Below are positions 1 to 33,808 of a stretch of DNA of 33,808 nt, one piece after another; the stretch's first letter is position 1, and the number at the start of each line of letters is the position of its first letter. The translations under genes and the position numbers were made by a program. The stretch lies in the IMG/VR virus record IMGVR_UViG_3300044639_000874, positions 1 to 33,808 of that record; one strand, given 5' to 3'. Source of the DNA: a virus. Below the pieces are notes generated by a model. The model had not been told where the DNA came from, ran no database searches, and saw only the letters and a program-made list of their open reading frames with translations.

Positions 1-32
1 AATTAAAAGAAATACAAAAACTATTAAAATGA
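1..32 (+). CDS. 3' end of NinG-like gene (partial)
   Basis: The first 32 bases encode the last ten residues or so (ending KEIQKLLK, stop at 30-32) of the NinG-like protein whose full copy lies at 32105-32695. The stop overlaps the start of the next gene as ATGA, exactly as in the right-hand copy. The gene is cut by the window edge. Confidence 0.85.
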   Translation, partial: LKEIQKLLK

Positions 33-286
33 AAAACGCACCCGAAAAACCATATACACTAAAAGAAGTTTCTGCAATTCACAATATACCTATTGACACG
101 TTAAAATATCGATGTGTAAGGCGTAAACTTCGACCAAGCGTAATAAACGGTAAGTATATGTATAATTTAAGCTATAATGAAATGATTTCAATATTAAATA
201 ATGATAGTAAAGTTTATTTAATACCAGAAATAATATACGTTCATACAACTTGGTTAATATTAGAAAGTAAAATAAATAGGAAATAA
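29..286 (+). CDS. Small helix-turn-helix DNA-binding protein, copy A
   Basis: An 85-residue protein. Residues about 9-30 (YTLKEVSAIHNIPIDTLKYR) read as a helix-turn-helix of the MerR/excisionase-like type, followed by a basic stretch (RRKLRPS) and a short wing-like segment. The rest has no recognisable domain. It starts inside the NinG stop codon (ATGA) and ends just before a promoter and structured leader RNA, so it could regulate that promoter; this is inference. The right-hand copy (32692-32949) differs by one amino acid (I82M) and nine silent changes, which shows purifying selection and argues that this is a real gene. Confidence 0.8.
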   Translation: MKNAPEKPYTLKEVSAIHNIPIDTLKYRCVRRKLRPSVINGKYMYNLSYNEMISILNNDSKVYLIPEIIYVHTTWLILESKINRK

Positions 287-299
287 ACAAAATATTTTG

Positions 300-307
300 T
301 ATATTTG
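300..307 (+). promoter_or_regulatory. Bacteroidota -7 promoter box (TATATTTG)
   Basis: TATATTTG matches the TAnnTTTG -7 consensus of Bacteroidota. No clear TTTG -33 box is seen 19 nt upstream. The first stem of the leader RNA starts 5 nt after the box, so the transcript would begin at about 312. The equivalent box at 32986-32993 has the same 5-nt spacing to its leader. Confidence 0.65.
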
Positions 308-312
308 TTGCA

Positions 313-405
313 GTAGAACTTCCACCTACGTTAAAGATTATAGGTTTATAGAACCTTACAACCCTTAACTAATCGGAGTGGAAGCCGAGAAGTTGAGGGT
401 TTTTT
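313..405 (+). ncRNA. Structured leader RNA with kissing-loop/terminator architecture, copy A
   Basis: Hairpin 1 has stem gtag 313-316 / ctac 326-329 with loop 317-325 containing cttccac. A middle hairpin is aggtt 342-346 / aacct 352-356. The terminator stem pairs 360-370 with 391-401 (11 bp, one wobble) and runs into T400-T405. Inside its loop, hairpin 2 has stem tcgg 373-376 / ccga 385-388 and loop 377-384 containing gtggaag, fully complementary to cttccac of loop 1 (7 bp). The variant at 32999-33096 has the same plan with different sequence. I infer an attenuator in which loop-loop pairing affects termination before the gene at 433. No known riboswitch class is recognised. Confidence 0.7.
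360..405 (+). terminator. Intrinsic terminator at the end of leader A
   Basis: An 11-bp stem (aacccttaact / agttgagggtt) is followed by a run of T. It lies 28 nt before the start codon of the next gene, so it would act as an attenuator rather than an operon end. The stem encloses the hairpin that pairs with loop 1 of the leader. Confidence 0.7.
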
Positions 406-432
406 AATTTAATTAATTTAAAATAATTTAAA

Positions 433-636
433 ATGACACACACATTAACTATTGAAGAACACGGAACGAAAGAACTTTCTGTTGTTGAATTACAAAACAA
501 AAAATGTATTATTAATGTATCAAGCATAAATAATAATTCTTTTGAGCAAGTAGAAATTGATTTACAACAATTACATTCTTTTATTGGAACATTGCTTCAC
601 GTTCAACAAAAAATGAAAGGAGGACAAAATGGCTAA
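433..636 (+). CDS. Small protein upstream of replication gene, variant A
   Basis: A 67-residue protein with no recognised domain. It is the first gene after the leader terminator and overlaps the next start by 8 nt (AATGGCTAA, ending NG-stop). The protein at the same place in the other variant (33136-33363, 75 aa) has the same position and overlap and a similar C-terminal helix followed by a basic/polar tail, but little sequence identity. The pair looks like functional analogues exchanged together with the leader RNA. Function unknown. Confidence 0.75.
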   Translation: MTHTLTIEEHGTKELSVVELQNKKCIINVSSINNNSFEQVEIDLQQLHSFIGTLLHVQQKMKGGQNG

Positions 637-1288
637 AGATAAAAAAGCAATAATAGTTTATTCTGATTGGATAGATTTATTTGTAGCATTAACGGATGAA
701 GAAGCAGGAAAATTAATTAAGCACTTTTTTAAATATGTTAATGATGAAAATCCAGTTGCTTCCGATAGAATTATAGAACTTTCTTTTATTCAAATAAAAA
801 ACGCTTTAAAAAGAGATTTAAATAAATGGGAGCAAACATTAGAAACACGTTCTCACAATGGTAAAATTGGCAACTTAAAACGTTATCATATTGATTTATA
901 CAATAATGTTGAAGCTAAAACTATGACTTTAGAAGAAGCTGAAATTATCGCTAAATCTCGCAAAACATCGCAACCCGATAGTGTAGCGATAAACAATGTC
1001 GCAAAACTCGCTGTAAGTGTTAATGTTAATGATAGTGTTAATGTAATAGTTAAAGAAAGTATAGAAGAACGCAAATTAAAATTTGCTAACTCACTCAAAC
1101 CTTTTTTATTAATATATCATAAAGACCTTTTAAATGACTTTTATGGTTATTGGACACAACACGGAGAAAATGACAGAAAGTTTTTAGCAGAAAAGCAAAA
1201 GTCTTTTGGAATAGAAAGAAGATTGGAAACTTGGAAACGAAATGAAAAAACATTTAATAAACAACCTTTAAAAGCAGAAAGATTATGA
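629..1288 (+). CDS. DUF6291-domain replication-type protein, variant A
   Basis: A 219-residue protein. Residues 1-70 resemble the DUF6291 domain (a DYW-like SDWIDLF, LTDEEAGKLIKHFFKYVNDENP, then a basic KRDLNKWE segment), found in flavobacterial phage and element replication genes. A low-complexity linker follows (VNVNDSVNV, about 130-140). The C-terminal domain of about 75 aa (LKFANSLKPF...YWTQHGEN...RRLETWKRN) resembles C-terminal parts of DnaD-like or phage initiator proteins. The linker is where the two genome variants become identical (base 1058), so the N-terminal domain is exchangeable and the C-terminal one is conserved. Role in replication initiation is inferred from family and neighbours. 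Confidence 0.7.
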   Translation: MAKDKKAIIVYSDWIDLFVALTDEEAGKLIKHFFKYVNDENPVASDRIIELSFIQIKNALKRDLNKWEQTLETRSHNGKIGNLKRYHIDLYNNVEAKTMTLEEAEIIAKSRKTSQPDSVAINNVAKLAVSVNVNDSVNVIVKESIEERKLKFANSLKPFLLIYHKDLLNDFYGYWTQHGENDRKFLAEKQKSFGIERRLETWKRNEKTFNKQPLKAERL

Positions 1289-1761
1289 ACATAGAAAAAT
1301 CATTTGAATGGTTATTTAAGCGAATGCAAAACCCAACTATTAAACCTTGCGCTTTCGATATTGAATGTTTAACATTTTTAGCTGAATGGGCAAATAGAGA
1401 AAAAACAAAATCAATTAGAGAAAACGAATTATTTGCTAAATTATATTGTCACGTTTTTATACAAGAAATACAATACTACAAAGATTTTGAGTTTGCACAA
1501 AAATCAATGAATGATATTTTAAGATTGCCTATTGAAACGCATTATGATATATTTACACAAAGATTAAACGATTTTGAATTAAATAGATATTTTTTAAGTA
1601 TTGGAATTAATCCCGAAAAAACATATTTTAATAATGATGAGGAATTAAAAAAAGCGGAAAAAGAATGTTTTGTAAATTTTACTAATGGTAAATGGGATTG
1701 TGAAAAAGTTTATAAAAGTTTAAATAATCAAATAACAGAAAGTTTAAATAAATTTAAGTAA
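1285..1761 (+). CDS. Unknown protein in replication operon
   Basis: A 158-residue, mostly helical, acidic and lysine-rich protein. It starts inside the stop of the DUF6291 gene (ATGA) and its stop overlaps the next start (TAATG), so it is translationally coupled on both sides. I associate similar proteins with the same place in other flavobacterial phages, next to replication proteins. A helicase-loader or initiator-partner role is possible by position, but no motif supports it. Confidence 0.75.
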   Translation: MNIEKSFEWLFKRMQNPTIKPCAFDIECLTFLAEWANREKTKSIRENELFAKLYCHVFIQEIQYYKDFEFAQKSMNDILRLPIETHYDIFTQRLNDFELNRYFLSIGINPEKTYFNNDEELKKAEKECFVNFTNGKWDCEKVYKSLNNQITESLNKFK

Positions 1762-1988
1762 TGAAAACAAGAATAATAACTAAAAAAGCTGAATGTAATA
1801 AAAATTGGTATTTTCCTCAATATTATACAAAAGAATATTTTTTTGGATTGATTGGTGGTTGGAAATATTTTATTGAAGATAAAGGAATTGATACTTTAGG
1901 GTTTCACTATGGATATGGAGAAGTACAGTTTTACTATAAAAAAGATGCCTTAAAATTTATAAAAAATGAAAACAGTAAACAGTATTAG
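1761..1988 (+). CDS. Small unknown protein, aromatic-rich
   Basis: A 75-residue protein rich in Tyr, Phe and Lys with no recognised motif and no signal peptide. It starts in the preceding stop (TAATG) and its 3' end overlaps the start of the PP-loop gene by 23 nt in another frame. Confidence 0.65.
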   Translation: MKTRIITKKAECNKNWYFPQYYTKEYFFGLIGGWKYFIEDKGIDTLGFHYGYGEVQFYYKKDALKFIKNENSKQY

Positions 1989-2772
1989 CGGAGGTAAAAC
2001 TTCTTCTTATTTAGCCAAACATTATCCAGCAGATTACAATATATTTTCTTTAGTAAGAATTGAAGACGTAAGATGTAAACCAAATGACAAGAAGTTAATT
2101 CAATTAGTTTCAGATAAAATAGGAATGGATTTTATAGCAACTGCTGAAAGTGATAAAACATTAAAGGTTGTTTTGGATTTAGAACAATTAATTGGAAATA
2201 AAATAACTTGGGTAACTGGTGAAACTTTTGAACAAATAACATCAAGAGGTTTTTTACCAAATCAAAGAACAAGGTTTTGCACTACTGAAATGAAAATAAA
2301 ACCTATTGCTAATTTTTGTCGTAATGAAATAAAAGAAATTGTTTTAACTCGTTTAGGTATTAGATATGATGAAGAAAACCGAGTAAATTATGATAACACA
2401 GATTTTAAGTTTCATAACGGCTATTCTATAAACGGTAGAAATAAATGGGTTACGGAAAAATATAGAGAATTAGAATATCCTTTAGTTAAAGATAAAATTG
2501 AACATTATAAAATTTATCTTTGGAGTTTACAAAGTGGAATTGATTTTCCAAAAGACAGTAATTGTGTTGGATGCTTTCACAAACCTAAACAACAACTTCG
2601 TAAAAATTGGGATGATGAACCTTTAAAAATGCAATGGTTTGCAGAACAAGAAAGCAAAAAAAGAAAATGGAAACAGGGTACTTCTTATTTTAATATAAAA
2701 AAAATAGGTTTACAAAATGATTTTATTTTTGGAGGTGGTTCAAGTTGTAATAGCGGAGGTTGTACAGATTAA
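1966..2772 (+). CDS. PAPS reductase-like PP-loop protein (adenine nucleotide alpha hydrolase superfamily)
   Basis: A 268-residue protein with the N-terminal PP-loop SISGGKTSSYLA (residues 6-17) that binds ATP in PAPS reductases, DndC and related adenylating enzymes. The conserved RTRFCTTEMKIKP stretch (101-113) and CVGC (200-203) supply cysteines that could hold an iron-sulphur cluster as in DndC. A C-terminal Gly/Ser/Cys tail (GGGSSCNSGGCTD) is unusual. Such proteins are common in phages, but their substrate is usually unknown: sulphur modification of DNA or RNA, or nucleotide chemistry, are possible. No Dnd partner genes are nearby. It precedes the RecA-like ATPase. Confidence 0.8.
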   Translation: MKTVNSISGGKTSSYLAKHYPADYNIFSLVRIEDVRCKPNDKKLIQLVSDKIGMDFIATAESDKTLKVVLDLEQLIGNKITWVTGETFEQITSRGFLPNQRTRFCTTEMKIKPIANFCRNEIKEIVLTRLGIRYDEENRVNYDNTDFKFHNGYSINGRNKWVTEKYRELEYPLVKDKIEHYKIYLWSLQSGIDFPKDSNCVGCFHKPKQQLRKNWDDEPLKMQWFAEQESKKRKWKQGTSYFNIKKIGLQNDFIFGGGSSCNSGGCTD

Positions 2773-2789
2773 TAAATAAAATAGAAATT

Positions 2790-3644
2790 ATGATAGAAAT
2801 TCCAAAAATAACACTAGGAGAAGTTAAAAGCGAAATAATAGACTTTTCAAAGATTGCAAGTGAAAGTTACATTGATGCAAGTTTAGATATTAAACCACAA
2901 CCAATAGCAATATCGCTAGGAGAAAAAGAATACAAAGGTATTTACTACCCAACACCGATTGGAAGTTATGGCGATTTTAGTTGCATTGTTGGAGCATCTA
3001 AATCTAAAAAAACATTTTTTAAATCAATGTTAGTAGCTGGTTATCTAGGAGGCAATGCAAATCATTTTAGTAGCATAAAAGGTCATAACAATTATGATAA
3101 ATTAGTTTTAGAGTTTGATACTGAACAATCGCATTTTCATACGCAAAGAGTAACACGCAGAGTTATTGAAATGGTCGGTGTAAATGATGAACGTTATAAA
3201 ACTTATTCTTTAAGGCAATACGACCCAAAATTAAGATTTGAATTTATAGAATATATGCTTTTAGAAAGCGAATACAGAAACGATATAGGTTTAGTCAGTA
3301 TTGATGGATTTGTAGATTTAGTTACCGATTTTAATAGTTTAGAACAAAGTACAAATTTAACTGAAAAGCTACTACAATGGACTTCTAAAACTAAATGTCA
3401 TATTACAGGAATATTGCACAAGAATTTCGGAACATCTAAACCTGTTGGTCACGTTGGAAGTAGCGTTTTAAAGAAAGCGGAAACTGTTATTTTTATTGAG
3501 AAAGAAGATGAAATTACAAAAGTTACTTGTGAGTATAGCAGAAATATAGCGTTTGATGAATTTTATTTTGAAGTAAATAGTAATCATTTACCAACCGTTA
3601 TAGATTATACTCCGCAACCAAGTAATAAATCTAAACCTTTTTAA
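2790..3644 (+). CDS. RecA-like/AAA ATPase, probable replicative helicase of the RepA type
   Basis: About 284 residues from the ATG at 2790; an upstream in-frame ATG at 2760 would add MYRLINKIEI and overlap the previous gene, so the internal start is preferred. Walker A is GASKSKKT (68-75), acidic strand LVLEFDTEQS at about 106-114, and Walker B LVSIDGF (168-174). This matches the AAA_25/RepA-like single-domain helicases used by phages and plasmids. It follows the initiator-type genes, which fits a replicative role. The missing zinc-finger or primase part means priming would come from elsewhere. Confidence 0.75.
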   Translation: MIEIPKITLGEVKSEIIDFSKIASESYIDASLDIKPQPIAISLGEKEYKGIYYPTPIGSYGDFSCIVGASKSKKTFFKSMLVAGYLGGNANHFSSIKGHNNYDKLVLEFDTEQSHFHTQRVTRRVIEMVGVNDERYKTYSLRQYDPKLRFEFIEYMLLESEYRNDIGLVSIDGFVDLVTDFNSLEQSTNLTEKLLQWTSKTKCHITGILHKNFGTSKPVGHVGSSVLKKAETVIFIEKEDEITKVTCEYSRNIAFDEFYFEVNSNHLPTVIDYTPQPSNKSKPF

Positions 3645-3654
3645 AAAACTATAA

Positions 3655-3693
3655 ATCGGCAGTAAACTGAATTTATTGCCGAAATTATATAAC
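3655..3693. repeat. Direct repeat, left copy (cassette boundary)
   Basis: Shares atcggc, agt, actg and ATTGCCGAAATTA..TAAC in the same order with 4239-4280. It contains a perfect inverted pair tcggca 3656-3661 / tgccga 3677-3682, so it can also fold as a hairpin after the ATPase stop at 3644. Confidence 0.55.
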
Positions 3694-3734
3694 GGTTGCA
3701 GGTTTATTTAGTTGCGATTCAAAAATAAAAAATT

Positions 3735-4019
3735 ATGATAACAGAACAAAGTTACTTAGAAGCAAAAAAGATTGTTGATACATACGAAAGTGAGCAATTG
3801 AACAAACCTGTTGTTAGCAGTAGTTTTATGTATGAACCAACAGGGCAAGATATTTTATCAAATGGAACTATTATATACAACTTTGACACAAAAGAAGAAG
3901 ATGTAATAGTGGATTATAAAAACGGCAGAAGTTCAATAACGGCTAAAGGTAGGCACTTTCACGTTTCAGCTAATGTGTTAGGTGGTGGATGGAAGGCTGT
4001 CCGTAAAACTTACTGCTAA
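3735..4019 (+). CDS. Unknown 94-aa cassette protein
   Basis: The N-terminal part (MITEQSYLEAKKIVDTYE) resembles the start of many small unannotated flavobacterial proteins; the rest is a short beta-rich segment ending in KTYC. It stands alone between repeat-rich spacers. The reading frame stays open after the TAA at 4017-4019 for another 54 codons (to 4184), so the downstream ORF is in the same frame. Function unknown. Confidence 0.65.
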   Translation: MITEQSYLEAKKIVDTYESEQLNKPVVSSSFMYEPTGQDILSNGTIIYNFDTKEEDVIVDYKNGRSSITAKGRHFHVSANVLGGGWKAVRKTYC

Positions 4020-4085
4020 CCGCCTGTTATAAGCAGTGCCGATTTCAAAATCGGGGACACTGTTTTATATGACGGTTATACTTGT

Positions 4086-4184
4086 ATGGTAAAAAAGAAG
4101 CAAGGGCAGAAATGCTTGGCAATACCTATGCCGATGGGATGGAGTTACTTTATTCCACATTGGCCTGATGTCAAACGTCCGTAG
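4086..4184 (+). CDS. Short ORF in frame with the preceding gene; possible start-less or read-through product
   Basis: From the stop at 4017-4019, the same frame reads a protein-like stretch, DFKIGDTVLYDGYTCMVKKK and then PMGWSYFIPHWPDVKRP, ending at TAG 4182-4184. The only ATG in frame is at 4086 (32 aa), which would cut off the convincing IGDTVLYDG part. It could be a decayed gene, a gene using a rare start, or a read-through extension of the 94-aa protein. The coding potential looks real by eye but the product is uncertain. Confidence 0.35.
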   Translation: MVKKKQGQKCLAIPMPMGWSYFIPHWPDVKRP

Positions 4185-4244
4185 GCATTGCTTATAACAC
4201 AAAAATTGATGCCGTTTTAATGGCTTCAATTAACTGTTATCGGC
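4184..4244. repeat. attC-like folded site
   Basis: Outer arms ATAAC 4194-4198 / GTTAT 4236-4240 enclose an inner hairpin aattgatgcc 4204-4213 / ggcttcaatt 4222-4231 (nine of ten pairs, 8-nt loop). Outer AAC...GTT boxes with an inner stem are the plan of integron attC sites. The core departs from RYYYAAC/GTTRRRY, so this is a structural resemblance only. Confidence 0.4.
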
Positions 4245-4280
4245 TAGTTGACTGCAAGGAAATTGCCGAAATTAAGTAAC
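4239..4280. repeat. Direct repeat, right copy (cassette boundary)
   Basis: Second copy of the 3655-3693 repeat; the best-conserved block is ATTGCCGAAATTA followed by TAAC. It overlaps the end of the attC-like fold and has its own cggc/gccg inverted pair. Confidence 0.5.
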
Positions 4281-4306
4281 TTATAAGTTACAAATCATTT
4301 AAACAT

Positions 4307-4327
4307 AAACCCTAAAAAATAGGGTTT
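4307..4327. repeat. Palindrome aaaccct/agggttt
   Basis: A perfect 7-bp inverted repeat with a 7-nt spacer in the spacer between the cassette and the next small gene. There is no T run after it on either strand, so a terminator is not well supported; an operator or structural element is possible. Apart from this and the repeats, bases 4185-4364 hold nothing I can identify. Confidence 0.35.
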
Positions 4328-4364
4328 AAATTGACATTAAAAGTAATAACTAAAAACAAATATT

Positions 4365-4538
4365 ATGAATATAACAGTAACTAAAGTATTAAAAGAATTA
4401 GAAAAAAACTATGGTTGGGAAAATATGAATATTAAAAACGACCAAGAATGGTTTGTAAAAGAACTAATAAAAGATACTTTAAAAGTAGTCGATACTGAAT
4501 TGATTAAACATAAAAATATATCAATTAAAAAGAAATAA
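4365..4538 (+). CDS. Small unknown protein (57 aa)
   Basis: ATG at 4365 opens a 57-residue frame, MNITVTKVLKELEKN through ISIKKK, ending at TAA 4536-4538, with the next gene four bases later. It is charged, probably helical, and has no recognised motif. Close spacing to the 63-aa gene downstream supports co-translation. Confidence 0.6.
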   Translation: MNITVTKVLKELEKNYGWENMNIKNDQEWFVKELIKDTLKVVDTELIKHKNISIKKK

Positions 4539-4542
4539 GATT

Positions 4543-4734
4543 ATGAAACTAAAAGAAAGAATTTTGCCATTAGTCGCTGATGGTTCTTATGTTGAAATAA
4601 CTGCAAGTACTATTGAAAAAATAGCAGATGAATTTGCTATTGGATTTGCAGAGTGGTGTTTGGATGAAAACCATATTATATATAATGATGGAAAAGAACT
4701 ATTAGAAATTTATAAAAAAGAAAAAGGATTGTAA
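4543..4734 (+). CDS. Small unknown protein, last gene of rightward operon
   Basis: A 63-residue acidic protein (MKLKERILPLVADGSYVEI, IADEFAIGFAEWCLDEN). It resembles small proteins often annotated as hypothetical in flavobacterial phages; I assign no function. It is followed directly by the bidirectional terminator. Confidence 0.65.
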   Translation: MKLKERILPLVADGSYVEITASTIEKIADEFAIGFAEWCLDENHIIYNDGKELLEIYKKEKGL

Positions 4735-4735
4735 T

Positions 4736-4768
4736 AAAAAAGCCTCTACATTACGCAGAGGCTTTTTC
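4736..4768. terminator. Bidirectional intrinsic terminator between convergent operons
   Basis: Stem agcctct 4741-4747 / agaggct 4757-4763, extended by A and T runs on both sides, so it has a T tract in either direction. It separates the rightward operon from the last leftward gene. Confidence 0.85.
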
Positions 4769-4771
4769 TTT

Positions 4772-5482
4772 TTAATTTGCCAACCATTGATAGGTTAAAC
4801 CACTTTTAGGCATTACCATATTCAATCCCGTAGCTAATCTAGTGGTTACACTTGAACTGCTACTTGTACCTAAACGTAAACCGTAAGGCGAATATAAATT
4901 CCAATTCCCGTTTCCTAAAGATAAATTATTAAATACCGTTGTGTAAGGTGTTGCATTAGGTCTAGCAGTTTGCAACCCTCTCAAGCCTATTTGTGAACCT
5001 CTAGTGGAATTAATCGCTTGACCTGTACAATTATCACCAAACATAATTTGAAGCGTTGTACCGTTAGATTTTAATATCATTTGAAATGTAAATCTAACAA
5101 GCGGAGCTGTTACAAAAGCTACATCGGTAAATTCAAAAACCATATCGCCATTGTTATTTTGACCGTATGCAATTTCAGGAGTTCCAACACTCGCTGCAAT
5201 GATTTGATTTCCTAAACCACTAAACACATAGTCAGATGGCATTTCACTTGAAGATATTGGACTAAAGATTGTTGCTTTAGCTGGTGCTGAACCGAAAGCA
5301 ATAAATCCATTGTTAGATAGGAATACTTTACTTTGTGGAATACCACCGTAAAGAGTAAAATTAAATGGTAATGTTATCTCGTTAGAAATAGCATCGGTGT
5401 TAATTTGTGTTCCGCTTTGGAATACCGTTTTGTTTGTTAGTGGTACATAAGTACCGTTACCTACTGAAAAATTGTAATTCAT
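4772..5482 (-). CDS. Surface/adhesin-like protein resembling the N-terminal domain of flavobacterial secreted proteins
   Basis: A 236-residue beta-rich protein. Stretches such as GTYVPLTNKT, LPFNFTLYGG, VFLSNNGFIAFGS and a closing PKSGLTYQW match the style of the N-terminal domain of large secreted or type IX-exported Bacteroidota proteins. It has no signal peptide and no C-terminal sorting domain, so it is more likely part of the virion or released at lysis than secreted. It is the last late gene, directly before the terminator. A receptor-binding, decoy or virion-decoration role is inference. Confidence 0.55.
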   Translation of the reverse strand: MNYNFSVGNGTYVPLTNKTVFQSGTQINTDAISNEITLPFNFTLYGGIPQSKVFLSNNGFIAFGSAPAKATIFSPISSSEMPSDYVFSGLGNQIIAASVGTPEIAYGQNNNGDMVFEFTDVAFVTAPLVRFTFQMILKSNGTTLQIMFGDNCTGQAINSTRGSQIGLRGLQTARPNATPYTTVFNNLSLGNGNWNLYSPYGLRLGTSSSSSVTTRLATGLNMVMPKSGLTYQWLAN

Positions 5483-5500
5483 TTTTTTATTTTTTAATTG

Positions 5501-5695
5501 TTACTTTTTGATAAAAACATAATCATTCTTATACTCATTTGGGATTTTAAGTATTTGCTTAACCCTCCAAACACCATTGCAAAACTCTGAATTAGTAGGT
5601 TTTTCAACTTTTGCAACATTTACAATACTATTTTCGTATTGGCGCAACTCTATAAAGTTGGTTTGTTCTTTTGTGTTTACGTGTGAAATTCTCAT
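5501..5695 (-). CDS. Small unknown protein (64 aa)
   Basis: Starts in the stop codon of the upstream spanin-like gene (ATGA). Basic and beta-prone, with the motif NGVWRVKQILKIPNEY and no signal peptide. No family recognised. Confidence 0.6.
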   Translation of the reverse strand: MRISHVNTKEQTNFIELRQYENSIVNVAKVEKPTNSEFCNGVWRVKQILKIPNEYKNDYVFIKK

Positions 5696-6387
5696 AATTT
5701 TTTATACCTGTAAATTAAAAATACAACTACCGCAATTATTAAATACAACCACCAAAAAGACAAAATTAAAGTGCTATAATTAAACTGTTCTTTGTAAACT
5801 ATCTTTGCACTTTGAACCTTTTGTACTTCAATCTCATTTGTAAGCGAATCTACCACGATTTTAGACACAGTTTTCTCGTTTACAACAATAGTATTGTCTT
5901 TTCTTTTTTTCTTGCTTATACGAGCATTTTTGTACTTTGTAACTTTGCCATCGTTATTTATTATTTCAATCGGTTGTGTACTATCGACAGCTTCAATTAC
6001 AATTTCTTCTGTTTCAACATCAAATTTAATGGATGTGCTATCTTTGGAAACGCTATCAGTTCTTACTACTGCAACTGTTTTGGAAATGCTATCAGTTTTG
6101 GTAACTTCTTTGTTTACGTTTCGTGAACCACAAGAAGTAAGTAATAATAAAGCAATAGATAGTATTATAGTTATTTTTCTTGTTTCGCAACCCATTTTAT
6201 GTACTCCGTTAGTTTGATTGCAATATTTACATTTGTTATTACTCCAAAACATATCGCAATTATCTGCATCATCTTCACGATTAAAAACTCCCCAACTTTG
6301 TCTAAAATCAGAAGTTGGTGCAGTAAACCTATAACAGTAGTCTTTTGATGGGCAATGTTGGTCATTGCATTTTGAAATATCAGCCAT
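5692..6387 (-). CDS. Cys-rich domain fused to a u-spanin-like lipoprotein
   Basis: A 231-residue frame with two parts. Residues 1-60 are Cys-rich (C7, C12, C18, C44, C53, C56) with FTAPTSDFRQSWGVFNRED, like a small stand-alone phage protein. From M65 there is a lipoprotein signal ending LLLLTSC (C86), a long polar and coiled segment, and a C-terminal membrane helix (about 207-226, LILSFWWLYLIIAVVVFL) with a basic end. An outer-membrane lipid anchor plus an inner-membrane helix is the plan of unimolecular spanins. An internal start at ATG 6195 would give a 167-aa spanin alone. Both products may be made. Confidence 0.65.
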   Translation of the reverse strand: MADISKCNDQHCPSKDYCYRFTAPTSDFRQSWGVFNREDDADNCDMFWSNNKCKYCNQTNGVHKMGCETRKITIILSIALLLLTSCGSRNVNKEVTKTDSISKTVAVVRTDSVSKDSTSIKFDVETEEIVIEAVDSTQPIEIINNDGKVTKYKNARISKKKRKDNTIVVNEKTVSKIVVDSLTNEIEVQKVQSAKIVYKEQFNYSTLILSFWWLYLIIAVVVFLIYRYKKL

Positions 6388-6511
6388 TTAATTTTAATTT
6401 TACATTAATTATATTTCTATAAACTTCATTTACACTTTCTCGGTTTTGACCTCTGTTGTAATAAAAGTTCATTATCTTTTTAATTCTATATTCGGGTGTA
6501 TGTTTTTTCAT
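6380..6511 (-). CDS. Small basic unknown protein (43 aa)
   Basis: ATG at 6511 overlaps the DUF3310 gene stop as ATGA. The product begins MKKHTPEYRIKKIMNFYYNR and ends LKLNG-stop at 6380, overlapping the next start by 8 nt with the same ATGGCTGA device seen elsewhere in this genome. These couplings at both ends support translation. Function unknown. Confidence 0.65.
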   Translation of the reverse strand: MKKHTPEYRIKKIMNFYYNRGQNRESVNEVYRNIINVKLKLNG

Positions 6512-6723
6512 CTTTCAATGTTTTCTAATTCTTTATTTCTTAAATATTCAATTTCTCTTTGTAGGTAGTCTAAAGCCTTTTCAAGGTCTTGCAGTTCATT
6601 TTGTTTTTTACCAGCTCGGCAAATATATTTAAGAACATTAAATCTAAAAAAATTTAAATTATAATGTATTCCAACATCAATTAAATCGTAATCTTTTCCG
6701 CTTGTGTAATGTAATGGTATCAT
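6508..6723 (-). CDS. DUF3310-type protein
   Basis: A 71-residue protein with HY.SGKDYDLID, LNFFRFNVLKYICRAGKK and DLEKALDYLQREIEYL, the signature of the DUF3310 (SaV-like) family in phages. Family members have been loosely called nucleotide kinases, but no P-loop is present; biochemical role unknown. It sits 2 nt after the metallophosphoesterase gene. Confidence 0.8.
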   Translation of the reverse strand: MIPLHYTSGKDYDLIDVGIHYNLNFFRFNVLKYICRAGKKQNELQDLEKALDYLQREIEYLRNKELENIER

Positions 6724-6725
6724 AA

Positions 6726-7907
6726 TTAAAATAAATTTGTAATTCTCATTATCTGTCCGTGTTTTTTGTGGTGTACAAAACCCTCAACTGCTTTTGGTGC
6801 GTGTTCGTAACCGTTTCTATGATGCCAACTATCAGTACCGCTTGGAGTTCGTAATGCTTCAACACAAACACTCATATAATCTTTACTTATTTTGTGGTGA
6901 AAGTGATGTATATAAAAGTATTTATGTTTGCATTTAACCCAGTCTTTGCTTTCGTGAGCCATTAGCATAGGTAAGTCTTGTTGCTTTGCTCCATCACCGT
7001 GAGAAGTTCCTATTAAATTTTCTCCATAAACAAAGTACTTACGATGCGATATACTACAATCAAACTTTACATTTTCGCAGTTTCTAAAATGCGTTTCGAT
7101 AACTTGTGCTAAAAAGAAACCGTTTGTATAATCGTGATTGCTTGGATTAAAAACTACTTCTACATCGGCAACACAAATTAGCTTTTCAATAATATCTACA
7201 TACAACTGTTTTGCTATTAAAAAATTACTATGCCACATTCCATCTGTATCTTGTGGTGTTCCACTTGTGGTTGTTCGTTTGGGATTGTCGATGTGTAAAA
7301 TATCATTACCTATAACAAAAAGTATTTTATCAATATTCAAACTACTTACTTTGTCAAGTATTCCATTTACACCACTTAAAACCCTTTGTACTGCTATTTG
7401 GTTATTATAACTTTCGCCAACTTCAAACGCACTGCATAACTTCCCTATATGTATGTCGGCTGGGTCTATAACTAACAAATGAGCCTCTTTTTGCTTTTCC
7501 CTTTGATAAGTGTTGTATTTTGGAGAATAGTCTTTTAAATCGGCTAAAAATGATTTATGTAATTCTTCAATTTCCTTTTCAACGTTTACGCCTTTTATAG
7601 GTTCGGTAATAACCCATTGTTGTTTAGTACTTACATTTGTACTAACTCTTTTTATTATGTGATTGTTTGGAATATCAATTAAAGCATCAGGGACTAGCTT
7701 TTCAATTTTCGATATTACTTCGCCATCTTTATTTAATGTTCTTTTAATCTCTTTAAAATTAGAATTGTGGAAATCTCTAATTTTATCTAATTGTAATGTT
7801 TGAATATCGGTTAAATGATATTTAGGAAATCCGACTTTATAATTCTCTTTAGATTTTACTTCAAATCCTAACGCTATTGCTTCGTGTGGTTTAAGTCTAA
7901 TTCGCAT
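6726..7907 (-). CDS. Calcineurin-like metallophosphoesterase
   Basis: A 393-residue protein. The catalytic half carries the ordered metal-binding motifs DPADIHIGK (D, H), FVIGNDILH (GND), NPSNHDY (NH), TSHGDG (H) and the double histidine stretch YIHHFHHK, expected of calcineurin-like phosphoesterases, including phage phosphatases and nucleases. Residues 1-115 form a separate N-terminal segment of unknown fold that could bind DNA. It begins a transcription unit: a terminator-like hairpin and TAnnTTTG box lie 20 nt upstream. Substrate cannot be told from sequence. Confidence 0.8.
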   Translation of the reverse strand: MRIRLKPHEAIALGFEVKSKENYKVGFPKYHLTDIQTLQLDKIRDFHNSNFKEIKRTLNKDGEVISKIEKLVPDALIDIPNNHIIKRVSTNVSTKQQWVITEPIKGVNVEKEIEELHKSFLADLKDYSPKYNTYQREKQKEAHLLVIDPADIHIGKLCSAFEVGESYNNQIAVQRVLSGVNGILDKVSSLNIDKILFVIGNDILHIDNPKRTTTSGTPQDTDGMWHSNFLIAKQLYVDIIEKLICVADVEVVFNPSNHDYTNGFFLAQVIETHFRNCENVKFDCSISHRKYFVYGENLIGTSHGDGAKQQDLPMLMAHESKDWVKCKHKYFYIHHFHHKISKDYMSVCVEALRTPSGTDSWHHRNGYEHAPKAVEGFVHHKKHGQIMRITNLF

Positions 7908-7927
7908 AAATATTTAGTTTAGTTTTT

Positions 7928-7965
7928 CAAATGTATAAAAAAAGTAGTGAGAAACACTACTTTAA
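7928..7965 (-). promoter_or_regulatory. Terminator-like hairpin running into a -7 box upstream of the phosphoesterase gene
   Basis: On the minus strand, a 9-bp perfect stem (aaagtagtg / cactacttt, plus-strand arms 7941-7949 and 7955-7963, 5-nt loop) is followed by T7 and then TACATTTG (7928-7935), a TAnnTTTG box. It would end transcripts from the lysozyme gene and start the next unit. A near copy is at 27428-27463. Confidence 0.6.
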
Positions 7966-7989
7966 TTTACTATTTATAATTGTTATGCA

Positions 7990-8442
7990 TTATAAAGTAG
8001 TGAAATACAACGCACTTTCTTTAATTCGTCTTGTAATTAAACCTTGTAAAACAACCCCTCCGCCTTTATTCCATTTTAAAAACTCTTTCGCTATCATTGC
8101 ATCGTTAGGGTTTACATTTACTTTTTTTAATAGAGTACTTGAAGCTAAAGCTCCACTACCAACATTGTAAGCAAATGAAACCAATGCATTGAATTGATTT
8201 TGTGTAAGTGGTTTATGTACTAAATTATCAACTTTTAAAGCGTAACGGTCAGCACTTATTTTTAGTAAATCTTCTGCACGTTGTTTGGTTATTATAGCAT
8301 CCGACATTTGAACTTTTACGTTATTCTCATAGTACGTATTTCCGTAACCTATTGTTGGAACTCCAGCAGAACACTTATACGGTTTCAAACTCAACCCCTC
8401 AAAACTTTTTATAATATCGTAGCCTTTTTGATTTAGTTTCAT
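7990..8442 (-). CDS. Endolysin, GH24 phage-type lysozyme
   Basis: A 150-residue protein. IIKSFEGLSLKPYKCSAG and PTIGYGNT show the GH24 active-site region with E15, C24 and T30, spaced as E11-D20-T26 in T4 lysozyme; here Cys replaces the usual Asp, as in some active relatives. NQFNALVSFAYNVG and the C-terminal W/R-rich region complete the fold. No signal peptide, so release needs a holin. Starts in the stop of the upstream coiled-coil gene (ATGA) and is followed by a terminator-like hairpin. Confidence 0.92.
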   Translation of the reverse strand: MKLNQKGYDIIKSFEGLSLKPYKCSAGVPTIGYGNTYYENNVKVQMSDAIITKQRAEDLLKISADRYALKVDNLVHKPLTQNQFNALVSFAYNVGSGALASSTLLKKVNVNPNDAMIAKEFLKWNKGGGVVLQGLITRRIKESALYFTTL

Positions 8443-8906
8443 TTCGCTGCTTTTTTATGTTTATCAAAATCCTCTTTTAACTTTTCGTAAAGAGCCTCTA
8501 AACTATTGTATTTCTCTAATAATTCTCGGTGTAACTTTTCCCAATTTTGAGATTGCTCAACTTCACGAGCATAAGCAAGTTGAATAGAATTAAACTGATC
8601 CTGCATACTTGTTGCTTGTTTTCTTAACTCGTCAATTTGTGTTCTTAAATATTCTCTTTCGCTTTTAAATTCTAATATGATAGCATCTTTATCAACTTTT
8701 AAAGCCTCTTTATCTTTGTTCGCTTGGTCTAATAAACTTTCGTATAACTCACGAACTTTAACAGCGTAATCAATTTCTGCTGTTTCAATTTCAACATCGC
8801 CTTTTTGTAGTTGTTGATTTTTTTCTTGTCTACCTCCTAAAAAATACATTATTGGTGCTGAAAGAAAACCCATTAATGTCAACCAATTATCTGCTAAAAA
8901 ATTCAT
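8439..8906 (-). CDS. Membrane-anchored coiled-coil protein of the lysis module
   Basis: A 155-residue protein. A hydrophobic N-terminal helix (about 8-25, WLTLMGFLSAPIMYFLGG) is followed by a long charged coiled coil to the end. This is the shape of an i-spanin or an accessory holin component. It lies directly before the lysozyme gene, which supports a lysis role; the exact assignment is inference. Confidence 0.6.
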   Translation of the reverse strand: MNFLADNWLTLMGFLSAPIMYFLGGRQEKNQQLQKGDVEIETAEIDYAVKVRELYESLLDQANKDKEALKVDKDAIILEFKSEREYLRTQIDELRKQATSMQDQFNSIQLAYAREVEQSQNWEKLHRELLEKYNSLEALYEKLKEDFDKHKKAAK

Positions 8907-8908
8907 AT

Positions 8909-9664
8909 TTATTTATTATATTTTGTGAATAAACACATTGTAAAATTCTCCTTGTAACTAACTCCAATCCATTCGTAAACAGGATTGCTCATACTTTTTT
9001 TGTGCGTTGGACTTTCCATATACGCTTGGAATACATATTGCGCAGAATTTTTAGGGCATTGTTGAATTATCTCGCCACAGAAATCAGCCTTGCTTTGCTC
9101 AAATCTTTTATTATAATTGTAGTGACTTGCTTTGTTTACTTCCGTCATATAGTCCACGTGTTGCTCTGCAATAACACAAGCCAACCGTTCCACTTTTAAC
9201 TCGCAAACACGAATGGATTTACGGTATTCGTTAATCAATTTCACTAACTCAAATTCGTTTTGATTTACATACTCATAACCAACAGGCATATAAACTACTT
9301 TAGTAGCAACTTCTTTGTTTTTGTTCATTAAGTACACATATCCAATAACTGCTAAAATAGACACGATAATTCCGTAAGTGGTAATAAGTGTTAAGTCTTT
9401 GTAGAAACTCGCTAAAACACCTCCTATTGCACCACCGATAGCAGTGTAAACAACATCGTTTACATTTCCTTTAATTTTAAACATATTGGTTTGCAATAAC
9501 TCCCAAGCACCACCGATAAAAACTAAAGCTAAAGTGCTAAACATAAACCCCAAAAACCAACCGTATTGATTTAAAGTATAAACATCGGTTAAGTTAAGAA
9601 TGCAATACCCTAAAATAAACCCAATAAAAACGTGAGCAATATTGCCTATTTGATTAAAGTTCAT
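8909..9664 (-). CDS. Four-helix membrane protein with C-terminal CAP/SCP-like domain
   Basis: 251 residues from the ATG at 9664; a start at 9709 would overlap the previous gene by 56 nt. Four hydrophobic segments (around IAHVFIGFILGYCIL, WFLGFMFSTLALVFI, AIGGAIGGVLASF, GIIVSILAVIGYVYL) precede a domain with LINEYRKS, AEQHVDYM, ASHYNYNKR, FCGEII, MESPTHKKSM and WIGVSY. That order fits the CAP (cysteine-rich secretory / SCP-PR1) fold, including its conserved histidines and glutamate. Position suggests a holin or envelope-acting function; the fusion is unusual. The domain call is by eye. Confidence 0.6.
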   Translation of the reverse strand: MNFNQIGNIAHVFIGFILGYCILNLTDVYTLNQYGWFLGFMFSTLALVFIGGAWELLQTNMFKIKGNVNDVVYTAIGGAIGGVLASFYKDLTLITTYGIIVSILAVIGYVYLMNKNKEVATKVVYMPVGYEYVNQNEFELVKLINEYRKSIRVCELKVERLACVIAEQHVDYMTEVNKASHYNYNKRFEQSKADFCGEIIQQCPKNSAQYVFQAYMESPTHKKSMSNPVYEWIGVSYKENFTMCLFTKYNK

Positions 9665-9842
9665 TTTGTAGGTTGTATTGGTTAATTTCATCTTGCGTTG
9701 CGCCCTCAATCCAAACTGTATCGAATTTAGGTTTTACAAAAAATTCAGTTCTTAATACCGTTGTGTGATTTTCGCTTGGTGCTTGTTCTAAATTAACACC
9801 AAATAACTCAAAATTGTTTTCGTCTAAAATTGTATAAAACAT
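9654..9842 (-). CDS. Small protein after tail fibre gene
   Basis: A 62-residue protein (MFYTILDENNFELFGVNL, WIEGATQDEINQYNLQNEL) coupled to the fibre gene by TAATG. Small proteins of this kind next to fibre genes often help fibre assembly or attachment; here that is inferred from position only. Confidence 0.65.
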   Translation of the reverse strand: MFYTILDENNFELFGVNLEQAPSENHTTVLRTEFFVKPKFDTVWIEGATQDEINQYNLQNEL

Positions 9843-11668
9843 TATTTGCTAGATTTTAAATTGATTGCACGTTGTGTAACTGTATCGGCTACGTTGTTTA
9901 ATGATACGCTTGTAATTAAATAATAAGCACTTCCTAAAGTTAAAGTTGTAGTTGATTGTGCTTGTGTTGCAATTTCATCGGTAACAGCGTTTGCGCTAAA
10001 TAAAACACCTCTTAAAACACTTGATGCATTGATTGAAAAATCACGTTTAAAACAAGGTAAACTTTGAGTTGAAGTAATTGTTGCCATTGCTATTTTTACA
10101 GCACCAACTAAAGAATTTGAAGTCGTATTTACATAAATTGAAACGGTTGCGTTGGTTGTTCCTGTTCTTGAGTATGTGCTAATAAAGTTTAGAAAACTAT
10201 TTATTTTCATATCGTTAGCAGTTATAGCTTGGTTGGATATGATTTGCTCGGTTAAAACTCCTGTGCTTGTATAGTCTGTAAAATCTTGTAATATTTCTCT
10301 AGTTCGTAAATCTAAAGCTGTTTGTGTTGCAGTTGAAATTGGTTTATTTGCATCACTTGTATTGTCAACATTATTAATACTTAAAAGCGTTTTTACATCA
10401 GAAACAGAAAGGTCATTAATATCAGAGCCACCACCACTTAAACGACCAACTAAAGTATTTGTACCTATTTGTAAAGCACTTGGAGAACCTGTACCCGATT
10501 GCTGAACTAATATAGAATGTGCTGGAGTGTAGTCCGATTTATCTACTTTATCTGCTAAATCCGTTGCTAAAGTTGATAACTGTGTAAAGTCTGCGGGTTT
10601 TAATAACCCAGCGTTTGTTGCATCGGCTAAAGGTAAATCTGTTCCTGTTCCTGTTGAACTATTAACGGTTACTTTTGTTGGTGCGGGTGTATTTCCTAAA
10701 TCAGTTGCAGAGTCATAAACTCGTAGCCAAACCGCACTTCCTGTTGTTGCATCTGTACACTTATAAACTTTATTCTCAATTAACCATCTACTGCCTATTA
10801 TAAAACCTTTAGTATCATCATCAGTTACAGTTGGTAAATTAAAATTATATTTTGTTTCACGAATTGTAAAACCATCTTGCTCCATAATGTAAAGTGTACC
10901 AGCTTCCCATTTAAACTCATAGTCTAAACTACATTTAAAAGCAATACCATTATTACCACCTAATCCAGCGTTTGTAGTTCCTTTTTTTAATTTAGAAGTA
11001 TTATCTAAAATAACAGCATCGCCAACAGAAATACTTATATCTGTACCATCGGTTATATTTCCTAATACTAAAGTTTCTGCAAGTGTTTGTGAACCGCCAA
11101 CATCGTCAGTAGTTGCTAAAGTATATGTTCCATCAACTGCTTTCGCTGGAAATTTTAAAATTGTATTATTAGTTGGCTCTTCAAAATTTACTGTTGTGCT
11201 AGTAGCGTCAACTCCTGAAACTCTCTCTTTTATAGAAAACTCACCATCAAGTATTTCAACATATGAATCTTTTGTTGGTGTTTGACTTAATAAATATATA
11301 GTGTTTGGGTTACTATACATTGTTGTTTGTTTATCAGTAGCATCTTTTCTCATTAACCAATAAAAAGTCGCTAATGTGCTATCAATGTCAAAATTAACAG
11401 AAGAAAATGTATCAGTGCTTATAGCAGTACCTCCAGCAATAACTACTTCGTTTAAATTTGGAGTTGCACCACCGCCTCCGACTAAATCAGCTAAAGCAAC
11501 ATCGAGTGTTGTTTCTGTCGATGTAACAGGATTGTTAACGGTAATGTTTGCACCACCATCGTCGTATAAATCATTAAAATTATTAACTGCTTTTTGTTGC
11601 GATGCTCTTAAAGTATCCCCTGTACCATCATTTGCCGAAGTCCCTACGTTTATTGTCTGTTTTGCCAT
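9842..11668 (-). CDS. Tail fibre / receptor-binding protein
   Basis: A 608-residue protein. The N-terminus carries INVGTSANDGTGDTLR and VNNFNDLYDDGG, a widespread motif of phage tail fibre N-termini. The body is rich in Thr, Ser, Asn and Asp with a beta-structured pattern, and a collagen-free C-terminal part ends in NLKSSK. Upstream is the connector gene, downstream the small protein and lysis module. Probable host-receptor contact. Confidence 0.75.
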   Translation of the reverse strand: MAKQTINVGTSANDGTGDTLRASQQKAVNNFNDLYDDGGANITVNNPVTSTETTLDVALADLVGGGGATPNLNEVVIAGGTAISTDTFSSVNFDIDSTLATFYWLMRKDATDKQTTMYSNPNTIYLLSQTPTKDSYVEILDGEFSIKERVSGVDATSTTVNFEEPTNNTILKFPAKAVDGTYTLATTDDVGGSQTLAETLVLGNITDGTDISISVGDAVILDNTSKLKKGTTNAGLGGNNGIAFKCSLDYEFKWEAGTLYIMEQDGFTIRETKYNFNLPTVTDDDTKGFIIGSRWLIENKVYKCTDATTGSAVWLRVYDSATDLGNTPAPTKVTVNSSTGTGTDLPLADATNAGLLKPADFTQLSTLATDLADKVDKSDYTPAHSILVQQSGTGSPSALQIGTNTLVGRLSGGGSDINDLSVSDVKTLLSINNVDNTSDANKPISTATQTALDLRTREILQDFTDYTSTGVLTEQIISNQAITANDMKINSFLNFISTYSRTGTTNATVSIYVNTTSNSLVGAVKIAMATITSTQSLPCFKRDFSINASSVLRGVLFSANAVTDEIATQAQSTTTLTLGSAYYLITSVSLNNVADTVTQRAINLKSSK

Positions 11669-11704
11669 TGTTTTCTTTTTTCTTTAAATAGATTTCCAAC
11701 TTTT

Positions 11705-12259
11705 TTAGAAGTCGCTCATTCGGTTGTCTGGTTTTTCTCTCCATTCATTTCCTGTTTTAGAACCTACAAAATCAAAGCCTAAACCACTATTGCTTTTAAA
11801 GGTTGGATTAACAATGTTTTCATAATAATATTGGTATTCTATTGGATAAACCCTGGTTAACCATCTGTATAAACGTTCCATATACATTTCAACTTTTAAA
11901 CGTTGGCTGTCAATTATGTATTTTACATCGCTCATTTCAACTGGAGTTCCATTAGCAGGAGTATGTTTGTAAATACCACCGTTTGAAACTTGGAAACTTC
12001 CTATTGTTAAGTATTCTACTGCGCTCTGATGAACGATAATAGGTTTTACAAACTCATTGTACAAAATCAAATAATTACCGCTTAAAGTGTCGTTTACAAA
12101 GTCGGTTTCTATTTTGTTGTAAAGTGTATCGCCTAGAATTTCTTTTACTTTAGAATTTTGAGCATCGATAATACAAAACGTATATCTGTCAATATCAATG
12201 TTGCCTCCTAATGGAGTTGCAGTTGTTAAGTCTGTTGTTAAAATTAGTAGTGTACTCAT
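11705..12259 (-). CDS. Head-tail connector / head completion-type protein
   Basis: A 184-residue protein with VKEILGDTLYNKI, VKPIIVHQSAVEYL and a helical MYMERLYRWLTR segment, similar to a family adjacent to portal genes in Bacteroidota phages (DUF6712-like). It is coupled to the portal stop by overlap. Role in joining head and tail is inferred from family and position. Confidence 0.6.
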   Translation of the reverse strand: MSTLLILTTDLTTATPLGGNIDIDRYTFCIIDAQNSKVKEILGDTLYNKIETDFVNDTLSGNYLILYNEFVKPIIVHQSAVEYLTIGSFQVSNGGIYKHTPANGTPVEMSDVKYIIDSQRLKVEMYMERLYRWLTRVYPIEYQYYYENIVNPTFKSNSGLGFDFVGSKTGNEWREKPDNRMSDF

Positions 12260-14127
12260 TATCCGTTGTAAGCCCCTCCGTTTGGCATATCATTTGGTTT
12301 AATAGTTGATAAAGGCTCTCCGCTTGTTGGGATTTGAGTATCAATTCCTTGATTTTTTAAGTCAGAAATTAACCTTCTTGCGTTTTCTACTGTTATATAA
12401 TTGTTCCCTTTCTTTAAATAAACCTTACGAAGCCAATAATGTTTACAGTTAACCGAACCTTTGTACTTTAAAATGTCGTAAGTGTCTGCACCATCAATCC
12501 CAAAACCACTATTAACTGCTCTTTGACTTGCTAAATCGATGTCCTCTTTGCGATATACCCTTCCAGCTTTCATCATTTTAGCGCAAAATTCTCTTTGTGG
12601 GTTTAAGTTTCCAGCATATTCAAAGCGAACTTTGAAATAATCGTTATCAATACTGCTTGGTGCAAGTGGAATATTATCAATAACACTCGCTAATTTTAAA
12701 GAAGTTTCATTTAATTGAACTGATTTCTCGCAATATTCTTCACTATCTATTGTTTCCCAATCGTTGTCGTCTATTTCTTCCCCTAATTCAATTAACCAAT
12801 CCGCTATAATTGGATCGTTATCTTGTGTTTGTTTGCTTAATTGAGTAGGTTGTACTGTTTTAATAGCACTTGCAGTATTGAAAAGGCTTTCTGCTGTAGC
12901 TTGATTGATATTTAAGAACTGAATAAGGAATACAATCGCTTGTTCTTTGGTTAAAACACCTTCTCTAACGTTAACAAATATTTCGATTGCGCTTGATATT
13001 TGCGCTCCGTTATAACTGTTTTCATTAAGGTTGGAAGCGTTGTCTATTCTTAAAGGAATGAAGTCTAAATCAATAGAGTATCCTTCCGCATTAAACACAT
13101 CCATTAAATCGTCAAGTATAACCTCTTGCATAGGTTGAATTACATTTATCATCAACTCATTAAAGGCTGTTTCCATTTCGTTAGCGTTATTACCTAACCC
13201 TGTGTTGTCTTTAATACCAAATAATATTGGGGATGTAACCTTATGAGATATTAAAAGTTTTTGAGTAGCCTCTGAACTTAAAAATTCATATTGTTGGTGT
13301 GCATCAGAAACAGCTAAAGCTTCAACTGTAATGCCATCGTCTTTGCTACTATTCCAATTTATAAAAGTGTTCCCGGCATTGCTACTTCCTTGACCTTCTC
13401 TTTTTAATGCTTTCTTTACATTGGACCGTACTTCATCACTCGCGGGTTCGCCACTATTCATATTGAATATATGACCGAAAGACAAACCATTTTTAATATG
13501 GTTAATACAATAGTTTGCGATTTCTTCTTCTAACTCGGCATAAGGTAACCCAGCCATATAAATTGGATCTGTGAAATAGCTTTTTCCTAATTGATAGGAG
13601 TTGATTATTTTAATATAGCTTCCGTTCTTTTTTTCTGTTGATTGCCACTTTGGAATAAAAATAGGCTCGTATTTTCTAGGTTGCGAAAAGTCTAAACTAA
13701 ACCAGTACCCATCAATCTCGCCATCGCTATTCATTTTATTAGGTAACACTTGATTTTTAGGAACATGCTTAATAGATTGCAAAGCGTTATTCTTGTAAAT
13801 CAATTCATAACTCGCCTCTGAAAATGTGGCAAAGTCTTGACAAATATTTCTTAAATCTTTTTTAGATATTTTTTGTAATACGGTTGCAAATTGTATTGGC
13901 TTTTGCGCTTGTTGTTTTGACATTAAACCTTTACCGTAAATAAACTTACTATAACTATCAATGATTGCTCTGTTAGTTGGCGAACCATTATAACGGTCTA
14001 TAATGTAGTTGTAAAAGGAGTTTTTATCCCCATTCATAACATACTCTTTATTGTTTACTTCCTTAACATCTGGTCGGATGTAATTTGATAATTGAAGTAT
14101 CTCTATATGATTGTTATTTTTATCCAT
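12259..14127 (-). CDS. Portal protein with MuF-like C-terminal domain
   Basis: A 622-residue protein. The first 400 residues match phage portal organisation: SYSKFIYGKGL, DFATFSEASYELIY, a helical stem (LAVSDAHQQYEFLSSEATQKLLISH) and SPILFGIKDNTGLGNNANEMETAF. Residues about 505-600 contain FEYAGNLNPQREFCAKMM, AGRVYRKEDIDLAS and GSVNCKHYWLRKVYL, like the cysteine/His-containing C-terminus of Mu F-like minor head proteins. A single chain carrying both would be a fusion; the portal call is firm, the MuF call moderate. It has its own upstream terminator and start motif. Confidence 0.85.
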   Translation of the reverse strand: MDKNNNHIEILQLSNYIRPDVKEVNNKEYVMNGDKNSFYNYIIDRYNGSPTNRAIIDSYSKFIYGKGLMSKQQAQKPIQFATVLQKISKKDLRNICQDFATFSEASYELIYKNNALQSIKHVPKNQVLPNKMNSDGEIDGYWFSLDFSQPRKYEPIFIPKWQSTEKKNGSYIKIINSYQLGKSYFTDPIYMAGLPYAELEEEIANYCINHIKNGLSFGHIFNMNSGEPASDEVRSNVKKALKREGQGSSNAGNTFINWNSSKDDGITVEALAVSDAHQQYEFLSSEATQKLLISHKVTSPILFGIKDNTGLGNNANEMETAFNELMINVIQPMQEVILDDLMDVFNAEGYSIDLDFIPLRIDNASNLNENSYNGAQISSAIEIFVNVREGVLTKEQAIVFLIQFLNINQATAESLFNTASAIKTVQPTQLSKQTQDNDPIIADWLIELGEEIDDNDWETIDSEEYCEKSVQLNETSLKLASVIDNIPLAPSSIDNDYFKVRFEYAGNLNPQREFCAKMMKAGRVYRKEDIDLASQRAVNSGFGIDGADTYDILKYKGSVNCKHYWLRKVYLKKGNNYITVENARRLISDLKNQGIDTQIPTSGEPLSTIKPNDMPNGGAYNG

Positions 14128-14171
14128 ACTTATATACGAAAAAAAGCGAAAGTGTAATACTCTCGCTTTTT
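14128..14171 (-). terminator. Intrinsic terminator plus TTTCGTATATA start motif before portal gene
   Basis: On the minus strand, aaaaagcga / tcgcttttt (plus-strand arms 14141-14149 and 14163-14171) forms a 9-bp stem followed by a T run, ending the tail-tube transcript. It continues straight into TTTCGTATATAAGT abutting the portal ATG. The 14-nt upstream motif is repeated before the gene at 24638 with one difference. Confidence 0.65.
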
Positions 14172-14194
14172 AAAAACTAAAAAACTATTCTAAA

Positions 14195-14719
14195 TTATGG
14201 TGTAATGTTTGTCGCGCTTACTAAAGCTTCTAATGCTGTTTTGGCTGCACTAGATAAGTAAGGACTGAATTTAGTGTCAACCGCTTCTAAAGTAATTTTA
14301 TAACCACCATCGTCAGTTGATTTGGTTGCTGTTGTAGCATCCAATCCTGTATCAATTCCAACTGCAAAAACGTTACCGTTAAAATCGTGAATGAAAGCAG
14401 TAGTAACACCGTAAGTTAAAGCTAATAATTCAACTTCACTTTCTTTGCCCATTTTCTGTAATGCTACTGAAAGAACTTGTTTGATTTCGGTTGTTCTTTT
14501 TTCTGCATCGATTGTAGCTGTTTCAACTAAATTATTAGCAGTTGCTTTAACTTGGTATCTGAATACTTCTGTTAATCCTGCTGGTAACGTTGCAATTTCT
14601 TGAAGCGTAACTGCGTAAACATTTCCAGCATCAAAGTTTGCTAAATCGATATATTTAATCCCTATACGACTATCTTTACAGGCGAGGGTACGCCCTTTTG
14701 TAATTAAATCACAACTCAT
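14195..14719 (-). CDS. Probable major tail tube protein
   Basis: A 174-residue beta-rich protein starting MSCDLITKGRTLACKDSRIG and containing KQVLSVALQKMGKESEVELL and a C-terminal helix. I associate this family, with its typical MSC...GR...C start, with abundant structural proteins of flavobacterial phages. It follows the capsid gene after a terminator, consistent with a separately tuned, highly expressed product. Tail tube is the best guess; capsid decoration is the alternative. Confidence 0.5.
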   Translation of the reverse strand: MSCDLITKGRTLACKDSRIGIKYIDLANFDAGNVYAVTLQEIATLPAGLTEVFRYQVKATANNLVETATIDAEKRTTEIKQVLSVALQKMGKESEVELLALTYGVTTAFIHDFNGNVFAVGIDTGLDATTATKSTDDGGYKITLEAVDTKFSPYLSSAAKTALEALVSATNITP

Positions 14720-14737
14720 TTTATATTGTTTAAAATA

Positions 14738-14759
14738 AGGGGAGCAACTAAACTCCCCT
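14738..14759 (-). terminator. Intrinsic terminator after major capsid gene
   Basis: Plus-strand arms aggggag 14738-14744 and ctcccct 14753-14759 form a GC-rich 7-bp stem; on the minus strand the 3' side is T-rich (ttattttaaac). Partial termination here would favour capsid expression over downstream genes. Confidence 0.6.
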
Positions 14760-14769
14760 CGTTACTTTA

Positions 14770-15792
14770 TTATCCTACGTATAAAACGTTGAATTTTTGA
14801 TTTACTACGTGAGCAGCAACAGTCATATTATGTTTGATAAACATATCTTCTCTGTTGTTAGCAATTTTGTCTAACATCACAGTATTAACATCACTTTCTA
14901 AATCAGTACACCAAATCAAATGAGAAGCCAACGCACAAATTAAAACTTTCTCTGGAAGTGGTACGAAAACAACTTCTAAACCGTTGAAGTAAAAAGTTGT
15001 AGCATCCTCGGAAATTGAGAAAGGTTTTGTGTAATCCGTTGTAACATTGTTAGCCTGGATTAAGATTTGTTTGTGAGATTTCGGAGCGTAGATTTTAGGC
15101 ATTTCAGAACCTGTTAAAACTACTGCAGGAATTGCAGCGAAAACTTTGTCATATTCTGCTTTAGCTGTTGCAGCTGTAATTGTAGTTCCTGCAACTTTTA
15201 CTCTTGTTCCTACACCTGCAGTTGTTGCAGCGTTTGAACTGTTGTAAATCATTTTAGCTAAAATACCATCAGTTTGAGAAGCTGTTAAGGCTCCTACTTG
15301 TGTTTTTTCTGCTGCTCCAACTTCTGCTTGTGTTGTTCCTGCTGTTAAAGCGGCAACTGCTGTTTTAGTAGCGGCTGTAACTCCTACCCAAAATTCATTC
15401 TCTGCAGCGTTAGAAACTTGTTTAGCATATAAACCACCAATAACAAGTTGCTCAAATTCGTTTGACATAATTTCCCAAGCACCTGGTTTCATATCTCTTT
15501 TGAAACGAGAGAAACGTAAACTGTTTGGATCAAACTCTTGGTAAAATTGTACTTTTGTTGGAGTTACTAAAGTATCAAAAGCAGTTAAAGAACCTGCTGA
15601 TGTAGGAACTCCGCTTGTGTATGCTTGTAGTGTTGCAGAAGCTGTAGCCTCTGTAAAAATTGTTTCTGCTTTAATATCGCTTTCGAAAGTTACTAAACCT
15701 TTTGCGATAGTGTCATTTTCGAAAAGGATTTCCTCAACGATTGGCTCTGCTGCCTTCCCTCTGTAATTTGCTACTGTATAACTAATTGCCAT
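14770..15792 (-). CDS. Major capsid protein
   Basis: A 340-residue protein with TKVQFYQEFDPNSLRFSRFK, PGAWEIMSNEFEQLVIGGLY, a long Ala/Thr-rich insertion (about 137-185) and a C-terminal domain with YFNGLEVVFVPLPE and NREDMFIKHNMTVAAHVVN. This is the pattern of HK97-fold capsids in this phage group. It follows the XkdF-like protease gene and lies between two terminators. No separate scaffold gene is seen. Confidence 0.8.
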   Translation of the reverse strand: MAISYTVANYRGKAAEPIVEEILFENDTIAKGLVTFESDIKAETIFTEATASATLQAYTSGVPTSAGSLTAFDTLVTPTKVQFYQEFDPNSLRFSRFKRDMKPGAWEIMSNEFEQLVIGGLYAKQVSNAAENEFWVGVTAATKTAVAALTAGTTQAEVGAAEKTQVGALTASQTDGILAKMIYNSSNAATTAGVGTRVKVAGTTITAATAKAEYDKVFAAIPAVVLTGSEMPKIYAPKSHKQILIQANNVTTDYTKPFSISEDATTFYFNGLEVVFVPLPEKVLICALASHLIWCTDLESDVNTVMLDKIANNREDMFIKHNMTVAAHVVNQKFNVLYVG

Positions 15793-15815
15793 TTTTTATT
15801 TTTTTTTGTTTGTTA

Positions 15816-16934
15816 TTAAATTTTTGTTGCTCTGAATTTTGCTAATGCTGAATTCGGGTGTTGTGTTTCTTTTGCTGGTTTGTTTCTTGTTAAGGAAACA
15901 GCTTCAACTTCTGTTGTTAGTTTAGTTTCAAACTCTGCTCTTAATTCTGATTTCGCTGTTTCAAGTTGTTTTCCAAACTCTAAAATCATAGCGTTAAAAT
16001 CATCTTTTGAAAGTTGGTAAAAAACTTCACTTGTTACCTTTTCGCTTTTAACCTGTGGGACATCTGTACTCATTGGAGTAGCTGGGTTCATAGGTTCTTC
16101 TGCTTCGGCTGTTTCTTCTGTTGCAGTTGCAACTTCTTGAACGATTGAACCGCTAACGGTTATTTTCATTCCACCCTCTAATTCATACTCGCCATCAGGT
16201 AAAGGCAATTCCCCATCAGGAGTTGTCATTGTTACAGGTAAATCCGCAGCGACTGTATCGCCTTCAAAATTTATCTTAACAGTACCATCGGCAGTATTCA
16301 CGCTTCCTAAAGTTACTTTCACTTCATCCTCTTTTTTCAAAGACAAAGAAGCAAAGCCATCTTTAATTGCATTTACTACAATTTCTGTTACATTCATATA
16401 TTCACTTTTTAAATTTACTTGTTCAAGGTCAAAGAAGCCATCGATTGAAAACCCTTTGACTTTTCCTGTTTTAATGTAGTCGTTCCAAATCTCGTTGTTA
16501 TCAATTTTCATTGAAGCAAACCAGGTCCCGATTGGCTCATTCATTCCGTACATTACCGACTTATCGTTTGTGTCACTTTCTTTAATCCAACTCTCTACTA
16601 TTGTAACACCGCTTAACTGCTCATCAACATTATGTTCTAAAGTCGAACTGCTTTGATGTCCTTTTCTAAAAAACTCCTCACTTGCAAGTCGTATCGTTTG
16701 CTCGGGAAAAACGATGTTAAACTCTTTTCCTTTTTGATTTCTGTAAACTGGTTTATTTGGAATTAATACAGCACCACAAACAATTCTCTTTTCGGTATCA
16801 ACTGCTTTAAGTTGTAATTGTTCATCTTTAGAAAGCGCAATAAATAAACCCTCCATTGCAGGATCGTTTACTAAACTAATTCCGTAAACGCCTGTGGTTT
16901 CCCCTTCTTTAAATAACACTTTGTAGGTTTCCAT
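15816..16934 (-). CDS. XkdF-like prohead protease with C-terminal scaffold-like region
   Basis: A 372-residue protein. The first 170 residues (GVYGISLVNDPAMEGLFI, CGAVLIPNKPVYR, STLEHNVDEQL, VESWIKES, GTWFASMKI, VKGFSIDGFF) match the XkdF-type serine protease family that processes phage heads; H in EHN and S in FSIDG are the expected catalytic residues. A beta segment and an acidic, glutamate-rich linker follow, then a helical C-terminus (QLETAKSELRAEFETKL) resembling a scaffold delta domain. Directly upstream of the capsid gene, as expected. Confidence 0.8.
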   Translation of the reverse strand: METYKVLFKEGETTGVYGISLVNDPAMEGLFIALSKDEQLQLKAVDTEKRIVCGAVLIPNKPVYRNQKGKEFNIVFPEQTIRLASEEFFRKGHQSSSTLEHNVDEQLSGVTIVESWIKESDTNDKSVMYGMNEPIGTWFASMKIDNNEIWNDYIKTGKVKGFSIDGFFDLEQVNLKSEYMNVTEIVVNAIKDGFASLSLKKEDEVKVTLGSVNTADGTVKINFEGDTVAADLPVTMTTPDGELPLPDGEYELEGGMKITVSGSIVQEVATATEETAEAEEPMNPATPMSTDVPQVKSEKVTSEVFYQLSKDDFNAMILEFGKQLETAKSELRAEFETKLTTEVEAVSLTRNKPAKETQHPNSALAKFRATKI

Positions 16935-17001
16935 ATATCAAATACGAAAAAAGAGTAGGGTGTACTACTTTAATTAAAAAACCCTCCGATTAAAGAGGGT
17001 T
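16935..17001 (-). terminator. Terminator after tape measure gene plus second hairpin and start motif
   Basis: On the minus strand, aaccctc (plus gagggtt 16995-17001) pairs with gagggtt (plus aaccctc 16980-16986) and runs into T6: an intrinsic terminator. Further on, agtag / ctact (plus 16953-16968 area) forms a second small hairpin with a T run, leading into TTTTCGTATTTGATAT before the ATG at 16934. The second hairpin resembles those at 7941 and 27441. Confidence 0.65.
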
Positions 17002-17006
17002 GGTAA

Positions 17007-18992
17007 TTAGTTAAAAGTTGCTGTTGTTATCCTATTCCTATCCAGGGATTGAGCGTTACTCACGTTTCCACTTACGACAAAAGCTTCGATTGGTTGCGAT
17101 TGCTTATTGGCTATACTTTGTGCAAGTTGGTTGTTAGGATTTTGACCTACGATGTTGAATGATGGAGCAGGGGAACCTCCTCCTCCCGAACCTCTTGTGC
17201 CACCTCCGGAAGAACCTCCAACCGAACCACCGCCACCGCTTGAAAGTAGTTGTTTTGCTCTCGCTATATTGGCTGCTACCGATAAAGCAGTTGAAGCATA
17301 AGAGATAACCCTTGCAATAGTACCGGCACCAGGTACGGTAGGGAACGCTAATTGCGCTGCAACTCCTTCGGCATTTGCTAAAGTTGATGCTTTAGAAATA
17401 GCAACCGCACTATCAATACCGATTTGAGTTAACGCAATGGCTTTAGATAAAACTTGTCCTGCTTTAGTTTTAGCTAATCCACTTGACTCTAAACCCGAAA
17501 TAATGTTTGTTAAATTCTCTTTTGATTTTGCGATTACATCGTTTTTATTTTTTTCTAGTTCTGCATCTTTTTCAGCTTGTGTTTTCCTGTTATCATAATC
17601 AGTCTGTTGGTACTTAAGATTGATGTCGTTTATCTCATTTGCTTTCGCTATTTCTAAATCAGTACTGTCTTTACCGAATTGTTTTGCTAATTCAATAAGC
17701 CTAAAATACTTGTCTGCTACAGCTTGTTTTTCCACTTCTTGCGCTGAAATTATCGACTCATTGTTTTTATCTTGAGCCGTTCCGATTGCATCGGTCACTT
17801 CTTTTTTAAGCGCATCTGTATCTTCTTGTTGTTTCCTTAAAGATTCGGCTAAAGCCTTTGCATCTGCTTCGGCTTGTTTTGATGCCTCGTCACTACCTTT
17901 CGAATTGATGTCATTAATAGCAACTTGATAACCTGCTCTGTCATTTTTAAGTTTGGTTAAAACCTTACTTTGTTCTTGAACTGCTGCCTCTCCATCTGCT
18001 TTTGTTTTCTCGGGATCAAAGGCTAATTTCGTTAAATAGTCCGCAGCTGTATCGCCAAAGCTTTCATCCAACTTTGCGTTGATATTAACACCTGGTATTT
18101 TATTGATTAAATCAACTAATTTATTAATCGCCTTTGCACCATTCTCAAAAAGAAACCTTTGAGGAATAGAGATAAAATCAATAAACGACCTTAAATAAGC
18201 GTAATTTTGTTTAGCTGCTTTTTCTTGCTCTTTATTTGTGATTTTTATATTCTCTATATTTATAGCTGCAGCGTTAATAGCTTCATCCGTTTGCGCTATC
18301 TTAATTTTTAAAATATCCTTTTCGCTTTTGCCTTGAAGTTTTAGAATATTATCCTGGTCGTTTATCGCTTCAAGTTTTTTATTCTCTTGGTCTAAATTTG
18401 TTTTCGATAATAAGTTTAAATCTTTTTGTTTTTGGCTTACACCTCCAACGCTTTCTTTTATTTTATCCCAATTCGCATATAACGCTCCTAAAGCCACAAC
18501 TAACAATCCTATTCCTGTTGCACCAATCGCTCCTTTTATCCCGTTAAACGCATCAATAGCAACCGCCTTTAATTGTTTAAAGCTATCTCGTGCCTCGCCT
18601 AATCCTTGAAGTCCTTGCGCTAAAGCCATAGCGGACTGAACTTTTAAAAGTTGTTTTTCAAGGTTTTTATTTTCAGTTCCTGCTAATCCTAAAGCACCCT
18701 GATACGCAGCGAAACCCGAAGCAACACCACTCAAAGAAGCTGACAAAGATTTGAATTTTGCATCCGGGTTAAACGCTTCCGTTAACGCTTTAGCATCCCC
18801 GATTTTGTCCTTTAATTCTCCAGCACGTTTAGCAGCTTCAACCGCCTCTTTAGAAGTCGCGCCAAACTTATCCGAAAGTTGTGCAACCTCTTGTTGTGCT
18901 TTTCGTAATTCAGATTTTAAAGAAGTAACTCGTTGTGTTGTTTGCTCAACATTATCCGTTACCGATAAATTAACTATTTTTTCAATCGCCAT
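17007..18992 (-). CDS. Tape measure protein
   Basis: A 661-residue protein. The N-terminal third is a heptad-rich coiled coil (TSLKSELRKAQQEVAQLSDKF), then a hydrophobic segment GIGLLVVALGALYANW (about 160-175), more long helices with many Lys/Glu/Ala, a second Ala-rich region and a Gly/Ser linker (GGGGSVGGSSGGGTRGSGGG) before the C-terminus. This is the plan of tape measure proteins, which set tail length; its size predicts a siphovirus tail of moderate length. A terminator follows its stop. Confidence 0.88.
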   Translation of the reverse strand: MAIEKIVNLSVTDNVEQTTQRVTSLKSELRKAQQEVAQLSDKFGATSKEAVEAAKRAGELKDKIGDAKALTEAFNPDAKFKSLSASLSGVASGFAAYQGALGLAGTENKNLEKQLLKVQSAMALAQGLQGLGEARDSFKQLKAVAIDAFNGIKGAIGATGIGLLVVALGALYANWDKIKESVGGVSQKQKDLNLLSKTNLDQENKKLEAINDQDNILKLQGKSEKDILKIKIAQTDEAINAAAINIENIKITNKEQEKAAKQNYAYLRSFIDFISIPQRFLFENGAKAINKLVDLINKIPGVNINAKLDESFGDTAADYLTKLAFDPEKTKADGEAAVQEQSKVLTKLKNDRAGYQVAINDINSKGSDEASKQAEADAKALAESLRKQQEDTDALKKEVTDAIGTAQDKNNESIISAQEVEKQAVADKYFRLIELAKQFGKDSTDLEIAKANEINDINLKYQQTDYDNRKTQAEKDAELEKNKNDVIAKSKENLTNIISGLESSGLAKTKAGQVLSKAIALTQIGIDSAVAISKASTLANAEGVAAQLAFPTVPGAGTIARVISYASTALSVAANIARAKQLLSSGGGGSVGGSSGGGTRGSGGGGSPAPSFNIVGQNPNNQLAQSIANKQSQPIEAFVVSGNVSNAQSLDRNRITTATFN

Positions 18993-19123
18993 CTTTTTAC
19001 TTTATTTTTTGCTGTTTTCCAATCTGTCGCTAACTCGTTTTTTCCCTTTGCTATTTCTATCCACTCGGATTTTGTGTCTAGCCATTCATCTGACTGCAAC
19101 AATTCTATTATTAATTTTATCAT
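18974..19123 (-). CDS. Small protein between tail gene and tape measure (49 aa)
   Basis: ATG at 19123 overlaps the upstream stop as ATGA, and the product (MIKLIIELLQSDEWLDTKSE, then KGKNELATDWKTAKNKVKRW) ends 19 nt inside the tape measure start region. Basic C-terminus. Coupling at both ends and plausible protein composition support it. Function unknown. Confidence 0.65.
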   Translation of the reverse strand: MIKLIIELLQSDEWLDTKSEWIEIAKGKNELATDWKTAKNKVKRWRLKK

Positions 19124-21525
19124 TGTGTAATATTTAAAGTGAATGCTGTAACTCCGATTGTAACTGTTATCGTTCCTGTTCTTGTTGAACCACTATTGGT
19201 TGATAGTTTTACTCTTATGTAATCGCTTTTATTTCCGCTTGTTTTGTTTGGTGTTATCCATCCTGCAGAAGCTACTAAACTCCAATTCGTATTCGCTGAA
19301 ATCTTAACCTCGAAATTTTCCTCGCCTTTTGTAGCTGTGTAATCTGTTAAACTTAAACCATTGATTGTATAGCTTGTTACTGGATCGTAAACCGAAACAG
19401 TATCAACTGTAATGAAATCATTATCTACGGTGTAATCGGTGCTGTCAACTGTTAATGGATTTATATTGTTTACGCTGTCAATCGGTGCGCCTAAATCACT
19501 AAATATTTCAATGTCAGCATCGCCATTTGTCAAGTCAACTTTAACAGTTGAAATTTTATATTTGTAATCGCCAATTATAAACCTATCGTTTAGTCCTAAA
19601 TTTAAAAGTATTCGTATTGGTAACTTGCATTTTAAAGAAAGTACTCGTGTCTTTTTATTATATAGTTCCTCGATGTAGGTTTTCCAAAAGTTATAGTATA
19701 GACTATTTGTTATAGGTTGATAAAAATAACTTGAATTATCAGCACCAAAGTTTAAACTATTTGTAACCTGCTCAAGAACTATATTATCTTCGGTTGCTGT
19801 ATGCCAAGTTGATGTGAAAGTTGCGTTTACTGGCGATGGTGTTATTGCTGTTTTAATATAAATATTACCACTTGTGTCAAAGCCATTTCTATAAAATAAT
19901 AAAGGTGCTGTTTGAACAGGATTGTTTGTTAAATCAACTGCGAATCCACATTGCAAATCTGTAGTTGTTGAAGTAGAAAAATCAACTAACCTTTCAAAAA
20001 GCATATTTTCAAATTTGCTTTCGATTTTTAGTTCGTCGCCTGTAATATTATAAACCGCCTTTAAATCGCCATAGCTTAATTGGTTGTTATCGAAGTATTG
20101 TTTACCTAAAACAGTTTCAGTTTTTTGATATAAGAAGTCAATTTTTTTCTTTACACTTGGTCGCTTTACAGTTATATCTTTGATGTCAACTAAACTACTT
20201 ATGTCATACGCTTTACCTTTAGAATACCAATTATCTAAAGTGTCAATGTAGTAACTATCAACGCCTGTAGGTTTGACGATAAGATTGAATTGTACTATTA
20301 AACTATTAAAGAAATCCTTAACCTTCATATTAGGTATTTGCTCGGATATTTTAACAATAGTATTAGTTGTTGTTTGTGATGTTGATGTAGCTGTTAATAT
20401 TCTAACAAGACTGCCCGAAAAAACTTTTCTAGAAGTATAAACTAAAGTTGATGTAAACGAAATTTGCCCTTCAATACCTGAAACTTTAAAAGTAAATAAA
20501 TGATTTGTGTTGTCTGATTGTAAAGTTTCTAAATAAAATCCAACATTAAAATTCCCTAATAAATTATCATATGTTTCATATAAAACTCCAAAGTCAAAAA
20601 TTTCTATTTTATATCGAGTTTGTGAAGTTGTGCTAATAATTAATTTTATTTGTATGAAACTATAAAGATTTGTAAGTAAAGCTGTAGCCCAATTAACACT
20701 TACGGAATTTGAACTTAAATTTATTTCGGGTGTTGTAACCGCCCAATCAGCACGATTAACAACTAAAGAAGTATAATCAATTAGTAATGGTGTTGAACTT
20801 TCTTTTAACCTATCAGCATCACGATGCAACCATATAAATAAATTATAAAAAATAGCACGATCAAAGAAGTCCCGAGAAAATGAAATATTATATTTTGTTT
20901 CAATCGCTTGTATAATTCTTATAACTCTTAATGCAGGTTTAAAATCTTTGTATTCTATGATATTAGCACTTTTATTTAGATCATAATCGTTGTTTGTGCC
21001 ATATCTTAAATATGTCTTTGCGCTAATTAGAGGATAGTAAACATCGCCATTGCTTAAAGAAGTTGTATTAATACTATCAATAACTGAACTATCATAAGGA
21101 TGGTCGTAGGTTGTTATAGTTTGAAACAAATCTTTTAATTCATCGTCGCCAAATTTATCGGATAGGTTTACGCCCGCGCCAAAGAAAGTGATTGAATAGG
21201 AGTAGGGCAAACCGTTTTTTAACTTACAATTATCTAACTGAACCGAGCCAAAACGAAAAGGTAAACTATTAACTTCAATGTAAGCATCAACTCTTATATT
21301 GGAGTTAAAGGTACCATCAACATCGGCATCAAACCAATATTGGAAAACTCCGTTGTTACTTGGTGAAGTTGGGACCGTAAAAGGCTGACTAAAATCAGAG
21401 CGTATCTTTGAAATATCGCTTAAATTTTTAACGTTTAAATTTATCTCAACCTTTTCATCATTGAATAAGTCGAGCTGAATGTAATCGTTGGTGTTTTTAT
21501 CCTTTATATAAAGTTGTAAATCCAT
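19120..21525 (-). CDS. Large tail-tip/baseplate-type protein with C-terminal BACON domain
   Basis: An 801-residue protein. The N-terminus (MDLQLYIKDKNTNDYIQLDL, LSDISKIRSDFSQPFTVP, FGSVQLDNCKL) resembles distal tail proteins of Bacteroidota phages. The centre is beta-rich with KVKDFFNSLIVQFNLIV. Residues about 735-801 (ISANTNWSLVASAGWITPNK, GNKSDYIRVKLSTNSGSTRTG, TLNITQ) match a BACON domain, a fold linked to carbohydrate or mucin binding. Coupled to the upstream gene by TAATG. Confidence 0.7.
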   Translation of the reverse strand: MDLQLYIKDKNTNDYIQLDLFNDEKVEINLNVKNLSDISKIRSDFSQPFTVPTSPSNNGVFQYWFDADVDGTFNSNIRVDAYIEVNSLPFRFGSVQLDNCKLKNGLPYSYSITFFGAGVNLSDKFGDDELKDLFQTITTYDHPYDSSVIDSINTTSLSNGDVYYPLISAKTYLRYGTNNDYDLNKSANIIEYKDFKPALRVIRIIQAIETKYNISFSRDFFDRAIFYNLFIWLHRDADRLKESSTPLLIDYTSLVVNRADWAVTTPEINLSSNSVSVNWATALLTNLYSFIQIKLIISTTSQTRYKIEIFDFGVLYETYDNLLGNFNVGFYLETLQSDNTNHLFTFKVSGIEGQISFTSTLVYTSRKVFSGSLVRILTATSTSQTTTNTIVKISEQIPNMKVKDFFNSLIVQFNLIVKPTGVDSYYIDTLDNWYSKGKAYDISSLVDIKDITVKRPSVKKKIDFLYQKTETVLGKQYFDNNQLSYGDLKAVYNITGDELKIESKFENMLFERLVDFSTSTTTDLQCGFAVDLTNNPVQTAPLLFYRNGFDTSGNIYIKTAITPSPVNATFTSTWHTATEDNIVLEQVTNSLNFGADNSSYFYQPITNSLYYNFWKTYIEELYNKKTRVLSLKCKLPIRILLNLGLNDRFIIGDYKYKISTVKVDLTNGDADIEIFSDLGAPIDSVNNINPLTVDSTDYTVDNDFITVDTVSVYDPVTSYTINGLSLTDYTATKGEENFEVKISANTNWSLVASAGWITPNKTSGNKSDYIRVKLSTNSGSTRTGTITVTIGVTAFTLNITQ

Positions 21526-22937
21526 TAAATTACGCTATTAATCTCGTTATAACTATATTCGAAATCCATTGTGTACTGTACTAACTTTTCAAATGTCTTT
21601 GTCTTATACTCTAAACTGTTTTTCTTTACGTTGACAGGTAAATATGTGCCATCATTCTCTAAATAAACAAACTCCGAAGCCATTAATTCCTTAAATACTT
21701 GGTTGTATTCCTCTGGAATGAAGTCCGTATTACAACTTATAGCCTCTGTAAGTGTTGGTTGGTATGTTTTTTTGTTGTGAGATTGCAACGAATACTGTCC
21801 GTAAATAGAAGTTACAGGTTGATAAGATGAACTATCTACGTTTAAAGTCTTTTTGCTTCTTAAATTAAAAGGTATTGACTGCCAAAATCCGTACTTATTT
21901 TTAAAAAAACAGTTGTAAAGTGGATATTTACAAGCATCTTTTACAGTAAAGTTATAAGTTTCTTGGTATGTGTCATAGTCTAGTACAACCTGGATGTCGC
22001 CTTCCACACTTGCATAAGCACCAACGTTTAAATAAGCTATGATTTGGTTGTTAATATCAGCATCCAAAGTAAAAGAAACAGCATCGCCATCAACTGTAAT
22101 TCCTATCAATCCTGTACTAACAAAGTACAATGGATAATCGCTACCTAAATAAAATATATGATTGTTTAAAGTAGTTAAACCATTCTTTGTTAACATTGGA
22201 TTGTACAATTCAGTATGCCATCCAAAGCCATCAATCGCTAAAAATTGTTTTGTTGCGCTTCCTATGCTATCACCTAAATACAAAGCGTTAATCTCTGCAT
22301 CAATCCAAACACTATCGTAACTGCTTGAAGTTTGAACTCCAACACCTGCGAAAGTAGGGATTGAATTTTTAGTGTAATCGTTTACTAATTTGCTAATCTC
22401 AAAACGTATTTTATCCTGACCTGCTTGGATCACTTGTTTAGATAAAGTGAACGTATCTGTTGCCGGAGCATCATCTGTTCGGGTGCCTCTGTAAACTTTT
22501 AAATTTATAGTTGCTCCATCGAATAAAGCAGAAGGTTGAAATATATTATTGTAGGGACTTCTTGAAAGAATGATGTTATCTCTTGTAAATACTTCTACAG
22601 TTACATCGGAATGTGTTACTGTTATGTCGCCAGTTATACTTCCAATGGTACTCGATGTCCCTAAAACATCATCAATGATAATCTCTAAAGTATCAACTGC
22701 GTATGTTATAGAAATATAAGACCTGCCAACATAATCGGCAACCACTTTATTATAAAGGTTAACTAAACTTGCTAATACATTTACGCCAATAGCTACGTGA
22801 TTAGCATTGGTAGGAGTTGTTTTAAAGGTAGTCGCATTAGTTGAACTATAGAAGTTGTTAGGACTTGAAACGCTTATAACATATCCATTGTTATTGCTTG
22901 GATTATCTAATAACCTAATTTGAATTTTTCTAGCCAT
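21525..22937 (-). CDS. Tail protein (structural, unknown role)
   Basis: A 470-residue, beta-rich protein (MARKIQIRLLDNPSNNNGY, SISYAVDTLEIIIDDV, CKYPLYNCFFKNKYGFWQSI). Similar proteins occur in the tail region of flavobacterial phages. Its start overlaps the upstream stop by 8 nt and its stop the next start (TAATG), so it is co-expressed with the BACON tail protein, probably as part of the tail tip. Confidence 0.55.
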   Translation of the reverse strand: MARKIQIRLLDNPSNNNGYVISVSSPNNFYSSTNATTFKTTPTNANHVAIGVNVLASLVNLYNKVVADYVGRSYISITYAVDTLEIIIDDVLGTSSTIGSITGDITVTHSDVTVEVFTRDNIILSRSPYNNIFQPSALFDGATINLKVYRGTRTDDAPATDTFTLSKQVIQAGQDKIRFEISKLVNDYTKNSIPTFAGVGVQTSSSYDSVWIDAEINALYLGDSIGSATKQFLAIDGFGWHTELYNPMLTKNGLTTLNNHIFYLGSDYPLYFVSTGLIGITVDGDAVSFTLDADINNQIIAYLNVGAYASVEGDIQVVLDYDTYQETYNFTVKDACKYPLYNCFFKNKYGFWQSIPFNLRSKKTLNVDSSSYQPVTSIYGQYSLQSHNKKTYQPTLTEAISCNTDFIPEEYNQVFKELMASEFVYLENDGTYLPVNVKKNSLEYKTKTFEKLVQYTMDFEYSYNEINSVI

Positions 22938-23463
22938 TATCTTTTAATGTGTATTTTAAAAATGTTTCTAAATCTAAAGCGTAAGCTTCAATCAAATCGT
23001 CAGGTAATCTTTTAAACGCTAACTCAAAAGGTCTGCTGAAAAACTCTGTTGGCTTCATTCCTTTTGCATATATGCTCCTGGATATTAAATGCGCTGTTTG
23101 TTTATAGCTTAAAAACTTTCCTGTTTCTCTGTCTTTAAATTGAAAGCGTTTTCGTGTAACCCAATTCTCAATACCACTTGTTAACCCTCCTTTTTGTCCT
23201 GTTCCACTTCCGAACTTGAAAGGACTATTTGGTGCTTTTGCTCCGCTGAATTTTCCTCTAACTCCTTTGTCTTGAAATATTCCGTACTGCTCCATTTCAA
23301 AGAAACCCTGGAAACTTTTAGGACTTGCTTTAAACTCTCCGTTAATGGAGTTATAAAGTTTCTTGCTATCGTTGTGTCCTTTTTTTGATAGGTTGCTTCT
23401 TGACTGCTGAATTACATAATCTCGAAACTGATTGAGTGTTGATTGTACGTTTTCCTGTTTCAT
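22930..23463 (-). CDS. HK97 gp10-like tail completion protein
   Basis: 177 residues from the ATG at 23463, which overlaps the upstream stop as TAATG; a start 9 nt earlier (MRLMK) is possible. The middle (FFEMEQYGIFQDKGVRGKFSG, then the SPFKFGSGTG loop) and C-terminus (TEFFSRPFELAFKRL) resemble the gp10-like family that completes the head-tail joint: a conserved G.D.GV.G region followed by RPF near the end. Confidence 0.65.
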   Translation of the reverse strand: MKQENVQSTLNQFRDYVIQQSRSNLSKKGHNDSKKLYNSINGEFKASPKSFQGFFEMEQYGIFQDKGVRGKFSGAKAPNSPFKFGSGTGQKGGLTSGIENWVTRKRFQFKDRETGKFLSYKQTAHLISRSIYAKGMKPTEFFSRPFELAFKRLPDDLIEAYALDLETFLKYTLKDNG

Positions 23464-23918
23464 TAATCGCAAAGGTCATATTGGTTCGTTGTCGCTAACT
23501 CTAATTGAAATTTGCACCCATCCAACATATTCATAAATTGTAAACTTATTATCTCTGGAGTTGTTTGACTTGCTACTTCTATTTCGGTGCCTTGCTTTAA
23601 AGCTGCGAATAATCTGTTAGCAATATTTACACAAGTATTGTAGTTATCCAATTCATTATCATTACGCAACCACTTATCCGTTGAAGGTGTTTTGTCTAAA
23701 TCTCTAATCTTTAAGATGTGAATTTCAAATAAGAAGCTTATCATTCCTATTTGATATGAAGGGTTAAAGTTTAGAAATTGAATATGCGCTAAAGGATAGT
23801 TACTATTCTTATCTAAATCAATATCATTACTAACTCCATGAGTAACATAAGTAACCCTGTTATCACTTTCTAGTAATTCTTTTAAATAATTTACTACTGT
23901 TAAAAATTCGTTATTCAT
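23463..23918 (-). CDS. Tail terminator/completion-type protein
   Basis: A 151-residue protein with YPLAHIQFLNFNPSYQIGMI, FLFEIHILKIRDLDKTPSTD, KWLRNDNELDNYNTC, typical of a small Bacteroidota phage tail family next to gp10-like genes. Its start overlaps the stop of the -1 frame of the chaperone gene by 8 nt, tying its translation to the frameshift product. Function inferred from position. Confidence 0.55.
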   Translation of the reverse strand: MNNEFLTVVNYLKELLESDNRVTYVTHGVSNDIDLDKNSNYPLAHIQFLNFNPSYQIGMISFLFEIHILKIRDLDKTPSTDKWLRNDNELDNYNTCVNIANRLFAALKQGTEIEVASQTTPEIISLQFMNMLDGCKFQLELATTNQYDLCD

Positions 23919-24638
23919 TTTTATTAATTTGTTTCGCTTCCTCGTTTGCTAAATCTATTCTATACTCCAGGTCATAAAGAAATACATGTACGTTTAATTC
24001 AGTTGCATCCTCGATGCTAATTCGCCTTCCTTTAGCAACTGTATCAATGCTTGGATACCATCCCCACTTTTGCCCGAAGTTACTGCCGATAGTTCTTGCT
24101 GTATCGTCTGATTGTTGGACAGATAAACATTCGTAGCTTTCAATAAGTCGCTGCTTAAATTCCAAAAAAAAACCATAGCACCAAGCAACATTGTAACAGG
24201 TGCTTTTAACATATCGTTGCAATGCGTATCGCTTCCGTTGTACGCTTCAATAGTATAACTTCCGCTTATCTTTTTTGTGATTGGTCTAAACATAACAGCC
24301 ATAGCACGATGATAGTTTTCGTAGTCTGATATGTAGTTTTCTAAATCGATATACTCGCTTATTCCTATCTTATCAAAGTTTGGAATGAAGCCGTATTTAT
24401 CAAATGTAGGAGTGAATTTAACTTCTTGCTGTAAGACTTCGGTAACTTGGTTTACGATGTCTTTTAGGTCCTTAAAACTTATCTTAAATGTTTCCTCTAA
24501 AGGGATGTTGCAGAATATTGAAACGATAGCCATATCCATAGCATCAGCTTCAATGTCTTTGAGGTTTAAAATACGGTTGTATTTGATAAACTGCTCAACT
24601 GTTATTTCGTTTAATTGTGTCGGTATAATCAATCTCAT
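23911..24638 (-). CDS. Candidate tail assembly chaperone, -1 frameshift fusion product (242 aa)
   Basis: Ribosomes that slip by -1 on the T9 run at 24164-24172 would leave the 214-aa frame after residue 158 and continue in the overlapping frame for 84 residues (LEFKQRLIESYECLSVQQ, KWGWYPSIDTVAKGRR, LYDLEYRIDLANEEAKQINKNE). The second frame reads like a real, conserved type of C-terminus, and its stop overlaps the next gene start by 8 nt. Paired products of this kind are a hallmark of tail chaperones, but this gene follows TerL and is 5 kb from the tape measure, so the assignment is moderate. Confidence 0.55.
23994..24638 (-). CDS. Candidate tail assembly chaperone, zero-frame product (214 aa)
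   Basis: MRLIIPTQLNEITVEQFIKY begins a protein with ISEYIDLENYISDYENYHRA, AVMFRPITKK and PVTMLLGAMVFFWN, found in flavobacterial phages near the terminase. In frame it goes on for another 56 residues past the T9 slip site (ending ELASRMQLN). The two frames overlap for over 170 bases after the slip, so this segment may be doubly coding. The motif TTTCGTATATAGGT abuts the ATG. Confidence 0.6.
   Translation of the reverse strand: MRLIIPTQLNEITVEQFIKYNRILNLKDIEADAMDMAIVSIFCNIPLEETFKISFKDLKDIVNQVTEVLQQEVKFTPTFDKYGFIPNFDKIGISEYIDLENYISDYENYHRAMAVMFRPITKKISGSYTIEAYNGSDTHCNDMLKAPVTMLLGAMVFFWNLSSDLLKATNVYLSNNQTIQQELSAVTSGKSGDGIQALIQLLKEGELASRMQLN
24164..24172 (-). promoter_or_regulatory. Slippery T9 run, putative -1 frameshift site
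   Basis: In the zero frame the codons are GTT TTT TTT TGG; slipping -1 on TTT TTT gives TTG GAA TTT next, which is exactly the frame of the downstream ORF. A homopolymer sequencing error would have the same look, but the zero frame stays open well beyond the site. Confidence 0.55.
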
Positions 24639-24652
24639 ACCTATATACGAAA

Positions 24653-25858
24653 TTAATCGAAAATGTAATTTCCTTTGTTTGGTTTACCTATGTAATTCCA
24701 AACAGCATAACCTAAAGCATCGAGTAAGTGATTGTAATCGTCGATTGGTGTTTCACTTTTCCTATCGTGCCAAACGTAGTTGTTAAGTTCTTTAATTAAG
24801 TTGGTGCTTTCGCTGTCAACTATCAATTCATAATCTTGCATCAAAGCAATCCTATCAATTATCTTTGGTTTTTCAATGCCTTTTATATTCAATCCTCGCG
24901 CCTTTAATTCGCTTATAAGTCTAGGCTCGGCACTATCCGCTATAATTAGATTTTTATTGCCACAATAACGGTTATTCTCGGTGTAAATTTCAGTTGTATT
25001 AAGTCCAACCTTATAAAGTAATTCCTTTGCGTAAATACATTTATTTGTTTTGTCGATTGATACTTGAATTAAAGTTGTGGGATCAATGCTAAATCCAAAA
25101 TCTTGTCCGAATATCGAACCGTTTATTTCTTTGAAATTATCAATGCGCCAGTTTGAAAATACAACACCCTCGGCTTTGTTTAACCAACCTCCTAATATTT
25201 GATGCTTGTACTTATCAGGGTTTGTTATCTGTATTCTTTTAACCTCGTTTATAAAGCTATCGTCAAGGTTATCGATGTTGTCTAGGTAAGTTGTATGTAT
25301 GTAAGTCACATCGTCTTTGATGCCGTTAAATCCCTCTTGCACTCCTCGGTCCTCAAAGAACCTTTTATAAATCCAATGCTCTTTAGTTGCAGGATTAAGA
25401 ATTAATATAATACGGTTTTGTTTTCCCTTTTGTCTAATAGATAAATTTATCTTATCGAAAGTGGTTTCATCTGTAAGTTCTTCTGCTTCATCCAATATCC
25501 AGGTTGTAACACCTTGCAACGATTTAAGGTTTGCTGTTTGGTCCCCACTGGAAGTTCTTATCCCACGAAAGATAATATCGGATTTTGATTGTAGGTTTTT
25601 AATCTCGGATTTGGTAACCTCGAATAACGGATTAAGTTCCATTAAATCAATCTTCTCTTGAAACTCCGGAATGATTGAAAGGTGCGCACTTGTCATAGTC
25701 TGACGAGTGAATAATATTTTATGCCCTTGCTCAAAAGATAAGAGGTTGGTAAATGTACCAACCCCGAATGACTTTGAAGAACCCCTACCGCCTGTTATAA
25801 TAAAATAGCGCGTATCGTTCTCGAATAAAGGATAGTATTTACTATTTAGTGTTATCAA
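24653..25858 (-). CDS. terL: Terminase large subunit
   Basis: 401 residues. Walker A GGRGSSKS (23-30), Walker B WILDEAEE (120-127), coupling-type LILNPATKEHW (152-162), and a nuclease domain with IFGQDFGFSIDP (D253) and LIIADSAEP (D308): all the parts of an ATP-driven packaging motor with its cutting domain. The start must be TTG at 25858, right after an in-frame stop, since the next ATG is far inside the ATPase. A short ORF from the ATG at 25880 overlaps this start. Belongs to the Terminase_3-like group. Confidence 0.95.
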   Translation of the reverse strand: MITLNSKYYPLFENDTRYFIITGGRGSSKSFGVGTFTNLLSFEQGHKILFTRQTMTSAHLSIIPEFQEKIDLMELNPLFEVTKSEIKNLQSKSDIIFRGIRTSSGDQTANLKSLQGVTTWILDEAEELTDETTFDKINLSIRQKGKQNRIILILNPATKEHWIYKRFFEDRGVQEGFNGIKDDVTYIHTTYLDNIDNLDDSFINEVKRIQITNPDKYKHQILGGWLNKAEGVVFSNWRIDNFKEINGSIFGQDFGFSIDPTTLIQVSIDKTNKCIYAKELLYKVGLNTTEIYTENNRYCGNKNLIIADSAEPRLISELKARGLNIKGIEKPKIIDRIALMQDYELIVDSESTNLIKELNNYVWHDRKSETPIDDYNHLLDALGYAVWNYIGKPNKGNYIFD

Positions 25859-25879
25859 TTAAACTATAAATTTCATTCA

Positions 25880-26185
25880 TCACTCTTTAAATTTAATTAT
25901 ATCTTTCAACTCAAACGAATTGAGATTTACTGTTTGGTCTATTATTTCTTTTGGCTTACCAAGTAAATGTTCAGCTATAAATATCTTACCCCTGTCAAAA
26001 GCAAATAGTTCTTTTACTACTTCTATTTTAGCTTCTTCATCTGTTTGAACATCTTTTATTTGTTTAACAGCTTTAAGAATAATATAGTTAGTTTTTTCTT
26101 CCTCTGCTTTTGTTTGAAGTCTTAAATCAGAAGAACTTTTTGGAGCAGTACTATGCCCCCCATTATTCTTTCTTTTATCTTCCAT
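25880..26185 (-). CDS. Terminase small subunit-like protein
   Basis: A 101-residue protein directly before TerL, starting MEDKRKNNGGHSTAPKSSSD and containing the helical IFIAEHLLGKPKEIIDQTVN near its end. GGHSTxPK...LGKPKE is typical of a family lying beside terminase genes in Bacteroidota phages. DNA recognition for packaging is the likely role, by position and family. Confidence 0.6.
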   Translation of the reverse strand: MEDKRKNNGGHSTAPKSSSDLRLQTKAEEEKTNYIILKAVKQIKDVQTDEEAKIEVVKELFAFDRGKIFIAEHLLGKPKEIIDQTVNLNSFELKDIIKFKE

Positions 26186-26215
26186 AATTAATTACAATAT
26201 TAATTGATTAATTTA

Positions 26216-26458
26216 TTAATTACACCATTGTTCCCCAACTGTTCCCTGATTGCCATCAACCGTTACAAGTTTTATTTCGTTTGTACAGTTGTTTTTAACT
26301 TTCAAATTTGTAAAACTGCTTGTCGGCAAATTGAAAACTATCTTTTCTGTTATAACTCCGCAATTACAATCTAATACTGGTGCAGCTGCTGGAGAGTCTG
26401 ATGAACATCCTATCAATGTAAATAGGGAAATCATTAATAATGCTTTAATTGTTTTCAT
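26216..26458 (-). CDS. Small lipoprotein (80 aa)
   Basis: A signal peptide ending LFTLIGC with the lipobox Cys at about residue 18, then a Cys-containing mature part (LDCNCGV, NNCTNEIKLV, EQWCN) of about 60 residues, probably disulphide-bonded. Phage lipoproteins of this size can act in superinfection exclusion or envelope interaction; here there is no direct support. It sits oddly between the sigma-like region and the terminase genes. Overlaps the upstream gene's 3' end by 14 nt. Confidence 0.7.
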   Translation of the reverse strand: MKTIKALLMISLFTLIGCSSDSPAAAPVLDCNCGVITEKIVFNLPTSSFTNLKVKNNCTNEIKLVTVDGNQGTVGEQWCN

Positions 26459-26732
26459 AATTTAATAGTTTAGTTAATTTTTTTAATATGGAAGTTCTTA
26501 CACCTCCGATAAATTGTTCTTCTGCAATAGTGGTGCCAAAGGCTTCGTTATAAACTTCTCTTGGTTCTTTTTCCATTCTTTGCTTTTGCAAATCTGTTAA
26601 AGGTAACGGTTTATTAAAGGCAAAGTTTACGTTTAACCAATCTTTATTTTTCTTACATCCCTCGCAGGGTTCAATTCCAATTACATCGGTAACAGCTTTT
26701 ACAACATCGCCTAATCCTTTTTTCTTTGCCAT
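26445..26732 (-). CDS. Conserved small phage protein (GLGD family), unknown function
   Basis: A 95-residue protein starting MAKKKGLGDVVKAVTDVIGI followed by CEGCKKNKDWLN, a CxxC pair. The GLGD...TDVIGI...C..C.K pattern is known to me from many Bacteroidota phage genomes near the terminase. Possible metal-binding adaptor; role unknown. Overlaps the sigma-like gene by 22 nt. Confidence 0.65.
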   Translation of the reverse strand: MAKKKGLGDVVKAVTDVIGIEPCEGCKKNKDWLNVNFAFNKPLPLTDLQKQRMEKEPREVYNEAFGTTIAEEQFIGGVRTSILKKLTKLLNYENN

Positions 26733-27190
26733 ACTTTCTCTTTAAAGTTTGTTCTATATTTTTGTACCGTTCTAATACTTATTTGGCTATCTCTGCTGAA
26801 CTTTCTTAATCCATCGAGTATAGAGTTGGTTACTATTATATTTTCTATTACATCATCTGTTAGAACCTCGTTTATAATATCAATCTTATCCTGGAGATCC
26901 TTATCCTTTTCTAAATTATATAACTCAATTTCATTTTCAAAGTTTGAGAAATCATCGACTAGAAAATATCTATTCTTTTGACTACTCTCTTTTATACTAT
27001 CTACATAGATTGATTTTATTGTATAATAAACATAATAGGGTTTTACACTTTGTTTTTCATGTAGCTTTAAATACATTTCTTGCACCAGGTCTTTTGCGTA
27101 ATCTTTATCATCACATATTGATAAAGCCATTTTATACCATATATCGTTATTTTTCGAAAGTTCTTTAAGGAATTTATTTTCTTCTAGCAT
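26711..27190 (-). CDS. Sigma-70-like (ECF-type) transcription factor
   Basis: A 159-residue protein. Residues 25-45 (CDDKDYAKDLVQEMYLKLHE) resemble sigma region 2 with its DLVQE.Y.KL helix. The C-terminus (LRKFSRDSQISIRTVQKYRT) is a helix-turn-helix in the position of region 4. Such phage-encoded sigma-like factors just upstream of terminase genes could direct late transcription. The -35/-10 preference is unknown; candidate target motifs are discussed in the findings. Confidence 0.65.
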   Translation of the reverse strand: MLEENKFLKELSKNNDIWYKMALSICDDKDYAKDLVQEMYLKLHEKQSVKPYYVYYTIKSIYVDSIKESSQKNRYFLVDDFSNFENEIELYNLEKDKDLQDKIDIINEVLTDDVIENIIVTNSILDGLRKFSRDSQISIRTVQKYRTNFKEKVWQRKKD

Positions 27191-27191
27191 T

Positions 27192-27410
27192 TTAATTAAA
27201 TCCTAAAGTTTTTAATGCCAAAACACTTTTGATATGCGTAAATAAACTTTCGCTATATTCTAACTCATAGATCTGTCCGCTTAAAATAACACCTAGATAA
27301 CCATCCTCGTTTACAAATACTCCCTGCGCTTGGTTCTCGTCAAAATGGAAGTCAGTTAAGTACTCATCTTCATCTGTCAATCCGTACATAAGTAACTTTG
27401 CAACTACCAT
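27192..27410 (-). CDS. Small acidic protein, first gene of the leftward operon
   Basis: A 72-residue acidic, beta-prone protein (MVVAKLLMYGLTDEDEYLTD, VFVNEDGYLGVILSGQIYEL). It follows a TAnnTTTG box and hairpin. No family recognised; its place as the first gene of the late operon would suit a regulator. Confidence 0.65.
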   Translation of the reverse strand: MVVAKLLMYGLTDEDEYLTDFHFDENQAQGVFVNEDGYLGVILSGQIYELEYSESLFTHIKSVLALKTLGFN

Positions 27411-27427
27411 AATTGTATTATTTGAAA

Positions 27428-27463
27428 CAAATGTACAAAAAAAGTAGTTACATTCACTACTTT
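27428..27463 (-). promoter_or_regulatory. Leftward late promoter with palindrome in the spacer
   Basis: On the minus strand, TACATTTG (27428-27435) is a TAnnTTTG box 18 nt before the first late ATG. The region just upstream holds an inverted repeat, plus arms aaagtagt 27441-27448 and actacttt 27456-27463. The block is about 80% identical to 7928-7965. There is no upstream leftward gene here, so an operator role is as likely as termination. Confidence 0.6.
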
Positions 27464-27521
27464 ATTAAAATAATTTTTTATATTTACAACTTCATAGTTT
27501 TAAAGTTTGGTTTAGTTCATT

Positions 27522-27552
27522 AAATGCTCGGTAGAAATATCGGGCATTTTTT
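27522..27552 (+). terminator. Intrinsic terminator in divergent intergenic region
   Basis: An 11-bp stem (27522-27532 / 27539-27549, two wobble pairs) with a 6-nt loop runs into T6. It faces right, yet no rightward gene precedes it, so it may end a short RNA or protect the early promoter from stray transcription. The remaining part of the 27411-27680 spacer holds the two divergent promoters. Confidence 0.6.
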
Positions 27553-27613
27553 GTCTAATAAACCCAATAAAATAACGGAAAGTAAAAATAAATTGAAAAT
27601 AAACTTGAAAAAG

Positions 27614-27644
27614 TTTGCACAATCAAAATATGGTTGTATATTTG
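27614..27644 (+). promoter_or_regulatory. Early rightward promoter (TTTG, N19, TATATTTG)
   Basis: TTTG 27614-27617, 19-nt spacer, TATATTTG 27637-27644: a full match to the Bacteroidota vegetative promoter. Drives the rightward operon and would be used by the unmodified host polymerase early in infection. Confidence 0.8.
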
Positions 27645-27680
27645 TACCAGCAATAAAGCGAAACACTAAAACAAACTAAT

Positions 27681-27767
27681 ATGAAAACATTTTTATCAAA
27701 ACAAAAGTACCAAGTTTACGCAATAGGATTTATTGCAGTATATTTTTTAACTAGATTTTTTTATTAA
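27681..27767 (+). CDS. Tiny membrane peptide (28 aa)
   Basis: MKTFLSKQKYQVY followed by a single hydrophobic helix AIGFIAVYFLTRFFY. It is the first ORF after the early promoter, with a start 36 nt after the -7 box. Below usual gene-calling size; real by position, function unknown. Confidence 0.45.
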   Translation: MKTFLSKQKYQVYAIGFIAVYFLTRFFY

Positions 27768-27785
27768 TCACTAAAAACAAAAATT

Positions 27786-28031
27786 ATGAAAACAGCAATG
27801 CAAGAACTATTTAGCCAATTAGAATTGGAACATCCTAATTTATTTAATACAAATACTTTGGAAGGTAGAAAGTTTATAAACGATTATTATAAATTTTTTG
27901 AATTAGAAAAGCAACAGATAATTGATGCGCACGGAAATAAAACTAAAAAATCAGGCGGGATTTCAAACAGCACATATATTTTAACAGGACTAGAATATTA
28001 TAACGAAACTTTTGAAATAAAACAAATATGA
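27786..28031 (+). CDS. Small unknown early protein (81 aa)
   Basis: A mixed, charged protein (MKTAMQELFSQLELEHPNLF, ISNSTYILTGLEYYNET). Its stop overlaps the next start (ATGA). No family recognised. Confidence 0.65.
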   Translation: MKTAMQELFSQLELEHPNLFNTNTLEGRKFINDYYKFFELEKQQIIDAHGNKTKKSGGISNSTYILTGLEYYNETFEIKQI

Positions 28032-28183
28032 AAAAATCTCACGGAGGCGCAAACAGAAATCAAGGTCGTAAATCACCATTTGCAGAACTAACTAAAACAA
28101 CTACTTTTCGCATTCCTATTTCACAAATAGATAATGTTAAGAGAATAGTCAAAGAGTATCTTCAACAATTTAAAAAAGAATAA
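28028..28183 (+). CDS. Small basic protein, possible DNA-binding (51 aa)
   Basis: MKKSHGGANRNQGRKSPFAE, then TTTFRIPISQIDNVKRIVKE. The GGANRNQGRK start and TFRIP motif are common in small phage and element proteins; the second half looks like the strand-helix of a ribbon-helix-helix. Coupled to the upstream gene by ATGA. A DNA-binding role is inference. Confidence 0.6.
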   Translation: MKKSHGGANRNQGRKSPFAELTKTTTFRIPISQIDNVKRIVKEYLQQFKKE

Positions 28184-28246
28184 TTTATAATCAATATAAA
28201 CAACGCTTAAAAGTAAAATAAATTTTTTTATTAAATCTAATACCTT

Positions 28247-28254
28247 TAAATTTG
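28247..28254 (+). promoter_or_regulatory. Possible internal early promoter (-7 box TAAATTTG)
   Basis: TAAATTTG matches TAnnTTTG, 24 nt before the ATG at 28279, in a 95-nt spacer. The -33 region is only T-rich, so strength is doubtful. Confidence 0.5.
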
Positions 28255-28278
28255 TTTAACTAATTAAAAATAAACACT

Positions 28279-28533
28279 ATGACAAAATTCAAAAATGACC
28301 CAGCAGACGAACACGATTTACAAGGCGATTTTATTCCAAACGGTTTAAGTTCTTGTTTAGATTACTACAAAGATTTTGACGATTGCGATTATTTAGAAAA
28401 CGCAATTTACGAAACTGATACTAAAATATCAAAAGCACTTGACGAGATACAATATTTGATTGACTACGCTAGAGTTGGTCACAATGATTTTTTAGCAAAC
28501 AAACTTATAAACTTAAAAAACACTTTGAAATAA
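28279..28533 (+). CDS. Small acidic early protein (84 aa)
   Basis: An Asp/Glu-rich protein (FKNDPADEHDLQGDFIPNG, KDFDDCDYLENAIYETDTK). The stop overlaps the next start by one base (TAATG). A strongly acidic early phage protein may mimic DNA to block host factors, but nothing specific supports that here. Confidence 0.6.
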   Translation: MTKFKNDPADEHDLQGDFIPNGLSSCLDYYKDFDDCDYLENAIYETDTKISKALDEIQYLIDYARVGHNDFLANKLINLKNTLK

Positions 28534-28757
28534 TGAAAAAAGGAACACAAGTAATGTTAAACGTAAATTCTTGTATTGGAGATTTAATATTCTCTAAATT
28601 ATCGGATGAAAATTGGAAACTAAACGACAATCCTATCGATATGGTTGGAACTATTTACAAAATAGGAAATCACAAAATGAAATCTTTACCTGTATTGGTA
28701 ATGTGGGCGAACGGTTTAACTAACTCTTATGAGTACAAAAATCTAATTGAATTATGA
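28533..28757 (+). CDS. Small unknown early protein (74 aa)
   Basis: MKKGTQVMLNVNSCIGDLIF, then a beta-rich segment with GTIYKIGNHKMKSLPVLVMW, like a small SH3-type barrel. Coupled on both sides (TAATG, ATGA). No function assigned. Confidence 0.6.
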   Translation: MKKGTQVMLNVNSCIGDLIFSKLSDENWKLNDNPIDMVGTIYKIGNHKMKSLPVLVMWANGLTNSYEYKNLIEL

Positions 28758-28873
28758 CACCACAAGATAAAAAAGAACTGAATTTCATTTTAAAAACAGC
28801 CATAGAAATTGCAATAGCAACGGCAATAACAACAATAATAATTTACATAACTCTTAAACTTTTAAAACTATGA
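28754..28873 (+). CDS. Tiny single-span membrane protein (39 aa)
   Basis: MTPQDKKELNFILK followed by one long hydrophobic helix rich in Ala, Ile and Thr, ending KLLKL. Starts and stops overlap neighbours as ATGA at both ends, which is strong evidence for translation of such a short frame. Function unknown. Confidence 0.6.
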   Translation: MTPQDKKELNFILKTAIEIAIATAITTIIIYITLKLLKL

Positions 28874-29079
28874 ACGATTTAATAAAATTTCAAGCAGAAC
28901 AAATAGTAGCGCTACAAACTCGCAATAATTATTTGGAAAATGAAATAATACAAGCTAAAAAAATACTTCAAGACATTGTAAATGATTGGGAAGTTTTTAA
29001 TGCCGAAGAAGTAAAACCAAACGTATTTGATACTGCGTTTGACAATCCAATGGAACAATTAGATAACTTATTAAAATAA
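28870..29079 (+). CDS. Small helical early protein (69 aa)
   Basis: A coiled-coil-like N-terminus (IKFQAEQIVALQTRNNYLEN) followed by an acidic tail (WEVFNAEEVKPNVFD). It lies 9 nt before the ERF gene. Possible oligomerising accessory of the recombination module; not recognised. Confidence 0.6.
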   Translation: MNDLIKFQAEQIVALQTRNNYLENEIIQAKKILQDIVNDWEVFNAEEVKPNVFDTAFDNPMEQLDNLLK

Positions 29080-29088
29080 TTATAAACT

Positions 29089-29613
29089 ATGAAAAACATT
29101 GCAACCGCTTTAGTAAAAGCACAATCAGAAATGAGCAACCCAAAGAAAGGTAATACAAACCCTTTTTTTAAATCAAAATACGCTGATTTAAACGCAGTTC
29201 GTGAAGCAGTAATACCAATACTTAACGAGAACGGAATTAGCGTACTACAACCGCTTGTTCACGTTGATGGTAAAAACTTTGTAAATACTATTTTACTTCA
29301 CGAAAGTGGCGAAATGATGGAAAGTTTTACTGAAATCATTTACAACAAGCAAAACGATGCACAAGCGCAAGGTAGTGGAATAACTTATGCACGTAGATAC
29401 GGTTTACAATCTTTCGTTTGTGTTGGTGCAGATGATGATGATGGCAACAAAGCAAGTCAACAAACTACAATTAATGTAGCACGTTTAGAAGAAAAACTAA
29501 AAGTTTGTACAAGTGTTGAAACATTAGCTAGTACTTACAAATCATTTACTCCTGCTGAACAAAAAGCAGTAGCAACATTAACAACTGAACTTAAACTAAA
29601 ATTAACTAAATAA
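29089..29613 (+). CDS. ERF-family single-strand annealing recombinase
   Basis: A 174-residue protein. NPFFKSKYADLNAVREAVIP, GISVLQ and QAQGSGITYARRYGLQSF followed by GADDDDG are the defining motifs of the ERF family (P22 Erf-like), which anneals complementary single strands in phage recombination and genome circularisation. It stands at the head of a recombination module with SSB-like, NinB and NinG genes. Confidence 0.9.
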   Translation: MKNIATALVKAQSEMSNPKKGNTNPFFKSKYADLNAVREAVIPILNENGISVLQPLVHVDGKNFVNTILLHESGEMMESFTEIIYNKQNDAQAQGSGITYARRYGLQSFVCVGADDDDGNKASQQTTINVARLEEKLKVCTSVETLASTYKSFTPAEQKAVATLTTELKLKLTK

Positions 29614-30059
29614 TGGGAGCAACAAGCGAAATGCACATAGCATTAAGAGCCGAAGAAATGGCAACAATGTACGAGCCAACTTTTACTAAAAAAGAGGCAA
29701 TACAAACAGGAATTGAATTAGTAAACAATTTACTCGAAAGCGGAGCAGTAGACAAAATGCAATTTATGGCGAACCTCTGCCGATTGAAAGAAGTTGTAAA
29801 CTCTGCCGATGCTGAAATGAGAAAGCACTTACCACAAGAAAAAACAAATGTTTGGGGAGTTGAATTTACACCTGTAAACGGTGGTAACACAATTAACTAT
29901 GCAGACGATGAAATTTATCAACAGTTAAAAGCTGATTTGGATGCAAGAGCCGATTTATTAAAGTTGGCACAAACACAAACGATAATTGATGCTTATGGTA
30001 ACGATGTGCCAAAAGTATCAACAACACCGAGAAAATCATCGATAACAATTAAATTTTAA
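29613..30059 (+). CDS. Conserved phage protein between ERF and SSB genes, unknown function
   Basis: A 148-residue, mostly helical protein ending in a beta segment (VEFTPVNGGNTINYADDEIY, DLDARADLLKLA) and a basic tail with VSTTPRKSSITIKF. I associate it with the same place in other Bacteroidota phages. Coupled to ERF by TAATG. Possibly a recombination accessory; no motif is diagnostic. Confidence 0.65.
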   Translation: MGATSEMHIALRAEEMATMYEPTFTKKEAIQTGIELVNNLLESGAVDKMQFMANLCRLKEVVNSADAEMRKHLPQEKTNVWGVEFTPVNGGNTINYADDEIYQQLKADLDARADLLKLAQTQTIIDAYGNDVPKVSTTPRKSSITIKF

Positions 30060-30070
30060 AACAATTAAAA

Positions 30071-30439
30071 ATGGAAGTAGTAGGAAAAATTAAAATGATT
30101 GATGTCACTAAAGAAGTAGGCACAAGTGGGTTTAAAAAACGTGATGTAGTAGTTACGACAGATGAACAATACCCGCAAGATATTTTAGTACAATTTGTAC
30201 AAGATAAATGCGATGTGTTGAATGGTTTTAAAGTTGGCGAAAACGTTACAATCGGTATCAATTTGAAAGGTAGAGAATGGATGAACCCAAAAGCAGAGTT
30301 GGTTTATTTCAATACTATTCAAGGTTGGAATATTAAGAAAGATACCAACGGAATAGATGCTACAAAAGTTCCTAACGCTTCGGAGTTTGAACTTGCAGGA
30401 AATGCTGGAAGTGACGAAAGCGACGATTTACCCTTTTAA
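30071..30439 (+). CDS. Single-stranded DNA-binding-like protein (DUF3127)
   Basis: A 122-residue protein with an OB-like core (GKIKMIDVTKEVGTSGFKKR, VGENVTIGINLKGREW) and a C-terminal acidic tip DESDDLPF, the protein-interaction tail of SSBs. DUF3127 proteins of this form serve as SSB in Bacteroidota phages. Next to ERF. Confidence 0.8.
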   Translation: MEVVGKIKMIDVTKEVGTSGFKKRDVVVTTDEQYPQDILVQFVQDKCDVLNGFKVGENVTIGINLKGREWMNPKAELVYFNTIQGWNIKKDTNGIDATKVPNASEFELAGNAGSDESDDLPF

Positions 30440-30451
30440 TCCCAAAGTAAA

Positions 30452-30883
30452 ATGAAAATAGAAGTAACAACCTCAATATCTAACGGAATATTTAATCGTA
30501 ACAGAAACACCGTTTTAAGCGCAATAAAATCATTTGAGGGTAAAGAGGTTGTTATAACTATTGACAAGGTTAAAAAGCAACGTAGCATACAACAAAACAG
30601 ATATTATTGGGGTTTGCTAGTTCCTTTAATGCAACAAGGTGCTAAAGATACTTGGGGAGAAACGTGGAGCATTGACAAAGCACATAAACACCTTTCAAAA
30701 CTATTTGTCTTTCACGAAAGCGTAAATGAAAAAAATGGTTTAATTACTCAAACACCAAAATCAACAACGGAATTATCAACAACGGATTGGGAAGTTTATA
30801 CAACTGAAATTAGAATTTATCTATTGCAAGATTTTGATATTAACGCACCCGAACCTAACGAAGATTTAACTTTAAAATTATGA
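30452..30883 (+). CDS. NinB-like recombination protein
   Basis: A 143-residue protein with KVKKQRSIQQNRYYWGLLVP, the R.S..QN.YYWG signature of the NinB (lambda Orf-like) family of recombination mediators, which load or assist annealing proteins. Followed by an ATGA coupling. Confidence 0.85.
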   Translation: MKIEVTTSISNGIFNRNRNTVLSAIKSFEGKEVVITIDKVKKQRSIQQNRYYWGLLVPLMQQGAKDTWGETWSIDKAHKHLSKLFVFHESVNEKNGLITQTPKSTTELSTTDWEVYTTEIRIYLLQDFDINAPEPNEDLTLKL

Positions 30884-31026
30884 CAGTAGATGTTTATGCA
30901 TTTCACAAAAAAGGATTGAAACCACCGATTAAAAAAACTATGTCATTCGGAGAGTTTCATAAATTAAAAAGCAAAGATTATTATTTTAGAGCCTATCAGG
31001 TTAATTACAATCAAACAATATTATGA
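30880..31026 (+). CDS. Small unknown protein between NinB and methyltransferase (48 aa)
   Basis: MTVDVYAFHKKGLKPPIKKT, MSFGEFHKLKSKDYYFRAYQ: short, basic, aromatic. ATGA overlaps at both ends make translation likely. Function unknown. Confidence 0.65.
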   Translation: MTVDVYAFHKKGLKPPIKKTMSFGEFHKLKSKDYYFRAYQVNYNQTIL

Positions 31027-32108
31027 AACAAAATAAAAAAACAGTACATAAATTTCCTTATAAATGGACTTTAAAAGATGCAATATTTACAAAAGATAAA
31101 GGCAAAGTATTTAGTTGTTTTGCTTGTGGAGGTGGTTCAACAATGGGATATAAGTTAGCTGGGTTTGATGTTATCGGTCATAACGATATTGATAAAAAAA
31201 TGATTGAAGTGTATAAAGCAAATCATAACCCTAAATATTCATTTTTAGAAAGTATCACAACTTTTGCAAAACGTAAAGACCTACCAAAAGAACTTTATAA
31301 TCTTGACATTTTAGATGGCTCGCCACCTTGTAGTAGTTTTTCAATGGCTGGAAATAGAGAAAAAGATTGGGGTAAAGAAAAAATATTTAGAGAGGGGCAA
31401 GAATTACAAGTTTTAGATACTTTATTTTTTGATTTTATTGATTTAGCAAAAGAGTTGCAGCCAAAAGTAGTTGTAGCTGAAAATGTAAAAGGATTACTAT
31501 TAGGAGATGCAAAGCAATATGTTATTAAAATCTATGAAGAATTTGATAAAGCCGGATATTACGTTAAACATTTTTTATTAGATGCAAAAACAATGGGTGT
31601 ACCTCAGAAACGAGAAAGGGTGTTTTTTATTTGTTTACGAAAAGATTTAGCAGGACCGTTTTTACACTTTGAAGATATGTTTACAGAATTACCTAAAATA
31701 CAAATAAATTTTAATGAACCAGAAATAACTTTTGGTACTATAAAAGAAAACTACAACGATAGGGATTTATCTACAAGATGCCGGGAGATATGGGAATTAA
31801 GAAAACCGGGAGATTTAGATATGAGCTGTACAAATGGGCGTGAATTTAACAAACCTAACAGCTGGTTTAATTACAATTATATTTATTCTCATAAAGTAGC
31901 AAATACTATAACAAGTTCAGATTGGAATGTATTATTTGATGAACCAAGACATTTTAACTCTAATGAAGTTTGTAAAATTGGAAGTTACCCTTTAGACTAT
32001 AATTTTTTAGATTTAAAAAAACAGTACTTAATTGGCATGAGTGTGCCCCCTGTAATGACGGCTCAAATATCTACTGAAATTTATAATCAATGGTTAAGTA
32101 AGTTATGA
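31023..32108 (+). CDS. DNA (cytosine-5) methyltransferase
   Basis: A 361-residue protein. Motif I VFSCFACGGGSTMGYKLAGF (29-48), motif IV GSPPCSSFS with catalytic C103, motif VI AENV (152-155), motif VIII QKRERV (195-200) and a C-terminal motif IX/X region (VANTITSSDWN, YLIGMSVPP). Full-length for the type. No restriction partner is nearby, so it is probably a solitary enzyme protecting the phage genome against host restriction. Recognition sequence cannot be told. Confidence 0.93.
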   Translation: MKQNKKTVHKFPYKWTLKDAIFTKDKGKVFSCFACGGGSTMGYKLAGFDVIGHNDIDKKMIEVYKANHNPKYSFLESITTFAKRKDLPKELYNLDILDGSPPCSSFSMAGNREKDWGKEKIFREGQELQVLDTLFFDFIDLAKELQPKVVVAENVKGLLLGDAKQYVIKIYEEFDKAGYYVKHFLLDAKTMGVPQKRERVFFICLRKDLAGPFLHFEDMFTELPKIQINFNEPEITFGTIKENYNDRDLSTRCREIWELRKPGDLDMSCTNGREFNKPNSWFNYNYIYSHKVANTITSSDWNVLFDEPRHFNSNEVCKIGSYPLDYNFLDLKKQYLIGMSVPPVMTAQISTEIYNQWLSKL

Positions 32109-32695
32109 TTAAAGAGAAACCCTGCAAAGGAACTTCAAAAGCAATCGGTTACGGTTGTGGTAAATTAACCAAAGTTGAAAATCGTATTTATGGACTTGGT
32201 AAAATGTGTGGTTGTTATTGCGATTGGCTTTTAAATTCTGAAAATGGTAAAATAAAAATGGCTAAATCGATTTTAAAGATACAGAAACCACGATTAGACT
32301 TTGAACAAAAGCAAGTAGAGAAAACAGAATTAACTCGCTTAAAACTAATGTTAAACAGCACCAAAACAAAAGTACACGCTCACGTTAGAAATAGAGATAT
32401 AGGTTTGAATTGTATTTCGTGCAATACACCTTATTCAGATGATTTTCAAGCCGGTCATTTTTATCCTGCCGGTAGTTTTGAAACTCTAAAATTTAACTTG
32501 GATAACATAAACGGTCAATGCGTACAATGTAATTTATTTAAAGATGGAAACTTTGAAAATTACTCTTTAAATTTACCTAAACGGATTGGTTTAGAACGTT
32601 ATCAAAATTTAGTACAATTAGCAGAAATCGACAAACAGTTTCAAAAAGTTTGGACTGTTGAAAAATTAAAAGAAATACAAAAACTATTAAAATGA
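32105..32695 (+). CDS. NinG-like recombination protein (HNH-like zinc fold)
   Basis: A 196-residue protein. An N-terminal Cys-rich segment (C7...C18, CGCYCDW), then a basic helical part, CISC (126-129), AGHFYP and INGQCVQCNLFK: the NinG family (lambda Rap) pattern of an HNH-type zinc fold that cleaves Holliday junction or branched DNA. Coupled to the methyltransferase and to the HTH gene by ATGA. Confidence 0.88.
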   Translation: MIKEKPCKGTSKAIGYGCGKLTKVENRIYGLGKMCGCYCDWLLNSENGKIKMAKSILKIQKPRLDFEQKQVEKTELTRLKLMLNSTKTKVHAHVRNRDIGLNCISCNTPYSDDFQAGHFYPAGSFETLKFNLDNINGQCVQCNLFKDGNFENYSLNLPKRIGLERYQNLVQLAEIDKQFQKVWTVEKLKEIQKLLK

Positions 32696-32949
32696 AAAAC
32701 GCACCCGAAAAACCATATACACTAAAAGAAGTTTCTGCAATTCACAATATACCTATTGACACGTTAAAATATCGATGTGTAAGGCGCAAACTTCGCCCAA
32801 GCGTTATAAATGGCAAGTATATGTATAATTTAAGCTATAATGAAATGATTTCAATATTAAATAATGATAGCAAAGTTTATTTAATACCCGAAATAATATA
32901 CGTTCACACAACTTGGTTAATATTAGAAAGTAAAATGAATAGAAAATAA
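32692..32949 (+). CDS. Small helix-turn-helix DNA-binding protein, copy B
   Basis: Same protein as at 29-286 with one substitution (I82M). The helix-turn-helix at residues 9-30 is identical. It lies before a second promoter and leader RNA, again the place expected for a local regulator. Confidence 0.8.
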   Translation: MKNAPEKPYTLKEVSAIHNIPIDTLKYRCVRRKLRPSVINGKYMYNLSYNEMISILNNDSKVYLIPEIIYVHTTWLILESKMNRK

Positions 32950-32963
32950 ACATAAAAAAAGTA

Positions 32964-32993
32964 TTGTAATTTAATATTAATTGTTTATTTTTG
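32964..32993 (+). promoter_or_regulatory. Promoter of variant B leader (TTG, N19, TATTTTTG)
   Basis: TTG 32964-32966, 19-nt spacer, TATTTTTG 32986-32993, matching the Bacteroidota consensus. Leader hairpin 1 begins 5 nt after the box, as in variant A. Confidence 0.7.
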
Positions 32994-32998
32994 CTTTT

Positions 32999-33096
32999 GT
33001 AATGAAGTGGAACGCATTACATAACGACACGACATTATTAAAAGTCCTATCGATGAAGCACGTTCCACTATACTGCTGATTTGATGGGATTTTTTA
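32999..33096 (+). ncRNA. Structured leader RNA with kissing-loop/terminator architecture, copy B
   Basis: Hairpin 1: stem gtaatg 32999-33004 / cattac 33015-33020, loop aagtggaacg 33005-33014. Terminator stem: 33041-33051 with 33083-33093 (11 bp, two wobbles) into T run. Within it, hairpin 2: agca 33057-33060 / tgct 33074-33077, loop starting cgttccact 33061-33069, a perfect 9-bp complement of agtggaacg 33006-33014 in loop 1. Same order and spacing as 313-405 but nearly no shared primary sequence, so the pairing is kept by compensatory change. Confidence 0.7.
33041..33096 (+). terminator. Intrinsic terminator at the end of leader B
   Basis: aaagtcctatc region pairs with gatgggattt and runs into T. 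It lies 40 nt before the start codon at 33136, so it attenuates rather than ends the operon. Confidence 0.6.
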
Positions 33097-33135
33097 ATTT
33101 TAAATTTTGTTTGTTTTTATAAACATTCATTCATT

Positions 33136-33363
33136 ATGGCAAATACAAAATTAATTTTTTGCGGTTCACACGAAAGTGAAACACAAGACCACGAATTAAC
33201 TTGCTTTTCAAATACTCATAACAATATTTACATAAGTATTGATGCTGGAAATGATTATAATAATTCTTTTATTTGTTTAGATAGAAGTACAGCTATAAAA
33301 TTACATCGAGAATTAAAAAAGCAAATTTCATTTTTAAAAGAAAGTGAGGTTTTAAATGGCTAA
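33136..33363 (+). CDS. Small protein upstream of replication gene, variant B
   Basis: A 75-residue protein (MANTKLIFCGSHESETQDHE, SFICLDRSTAIKLHRELKKQ). The C-terminal LDRSTAIKLHRELKKQISFL helix is a pattern seen in small flavobacterial phage proteins. It overlaps the next start by 8 nt and ends NG-stop, just like its counterpart at 433-636. Confidence 0.7.
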   Translation: MANTKLIFCGSHESETQDHELTCFSNTHNNIYISIDAGNDYNNSFICLDRSTAIKLHRELKKQISFLKESEVLNG

Positions 33364-33808
33364 AGATAAAAAATCATTTGTACTTTATTCAGATAGTCAA
33401 GGATTAATTAATCAACTTCCTGATGATGTAGCTGGTAGATTATTAAAACACATTTACGCTTATGTAAATGATGAAAATCCAATTACTGATGAACTTTTAA
33501 TTAATATTGCTTTTGAACCAATTAAAATGCAATTTAAAAGAGATTTAGTTAAATGGGAAAATACTAAAGAGGCTCGAAGTGTTGCAGGAAAAGCAAGTGT
33601 TGAAGCTAGAAAATTATTAAAAGAAAATCAACAAACTTTAACAAATTTAACAAATGTTAATTTAGTTCAACAAACTTTAACAAATTTAACTGTAAATGAT
33701 AATGTAAATGTAAATGTAATAAATAAAGATAGTATAGAAGAACGCAAATTAAAATTTGCTAACTCACTCAAACCTTTTTTATTAATATATCATAAAGACC
33801 TTTTAAAT
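33356..33808 (+). CDS. DUF6291-domain replication-type protein, variant B (cut by window end)
   Basis: 151 codons are visible and the frame is open at the edge. MAKDKKSFVLYSDSQGLINQ, LPDDVAGRLLKHIYAYVNDE and KRDLVKWE are the DUF6291 pattern. The linker holds a 24-bp perfect direct repeat (33628-33651 and 33667-33690, QQTLTNLT twice) and VNDNVNVNV, then the C-terminal domain becomes identical in DNA to variant A. The rest of the gene would read as at 1136-1288. Confidence 0.75.
   Translation, partial: MAKDKKSFVLYSDSQGLINQLPDDVAGRLLKHIYAYVNDENPITDELLINIAFEPIKMQFKRDLVKWENTKEARSVAGKASVEARKLLKENQQTLTNLTNVNLVQQTLTNLTVNDNVNVNVINKDSIEERKLKFANSLKPFLLIYHKDLLN

Follow-up and report, generated by a model that had tools for sequence, protein, structure and literature searches.

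In this study, we describe leader RNAs in which the loop of a first hairpin is complementary to a loop inside the downstream terminator. The two leaders analyzed here lie in the window, which is the complete IMG/VR virus record IMGVR_UViG_3300044639_000874 (33,808 bases), with a phage gene set that includes terminase, NinG, and DUF6291. On the sequence evidence, which establishes the promoter box, the stems, the terminator, the complementarity of the loops, its covariation, the spacing, and the gene context, these leaders belong to a widespread class in phages of Flavobacterium-type bacteria. We estimate a probability of roughly 60% that the leader acts as a transcription attenuator, with a loop-loop kiss inside one RNA gating its terminator.

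Two probable leader alleles at the ends of the record

The features of the window are as follows.

1-292 (+): near-duplicate end, 5′ copy, 96% identical to 32664-32955
300-307 (+): TAnnTTTG box, a Bacteroidota-type promoter, of allele 1, TATATTTG
313-329 (+): hairpin 1 of allele 1, stem GTAG/CTAC, loop AACTTCCAC
330-359 (+): spacer of allele 1, in which an extra hairpin at about 342-356 leaves about 15 nt unpaired
360-405 (+): intrinsic terminator of allele 1, ending in a U-tract
433-636 (+): small ORF of 67 aa (phrog_7002), separating leader 1 from the replication-module gene
629-1288 (+): gene of a DUF6291 protein (PF19808), downstream of leader 1
32664-32955 (+): near-duplicate end, 3′ copy, 96% identical to 1-292
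32986-32993 (+): promoter box of allele 2, TATTTTTG
32998-33021 (+): hairpin 1 of allele 2, with its kissing strand AGTGGAACG at 33006-33014
33022-33039 (+): spacer of allele 2, without structure, including CGACATTATT
33040-33096 (+): intrinsic terminator of allele 2, inner stem GCA/TGC
33136-33363 (+): small ORF of 75 aa, 3′ of leader 2

A preliminary description of this DNA had claimed a promoter box, hairpin 1, a spacer, a terminator, and a loop match of 7 and 9 bp, and this anatomy is present in both leaders. In allele 1, the kissing strand of hairpin 1 (L1) is CTTCCAC (319-325). The terminator has the outer stem AACCCTTAACT/AGTTGAGGGTT, the inner stem TCGG/CCGA, and the loop AGTGGAAG, and its kissing strand (L2), GTGGAAG (378-384), forms 7 bp with CTTCCAC. 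In allele 2, L2 is CGTTCCACT (33061-33069) and forms 9 bp with AGTGGAACG. The motif TATTTTG at 293-299 is recorded as overlapping the promoter box of allele 1. Both leaders fold better than their dinucleotide shuffles (z = -3.5 for leader 1 and -4.9 for leader 2). A promoter box, a U-tract terminator, and the gene context expected of an attenuator leader are present; in such a leader, an alternative structure would affect termination.

The two leaders had been described as separate, which is not supported: they look allelic, with 1-292 and 32664-32955 being 96% identical, and with flanks this similar we rejected a reading as two loci in one genome. Since the terminal bases at the 3′ end of the window are also similar to 1041-1134, we consider leaders 1 and 2 to be most likely two alleles of one locus, lying where the ends of a circular or permuted genome overlap. 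The ends of the record probably join two strains from one circular phage population. The sequence enclosed by the duplicated flanks is replaced from the leader through the small ORF into the first part of the DUF6291 gene, as if the leader and the initiator N-terminus were swapped like a single cassette. Outside the leader, the stretch that differs between the alleles (408-1040 versus 33097-33723) comprises the N-terminal half of DUF6291 as well as the small ORF. In allele 2, DUF6291 starts after the 75-aa ORF and the gene runs off the contig.

Distribution, covariation, and spacing of the leaders

Relatives were collected with a scanner that has three requirements: a box of the TAnnTTTG type, an initial hairpin, and, further downstream, a terminator with an interior complementary to the loop of that hairpin. 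Upstream of DUF6291 genes, this design was found in 52% of 102 loci versus 0.3% of shuffles. On the reverse strand of the same loci the rate was 7.8%, and some of these matches are expected, since complementary loops allow an RNA to be matched in reverse as well. A scan of whole contigs (1.60 Mb, both strands) gave 22 matches, one of them the reverse reading of an already counted leader, versus none in shuffled sequence, and the design is therefore not due to chance. Loci from two further replication-gene queries added 19 unique matches, again versus none in shuffled sequence. The class was defined by a TAnnTTTG-type box, hairpin 1, complementarity of at least 6 nt between L1 and L2, and a spacing of about 46 nt. 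In total, 69 unique leaders of this kind with 61 distinct L1 strings were found, and the shuffled controls were near zero. A looser scan for complementary loops without the promoter box returned mostly AT-rich noise, and for this reason the box, stem, and terminator filters were added. The scanner matches on the minus strand of locus L097 and in L113 were dropped as noise of the same kind, and L018 and L021 were excluded from the set for their spacing of 81-86 nt.

Cultured carriers of the leader include Flavobacterium phage 11b, tooticki6-1 and its relatives, elemoA, elemoB, and elemoD, Olleya phage Harreka_1, and Cellulophaga phage phi13:2. The close relative L001, whose upstream gene is 99% identical, has a third, unrelated leader (GCACTAC/GTAGTGC) that precedes a different replication gene. 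The leader of L002 resembles allele 2 and has the loops GTGGAACACG/CGTGTTCCAC. A covariance model (R1), in which all 14 base pairs lie within the terminator, recovered a new leader with a 10-bp kiss in a bacterial assembly (L169), together with a weak match that has no kiss (L170). In this search, which spanned 397 genomes from the family of F. fluvii, the one true leader lay on a 3.5-kb contig; the count is a lower bound because the model spans mainly one subfamily and the filters were strict. The single occurrence suggests that the class is phage-borne. No relatives of DUF6291 were present among the plasmid records searched, and homologs of the 85-aa gene upstream were absent from the phage records searched.

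The preliminary description held that the pairing is maintained by covariation, which is supported here. In a control selection of 50 unique leaders made on the promoter box, hairpin, and terminator alone, with pairing ignored, the cognate hairpin-1 loop and terminator interior were complementary over at least 6 nt in 84% of cases, compared to 10.3% after loops were swapped between phages; for at least 7 nt, the values were 70% and 4%. Among 16 related leaders that were aligned, 86% of the pairings at the nine kissing positions are standard; 27 changes affect both sides, and none affects one side only. Covariation by itself would look alike for strands of one RNA and for strands of two copies. 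The covariation score of this alignment was matched by none of 500 shuffles, and sliding the partner strand by 1-3 columns lowered the pairing to 21-44%. Compensatory changes are also seen in the subfamily of L002 and leader 2: a second alignment, of five leaders with leader 2 of the window among them, shows the four helices together to be 96% paired and nine pairs to have changed on both sides.

Hairpin 1 keeps its pairing through 62 distinct stem sequences in the 69 leaders, and in 61 of the 69 the L2 loop is closed by an inner stem of its own, with 46 different sequences. Compared with shuffled flanks, the evidence for the stems in a single leader is modest (≤0.05 in 46% of leaders for hairpin 1 and in 20% for the inner stem); what carries the case is the agreement across leaders. 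The distance between L1 and L2 has a median of 46 nt (10th-90th percentile, 41-52), and it clusters at this value across 28 sequence clusters, though the component parts vary. A permutation analysis of spacing compensation gave 0/5000, a value that is partly confounded because adjoining parts share assigned boundaries, and we therefore place weight on the narrow total spacing instead.

Constant spacing and strict inverted symmetry, with no one-sided changes, would also be found in a DNA inverted repeat, in which a repressor would bind L1 and L2 as the two half-sites of its operator, spaced by about 54 bp or close to five helical turns, with sequence changes that track the phage repressor. However, each half-site is enclosed as a loop by a separate covarying stem, which an operator does not predict, and neither the U-tract nor the recurrent internal-loop motifs would follow from it. 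We consider this reading very unlikely.

The spacers are rich in A and U, frequently resemble AAAGAnnTTATT, and mostly measure 12-22 nt. In four long spacers (leader 1, L001, L097, and L027), a clear extra hairpin reduces the length to 12-16 nt. The AAAGAnnTTATT-like motif is kept in most of the otherwise diverged leaders, e.g., at 33022-33039 of the window, and it could serve protein binding or placement in a helix groove. Internal loops recur at the junction of the inner and outer stems, AGUA/GAA in 15 leaders and UGA/GGAU in 15. In our reading, the former pattern resembles a loop-E (sarcin-ricin)-like motif, while the latter could form tandem G-A pairs.

Proposed attenuation and its alternatives

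Most leaders precede replication-module genes, and some precede homing endonucleases. Homologs of DUF6291 are annotated as "replication protein" and adjoin primase genes in tooticki6-1 and elemo phages; the other replication-module genes downstream of leaders encode DUF1376, O-like, and MAKELPYF-type proteins. As proposed earlier, the leader is placed ahead of the replication module, and gating of termination by the kiss is plausible. A small downstream protein had also been suggested as a possible signal, but a necessary role for it is not supported, as many leaders directly abut the replication gene with no small ORF. The homing endonucleases are of the NUMOD4-HNH type, with one GIY-YIG-like by eye (L244). 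Their leaders are located at L127:11597, L135:8441 and 19814 (minus strand), L034:2704, L227:58, L200:824, and L244:307, and in several of them the U-tract is only about 10 nt 5′ of the start codon. A further locus, L069, has a second leader (1587-1690) before a 134-aa protein without known family and a PAPS-reductase/DUF3440 protein.

The unit from promoter to terminator is complete in about 90 nt, and complementary loops could link molecules, as loops of phi29 pRNA do; both features would suit a stand-alone phage sRNA, perhaps dimeric or multimeric, with a job of its own and an incidental downstream gene. We regard this as improbable: the leader recurs directly before replication-module or homing-endonuclease genes, with the U-tract often just 10-26 nt from the start codon, and the differing loops within one phage do not fit a single structural RNA.

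The leader's own promoter, its U-tract terminator, and its position before replication-module genes point to an attenuator, for which we propose the following pathway. Transcription from the Bacteroidota-type promoter would yield a leader of about 90 nt, in which hairpin 1 would fold first and expose the L1 loop strand of 6-10 nt. About 46 nt later, L2 would emerge as the apical loop of the inner hairpin within the intrinsic terminator and pair with L1 in the same nascent RNA, with the A/U-rich spacer bridging the two; the near-constant spacing of L1 and L2 suggests this pairing within one RNA. The closed fold would comprise hairpin 1, the kissing helix, the inner stem, a non-canonical internal loop, and the outer terminator stem. 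The median distance from the end of L2 to the U-tract is 17 nt. RNA polymerase covers about this length of RNA, so L2 would be freed as the polymerase reaches the U-tract. The kiss would form at that moment and set the read-through into the replication or endonuclease gene. A closed terminator and the kiss are compatible in a drawn structure, so either polarity may hold; we prefer a model in which the kiss in cis would delay closure of the terminator and allow read-through, and its loss would restore termination. More speculatively, a terminated leader could capture L1 of other nascent copies, giving a loop-type-specific and copy-dependent feedback.

The most interesting alternative, which may coexist with the cis attenuator, is self-specific control in trans, i.e., immunity or incompatibility. 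The terminated leader of about 90 nt would pair via its loops with a nascent leader made by a second genome of that loop type and so silence its replication gene, much as P4 CI RNA or plasmid antisense attenuators act, and the loop sequence would be a specificity tag under diversifying selection. The elemo phages of one host are informative here: their 63 records carry two leader alleles (4 versus 59). In two representatives of the elemoA phages, which come from one host and one mesocosm, the surroundings of the leader are mostly 92-100% identical while the leader region is about 70% identical. The loops have changed together (GTGAGATG/CATCTCAC versus TGAGAGC/GCTCTCA), and the spacer is identical. 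This replacement is the strongest hint of a role in specificity, though recombination and drift may also explain it; if the pairing occurs solely within one RNA, the loops would have been replaced by drift or recombination without selection for a new specificity, which counts against the cis reading. Control in trans is also consistent with the two alleles in the population of the window, with the 61 distinct L1 strings among 69 leaders, and with the six phages that carry leaders at two kinds of genes, whose loops differ and have at most 4 nt in common.

On the other hand, the near-constant spacing of L1 and L2 fits pairing within one RNA better, and the two homing-endonuclease leaders of one phage carry the same loop. 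A separate trans RNA or antisense gene was not identified. Mumin-type phages have been described as exclusively lytic (PMC7077304), and lysogenic immunity is unavailable to them. Together with the absence of a tyrosine-integrase match within the 33,808-base window, this marks down classical lysogenic immunity. Overall, we regard control in trans as possible but doubtful. For virulent phages, a related and equally tentative idea is self/non-self recognition by RNA, in which the leader would switch the replication or homing-endonuclease gene, its loop pair would be a private code, and the terminated leader RNA would silence co-infecting genomes with the same code. If true, this would cause phages that are identical elsewhere to exchange their loop pairs rapidly.

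Relation to known RNAs and implications

The window gave no match in Rfam 15 at the gathering cut-off. At E-values up to 5, four leader loci gave only a tRNA, a match overlapping that tRNA, and a weak match elsewhere. A comparison with Rfam, and with Flavo-1 (RF01705) in particular, had been suggested at the outset; in the cmscan run the leaders matched neither Flavo-1, which is also a structured RNA of Bacteroidetes, nor any other family. On the strand opposite the tRNA-Met gene of an elemo phage (L120:1366-1440), Plastid-ycf2 gives a sub-threshold match that probably reflects spurious cross-matching. No description of kissing leaders or structured RNAs of Bacteroidetes phages was found in the literature searched, whose scope excluded subscription papers and preprints. 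As far as can be told, the leader architecture is new, while regulation by a terminator and loop-loop pairing is of an already known kind.

The CI RNA of phage P4 is derived from a leader and acts by premature termination, with complementary leader segments upstream of the replication functions. Our leaders likewise precede replication functions of phages, contain complementary segments in one leader, and would have termination as their output. Unlike in P4, these segments are two short hairpin loops at a fixed spacing, of which the second belongs to an intrinsic terminator, and the leaders occur in phages described as virulent. The C4 antisense RNA (RF01695) is a phage RNA in which self-complementary segments control a phage gene, but the leaders have no Rfam match at the gathering score or at E-values up to 5. 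In the antisense attenuators of pT181 and pIP501, terminator formation and loop-loop specificity control a replication gene. Here, in contrast, both partner loops are in the same RNA and an antisense transcript was not identified; by eye, no opposite-strand promoter stands out after leader 1. The pRNA of phi29 has two loops that are complementary within one phage RNA and co-vary between phages. While that RNA is part of the packaging motor and its loops make contacts between molecules, the present RNA is a terminated leader before replication genes.

The class is probably missing from Rfam because nothing but the loop-to-loop rule is conserved in a sequence this variable. This suggests that covariance models without pseudoknots miss RNAs that are defined by loop-loop pairing. 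Orthogonal antisense attenuators have been built (PMC3753616), and the natural loop pairs, if orthogonal, would provide a ready set of matched attenuators. The leaders pose a testable question, i.e., whether the kiss in the nascent transcript sets termination and whether its sequence is a specificity code between competing phages. Loops that are perfectly matched and yet differ in sequence from virus to virus may point to a new kind of self-specific on/off control.
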